From assembly GCA_009602725.1 (NCBI GenBank), contig WELB01000053.1, forward strand, positions 655,172 to 683,785: a DNA stretch of 28,614 bases, read 5' to 3'. The position numbers and the translations under genes were made by a program. The notes beneath the pieces were generated by a model, which was given only the letters and a program-made list of their open reading frames with translations, was not told the origin of the DNA and ran no database searches. Source of the stretch: Spirogloea muscicola (taxonomy: Eukaryota > Streptophyta > Zygnematophyceae > Spirogloeales > Spirogloeaceae). Shown piece after piece: positions 1-28,614 of the stretch. Numbering within the stretch: position 1 is the first letter of the stretch; each line of letters begins with the position of its first letter.

Positions 1-22
1 GGGGGGGGTGGTGGGGGGGGGG
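1..22. repeat. G-run at scaffold edge
   Basis: The window opens with a near-pure G run interrupted by two T residues. The opposite end of the window (28606-28614) is also a G run, and an internal G run with an N lies at 7845-7878. Such runs may be real G tracts that stop assembly or polyG read artefacts. No gene is read from them. Confidence 0.8.
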
Positions 23-394
23 AGTGGCGGAGCTGGGCCAGCCCCCGGCGACCAACACTCACCCACTCGTGGCGTGGGTGGGGGGGGCCCGCCAGGAGCC
101 TTCAGCAGAGGCAGGGCCCCACCCGACAGGCCCATTGGCCGGGCCAGGGGGCCCCAGGACTGCGCTACGATCCTGGAGATCCCGTCCTGACGACACCCTG
201 CTGCCCACCCGTGCGCGTCCGCATCCCTGTGTCCGGACCCTGCAGGGGCCCGTCCGGCCCCGGGCGTGCGGGGGCTCGCCACGTGGACTGAGGAGGGCTG
301 CCTGTCTGGTCCGGGCCGGTTGGCCAGGTCGGGCACTCCCCCGACCGACCGGGCCCGGTCTCGGTCAGAGAGGAGAGAAGGAAAAAGAGGTTCA
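23..394. other. GC-rich spacer, no gene seen
   Basis: This stretch is very GC-rich and holds several short open frames on both strands with low-complexity Gly/Pro/Arg/Ala content. None resembles a known protein domain and none shows a convincing splice structure. No RNA gene or regulatory site is recognised. Confidence 0.6.
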
Positions 395-455
395 GGGTTT
401 GGGTTCGGTGCGCATAAAATGCAAGGGGAGGCCAATTCAAGCCAAGACATTGTTC
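395..455. repeat. Dispersed repeat, partner at 8345-8405
   Basis: The block reading approximately CGGTGCGCATAAAATGCAAG, then GGAGGCCAATTCAAGCC, recurs in diverged form at 8345-8405 in the same orientation (CGGTGCGCATGAGATGAAGG, then GAGGCCAGATTAAGCC). Both lie among retrotransposon tail fragments, so this is probably another part of the same decayed element. Confidence 0.55.
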
Positions 456-548
456 AGGCGCTCGAGGCGCATGACATACTGAAAGATGGAATGTTGGCTT
501 CCCTTGATGGAAAAGGGACCCGGACCAGGCAATCCGGACACCGCGCGT

Positions 549-569
549 CTTGCAAGCTGGTGCAAGAGA
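549..569. repeat. 21-nt dispersed repeat, partner at 996-1016
   Basis: The 21-nt string TCTTGCAAGCTGGTGCAAGA plus a final G recurs at 996-1016 with one substitution (C to T in the middle). It contains two TGCAAG words and sits in the same decayed repeat region. Confidence 0.6.
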
Positions 570-665
570 AAGGAGTGTGTATTGAGTGACGGATTCTGTC
601 GAATTTGGGGCTCCTCACTCGTACTTATCGAGTGGTTTCATCCTACACCAGTTCTGAGATAGAGA

Positions 666-731
666 GAAGGGATCGCCCATTGAGGATAGGGGCTGGAAAA
701 AGCCAGCCCAGAAAAGAATGTACAAAGGACG
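666..731 (-). repeat. Retrotransposon 3'-tail unit (hairpin), minus orientation
   Basis: On the plus strand this reads GATCGCCCATTGAGGATAGG, then GGCTGGAAAAAGCCAGCC and an AAGAATGTACAAAGGAC box. The same blocks occur at 9305-9440 and 13483-13617, where they lie downstream of, or next to, element coding sequence on the minus strand. The inverted repeat GGCTGG...CCAGCC with a five-A loop is an exact hairpin. Only the distal part of the tail is kept here. Confidence 0.75.
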
Positions 732-740
732 GGAATACGC

Positions 741-893
741 TTGTGGCAGACGCTATCTCAGTGTGGCCCCTTCGTAGTCTGGCCCCTTCGAACCTTCTCA
801 ATTCTTTTCGGGCTGACTTCTCACAGCCCTTGCCCCATTGTGTAGAGCCACTTCTTCTTTCCCAGCCCCTACCCTCGATGGAGGGCCTGTGTG
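741..893 (+). repeat. Retrotransposon 3'-tail unit, plus orientation
   Basis: The sequence GGCCCCTTCGTAG, CAATTCTTTTCGGGCTGAC, TTCTCACAGCCCTTGCCCC and CTCGATGG matches the block at 9209-9296 and is a diverged, plus-oriented form of the hairpin tail. With the unit at 666-731 it forms a tail-to-tail inverted pair about 30 bases apart. Confidence 0.65.
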
Positions 894-995
894 GCCATTT
901 ACATCCAGCAAGGCTCGTGGGCCTCCGCCAGTTTGTACCCCCACAATGCCCATGGTGGGACAGTGATGGCGTCCCTGAGAACCCGTGGTGATGGG

Positions 996-1016
996 TCTTG
1001 CAAGTTGGTGCAAGAG
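996..1016. repeat. 21-nt dispersed repeat, partner at 549-569
   Basis: Twenty of 21 positions agree with 549-569. The copy lies about 100 bases upstream of a plus-strand retrotransposon 3' end. Confidence 0.6.
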
Positions 1017-1104
1017 GTCAAGCCACTGAGCCCCATCAGCGCACTTTTACTTCCTTACCTTGGGTGGCGCCGGCAATTGCTGGCCCTGCCTTCAAGGGCG
1101 AGGG

Positions 1105-1425
1105 AACTGGAGTGGATGGGTGGGATGCGGCTCTCTGCGGCGGTCTCTTTCCAGCGCTCCCTGGCTCACGCAGTCCACTTGCGAGCAGGCCACGCTATGG
1201 CTGCTGCATCTGGGTCTAGGCGGGGTGTCTCTTTCCCAGCTGCGAGTTACTCCGACTGCTGCTGCCTACTCGTAGTTACCTAGCTTCCATCTGCGATAGT
1301 CTTGTGTCTAGCTGTGTGGCTCTAGGCGCCTCCGGCTCTTTGGACCTTGTCCGTTCTTTTTGGGCTGGCCTTTCCTAGCCCCTACCTTCTATGGGAGAGC
1401 ACTTCCTCTCTGATGCGTCTGTGGT
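1105..1425 (+). pseudogene. 3' end of RT-RLE retrotransposon, plus-strand fragment
   Basis: The frame from about 1115 to 1283 encodes a peptide with VSFQRSL, AVHLRAGHAMAAASG and PAASYSD, colinear with the C-terminus of the large minus-strand copy (VSLQRSL, AVHLRAGRALAAASG, PPASYSDLHLL). The final LLTRGY-like segment has slipped one frame, so the reading frame ends in CCLLVVT. The following 140 bases match the 3' untranslated tail of the 12538-13330 copy: AGCTTCC, CTCCGGCTC, GGACCTTGTCCGTTCTTTTT, GGGCTGGCC...TAGCCCC, then CTATGGGAGAGC. This is a 5'-truncated, decayed insertion. Confidence 0.8.
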
Positions 1426-1529
1426 GATCACATTCCCATTGTTGCCGGCCCCTTGGCCAGGGGTTACAGCCAACAGGTCGAACCCCTTGTGGGGGGCCGT
1501 CTGCCCTTATATGGGCATCGTTGATCTTT

Positions 1530-1610
1530 TACTACTGCCATCATGACATCCGGCGGTAAAATGTCAAACATCGCATCTTGGAGGAGGTCCAGAGCTGCCG
1601 GGCCTCGCCC
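1530..1610 (-). pseudogene. Short antisense remnant of the RLE-domain region
   Basis: The minus strand reads LDLLQDAMFDI, which matches HDLLRNAMFGI just upstream of the endonuclease domain in the large copy (near 10450-10500). On the plus strand the shared words are CAAACATCGC and GGAG-AGGTC. It is too short for high certainty, but it lies directly among other pieces of the same element. Confidence 0.5.
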
Positions 1611-1800
1611 CTGTTAGAAGGGCTGCTCACATTTTCACAGCCCTCGCCCCGTTTGTATTCTGTTCAGTATTCTGTGGGCTGGCCTTTCACAGCCATCAAT
1701 GAAGCTGCTTGGACTCTTTACATGTGACCTTCGTGATTTCTTTGGACCTTGTCCATTGAGGGTTATTTGGCTGGCCTTTTACGACCATCGCCCCCTTCGG
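1611..1800 (+). repeat. Degenerate retrotransposon tail units, plus orientation
   Basis: Three partial tails follow one another: GGGCTGCTCACATTTTCACA with GCCCTCGCCCC (about 1618-1650), TCTGTGGGCTGGCCTTTCAC with AGCC (about 1672-1697), and GGACCTTGTCCATTGAGGG with TTTGGCTGGCCTTTTACGAC (about 1745-1790). Each keeps the pattern (CCTTGTCC)-ATTC-GGGCTGG-pyrimidines-AGCC of the family tail, with an imperfect stem. Confidence 0.55.
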
Positions 1801-3166
1801 AGGAGCTGCATCTCTTTGATAGCCCTCGATCTAAACCCTCAACAGGAAATCCCTAAATGCCCCCAGTGAGAAGCAACTAGTTTTCATCGGCCCTCCCCCA
1901 ACGCATCAGAATGATCAAAAGTATATAAAACTTCCTAAATCCTCGAAGGCCTAAGCCTTGAGTACCAAAGAAGTGAACTCCATACCTGCAATTGTTTCAA
2001 TGATGTCGAGTTGCAACTAGGGAGCAATGTTTTGAGTAATGGCTTGCATGTTGCATATTCTCAATGCAAGACCCACGACCCAGCTCTGCTGGTCAATATT
2101 GCACGCTTCCTGGGTCTCTCCCTTAGCAGTGGCCGAAGCTGCCTGGCTTGCAAATGTCCACCTGCATGGGCCGCAAGTTGGAGCACTAATGCACAACCTA
2201 CCTTGTGAAAGGTAGGTTGCAGCGTAGATGCTCGCAGTGCATCACTGGGCATCTCACCTGATCATGACTCGAGTTTCCGGCTGCACACTTGCTGGCGCGA
2301 GCTGCAATGACCTTCTTCCAAAAAAATGGGAAGTGACATACAAGGCATTGATGTTTCCTATCAACATATTCTAGCAATACCTCATGTCCACGCATCAAAG
2401 AGGTCATTACACCTGCTTGTCCATGGCAGCAGAAACAAGCTCAAGCAGAAGTGGCATGCAAACATATAGTCACCGCTCGTCCAGGCCTCCACTTACATAG
2501 TTGGCAAGCTCTTGCACCTGGTTTGCTGAATCATAACATCGGCCTTCACGTCTGACCAACGAGATGGTTGGAAAGTGTATAGTGTGCTACTCGAGACGAA
2601 TGCACGAGCAAGCAGTCTGTGCTCACTTTATCTATTTTCATGCAGCCTAGATCATGCAGCCTAGCCTAACCTTACTGTCGATCAACAGTCCTACTCTTGC
2701 TGCGACATCCGATGATGAAACTTCTTATGCTCCAAGAGCCGTGCCAGCTTTCAAGCTTTGCGGCCTCCACCACCAAAGTGAGGGTCGCATGACTCCTCAG
2801 GCACAGCTCGGACCTTTTCGGCCAAGTGGCCGCAGCCGATGTCCCTAAGCTGCTGCACCAACGGCCTTTGCCATGCTTTTCCATGGCACCTCCTTGCAAG
2901 CATGCGCAGCAGAACCAATGCGTCCAGTGGTGATCAGAGCGCGCCGCCGCTGGGCCCCTTGCTAACCAACTCGAGCTGGTGGATGGCGAGCGAGTAGATG
3001 GCGAGCGAGCTCCAAGGCAAGACTTGACCGCCCACGACGCCGCTGGCGCCATCGCCGCTCCATGAGGGGCGCCGACGGCGAGCAACACCTTGCCGCGCGA
3101 CGCCTTCTGCTGCACCGCAAGGCCGTCAGTGGGACTTTGCAGCTCCGCCTGGTACGTCCGCCCCAA
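1801..3166. other. Spacer upstream of the WDR13-like gene
   Basis: No coding sequence is supported here on either strand; open frames are short and without recognisable domains. A TATA-like string (GTATATAAAAC) lies at 1920-1930 but is over 1.2 kb upstream of the chosen start at 3167, so it is not assigned. The last 250 bases are GC-rich and would hold the 5' untranslated region and proximal promoter of the WDR13-like gene. Confidence 0.5.
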
Positions 3167-7312
<4,146 letters not shown>

Positions 7313-8261
7313 TGAGATGAAGATTTTACTACTCAATCGGCAGAGGACTTTGGGAAGGCTCCCTGTGCATACGGCCATATCAACGTACCTGTAAGTCACG
7401 CTCCCTGGCACAACTTCAGTCGCTTATGCTACTTCCCATTCTTTTGTCATAATCTAAGCAAAGCTTTGCTTGCAAGGAGCCCGTGGGCAACGGCTAGCCA
7501 ACTTTACTGGAGGCTGATGCAAAAGAGCTAGCTGGTGGGCTTTGCGCAGCGAGAGAGCATCGAGAGGGAAGCAGCAGAAGGCCTATGATCAGCCCAGAGG
7601 GGTGCACTCGTCCACCCTGCCGGTCACCTTGGCCAAGCCCTTCAGAACCCCATGTGTCTGCGGCAGGCAGTGGCCGCGTAGGGGCCAGGCACAGTAGGCA
7701 AGATAGGACCTTGACTGTCACACGCGCTTCACTTGTGATCCTTGGGACCATGGTTGTGGAATGTTTGGATGGCCTTTGAACATCCATAGCCCCCTTTGAG
7801 GGAGCTTCTTCTCTTCGTACTCAATAAGCACATCACATTCAACCGGGGGGGGGGGGGGGGGGGGGTNGGGGGGGGGGGAGAGTGGAGCAAGATGAAGGGT
7901 GAGGCTAGGGAGTGGCACAGGAAGGTGCGGCGATTACTAGTTGGGGAGGGGGCAGTGTGACGGACTTGTTACAACTGGAAGGTGCTTGAGTTAACATCCT
8001 GACCTTGCTCAGTCTATCAGTTGTATGCGCGGGTCTCGACGACATTCCTCGTGCTGGTTCGACAAGTGCGCCACCAGGGCGGCATGCCTGATCCACATGG
8101 CGCATCACGCCCAGCCTCGAGTGCTCCGGCAGCGAAGTACTTTGGCGACATGCCATATTTGGGGCGTGCTTGACAGCCTGGGGCACTGACCTCTGGCGCC
8201 ACTCGTGCCACCGTCCCAGGCTATCCTCCTGTTGAGTGAGCCCCTTCACCTGTATCAGACA
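7313..8261. other. Spacer downstream of the WDR13-like gene
   Basis: No gene is supported. The first few hundred bases are the probable 3' untranslated region and terminator of the WDR13-like gene. Open frames on both strands are short or depend on the polyG run at 7845-7878. No recognisable domain or RNA gene is seen. Confidence 0.55.
7845..7878. repeat. Poly-G run containing T and N
   Basis: A G run of 21 is followed by T, N and a further 11 G residues. Such length with an ambiguous base points to an unresolved homopolymer or a joint between contigs. It could also be a real G-quadruplex-forming tract. Confidence 0.85.
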
Positions 8262-8310
8262 TTGGACCTCGCCGTTCTTTTGTGGCTAGGCCTTTTACAG
8301 TAGAAGATTC
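8262..8310 (+). repeat. Degenerate retrotransposon tail unit, plus orientation
   Basis: TTGGACCTCGCCGTTCTTTT, then GTGGCTAGGCCTTTTACAG, matches the tail of the plus-strand copy near 1340-1380 (TTGGACCTTGTCCGTTCTTT, GGGCTGGCCTTTCCTAGCCC). The 3' stem arm is lost. Confidence 0.6.
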
Positions 8311-8344
8311 TTTCCAAGAGGAGGCATGGGCTGTTAAAGAAAGG

Positions 8345-8405
8345 GGAAAAGGGCGCGGTGCGCATGAGATGAAGGGAGGCCAGATTAAGCCAACACACTG
8401 TTCAA
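8345..8405. repeat. Dispersed repeat, partner at 395-455
   Basis: This is the second copy of the block described at 395-455, same orientation, about 75-80 percent identical by eye. It directly follows the tail remnant at 8262-8310. Confidence 0.55.
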
Positions 8406-8514
8406 ACAATAGCTAGTGCTTAGAATGGGGCTACACGAAGTGAAGCCTTATGCTAGCGGGCATAAGTTATTAAACAGTTCAGAAGCCGCCTGAAGGGAGT
8501 ATCGAAGCAGCTGA

Positions 8515-8580
8515 TTTTAGAGGGGCCAAGAGCTGTCAAAAGCCAGCCCACAAAAGAAACAAGGTGCAAAGGAGCTGGAC
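8515..8580 (-). repeat. Degenerate retrotransposon tail unit, minus orientation
   Basis: On the plus strand GAGCTGTCAAAAGCCAGCCC, then ACAAAAGAAACAAGGTGCAA and AGG, follow the AGCCAGCCC-AAAAGAA-ACAAAGGA order of the minus-oriented tails. No adjoining coding sequence is visible. Confidence 0.5.
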
Positions 8581-9208
8581 GTTTAACGATAGATCCATCC
8601 ACTTCAGCACCTACTATAAGAGAAAGCACGGGTGCACGTTCAGTGAAAGGGAGTCAAAGAACGCCAGTACACTACTTGTAATAGAATAGAGAATGATGTA
8701 AGAGGGGCAAAGTAACAGAATGAGAATTACAACTGAACGAGGACTTTGGTACCCACGCGTGAGCACATACACATGTGACAGAAAACGCGGGGAGCCGGAG
8801 CACCACCACTCAAGTCAGTGGCCAGGCTTAGTGCGCATCCAGCATGCTGATGTATGGCTAGAGCCTGGGACCACGGCATACTAAGTGAGAGCCGCATTCT
8901 GTGATGAGCAACCAATGCTGGCGGGACGCTGGGGAGGGAAATGACGGCGCCATGCTGCTGGATGGGAGTGTGGCGCCCTGATCAGTCTGTCAGACGTTTG
9001 TCTCAATCGTGGCTATTAGAAGGAAGACTCTTGCAGTAGAGGGCGAGGACTAGAAACCCCCTCCAGTTTGCACTTCTTCGCTCTGTTACCTTAGCCCCTT
9101 CAGAAACGTCTTTGTTCTTCTCGTCACAGAGAGTGCACTGGCTTGGTTTGGCCTCCCTCGCATCTTCAGGCCCCTTCGTAGCTGCTTAGCGCTTCAGGCC
9201 CCTCCGTC
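8581..9208. other. Spacer, no gene seen
   Basis: No supported coding sequence. On the minus strand near 8744-8775 a short VLTRGY-like peptide resembles the element C-terminus (LLTRGY), which may be a further decayed 3' end, but the match is too short to call. Confidence 0.45.
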
Positions 9209-9296
9209 GTTTGGCCCATTCGAACCTTAGTCAATTCTTTTCGGGGGTGGCTTTTCACAGCCCTTGCCCCCATTGGGAGACCCACTTCTTTTTCTC
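9209..9296 (+). repeat. Retrotransposon tail unit, plus orientation
   Basis: GGCCCATTCGAACCTTAGTC, AATTCTTTTCGGGGGTGGC and TTTTCACAGCCCTTGCCCC match 781-840, and the following CCCACTTCTTTTTC resembles 845-860. The unit abuts a minus-oriented tail at 9305, forming an inverted pair. Confidence 0.65.
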
Positions 9297-9304
9297 AATG
9301 GAAG

Positions 9305-9440
9305 ATGAAGGGCTCGCCCATTGAGGATAGGGGCTGGAGAAAGCCAGCCCAAGAAAGAATGAACAAAGGACGAGAAGGGGCCAGGGGAAGTACGAAATTC
9401 AACAAGCACAAAATGAAATGAAGCAGCTACGAAGCACTCA
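9305..9440 (-). repeat. Retrotransposon 3'-tail unit, long form A
   Basis: Read on the minus strand it begins near a TGA-like position (ACTGAGTGCTTCGTAGCTGC), passes CCCCTGGCCCCTTCTCGTCC, TTTGTTCATTC, then GGGCTGG-CTTTCT-CCAGCCCC and TATCCTCAATGGGCGAGCCC. It is nearly identical to 13483-13617 and similar to 13340-13478. No element coding sequence precedes it here, so it is a tail-only copy. Confidence 0.8.
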
Positions 9441-9762
9441 GTGGAAGATAGACTCTTCCAGCAGAGGGCGATGGCCGTGATTGACCAGCCCTGAGGAAGG
9501 GTGGACTCTCAAATCATGCGCACCGCGCGCACGTTCGTCTTGGCCGTTCCTGCAGGGAGAGCAGAGGCGGTGGGCCTGGTGTGAAGCGGGAAAAGCCACC
9601 TCAGGAATCTCTGCTCGACAGTGTGAACGGTCCGCCGAAGCCAGCGGCCCAGCAGCCCGCCGCACGGTTCGGCGCGGTGGGCGACGTCGCCTGGCGGCCT
9701 TCTCGCCCCAAACGGCCAGCCTCGGGGCATTGAGGCCACGTGGCGCCTCGCCACCTGCTCGA
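9441..9762. other. GC-rich stretch, no gene seen
   Basis: Open frames exist on both strands but show no conserved domain and are Arg/Ala/Pro-rich as expected by base composition. It lies between two retrotransposon tails and may be displaced element sequence too decayed to recognise. Confidence 0.45.
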
Positions 9763-9876
9763 AAGAAGAGCAAGCGCGGCCAGATTAACTGGTGGCTGGG
9801 AGAGGCCAGCCCAAAAGAATGGACAAGGTCTGAAGGAGTCGGAGTGCTAAGGACTGAGACAGCAGTAAGCGAACTC
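9763..9876 (-). repeat. 3' untranslated tail (form C) of the large retrotransposon copy
   Basis: Directly downstream (minus strand) of the stop at 9877. It carries GACCTTGTCCATTCTTTTGG, then GGCTGGCCTCTCCCAGCC and a terminal TTAATCTGGCCGCGCTTGCT. An inverted, nearly identical copy of about 65 bases lies at 13727-13797 on the other strand. Confidence 0.75.
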
Positions 9877-12400
9877 TCAGTAACCTCTCGTCAGTAGATG
9901 CAAATCTGAGTAGCTAGCAGGCGGAAAGACGTCGCCCTGACGGAAGCCGGAGGCCGCCGCCAGAGCGCGGCCTGCGCGCAAGTGGACCGCAAAAGCTAGG
10001 GACCGCTGCAACGAGACGGCCAGGCGCATCCGGTAAACTTGGGCGAGGGACCCGGCAACATGGAAGCCAGGCTGCTCGCCTTGCTGCCCGTCGCGGCGGG
10101 CCGCTGCTCGCCGCGCAAGGCGGTGAAGGAGGTCCAGCCATTTGGCGCCAAAGGTGCCGTGTACGTCGACGGCGAGTGGGATAAACTCGTCGCCTACCGG
10201 GTGATCTGAGTACTTGCGCTCCTTTGCGGCGGCCGCTTGGCGGACGGCGTAGCCCGCCTCCTTCGCCGAGCGTGTTGCGCTCCTGGAATCCAAGGAGTCC
10301 GTTGTGACGACGTCGGCAATGAGCCGAGGCCCTTCGCCGAGCGCGCTAGCGACGAGATCGGCGCGCCGGGTGTGGAGGCGGCCGTCCGCCCCAGCAGTTA
10401 GAGGCATGATGCTGGAGTTCTCCAGCGCCACAGTGTAACCGGCTTTGACAAATATGCCAAACATCGCGTTCCGGAGCAGGTCGTGTGTGCCGGTCCGCTC
10501 CCCTCCCCGTGCGCATCGGAGCATGTGAGCTGCCAGTGACGCCGCGTCCGGGCTGCGCTCGCCGCACTCGCACTGTTGTACTCCACCTAGGCATGGTGGG
10601 TGGAGGCCGAGGAGGCGGTGCACCGCCGTTCGGAATGCGGCGTCCGGCATCCGGAGCGCGTCGTGGATCGGCAGAGCCGACAGCCAAGCAGCCGCCCCTG
10701 GTGAGGACGCCGAGAGCAGTCGCGCGCGCCCCCGGAGGTCGGCTGGAGGCAAAAGCCCCAGCGCCGTGGAGAAAGACGCCGCATCTACCTCCGCCATGCA
10801 GCGAGCTTGGGCCCGCAGGTCGGCCGTGCGCGCGAGGTGAGCGAACGGGACGGCCCGTGGCACCAGGGCGGGNNNNNNNNNNNNNNNNNNNNNNNNNNNN
10901 NNNNNNNNNNNNNNNNNNNNNNNNNNNNNNNNNNNNNNNNNNNNNNNNNNNNNNNNNNNNNNNNNNNNNNNNNNNNNNNNNNNNNNNNNNNNNNNNNNNN
11001 NNNNNNNNNNNNNNNNNNNNNNNNNNNNNNNNNNNNNNNNNNNNNNNNNNNNNNNNNNNNNNNNNNNNNNNNNNNNNNNNNNNNNNNNNNNNNNNNNNNN
11101 NNNNNNNNNNNNNNNNNNNNNNNNNNNNNNNNNNNNNNNNNNNNNNNNNNNNNNNNNNNNNNNNNNNNNNNNNNNNNNNNNNNNNNNNNNNNNNNNNNNN
11201 NNGAGGAGGGCTGGCAACCCTTGTGGGGACCAGGCGCTGCACTTCGACGCTCGGATGTCCAGGCCGATCTCCTTCAGCTGCTCCTCGAGCGTGGCGAAGG
11301 CAGCCAAGACCTCGTCTGGTTGCCCGACCAGGGAGGTGTCGTCGGCATACGTTGGCATGAGGACGCCCGGGTGAGCAGCTGCCGTGGCCTTCAGGGCGCG
11401 GTCGTGGGCCAGCGCGTAGAAAACCCCGCCAGCGGGTCACCCTGACGCGTGCCCGTGGAAGACTGAAGGACCTCCACCCCGCCGGCTCCATGCCGCCAAA
11501 GGAGATCACTGGGCTGGCCGTAGCCCAGCCGAAAGAACGGCAGCAGGGTGGGGAAGGCCGCACGGAGCTCCTCGGCGACTGTGGCGCGGTCGACGCAGTT
11601 AAAGGCATTGCGGACGTCCACCGCCAGCACGACCCACTCGGGGTGCAAGTCGAGGGAAGCCCGCACCCCGTGGACAACCGCCTCGCCGCCGCTCCGCAGG
11701 CCGGCGCCGTACTGGTGTGGCGCCAGGTGTGTCTGGGCCGCATCGGCGTGCTGTTGCTGAAGTGCCCTACCCACCAGGCGGTACAGGACCTCGCCGATGG
11801 CAATGGGGCGGACGCCGCCGTTGACCTTGCTGAGGGCCAGCAGGGTACTGGCACAGAGCACACCGCGGATGCTGGCAGGGACGTGATCCCGGGCCATGTG
11901 TTGGCACACCTGGTGCAGCACCCGAAAGTCAGCCTCGTCCCCCTCGAGAAAGAGCTCTCTCAAATGCTCCGTAACCATGCGTGAGGGGCCACCTGCAGCT
12001 GCGCGCCGGCTGCTCTGCAGGGCCTTGCGGAGGGCTGCCGCATCCAGGGCCACCTCCTCCGGCGGGACGTAGGAAGCCAACCACGAAGGCAAGGGAGAGC
12101 GTGCCGGGGGGTGGAGGGACGAGAGGGCTTGCCGCGTGTCCTCAGTCGCCGGCGCCAACGCCGAATCATCCAGTGCCTGGACTGCTCTCGAGAGCTCCCC
12201 GGCATGGCCATACCGGAGAGCGCGGCGGACACTGGCCACCCTGTCAGGCGATGGCCCTGTCTGCGAAGTGCGGCGGCCGGCTGTGGCTGCAGCCACTGCA
12301 GCGTCATGCCGCGCCAGAAGCTCCTCCCATCGCCCACACTGAAAGAGGTAGATGCGGTCCAGGAGCAACTGACGGCCTTGGCCGTGGCCCTGGGGGGGTG
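9877..12400 (-). pseudogene. RLE-class non-LTR retrotransposon ORF (RT + zinc finger + endonuclease), 5'-truncated and frameshifted
   Basis: The minus strand encodes a reverse transcriptase: GGVRPIAIGEVLYRLV, AVDVRNAFNCVD, STGTRQGDPLAG and the catalytic YADD near 11340-11352. After the thumb (largely lost in the N gap) comes a CxCG...H...C finger near 10511-10577, then a PD-(D/E)XK-like block: RRADLV, 11 residues, LIADVVTTD, and a downstream AKERKYSDH. That order (RT, CCHC-type finger, RLE with a lysine/KY motif) is that of R2/NeSL/Hero-type elements; no APE endonuclease is seen. A single-base loss in a T run near 11419-11423 breaks the frame between GDPLAGF and ALAHDRALK. The N-terminal part is missing: sequence begins mid-protein (LLDRIYLFQCGRWEELLARH) right after the hairpin tail of the next copy. 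The protein ends SYSDLHLLTRGY and stop. Decayed and unlikely to be active as assembled. Confidence 0.88.
10873..11202. other. Assembly gap (330 N)
   Basis: An unbroken run of N lies between the YADD region and the thumb/finger region of the retrotransposon. Its length is a multiple of three, but the true size is unknown. Repeats on both sides probably caused it. Confidence 0.98.
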
Positions 12401-12537
12401 CTCGCCCATACAGAATGAGGGGCTGGCAAAGCCAGCCCTAAAAAGAATGGACAATGTCCAAAGCCAAAGGAAAAGGAGCCGGAAAAAGGACTACACCACA
12501 AAACACTACAAAACACGCAGTTGATGCAGAGGGAAGC
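12401..12537 (-). repeat. 3' untranslated tail (form B) of the second retrotransposon copy
   Basis: It follows the stop of the 12538-13330 copy. Minus strand: GCTTCCCTCTGCATC..., CCGGCTCCTTTTCCTTTGGC, TTTGGACATTGTCCATTC, then a perfect hairpin GGGCTGG-CTTTG-CCAGCCC and CATTCTGTATGGGCGAGC. The next bases already encode the truncated start of the large copy, so the tail end is the insertion junction. Confidence 0.82.
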
Positions 12538-13330
12538 TCAGTACCCACGAGTGAGCAACATCAGGTCTGAGTAGCTCGCTGCAGGGAAAGAGGCACTCCG
12601 CCGAGACCCAGAGGCGGCGGCCATAGCACGGCCTGCTCGCGTGTGGACGGCGTGGGCAAGGGAAGCGTTGAAGCGGTACCGCCAGGCGCATGCGGAAGAC
12701 TTGGGCGAGCGAACCGGGCGGCATTGAAGCCGGGCATCGCCCCTGGCAGACCCGGCCGCCGGTCAATGGCCTGGCGGGCAAGCCGCTGAAGGAGATCCAG
12801 CCAGCGGCTGCCGAAAGCCCCGTGTACATTCATCGCCAAGGCCGCGAATTCATTAACAACCGGGTGATCAGCATGTTTTCGCTCCTTTCCCCGGGCCGCC
12901 AGGCCGACCGCGTGCCTTGCAAACGACGCCGATCTGGTGAATTTGGCGTAGTCGAAGCAGTCAGTTGTCACCACATCGGCGATGATGCGGGGACCGCCGC
13001 CGGGCGGGATGGCGACCAGGTCGGCGCGTCGTGTTTGGGGCTGGCCGTCCGCGCCCAGCTGGATGGGCATTATTGAGGAGTTCTCCACAGCCACCTTGAA
13101 GCCTCCGTAAACACCCCCTGCATATCATCTCGCAGGAGATCGTGGGAAGCGGTCCACTCGCCCCCGTGCGTGCAACGGAGCATATGCGCAGCCAGCTCTT
13201 CTGAGTCAGCGTGACGGGCACCGCACTCGCACTGAGTGACGCCCACGAGGCGGGGAGGAGGCCCAAGAGCCGGTGGACCGCAGTCCTGAAGACCTCATCG
13301 GGCATGGTGAGCGCCGCGTGGAGAGGGAGC
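12538..13330 (-). pseudogene. Second RT-RLE retrotransposon copy, 3' third only
   Basis: The fragment begins at SALPLHAALTMPDEVFRTAVHRLLGLLP (SALPIHDALRMPDAAFRTAVHRLLGL in the large copy). After frame breaks it continues through the finger region and then ENSSIMPIQLGADGQPQTRR, ADLV, RIIADVVTTD, GKERKHADH and VHGAFGSRWLDLLQRLAR. Another shift follows, and it ends SDLMLLTRGY with stop TGA at 12538-12540. At least three frame changes are present. The endonuclease acidic residues are kept, which allows them to be recognised as conserved between copies. Confidence 0.85.
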
Positions 13331-13339
13331 GCTGATAAG

Positions 13340-13478
13340 GAAGGAAGGGCTCGCCCATTGAGGGATAGGGGCTGGAAAAGCCAGCTCAAAACAGAATGAA
13401 CAAAGTACGAGAAGGGGGCCAGGGGAAGCGCTAAGAACAACAAGCACAACAAGAAACAAAGCAGCTACGTATTATTCA
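13340..13478 (-). repeat. Tail-only unit (form A), tandem to the next
   Basis: On the minus strand it starts at CTGAATAATACGTAGCTGC, corresponding to the stop codon region of a full copy, and runs through CCCCTGGCCCCCTTCTCGT, TTTGTTCATTC, GAGCTGG-CTTTT-CCAGCCCC and CCCTCAATGGGCGAGCCC. The coding fragment of the second copy begins directly after it. It lies in direct tandem with 13483-13617. Confidence 0.78.
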
Positions 13479-13482
13479 GTAG

Positions 13483-13617
13483 AGAGAAGGGCTCGCCCAT
13501 TGAGGATAGGGGCTGGAAAAAGCCAGCCCAGAGAAGAATGTACAAAGGACGAGAAGGGGCCAGGGGAAGTACGAAGAACAACAAGCACAGAAAAGAAGCG
13601 AAGCAGCTACGAAGCAC
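13483..13617 (-). repeat. 3' untranslated tail (form A) of the 13618-13700 fragment
   Basis: The tail follows the LLSRGY stop at 13618. It holds GTGCTTCGTAGCTGCTTCGC, CCCCTGGCCCCTTCTCGTCC, TTTGTACATTC, GGGCTGG-CTTTTT-CCAGCCC and TATCCTCAATGGGCGAGCCC. Identity with 9305-9440 is about 90 percent by eye. Confidence 0.82.
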
Positions 13618-13700
13618 TCAGTAACCCCTGCTAAGCAGCTTCAGGTCAGAGAAGCTAGGCTCCTGGAAGTGGGTCCCCTGGCCAGAGGAAGAGGCAGCAG
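13618..13700 (-). pseudogene. C-terminal end fragment of an RT-RLE retrotransposon
   Basis: The minus strand encodes RALTAASSSGQGTHFQEPSF and SDLKLLSRGY-stop, matching RALAAASGFRQGDVFPPASY and SDLHLLTRGY-stop of the large copy. Only the last 27-30 residues remain. It is joined upstream to an inverted tail. Confidence 0.8.
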
Positions 13701-13797
13701 TGAGGGCTCTGCTGTCCTGCTGACCTTGTCCATTCTTTTGGGCTGGCCTCTCCCAGCAACCGGTTAATCTGGCCGCGCTTGCTCTGCTGATAACCAC
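13701..13797 (+). repeat. Inverted tail unit (form C), plus orientation
   Basis: The plus strand reads TGACCTTGTCCATTCTTTTG, then GGCTGGCCTCTCCCAGCAAC and TTAATCTGGCCGCGCTTGCT. This is the inverse of 9763-9833, the tail of the large copy. The two lie about 3.9 kb apart and bracket most of the minus-oriented array. Confidence 0.8.
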
Positions 13798-13815
13798 GCC
13801 TCTGCTGATAACCAC
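13781..13815. repeat. 17-18-nt tandem duplication
   Basis: GCTCTGCTGATAACCAC at 13781-13797 is followed by GCCTCTGCTGATAACCAC at 13798-13815. It lies at the outer edge of the inverted tail unit, so it may be a target-site duplication or a simple slippage product. Confidence 0.7.
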
Positions 13816-13893
13816 ACCGCCGCCCCTGGGGAAGAGGCTGAGAGGAGCCGGGCGCGGCCACGAAGGTCAGACGGAAGTGAGAAGCTCCACCAC
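13816..13893 (-). pseudogene. Internal fragment of an RT-RLE retrotransposon
   Basis: The minus strand encodes SDLRGRARLLSASSPGAAVW and LSA, matching ADLRGRARLLSASSPGAAAW and LSA of the large copy (between the thumb and the finger). It is bounded by a form B tail on its 5' side and by the 17-nt duplication and inverted tail on its 3' side. Confidence 0.75.
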
Positions 13894-13904
13894 CTGGTCA
13901 GAAG

Positions 13905-14000
13905 AAGTGCGCGCCCATAGAGAAGAGGGGCTGGCAAAGCCAGCCCAAAAAGGAATGGACAATGTCCAAAGCCAAAGAAAGAGGAGCCGGAGAAAGCGGT
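13905..14000 (-). repeat. Retrotransposon tail unit (form B)
   Basis: Minus strand: CCGGCTCCTCTTTCTTTGGC, TTTGGACATTGTCCATTCC, GGGCTGG-CTTTG-CCAGCCC, then CTTCTCTATGGGCGCGCAC. Nearly identical to the distal part of 12401-12537. The coding fragment 13816-13893 begins right after it. Confidence 0.8.
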
Positions 14001-14506
14001 CAGAGGCCGCTTTTTCAACCAGCGCCGTGGGCACGCGGGTGAGGGGTGTGGGCGAGGTGGGGTAAAAGGGACAATCCGCTCCGACATCTTGGGGTGGACC
14101 GCCAGGAGCCCGTCGCGGGCACAGCAGAGGGCAACCTGGAAAGGCAGCTGGCCGATCTCCACTTCAGCTGCCGCCCGCTCCACGGCGCGCTGGCCGTGGC
14201 GGCCGTCGAGAAGTCGCCAGCTGGCGTATCCAGATAGGTGCCTACCTGCTTACTCGACACGCGGCAGCAATGATCTCTGCCAGCTGGCGGTATGCCAGGG
14301 GGCTGCCGACTGTACGGAAAGGTGGGGCGGGCGGGGTTTGTCCGCTAGCGGCGGGGACTGCGGATCCATCAGACTTAGCTAGCGGGGCAGCGAGCAGCGC
14401 AAGGTGCCGCTTCCTCGACATCTTCCGGGTAGTCACAGGACCGGGCCCATAGGGCTGCCAGCCGCGGCCGACCGCCCTAGGCGTCTCCACAGCCCGAGGG
14501 CGGCGT

Positions 14507-14538
<32 letters not shown>
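14001..14538. other. Upstream region of the GRAS gene
   Basis: No separate gene is supported. The stretch holds the likely promoter and 5' untranslated region of the GRAS gene, and it ends in a (GGC)n run at 14502-14537. In-frame stops in the GRAS frame (TAG at 14430) show that the first exon does not extend far upstream. Confidence 0.5.
14502..14537. repeat. (GGC)n trinucleotide run
   Basis: A run of about 11 GGC units lies just before the proposed GRAS start. Further GGC-rich runs at about 14904-14945 and 15103-15131 encode polyglycine inside exon 1. Such runs are prone to slippage and assembly errors. Confidence 0.85.
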
Positions 14539-14539
<1 letters not shown>

Positions 14540-17186
14540 TGGCCATGCTGGATCGGCGCCGGCGCGGTGGTACCGATGGCGGCGGCGGCGGCAGCGGCNG
14601 CGGTCGCCGAGGCCGCCGTCACCGCCGGCTGTCGGCCATGGCGGCAGCGGCGGCCAGAGCGGCTGCGACAGCTGCGGGCAGTCCGACGAGGACGCGAGGC
14701 CGCCGCCGCCGTTTGACGGCTTGGCCGCCGCCGCGACGGCCGCCGCGGCGGACGGCAGCTCGCTCCACGGCGTCGACCACAGTGGCGGCAGCGGCGCCAG
14801 CGAGCTGGTGGCTGTTGAGGCCGAGGCCAGCGACTACGGCGAGACGCCGAGCTGGTGGCAGCTAGACATCGCGCCGCTGCTCGAGTGCTGCCTGGAAGGC
14901 GGAGGCGGCGACGGCGGCGGCGGCGGCGACGGCGGCGGCAGCGGCAATGGCAACTACGTGGCCTCGTCGGGCGACCTGAGGGCCTCCTCGCCGGACTCGT
15001 CATCCCTAGCCAGCGGCCCGCACGACAGCGCCATGTCCTCGGCCGCCATTGTGGAGGACCATTCGCTGGACCTCGTACCGATGGCCGCAGTCTCGCTTGC
15101 GGGCGGCGGCGGCGGCGGCGGCGGCGGCGGCCTGGAAGACCTCCCGGGGCTGCCTGCCGGCGCCGGCCTTTCCAGGCCGCAGGCCTGGCTGTCCGCCGGC
15201 GGCGCCGCCGTCGGTGGGGCTGTCGTGGCTTTCGACCAGCCTTCTGCGACTGGCCATGAGGACGCCGCCGAGCGCTTTCTGCCGGCAACGCCATGGCAGC
15301 TGCGGCACCAGCCGGTCTTCCACCTCGACAGCTTCTTCCTGCCGACCGGCAGCCAGGCCACGGCCGCCGCCGAGGCCGCCGGCGCGACTGGCCGGCGCAG
15401 CCGCGGCCTGCAGCTGCGCAGCCAGCTCGTGGCCTTCGCCGAGGCAATCGCGACCGACGACTGGCAGCGCGCCAAGTTCCTGCTCAGCCTCCTCAAGCGC
15501 GAGGCGCAGCCCAGCGGCGACGCCTCGCAGCGCACCGCCTACCTCTTTGTCGAGGCGCTCAAGGAGCGCATCGGCTTTGGCGAGGGCTCGGCGCTCATCG
15601 CCGCCGGCAGCGGCCCAAGGCCGCCGCCCAAGGAGCTCGGCGCCGCCATCGGCGCCGTCTGCGACGCGCTGCCGTTCGTGCGCTTCGCCCACATGTCCGC
15701 CGGCGTGGCCATGCTGGATGCATTGCGCTCCGACCGTTACGTGCACATCCTCGACCTCTCGTCTTGGCAGGTAGGCGCGAGGCACCCGCCTCGAGTCTTG
15801 GCCAGGATCTCAGACTTTCAACGGTAACTGTAACAGTCAATTACTGTGACAGTTTAGCTATCAGAGTGTGTCAAAGGGGACCGACACTATTTGGTGTGAC
15901 CTGCGCAGGGCGGGCAATGGGAGTCGGTGATTCGCGCGTTTGCCGCGAGGCCGCAGGGCCCGCCACGGCTGCGCATCACGGTGCTGCCATGCAGCCCCGA
16001 CGCCAACTTCAACAAGCCGCCTCGCATGGCATACGAGGAGATGCAGCGCCAGCTGTCGCTGCTCGCCGCCTCGCTGGCAGTGCCATTCGAGTACCGCATC
16101 CTCGGCGGCGCGCTCGAGGACCTGCGTCCCGAGACGCTGGCGCTCGAGCCCGGCGAGGCGCTGGCTGTCAATGCCGTCATCCGCCTGCACACGGTGCCGG
16201 ATGAGAAAGTGCTGCACTCGAACCCACGTGCCAAGGTCCTACGACTTCTGCGGTCCCTCAACCCTACCATCTTGGTTGTGGTTGAGAAGCACAGCAATGG
16301 CAGCAGCCCATTCTTCCTCCAGCGCTTCCAGCAGGTCACACCACTAGCCCTATGTGCACCTGTAAGCTTGTTGACTAGCATACACAAGTGACGGTTTGCA
16401 GTTATGGCAGTCAAGCTGTCGTGAAGCTGACCGCTCTAGCACGCAAGTTTTGTTTAATTTGTAATCCTCTTTCACCAATTGCCTGCCCCAAAGCTTGGCA
16501 ACTTGGTTCCACCTGACTGCAACTCACAGCAACACTGAGCTGCCCACCCACGCACCACGTGTCCTGCAGTCCCTTGACGCCATGCAGGTGGTCATGGCGG
16601 CAGTCGACTCATTTATGCCACGCACGAGCAAGGACCGGTACGTGTTTGAGAAGCATGCGCTGGGCGCGGAGATCATGAACCTGGTGGCGTATGAGGGCCT
16701 CCAACGCACGCGGCGGACCGAGTATCTGCCCAAGTGGCAGAGCCGCCTGCGTGAGAGCGGCTTTTGCAGCAGGTGGAAGTCTTATTCTGGCCTCTTGGCA
16801 TATATATGTCATTTGTCTAACCAGCAGGAGCCCCTCCGTATCCTCTTCAATAAGCCTGTCAATGATGCATACCACGACGCATCCACTTACGAAGCAGGCA
16901 CCATGCATTCCATGCAACTCCCCTTATTCTCAAATATAGCTTGTGAATGGCTGCTTGTGATCATGGTAGCAAGGGTCCAGCAATCTGTTGTATACAATCA
17001 AGGAAGCTGATAATCCGCAAGCGCACGGCGTGGTGCAGGCCATTTTCCCCGGCGGCACTGAGGGAGGTGAAAGCATTGGTGGAGCAGTTCACGGGCACAG
17101 AAGTGAAGGACCAGGGCGGCGCACTCATGCTGTCCTACAAGGACTTCCCCATCATGCACGCCACTGCGTGGCAGCCTGCATTCTGA
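14539..17186 (+). CDS. GRAS-domain transcription regulator, 4 exons
   Basis: Exons: 14539-15770, 15909-16361, 16570-16772, 17039-17186, phases 0, 0 and 2; about 678 aa. GRAS proteins are plant nuclear regulators that work through partner proteins. Seen: a glycine-rich disordered N-terminus; a leucine-heptad region (LVAFAEAIATDDWQRAKFLL, SAGVAMLDAL); the VHIID motif as VHILDLSSWQ; PRLRIT; the PFYRE-type block FEYRILGGALEDLRP with LAVNAVIRLH; LNPTILVVVEKHSNGSSPFF; KHALGAEIMNLVAYEG; and a C-terminal SAW motif (FPIMHATAWQPAF). The exon 2 donor at 16362 (GTAAGC) is preferred over 16335 because it keeps the usual spacing to SLDA. The start is uncertain: ATG 14539 has a good context but lies in frame 1, while all conserved sequence is in frame 3, and an N sits between them at 14599. 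One missing base there would reconcile them. The subfamily is not assigned. Confidence 0.9.
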
Positions 17187-18489
17187 TTCACCCCTTGCTC
17201 AGATGCTTGCCCTCTCTTATGCAATGGGGAAATGCAGCCCCCCAGCTGATGCTGGCCTTCAGCTAGTGTCTATATGTCAAGGTATTAGACTCCTCATGTC
17301 TGCTCCATGCACTTACTGCTGGACTGAACATGGCTCGGGCACAGTTTTGGCCACCTGCCGTATACTTCGGTCCTGCCTCACGTGCTTTGGCCCTCACTGA
17401 GCAGAGTACTCGCATCTGGTTGCTACATATCTGCAGCCCAGGAGAAGACTGGGAAAAGGTTTGACAGCAGTTGAGACAAAGAGGCGTCAGCTGTAGCAAG
17501 GCTGCCAGGGACACCGACCAGAGAGTGAGCAAGGCCCAGTTTTTGCCAAGCACAAGAAAAGCACGTACAAGAATGTAGGCTGCCTGCTGCAATATCGAGC
17601 CACTCACTAGACGCTTGTCAACCTGTAGGAATTGCAATCTAAGTCTTGAATGGCAGCTATCAAAGCCCCTGGCCCCCTGCCGGAAGGAAGTAGGACTTGC
17701 TGGGTGGGGTGGACATCACGGTCGACATCACGGTCGGGCAAGGAAGCTGGAGACTACACATTTCCACTTCACAAATTTGAGGTTTGGAGGGTTTTTGAGT
17801 GCCTCTACTTGGTGATGCTATGACATCACACCTGGTCCAAGCGCCAGAGTCTTGAATGGCCTCCATGATGCTTCAGTCTGCACTTTTATGTGCGCCCCAG
17901 CATGCAGGTGCAAGGTAGCGGCGGCTTGCTTTCTGCTGGCAGAGAGGCCATCACCGAAAGCCTTGCATGGCCTTCAATGCAGAGGCCAGATAGCCTGCGC
18001 TCCTGTGTCTGAGAACAGACAGCAGCTGCAGCGTACGACGCGCTGTGACGCTTTTAGTGGGTCTGACGCGGATATGCCAGCTTGCAGCCCTATGCTCTAT
18101 GCTCAGTCAAGTTGATCAAAGGGAAGAACTTCCCTGGTACACCAAGCAGTGCAGTAGATGGACTTCACGCGAATTTAAGCTGTTTGGCGGGCCCAGCAAC
18201 ACCACTCTTTGCATCCCAAGCAAACTTTACTTCCTCGACACCACAACTACACATCTCCACCTGCCAAGGGCCAGGTCATCGAGCTACATAATGCCGCCTG
18301 AAGTGCTACTACTGACCTGTTGCAGGATGTCCAGTCTTTACTACTACATTATGCTGAGGCGGTCGAGGTATTCCAGGAAAGACAGAAATTTCATAGGCAC
18401 ATCATTGACGCCACTTGCCTTCAATTCTCGTCATTCTGCCATTCTCTTGAATTGAGAAGGCGGCGACAAGGGAGTGGAAAGGAGAAACA
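17187..18489. other. Spacer between convergent genes
   Basis: No coding sequence or RNA gene is supported. It contains the GRAS 3' untranslated region and a small tandem duplication, GACATCACGGTC twice, at about 17709-17733. Open frames are short and featureless. Confidence 0.55.
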
Positions 18490-18690
18490 GCTCTTCCAAT
18501 GCAAGGCAATGGCTGTGAGAGGCCAGCCCAAAGTAGTGAACCACCGAAATGTGTGTCCGTGACTCATGCGAGTGGAGGCTCAATAAGCTCTAGTCAGCAA
18601 GTGCAGATCCAAATGACTAGAGGGCGGAGAAGCGTCGCCCTATTGGAACCTAGAAGCAGCAGCCAAGGCGGAGGGGGAAGTATTCTCACA
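18490..18690 (-). pseudogene. Decayed 3' end of an RT-RLE retrotransposon
   Basis: The minus strand encodes ALAAASRFQ, then (after a stop) GDASPPSSHLDLHLLTRA, matching ALAAASGFRQGDVFPPASYS and DLHLLTRGY of the large copy. Downstream on the minus strand, at 18503-18530, the remnant GGGCTGGCCTCTCACAGCC is the hairpin tail with one imperfect arm. It is a lone fragment 4.5 kb from the main nest. Confidence 0.7.
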
Positions 18691-19197
18691 AGGAGGGCGT
18701 GCGGCGCGCATGCATGGGAAGATAGGCCCGAGCCGAGCCAACACAAGCGAAGGGTGAAGGGAGTGGAAGCGATGGGGCTCCACAGAGCGAAGCTCAGGTC
18801 TAGGAGGGGCTAAGAAGGAAAAGAGCATGGCTGGAAAGGGCCTTAGGGGCAACAGTGGCTGTTATTGCTAATGGATTGATGTCCCTCCGACTGCATTGCT
18901 GATGGATCAGGCCCTGCTGTCTTGCAGGTGTGCAACTGATCACAATTCCAGCTTCAAAGCTCCTTGGCTCTACATAGATGCCAAGTGGCCTGGCGCATTC
19001 CCAGCGACCGGTCTTTGCGCTTGCCTTTACAGCCTGTTTACCTTGTGGGGCCCCATTATTACTACACGATGATGTAACAGCTGATTGACCAATCTGGCGA
19101 CTTGCATCAAACACAGGAGCATTGACTTTGGGCTTGAGCTTGACAAAAAAGCATAGTGGATGAGACCCTAACCTGATTCACCTGACATTCTGATAAT
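18691..19197. other. Spacer, probable MSH6 3' untranslated region
   Basis: No gene is seen. The part next to 19198 should be the 3' untranslated region of the minus-strand MSH6 gene. No polyadenylation motif could be assigned with confidence. Confidence 0.5.
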
Positions 19198-22100
19198 CTA
19201 TGCCAACCTCTCTGGCCAATTTTCATCGTTCCATGTTCTTGCAAGTTGCCAAGCTAGCTGCCAGCCCTCAGTATTGCTGGTGGCACCTCTACTTCTACAA
19301 CCCAGAACATGGTGGACAAGCTCTCGCTCCCTGTCACTGAGGCTCCTATGCACTTGCAGTGATCTTCCATCGAGCACCTCGCTAAGGCACTCGCCATCAA
19401 CACCAACGGTGCGTGCAGATGCAGACCGAGATGCCTCCCCCTCCTTCAGCTCGAGCTCTGCAGCCCGCAAGGCCGCCCTGCAGATGACAGACTCAGGCAT
19501 GCCTGCACACATTCTTTCAGAATTATGAGTTCCTTGCCAAGAGACGAATGAAGACACCTCCAAATGCACATGCTCTTTGCACAGACACAACGCAATTTGC
19601 ACTTGACCCTGATATTGAGGTCAGGTCCATGCTGTTGCTGCATCGTTCCCACTTAATCAAGGGCTTGAGAAGCAAACTCAAACTGAAAGGGGATAAATGG
19701 TGGTAACAACATTAGCTCTTGAGACAACCAACCAATTGTGTCAAGGACATCATACTACGTACTGAGGATGAGGCAGAGGCAAGCCAAGGAATGGAGATTC
19801 AGGAGAAGGGGCACTTAAGGATCTTGGCTTAGGCTGACGGCTGCTTTGGTATGTAGACGACTGCTTTGGTATGTAGGGGTTTGGTATGTGTGGTCAGGGT
19901 CTGGGGCCAAGGCTTACCAGCAAGTCGAGCAACATTGATACCGTAGCTCTTGGGACAGGCTCCATCGGCCAGCTTGTACAAGAATGTGACCTCTGGGGCA
20001 CTACTGCTGACATGACCTTCACCAGAGTCGCGAACCTTGCACGCCATATGATACAGCCCGACCTGGAGGTTGCAGAAAAGCCATTTGAGGGTTTGCATGA
20101 AGGCCCATCTAGTGCTGTTTTGGTTGCAGTGGAAGGGCATCTGGATGAGAAGATGGAAGTCCAAGTAGGACTAGGTCCACTCATGACGGTGCCTTAGCTT
20201 GTTAACATACTTAAACTTGCATACAAAATTCTGAAGCTGCTATACGTCAAGCCTAAGTCAGTTGATACCTTGGGGTCGTCCGAGTGGTCGTCGGCCAGTC
20301 GATGGTAGTGCGTGGAAAAGAGCCCGAGGCACTGTGTCTCGTGCGCCAGATAGTGCAGCACAGCGTGGCTGTCGACAAGCAGTCGAGGTCACACACGAAG
20401 AAGCGAGCCTGAAGCTGTCAGAATGACATCAATTATCGAGAGTACAAGCCCTCCTTGCCTTTCACCTAATCGGGAGAATAAGTGCAGCTGATAAACATTG
20501 TGGAGGACCAACTTTGAGGCAAGGCCGGCTGGACACGAGGCAACATTCCAGCTTGTACAGATGCTTGTTTAGAGTATTTGAGAGCTTGATTTAGGCAATA
20601 TTAGGCATCTGCAAAAGTCACCCAGCTTCCACTTTGCCACGAGAGTGAGGACTTCAGCACCCTCCTAGCGAGCGGGCATAAGCGGAACTCACGCAATCGC
20701 CTGCCCATCCGACGTCGCCGTACCTCGGCCTAGCTCGTCCAGAGCTACCAGGGACCTCGCTGTGGCATTCCTCTGCTCAAACACAGGCCCGTATCGTCAG
20801 CGCCCCTTCCATTGCTGGACTTGTCTCCTGACCCTCTTCTTCCCAAGCCCACACCAAGCTGTAAATAAATTAGGTGTGGCTTTTGTATGGGTTTGGACAC
20901 TTGATTCAGTGTAGATAGTGTAATGTAAGTCTGTTTACCAGCATTGTGGCAGTCTCTGAGAGTTCCAAGAGGAAGGTGGACTGGCCGGCCATGATGTGAT
21001 CCTTGGCCCCCATGCGCACAAAGAGGCGGTCCACCGGGGTGAAACGAAACGACTCAGCCGGGACGTCTGCTCCAACCTTCACAGTAGAAACTCATGTCCA
21101 GTCCTTGTCACTGACATTGTAAAGCTTAGACAGCAGATTGAGAACCAATGAAGTACAGATCATGTGCACCCAGTCAACGTCTCTTGACTACAAGCTGCCA
21201 GTTGTAGGACACCTGCAGCTTGGTCTAGCCTGACCCTTTGCAACCATGTACTACATCAGGCTAGTAGTAGTGTGATATTGAGGAGTACCCCTACATCTAT
21301 TGCTTCTCCACACTGCTAAGACCTCAAAACCTACACCAGATCGATTTATGTTCCCGCTAGTTCACGTCTTTGAGCCAAGCCGACGATGAAGGGAGTTTGA
21401 TGCAAGCCTAGAACCTGGGCCATCACAACGGCGAGGCAGAGCTGCCGCAGCAACGTAGACTTCCCGCCCATGTTGGGACCAGTCAGGAGCATAAAGTGGG
21501 GGCGGCACCCCAGCTCCTCATCTACAGCTCCCCCCAGGAACGTGTCGTTTGGCACGAACGAGCCGCCGCCGGCCAGGCCGCCGCCCAGGACAGGGTGGCG
21601 CAGGCGCTCGGCATGGAGCTGCTGCTGACCCTGGCCGGTGGGGTTGGCAATGACAGTCGGCCGGCACATTGGCCTTTCCGAGTAGGCGCTCACCAGCGCC
21701 AGGCTGCTCAGTACGTCCAACTCTGGTGAGCACCAAGAGACCCTCTTCGTGAGTACCTCCGAGCCATAACAGCAGCAAGAAGGTGCAAAGTATGGTGTCA
21801 TGGCCTGCAGCTTTATGGGCTCATAGGACTCTAATATACATTACTATGTCTTAAGTAGGATCATTAGGCTTGAATAGGCTTGAATATTACCAGCGACGCA
21901 GCTGGCCAAGGATGTCCACTTGTCCATCTCCACTGCAAACGCGGCTCGCAGGCGAGCCAAGATGCCGCCCAGCGCCTCTTTCCTCTGCTGCTCGAAATCG
22001 CCCAGCTCAAGCAGCAGCTCCTTGATCTCCGGCGTCCAGTAACGCTTGTACCCCTACAAGACGCGCGAGCTCGAAGCCATCAATGAGCAAATGGATGAGA

Positions 22101-25100
22101 TAAGCCAGAAGCATGAGACCAGGCTACTGGACTCAACACCCTCAATGCTGATATCTATTCATGTACTCCAAAGTCCCAGTATAGACGATGCCACATCAGA
22201 TTGACTGCCAGGTAACTTGCTAGATTCTGTACTGTAGTGCAGGCCAAGCTGCAGGACATATCATGATTGCAGCAATAGCTCAGGGTGCTAACCTCCGTAC
22301 CTTTCTCTGGGAGCGAAGCTCGTAACTGCGAGGCACCTTTGAGTGAAGCCTCTCGGGCACTTCCATTACATATTGGTCCTTCCAACGGTTTGGAAGGTCA
22401 TCTGTCAGCATCACAATGTCAAATGCAGTGTGCTTTCCTTTGTGCACAGATTGGAAATTTTTAAAAAGCCAATTAGTAGTTTCCACGTGAAAATAATCGA
22501 AGTACCTGTCAACATATCACCTGCAGAAATGCATCATGAAAAATTTCTGCAGTTGTTCTGTCCTGGACTTTCTGGATACAGCTCGCAAGAGGGCAGCTTA
22601 CATCTGCTGGCTTGCCGAGCAGCTCACGCTGGCTCTTGAGAAAGTTGCTGAGCTTCTTCTGCACGTTGTTCACGCCTAGATCGGCTGAGTCAAAGTCGCT
22701 GTCCAGGCCAGAGCTGCGAGGAGTTATCATGCCTGTGTTCTCGGCCTCCACCCAATCAAATGCATTTTCAAAGTGGCCAATCAAGTCACGTAGTCCCGGC
22801 GGCAAGCCTTGTCCTGCCAAACCAGATCGTCAACAGCACCTGCCTTACTAAATATCATAGAGGTCTTCCAGGTGGGTGCATTTATGCACATGCAAAGTGC
22901 TGTATGCTCTATGCTCTATACTTATTCAGTTGGGATCTATGTGCAGGTCCTGCAGCCGTATTGACCTCACATAGACATTACAATAGGCAATTTGTCATTG
23001 AAGTCAGCTGGCCTTTTCTGGCAAAACACGGCCAGTTGGTTGAGATTTATGATACCGGGGGTGAGTAGCCATCTGAGACGCAGCGAGCTAAGTGATGACA
23101 AGGTGGGGGCAAAGACTTCGACGAAGTTGACCATGGCCCTGCATCCCTTGAGCGACGATGTGAACTCCAGAAGGGAACGCCTGGCGCTGTCCTCATAGAG
23201 GACAACGTGCGCTGCTTCTCGTCCTCCACCTATAAGACTGGAAATACAAATACATGACTTTCCTGCCCGTGTTCCAAGCAACTCGTATAGCCTCGCCCTA
23301 AGTAATATTCCGATTCTACAGATGACCAGCTCTTGCATATGTTCACTAGAGGGACCTCAAATTGCTGTCCTGCAACTTTAATCTTTGTTCGGATCAGCAA
23401 TGCAAATTGTTGGCTCAGGAGAAGTGCCTGGCAAATTGTGTCAAGTGGTGCACATAGACACTCGGACGAGTGACCGGACCTGCTGGCGCAGATCCGTGAG
23501 AGCAGCCGCTCCATGTCCGGGATGCCAACGAGGAGCCTCCTTGCCTCAGCCATGGGCCCTGCTGCCACTCCCTGTAGAGAATATGAGGGCGTCATTCAAT
23601 AGCTTTATTCAAATTAATAGTCATAACATCTGATAACTTGAGTCCATGTGACACATCGTGTAAGTCAATCTGGTGTACATGGCGATGTACATTCATGGCC
23701 CAAGCACCAGCCTGAGGTGCCTATATATTTGTGGGCACCTTCAGATCAGCGACGGCATTCTGGCGATCGACGATGGCAGATGCCTGCAGCAGCGGCCGGA
23801 TGAGCCACCTCCTCAGCAGCTTCCTTCCCATCACGCTCGCACACTGGTCCAGTTGCATAAGGAGCGTCCTGCAGGCTTGCCTTTGATGTTCAAATTGGGC
23901 TCCAGAAGGACAATGATGGTAGTGACAGTTTCCCCAAACACTTCAAATACTGCCAGTCAGCTCCTTTACATGTCGACTTGGTCATTCCTAGATGGCGGAT
24001 CTGAACCACATCAAGAAGTGGCACTGAAACTCGGAAGACATTCATGAGCTATGGCGTGGCTATCGAGTTGCAGTGACGACCGGTAAGCTCCTGTGTCAGA
24101 CTAAGGCTCACCCATTAGACCCGCCATCAATGCTATTCTCCAGGATCTCCAGGTTCTCTAACGCGGCACTGTCCATGGCCATGCAGGCCTCCGCTCCACC
24201 TCTAGCGCCCTTGTTCCAGGCCGTCACCTCGCCGCCCTCGCCTCCATCCTTAGCTGCCGGTCCTGGTTGTTTGTTGCTGAAGACGGGCAATGGGTCAGCG
24301 CCCGGCAGGCTCTTGATATGGCCAAGGCCCAGGATGCGCCGGTCGAGCAGGGAATCGCTCAGGTAGCCAATGGCGCCGCCGAGCGCCGCCAGCGCCGTGC
24401 TGCTGCCAGACACAGTGAGCTCCTGCAGGACCGGCGGCAGCCCAGAGTCGCTGGGACACAGCCGCCGGCATTCTTCGAGGGCTTTGTCGGCCTGCCAGGA
24501 GTCGGCACTCGAATGGCTGACAAGAGGCTTGCGGGTGCCGTCCCGCAGAGCTCGCTGCGTGGCTTCTGACAGAGCGCAACCTCGTCCAAAGAGCAGCGCT
24601 GCATCCGTGCCATTGCCGGCGGCGCGAGGTAGCACGAGCTCGGTTGGGCGAAGCTCCGCCAGGACGCACGACAGGCGCGTGCGGGCTGCATCATCCAGAA
24701 ACTTCACGGCCACGGTGAAGCACATGAGTGCTGACATAGCCGCAAAGTCAAGCAACGAGATTATGGAAGTTTTGGAGAATTTTAGAAGCGAGTAACATGG
24801 CAGCCATCCACGATTTAAGGTGGAGATGGGCGGAAAAGAGAGCCCGAGACTCGGCCATGCTTCCTTGTCAGAAATTGTCAACACGACTCGCCTGAGTTGG
24901 TGGAACATGTTGGCATGTCCATACTAGACATTAAAGCAAGGAGAGGGCTTTTATGAGAGGCTTCTTGGTCATATATGTAAGAGGGTCTAAGCTTTGAGTC
25001 AGCAGTTAGAGCCTGCAACAAGTTGAACCAAGGTAGGAGGTGACAGGTGATGGCGGCTTACTTGGCCAACCATGACGAGGCTCGTAGCGCAGTCGACAGC

Positions 25101-28100
25101 ACAGGCGCCCACCATGGCCTGGCCTTCATCTAGTGTGCCCGAAGTCGATGGAGGCGGCGGGCCCTCAGCCACTGCGAGCAGGTAAGACGGCTCGGGCGTT
25201 GCCTCCAGCATCTCGCCATCCACCATGGTGGCCCTGGTGATGACTGCACAGACCTCCCTCTTTACCACCTGCAGCAGCACCCCAGTGCAGGTGCTGATTG
25301 GCAGCAGCATCTCTATATAAGCAACAAGCTGCCAAGTGAAACAACCATACTTTGCAGTTACTTGAGGTTGTACTTTGTAGACCTGACTGTCAGACCCTGA
25401 ATTACTTTCTCAGAATTTGCTGCGGCACTGCTTCTGACCTTGTCCTTGGTGCCTGCCTCCAGGTTGCGCTGCGCCAGCTGCCCTGGCGTCTCAACCTGCT
25501 CCACCACCAGCACCCTGTAGCCCTGCAGCAGTTACCACCCAAGTCTGCCAGGATTGAGCAACAAAGCATGAGGACTGTTGGAGCTGAAACACAGAACATG
25601 ATCACAGGCTACAGTGGGAGCAGACAAGCTCCATGATGGACGATCTTGGAAATTTGTTCCCGCCCGCTACAATGTCAACAAGTGCAGCTCATGCCTGCCC
25701 GCAATGCAGAGATCTCCAATCCTTGAGCCCCTCGTTGAACCCATTGCAATGCGGTGATCATGTTCCCTGGTCAAGATTACCAGTTGGTGGCATGAGTCTA
25801 AGCTTGTTAAGCATTGAGTTGCCAAGTACCTTTCGGACGAGCCTCCCAGCAAATTCGGTGTATGCCTTCTCAGGGAAGCCACAGTGCGGCTGCTCTCCCT
25901 GCGAGCATTGTAGCAGCATGCAGACATCACGCTCACTTGGTGCGTCGACCTTACACAGGCGGGCTGGTGGCACCATCAGGTGGCGCTTATGAGTAAGATT
26001 GACAAAGAACGAGAAATTACTGGGTCCAATCTGGGGATTTCTTGTGGGGGCAGAATAGGTCTTGGTTGACAGCGAACAATCTCCTATGGCTCCTATTCTC
26101 AGCTCTGGTTATGTTACCTGAGGGCCTGGTTAGAGTTGGACACTTGCCTTCATGTATTGCAGGTCAAGGTCGCGCACGCCGATGTGGGCATCCATCTCGA
26201 ACATTTCGTAGAACTTGCCCATCTGGGCGGCAGGCAGAGCAGGATCCAAGACAGCCATGTCAGTCACGTTACTTCATGGAACAGCGTGCGCAAGCAAGCC
26301 AGGCTTGGCAGAGCCTTTCCTGCATTGTAAGCTCTATGCATCAGGTCTAGAGTAAAGTTATCTAGTATTGTTATCCAGGTTTTGACCTTGAAAAGTAGGA
26401 CCTTGTCCATGTGCTTGGATTTGAATTGCCACCATTGCCGCTGGCGACCAGAGAAGAGGATGCTTGGTCAGAGGCATAATTAGGAAAGGAGAAGCAGACA
26501 GATCGGACTCAGTCAGGCAGTCTCGACTTTGACATTACCAAGGACTCGAGATGTGAGAAGGAGCCGCAACCAGAAACTCAAGGGGCAATGCAATAACAGC
26601 CGCATCCCTTATGCAGCTACCCATGGGCGACCCATGGGGTCCGCAGACTCCCCAGACATCATGATCTGTTCAGAGCGCTACCACTTCGTCTAGGGGCCAC
26701 GGCTTTTTGCATGGATTCAGTAATTCGTGATGTCCCCTGCGAAGCGGTGACTGCGTCACCTGCCCACTGCTGAAAGATTTGAGCACGTCGTCAGGGATGT
26801 GCAGTGTGCAGGCGTCGTAGTTAGGGTGGTCGGGCCTCCGCCGCTTTGCATCGCGCCGGTCCCTGTGCAAGTCCAGCAGTGGGCTGCTAAGAGCAAGGGG
26901 ATGTTGTCCATGCTTCGAGTGAATTCCCGATTCTGATAGCTTCGATGTAGAAAATAAGGTACACCTTGCCCTTTCGGATAAGGGCAAGGTTTTTTTCCAT
27001 TGTCTTATTCCGTTGTTTGCTTTGTCACTGCAGACACAGTGAGGAAGGGCTGCTTGCGCAGCTTGGGTTGCCAAGCTCCTGCCGGACAGCAGGTCAGCCA
27101 TGATCAGTCGAGCGACTCCACCGAGGATGGCGCAGATACCACCGCGCACGCTGGCAATTATGAGGTCGCAGATCAAATTAACAATTACAAAGTGCTTTAT
27201 GAGTATGATGGCGTGGAGATTGTGGGCTGTACTGCTCAAGGAAGCGGAAGAGCTTGGCGTTGCGGTTGCCAAAGCGCTCTGCCGCCTCCGCGGCGAGCGC
27301 GCTGTTGACAGGGACACCTAGCAGCGAGCAGGGGGCCATGTCAGGGTAGCGCTGGCGGCCGTGCTTTCCGCTGTCGGGCTCCGCAGTCCTCCTTGGCACA
27401 CGCACAAGCTTTGCTGGCCACGGCCAAAGTCAAGTGGTTGTTCACACGAGGGTCGCTGACTGCTACCTGGGCCGCCACGAGCATCGACTGGGGAGCTCCG
27501 CCCTGCCGCCTCTACCGCCGCCGCTGTGCAAAAAGTGCTGGCCATGTCAGGTCGAGCACTGGAGGACCTTCACGCGTTCTCTGACTGACCACCGCTGCTT
27601 GAGCCAGCCAAGCTGTGGACTGGCTCCATGACGTGCATATTCAAAGAGCAGGGTTCAAAACGCAGGAGGGTGATGAGTCAGGGTATTTCAGGGTTTGGGC
27701 CTTGCCGGTAACGAGCGCCGGCTCGCTGAGGCCGTGGATGGCACCGTGGACGGCACAACCATTGCCAGCCGCCGCTGGTGCCGGCACTGGCCTTCGGCCA
27801 CCGGCGTTGCCCCTGCCGCGCTTCCTCCCACCGATCGGCAGGCCGGTGGCTGCGCGCCGCCTCCCTTGCTTGTTGCCTTTCCCTGCGTCCTCCTCCTCAG
27901 TATCCTCCTCGCTGTCAGCCCCGCCCTCGTCCTCGTCGATGTCCTCGTCGTCCTCACGATTGCCATCGCTGGGACTGCCGTCGCCCTCGACGCACCCAGC
28001 TGCCGCTGCGAGCTTGCGCTGCCGAGTCGCCGCCTCGGCCTCAGCCCAGTCGTCATCGCCACTGCCAGCGGCGGCGGTCTGGTCCACCCTGCCTTCGGAG

Positions 28101-28564
28101 GGGATGCCCTCGCCATCGTCATCCGACTCGGCATATACGACGCATCGCCGCACGCGGCCCGTCCGACCCCTCGCCAGGAGGGAGCCATTGCCACGGCCGA
28201 CGCTGCCGCCGCCGCTGCCGTCGCGGCCGCCGCTGACGCCGCTGCTGACGCTGCCCCCACCAGAAGCAGCCTCCGATGCCATGTCTGACAGGTAGCGCAG
28301 CTCGCCCAGAGACCAATTTGGCACTCAGAGGCTCGCGGTGGGCTGCGCTGCATGCCGCAGCAGGAGAGGATAGAGCGTGGCGGCACTGTCGGCTCTCACC
28401 TCGGCTGTCTGGAGGTGCACTGCTTGGAAGCCACCGCACCGCCTCTCGCTTCAACACGATTGCCTCGCGCTCGCCATCATCGTACAGCACCGTGTGCCGA
28501 CCAGAGCGGCGTTGGTACGCCACGATCGTGCCCTGCTCAAAGCGGGCGCCGCTGCAGCCGGCAT
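19198..28564 (-). CDS. MSH6: DNA mismatch repair protein MSH6 with Tudor domain, 22 exons, 5' end incomplete
   Basis: MSH6 pairs with MSH2 (MutS-alpha) to recognise base mismatches in nuclear DNA. Exons, 5' to 3': ~28564-28400, 28323-~27745/27760, 27317-27233, 26862-26760, 26440-26387, 26222-26148, 25898-25830, 25522-25439, 25268-25062, 24701-24112, 23868-23739, 23571-23475, 23229-23056, 22813-22602, 22401-22301, 22053-21891, 21722-21415, 21076-20939, 20772-20693, 20368-20269, 20062-19918, 19502-19198; about 1320 aa, near the plant length. Domains: Tudor ([20 protein letters not shown]); acidic and basic linker; MutS domain I with the mismatch-binding Phe-X-Glu (FYE, 26205-26213) and [11 protein letters not shown]; lever/clamp ([34 protein letters not shown]); ATPase with Walker [10 protein letters not shown] (21454-21480), GQSTF, Walker [21 protein letters not shown]-terminal [15 protein letters not shown]. 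All phases agree except exon 15, one base short near 22382. Intron 6 has a GC donor. The start codon is off the scaffold. Confidence 0.93.
19836..19895. repeat. Small tandem repeat in the last MSH6 intron
   Basis: The word CTGCTTTGGTATGTAG occurs twice, followed by a partial third (TTTGGTATGTG). It lies in the intron between exons 21 and 22. No function is suggested. Confidence 0.7.
22301..22401 (-). other. MSH6 exon 15 with apparent one-base deletion
   Basis: Joined in phase 0 to exon 14 (ending KPAD), the exon reads MTFQTVG and then meets a stop unless one base is added near 22382. From there a second frame gives [20 protein letters not shown] and ELRSQRK. Together they match the family pattern YVTVGKDxYLLEVPE...YEL. 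The exon is 101 nt where 102 would fit. An alternative acceptor upstream (GGAAAG before CACACTGC) would give an unbroken but non-homologous N-terminal part ([17 protein letters not shown]). Confidence 0.75.
25899..26147 (-). other. GC-AG intron in MSH6
   Basis: Exon 6 ends ...TACATGAAG and the intron begins GCAAGTG; the next exon begins GGAGAGCAG after a CTCGCAG acceptor. The joined peptide [18 protein letters not shown] is the conserved MSH6 sequence in exact register. AAG|GCAAGT fits the known GC-donor consensus. Confidence 0.88.
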
Positions 28565-28605
28565 TGGTCCTGGAGGAACGGCAGCTACCGCGGATCCTCG
28601 CAGCC

Positions 28606-28614
28606 GGGGGGGGG
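28606..28614. repeat. G-run at scaffold end
   Basis: The scaffold stops in a G run a few tens of bases upstream of the MSH6 Tudor exon, which is why the MSH6 start codon is not visible. Confidence 0.85.

What the first reader, a model, noticed from the sequence alone, without database searches (positions are those of the whole stretch)
9763..14000. Head-to-tail nest of an endonuclease-bearing retrotransposon that appears to insert at its own 3' tails
Seen: on the minus strand the order is tail B / fragment DLRGRARLL / inverted tail / C-terminal fragment + tail A / tail A / copy 2 + tail B / copy 1 + tail C. In three cases a 5'-truncated coding segment starts directly after the ATGGGCG(A/C)GC end of the preceding hairpin tail, although each truncation point in the ORF is different. 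Known: RLE-class elements such as R2 cut specific targets, and nested self-insertion has been reported for the unrelated Zepp LINE of green algae. Inference: the preferred target here may be the family's own terminus, giving self-assembling arrays.
Basis: partly seen in the sequence, partly recalled or inferred. Interest (0 to 1): 0.78.

Follow-up and report, generated by a model that had tools for sequence, protein, structure and literature searches.

The report
Interrupted LINE nest, mostly misread joints
A stretch that looked like jumping-gene copies inserting at their own tails is mostly one older copy broken up by later insertions, plus one pair of copies that probably arrived together, in a genome littered with thousands of short copies of the same kind of element.

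Summary
The pieces are real, but the order was misread. An uninterrupted relative (L160) shows that "fragment DLRGRARLL" and "copy 2" are parts of ONE element, 14198-12400 on the minus strand. It is interrupted by an ~88-bp tail copy (target duplication TCTGACC) and by a two-copy A-A insertion (TTATCAGC), itself split by an inverted copy (GCTCTGCTG). So two of the three "coding segment starts right after a tail" joints are broken hosts. Only copy 1 starts at a tail end. The A-A pair is a direct fusion inside one target duplication.

Genome-wide, the 26-base tail end occurs 7,589 times. Same-strand fusions are over-represented locally (14 in an 18-bp window, about 1.2 expected). Of 26 such contacts in 91 sampled loci I read 11 as interrupted hosts, 4 as inside one outer target duplication (one low-complexity), 2 as separate later insertions; 9 are unresolved. 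Resolved insertions prefer CTT (10/33 against 2.1%) but not own tails significantly (4/33 against 6.6%, p=0.17).

Best reading: several LINE families with a probable restriction-like endonuclease insert into one another at a short pyrimidine motif that their own tails also carry; template jumping adds head-to-tail dimers. Both processes are known.

The parts
12400..14198 (-).
   Evidence: aligns in order to L160 4410-4579, 4614-4703, 4709-5639 at 81-86% identity; the joined frame reads through in register with copy 1
13903..13997 (-). Tail-B micro-copy (about 88 bp) inserted into H; target duplication TCTGACC at 14004-13998 and 13902-13896
   Evidence: 98% to L152 5487-5571; 7-bp duplication
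13339..13785 (-). A-A dimer inserted into H: copy ending in tail 13498-13491 fused directly to a second copy ending in tail 13356-13349; one outer target duplication TTATCAGC (13793-13786, also at 13811, and 13338-13331)
   Evidence: outer duplication 8 bp; none of 5 bp or more for the first copy alone; only CCTTC for the second copy alone
13715..13780 (+). Opposite-strand tail-C copy inserted at the 5' edge of the A-A dimer; target duplication GCTCTGCTG (from 13706 and from 13781 on the + strand)
9774..12407 (-). Copy 1: 5'-truncated LINE copy with RT and C-terminal zinc-finger/RLE-like region, tail C at 9783-9774; inserted at the end of H's tail (its first bases overlap that tail); 330 N at 10873-11202
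   Evidence: 98.8-99.1% to L132; target duplication CGAGCA 12404/9761, 6 bp; overlap of GGGCG(A/T)GCAC at the 5' joint
9877..10872 (-). C-terminal 331 aa of copy 1: CxCx12HxxxC finger, then RRADLV..DVVTTD..KERK (RLE-like motif, assigned by eye)
   Evidence: motif conserved in a second window copy and in L155, L160 and L132 with small changes; fold prediction uninformative, pLDDT 36

Best explanation
The region is a nest built by several related LINE families of the R2-like kind (N-terminal Cys/His fingers, RT, CCHC finger and a probable restriction-like endonuclease in one ORF, about 1,270-1,420 aa in the long copies chosen). Shown: an older copy H (14198-12400) was hit by a tail micro-copy and by an A-A dimer, the dimer was hit by an inverted copy, and copy 1 landed at the end of H's tail. 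Shown: 96 of 100 sampled copies lose homology to the others within 1 kb of the tail, some after a few tens of bases, and resolved insertions make target duplications that favour sites beginning CTT. Inferred: the 3' end of the RNA (..CUUUCUUC) pairs with the nicked target, so pyrimidine sites, including the hairpin loop and CT-rich end of the families' own tails, are used, and dense nests follow from copy number plus motif. Inferred: some direct head-to-tail fusions, including the A-A pair here, arise in one target-primed event in which the RT ends prematurely on one RNA and jumps to the 3' end of another.
For: Host reconstruction against L160/L161 and reading frame across the split. Truncation. 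Target duplications of 8 bp or more in 33 of 100 sampled copies against 4.1% in mismatched pairs (so about 4 of the 33 may be chance). CTT at the start of 10 of 33 duplications against 2.1% background; C at position 1 in 24 of 33; G/C before it in 29 of 33. Same-strand complete-tail neighbour at a gap of -2 to 16 bp: 14, against about 1.2 expected from the 12 found at 25-200 bp (236 tails, 91 loci; Poisson 7e-11). Single outer duplication around fused pairs: L048 TGTTGTGCGCAG, L056 CCTCTACTGGAAGC, L042 CATCGATC, L092 TTGCAAGGG, L111 GTCCCCAGGC, window TTATCAGC. Recent activity: the 10 long copies that I picked for large open frames have stop-to-stop frames of 1,271-1,418 aa, and two are 99.93% identical over 4,284 bp. 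Precedent for template jumping: PMC11371274 and PMC2104539 (passages).
Against: In the 34 usable tandem pairs an outer duplication of 8 bp or more is found in 21% against 8.5% null, but copy-1-alone gives 35% against 11% and copy-2-alone 41% against 24%: a mixture, not a clean template-jump signal. 9 of 26 sampled contacts are unresolved, and one of the four outer cases (L005) is low-complexity. Of the 14 contacts counted, one (L026) I later read as an interrupted host and 8 are unresolved. CT-rich joints make short inner duplications hard to exclude. Opposite-strand tail-to-tail pairs are also over-represented (35 against about 2.3 expected under uniformity; 8 at 16-40 bp), which template jumping does not explain. 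The two A tails in the window are only 86% identical, so a joint origin needs two different source RNAs.
Confidence: 0.7

Rival explanations
1. Terminus-targeted self-insertion: the enzyme prefers the family's own 3' terminus, so each insertion regenerates the target and arrays assemble themselves.
For: Copy 1 sits at H's tail end. Same-strand fusions exceed local expectation. Some copies are inserted just after tails or in tail loops with duplications (L022, L036, L050; L094, L108, L127).
Against: Two of the three supporting joints in the window are interrupted hosts. 4 of 33 resolved sites in tail zones against 6.6% expected locally, p=0.17. Few fused joints show an inner duplication that carries unique flank sequence (L100, L129, L056). 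The preferred motif CTT is general.
Confidence: 0.15
2. Re-use of the same target: the duplication made by one insertion is hit again, as in tandem R1 arrays, so neighbours share the target rather than recognise the tail.
For: L100 (CTCTACCAG three times around two copies) and L056 (CTCTACTGGAA around a second micro-copy). Tandem R1 copies separated by the 14-bp target duplication are described in PMC2718515 (passages). It might also bear on the excess of opposite-strand tail pairs, which I did not test.
Against: Only these two clear cases were seen; most direct fusions show no unique duplicated sequence between the copies.
Confidence: 0.25
3. Assembly artefact: separate loci collapsed or joined.
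For: 330 N and two single N in the window.
Against: The three insertions into H or into the dimer have matching target duplications of 7-9 bp at the expected place (copy 1: 6 bp; H's own not established), and the host reads on across the insertions. Similar nests occur in the sampled loci.
Confidence: 0.04

Closest known systems
R2-type / restriction-like-endonuclease LINEs
   Same: One ORF with N-terminal Cys/His fingers, RT, C-terminal CCHC-like finger and PD-(D/E)XK-like motif (motifs by eye); best, though weak, PDB sequence hits of the RT are R2 proteins (E 0.026, 0.054, 0.071); 5' truncation; template jumping known for R2 RT in vitro (PMC11371274, passages)
   Different: Dispersed over many sites with only a short CTT-leaning motif; target duplications mostly 8-12 bp; finger spacing CxCx12HxxxC; RLE fold not confirmed here
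Tandem R1 arrays of Drosophila (PMC2718515)
   Same: Neighbouring copies formed by re-insertion into the target duplication; resembles L100 and L056
   Different: R1 uses a 28S site; here target re-use was seen in two cases
Template-switch chimeras of Magnaporthe LINE MGL (PMC2104539)
   Same: Copies of different RNAs fused directly and flanked by one target duplication (14 bp for the tripartite element)
   Different: Here both partners are tails or 3' ends of sister LINE families rather than a separate noncoding RNA
Zepp nested clusters of Coccomyxa (PMC3446292)
   Same: Copies of one LINE nested in one another
   Different: Zepp is reported as one cluster per chromosome; here 7,589 tail ends were counted genome-wide and the 100 listed are spread along C1-C4

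Membership tests
RLE-bearing (R2-like) LINE | reverse transcriptase domain | tested here: met
   Pfam RVT_1 E 1.5e-14 (L132), 2.4e-13 (L160), 8.4e-16 (L155), above cut-off; in the window copy only 6.5e-6, below cut-off
RLE-bearing (R2-like) LINE | restriction-like endonuclease domain at the C terminus | tested here: inconclusive
   conserved RRADLV..DVVTTD motif (motif recalled), but no PDB sequence hit for this region and the model was useless, pLDDT 36
RLE-bearing (R2-like) LINE | no APE endonuclease | tested here: met
   no APE family listed at E<=1 in two frames of 1,350 and 1,406 aa (the program's filters drop most weak matches)
RLE-bearing (R2-like) LINE | N-terminal zinc finger(s) | tested here: inconclusive
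   C2H2-type hits only below cut-off (E 0.097-0.4, L155; none for L160); Cys/His pattern by eye in L155, L160 and L133
R2 proper | insertion at a fixed 28S rRNA site | tested here: not met
   33 resolved insertions in 30 dispersed loci with varied target duplications
Zepp | one nested cluster per chromosome | tested here: inconclusive
   listed tails are dispersed along C1-C4 (listing, 100 of 7,589); no chromosome map
Template-switch chimera | directly fused copies inside one target duplication | tested here: met
   window A-A pair, L048, L056, L092, L111, L042; most other fused pairs could not be resolved
Terminus-targeting element | insertions enriched at its own terminus beyond motif and density | tested here: not met
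   4 of 33 against 6.6% and 8.0% expected, p 0.17 and 0.27; small sample, a modest excess is not excluded

The most novel reading that the evidence does not exclude
The 3' end of these RNAs works twice: as the priming end that pairs with CTT targets and as the landing site for RT that has stopped early on another RNA. Multi-copy head-to-tail insertions would then be a regular product of one retrotransposition event rather than a rarity, and because every product ends in a new CTT-rich tail, nests grow faster than copy number alone predicts.
Probability: 0.22. Interest if true: 0.6.

Novelty: new member of a known kind. Interest (0 to 1): 0.4.

Why it matters
It corrects a parse that would have been taken as evidence for self-targeting. 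It also gives a measured picture of how nests of an abundant LINE group with recent copies form: short target motif, extreme 5' truncation, occasional multi-copy insertions. If the multi-copy insertions are confirmed, this genome would be a natural data set for template jumping by such enzymes in vivo.

Tried and rejected
Automatic 5'-junction finding by all-against-all homology was tried first. One search gave 19 of 384 junctions with a same-strand tail within 25 bp against 6-11 of 384 at shifted positions and 9 of 384 for the opposite strand, but misplaced junctions in arrays shared between loci, so I replaced it by reference-based segmentation. That set also contained loci chosen for tandem or convergent pairs and is not used for enrichment.

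Uniform-density expectations (about 4.6 tandem and 2.3 convergent pairs, my arithmetic) against 58 and 35 observed were set aside as the main test because copies cluster strongly. The tandem pattern also only admits very short second copies.

The comparison of same-strand with convergent complete-tail neighbours at gaps below 16 bp (14 against 0) is not fair on its own, because two facing tails bring two CT runs; convergent pairs do appear at 16-40 bp (8). I therefore rely on the comparison with 25-200 bp. Part of the 44 against 9 count for any segment rests on short CT-rich matches.

A first motif-share count put 3.1% of bases, 10.0% of CTT and 6.7% of (G/C)CTT sites in tail zones; with local windows replaced it.

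I first took CAGGTGG (13896/9757) as the target duplication of the fragment. One search showed that the element continues upstream, so this was dropped.

Fold prediction of the RLE-like region was too poor to search with. Rfam found nothing at gathering scores in 9000-15000. PDB sequence searches gave at best E 0.026. Eighteen of the 35 convergent pairs were fetched: 6 of 18 have a repeat of 10 bp or more on one side (L140's is CT-rich), and in L134, L150 and L151 the repeat takes in letters of the other copy's tail; no shuffled control was run on these and they were not resolved further. Outer duplications in L126 and L131 seen were not found at the first copy's edge and are not counted.
Full report
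What was checked. The window lies in an unnamed 153-Mb genome (C53:655172-683785). A GRAS domain at 14721-15827 suggests a streptophyte or green-lineage host; that is an inference from recalled distribution, not a test.

Observation. Their arrangement means something else. Against L160, one of ten long relatives fetched from the same genome, the window aligns as 14198-14028 = 4410-4579, 13902-13812 = 4614-4703 and 13338/13333-12400 = 4704/4709-5639; L161 gives the same picture. These are pieces of one element H ending in the tail at 12400. The tail ending at 13909 belongs to a copy of about 88 bp inserted into H (duplication TCTGACC), and the two A tails belong to an insertion into H (duplication TTATCAGC). 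Joining the halves around the A-A insertion restores the frame LPSDLRGRARLLSASSPGAAVWLSALPLHAALTMPDEVFRTAVHRLL, parallel to copy 1. The inverted tail is a separate opposite-strand copy (duplication GCTCTGCTG). Hence of the three reported joints between a tail and a truncated coding segment, two are places where a host resumes after an insertion. H's own target duplication was not established.

Real contacts in the window. (a) Copy 1 begins in the end of H's tail. The tail's GGGCGAGCAC overlaps the element's own GGGCGTGCAC (seen in L132 and L133), so the 5' joint was probably made by annealing of short matching sequence, and the target duplication is short (CGAGCA). (b) Tail A at 13491 runs directly into a second A copy at about 13481. 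There is one 8-bp duplication around the pair, none of 5 bp or more around the first copy alone, and only CCTTC for the second. The two A tails are 86% identical.

Abundance. The tail end occurs 7,589 times within 2 mismatches, reversed control 0; its last 14 bases occur 6,752 times exactly, reversed control 1. RT-coding sequence gave 1,469 first-look candidates, of which 150 were scored and 150 matches listed. I fetched the first 100 listed exact-match places (contigs C1-C4, merged to 91 loci), so the sample leans to younger A-type tails. Their surroundings are dense with fragments; the window and all loci fetched by then together hold 443 tail motifs of at least four types, reversed control 4 (segments). 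In 96 of 100 sampled copies homology to the others ends within 1 kb of the tail, and in 15 within 51 bases. The ten long copies were picked for their large open frames; all ten have one stop-to-stop frame of 1,271-1,418 aa.

Target. In 100 sampled copies the longest match between the 5' edge and the sequence after the tail is 8 bp or more in 33%, against 4.1% for mismatched pairs, so about four of the 33 may be chance. The 33 duplications start with CTT in 10 cases (background 2.1%) and with C in 24; the base before is G or C in 29. The first C may be inflated because tails themselves add C and T. After removing each insertion in silico, 4 of 33 sites fell in the zone from 45 bp before to 14 bp after another same-strand tail, with 6.6% expected from the surrounding 800 bp (p=0.17) and 8.0% at (G/C)CT sites (p=0.27); for opposite-strand zones 0 of 33 against 4.2%. 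One of the four (L056, CTTTCTTC) is low-complexity and is better explained by its 14-bp outer duplication.

Contacts genome-wide. In 91 loci with 236 tails, after removing recognised host continuations (43), the next same-strand segment lies within -2 to 16 bp in 44 cases and the next opposite-strand segment in 9; beyond 25 bp the numbers are 51 and 56. Some of the 44 are short CT-rich matches; the stricter count, neighbours with a complete tail, is 14, against about 1.2 expected from the 12 at 25-200 bp (Poisson 7e-11). Of these 14 I later read one as an interrupted host (L026), four as having an outer duplication, one as a separate later insertion (L050), and eight are unresolved. Convergent complete-tail neighbours number 0 below 16 bp but 8 at 16-40 bp, so ends of tails are crowded in both orientations.

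Reading the contacts. I read the 26 same-strand contacts listed (no continuation filter) one by one. Eleven are later insertions into an older element whose sequence resumes (L003, L022 twice, L026, L027, L041, L042, L065, L067, L080, L091); 9 of these 11 show a duplication of 6 bp or more, L041 and L080 do not. Four have a single outer duplication (L048 12 bp, L056 14 bp, L042 8 bp, L005 8 bp but low-complexity). Two show a duplication for the downstream copy alone (L050, CT-rich, and L056 second joint, where the same target was used again). Nine are unresolved. In a second set chosen for tandem micro-copies (58 in the genome; 41 pairs in 40 fetched regions; 34 usable) the outer test gives 21% against 8.5% null at 8 bp or more, copy-1-alone 35% against 11%, and copy-2-alone 41% against 24%. 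Several copy-1-alone cases are insertions into the hairpin loop of an older tail (L094, L108, L114, L127). Clear outer cases there are L092 and L111.

Mechanism. Shown: nested insertion, target duplications, a CTT-leaning target, extreme 5' truncation, fused pairs inside one duplication. Inferred: the RNA end ..CUUUCUUC pairs with the nicked target, so pyrimidine sites, among them the loop (GGCTTTTTCC) and the end of the families' own tails, are used; and some pairs come from RT jumping to a second RNA. [quoted passage not shown] Directly fused LINE chimeras with a common duplication are in PMC2104539 (passages); tandem R1 copies by re-insertion into the duplication in PMC2718515 (passages); Zepp nests in PMC3446292 (passages).

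Family. RT is clear. No APE domain was listed. The weak PDB hits are R2 proteins (E 0.026, 0.054, 0.071), with unrelated proteins at similar E-values in the same list; the longer L160 frame gave none at E<=1. The restriction-like endonuclease rests on a conserved motif seen by eye; the model failed. So 'R2-like RLE LINE' is likely but not proven. The A tail folds better than its shuffles (z -4.3), the B tail moderately (z -1.9), the C tail does not (z -0.4).

Novelty. The processes are known; the families are presumably undescribed members of a known kind.

Noticed in passing
L024, L044, L075 and L100: Extremely short retrocopies, about 20-40 nt of tail; L024, L044 and L100 have target duplications of 9-11 bp, none was found near the edge of L075. 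15 of 100 sampled copies align over 51 bases or fewer, as if RT often stops at or near the tail hairpin.
   Followed up: partly
L152-L161: Ten long copies picked for large open frames have stop-to-stop frames of 1,271-1,418 aa; L160 and L161 are 99.93% identical over 4,284 bp, so the group has been active recently.
   Followed up: partly
L152 from 1116 and L157 from 1148: Two copies share the same A-type 3' end plus extra sequence upstream of where the other copies of the family begin, while their outer flanks differ, as if a fused unit had been transcribed and copied as one.
   Followed up: no
window 12407 and L132 about 3453: Two separate copies, 98.8% identical, are 5'-truncated within about 10 bases of each other (at GGGCG(A/T)GCAC), which may be a strong RT stop.
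   Followed up: no
35 places genome-wide, 18 fetched, e.g. L134, L150, L151: Tails facing each other with 16-46 bases between them are about 15 times more frequent than a uniform spread predicts; in three of the 18, the repeat at the second copy includes letters of the first copy's tail.
   Followed up: partly
window 660-735, 1139-1402 and 9307-9442: Further fragments and tails of the same families outside the finding.
   Followed up: no
window 14721-15827 (+) and 21346-21801 (-): GRAS-domain and MutS domain V coding segments, hinting at a green-lineage host.
   Followed up: no
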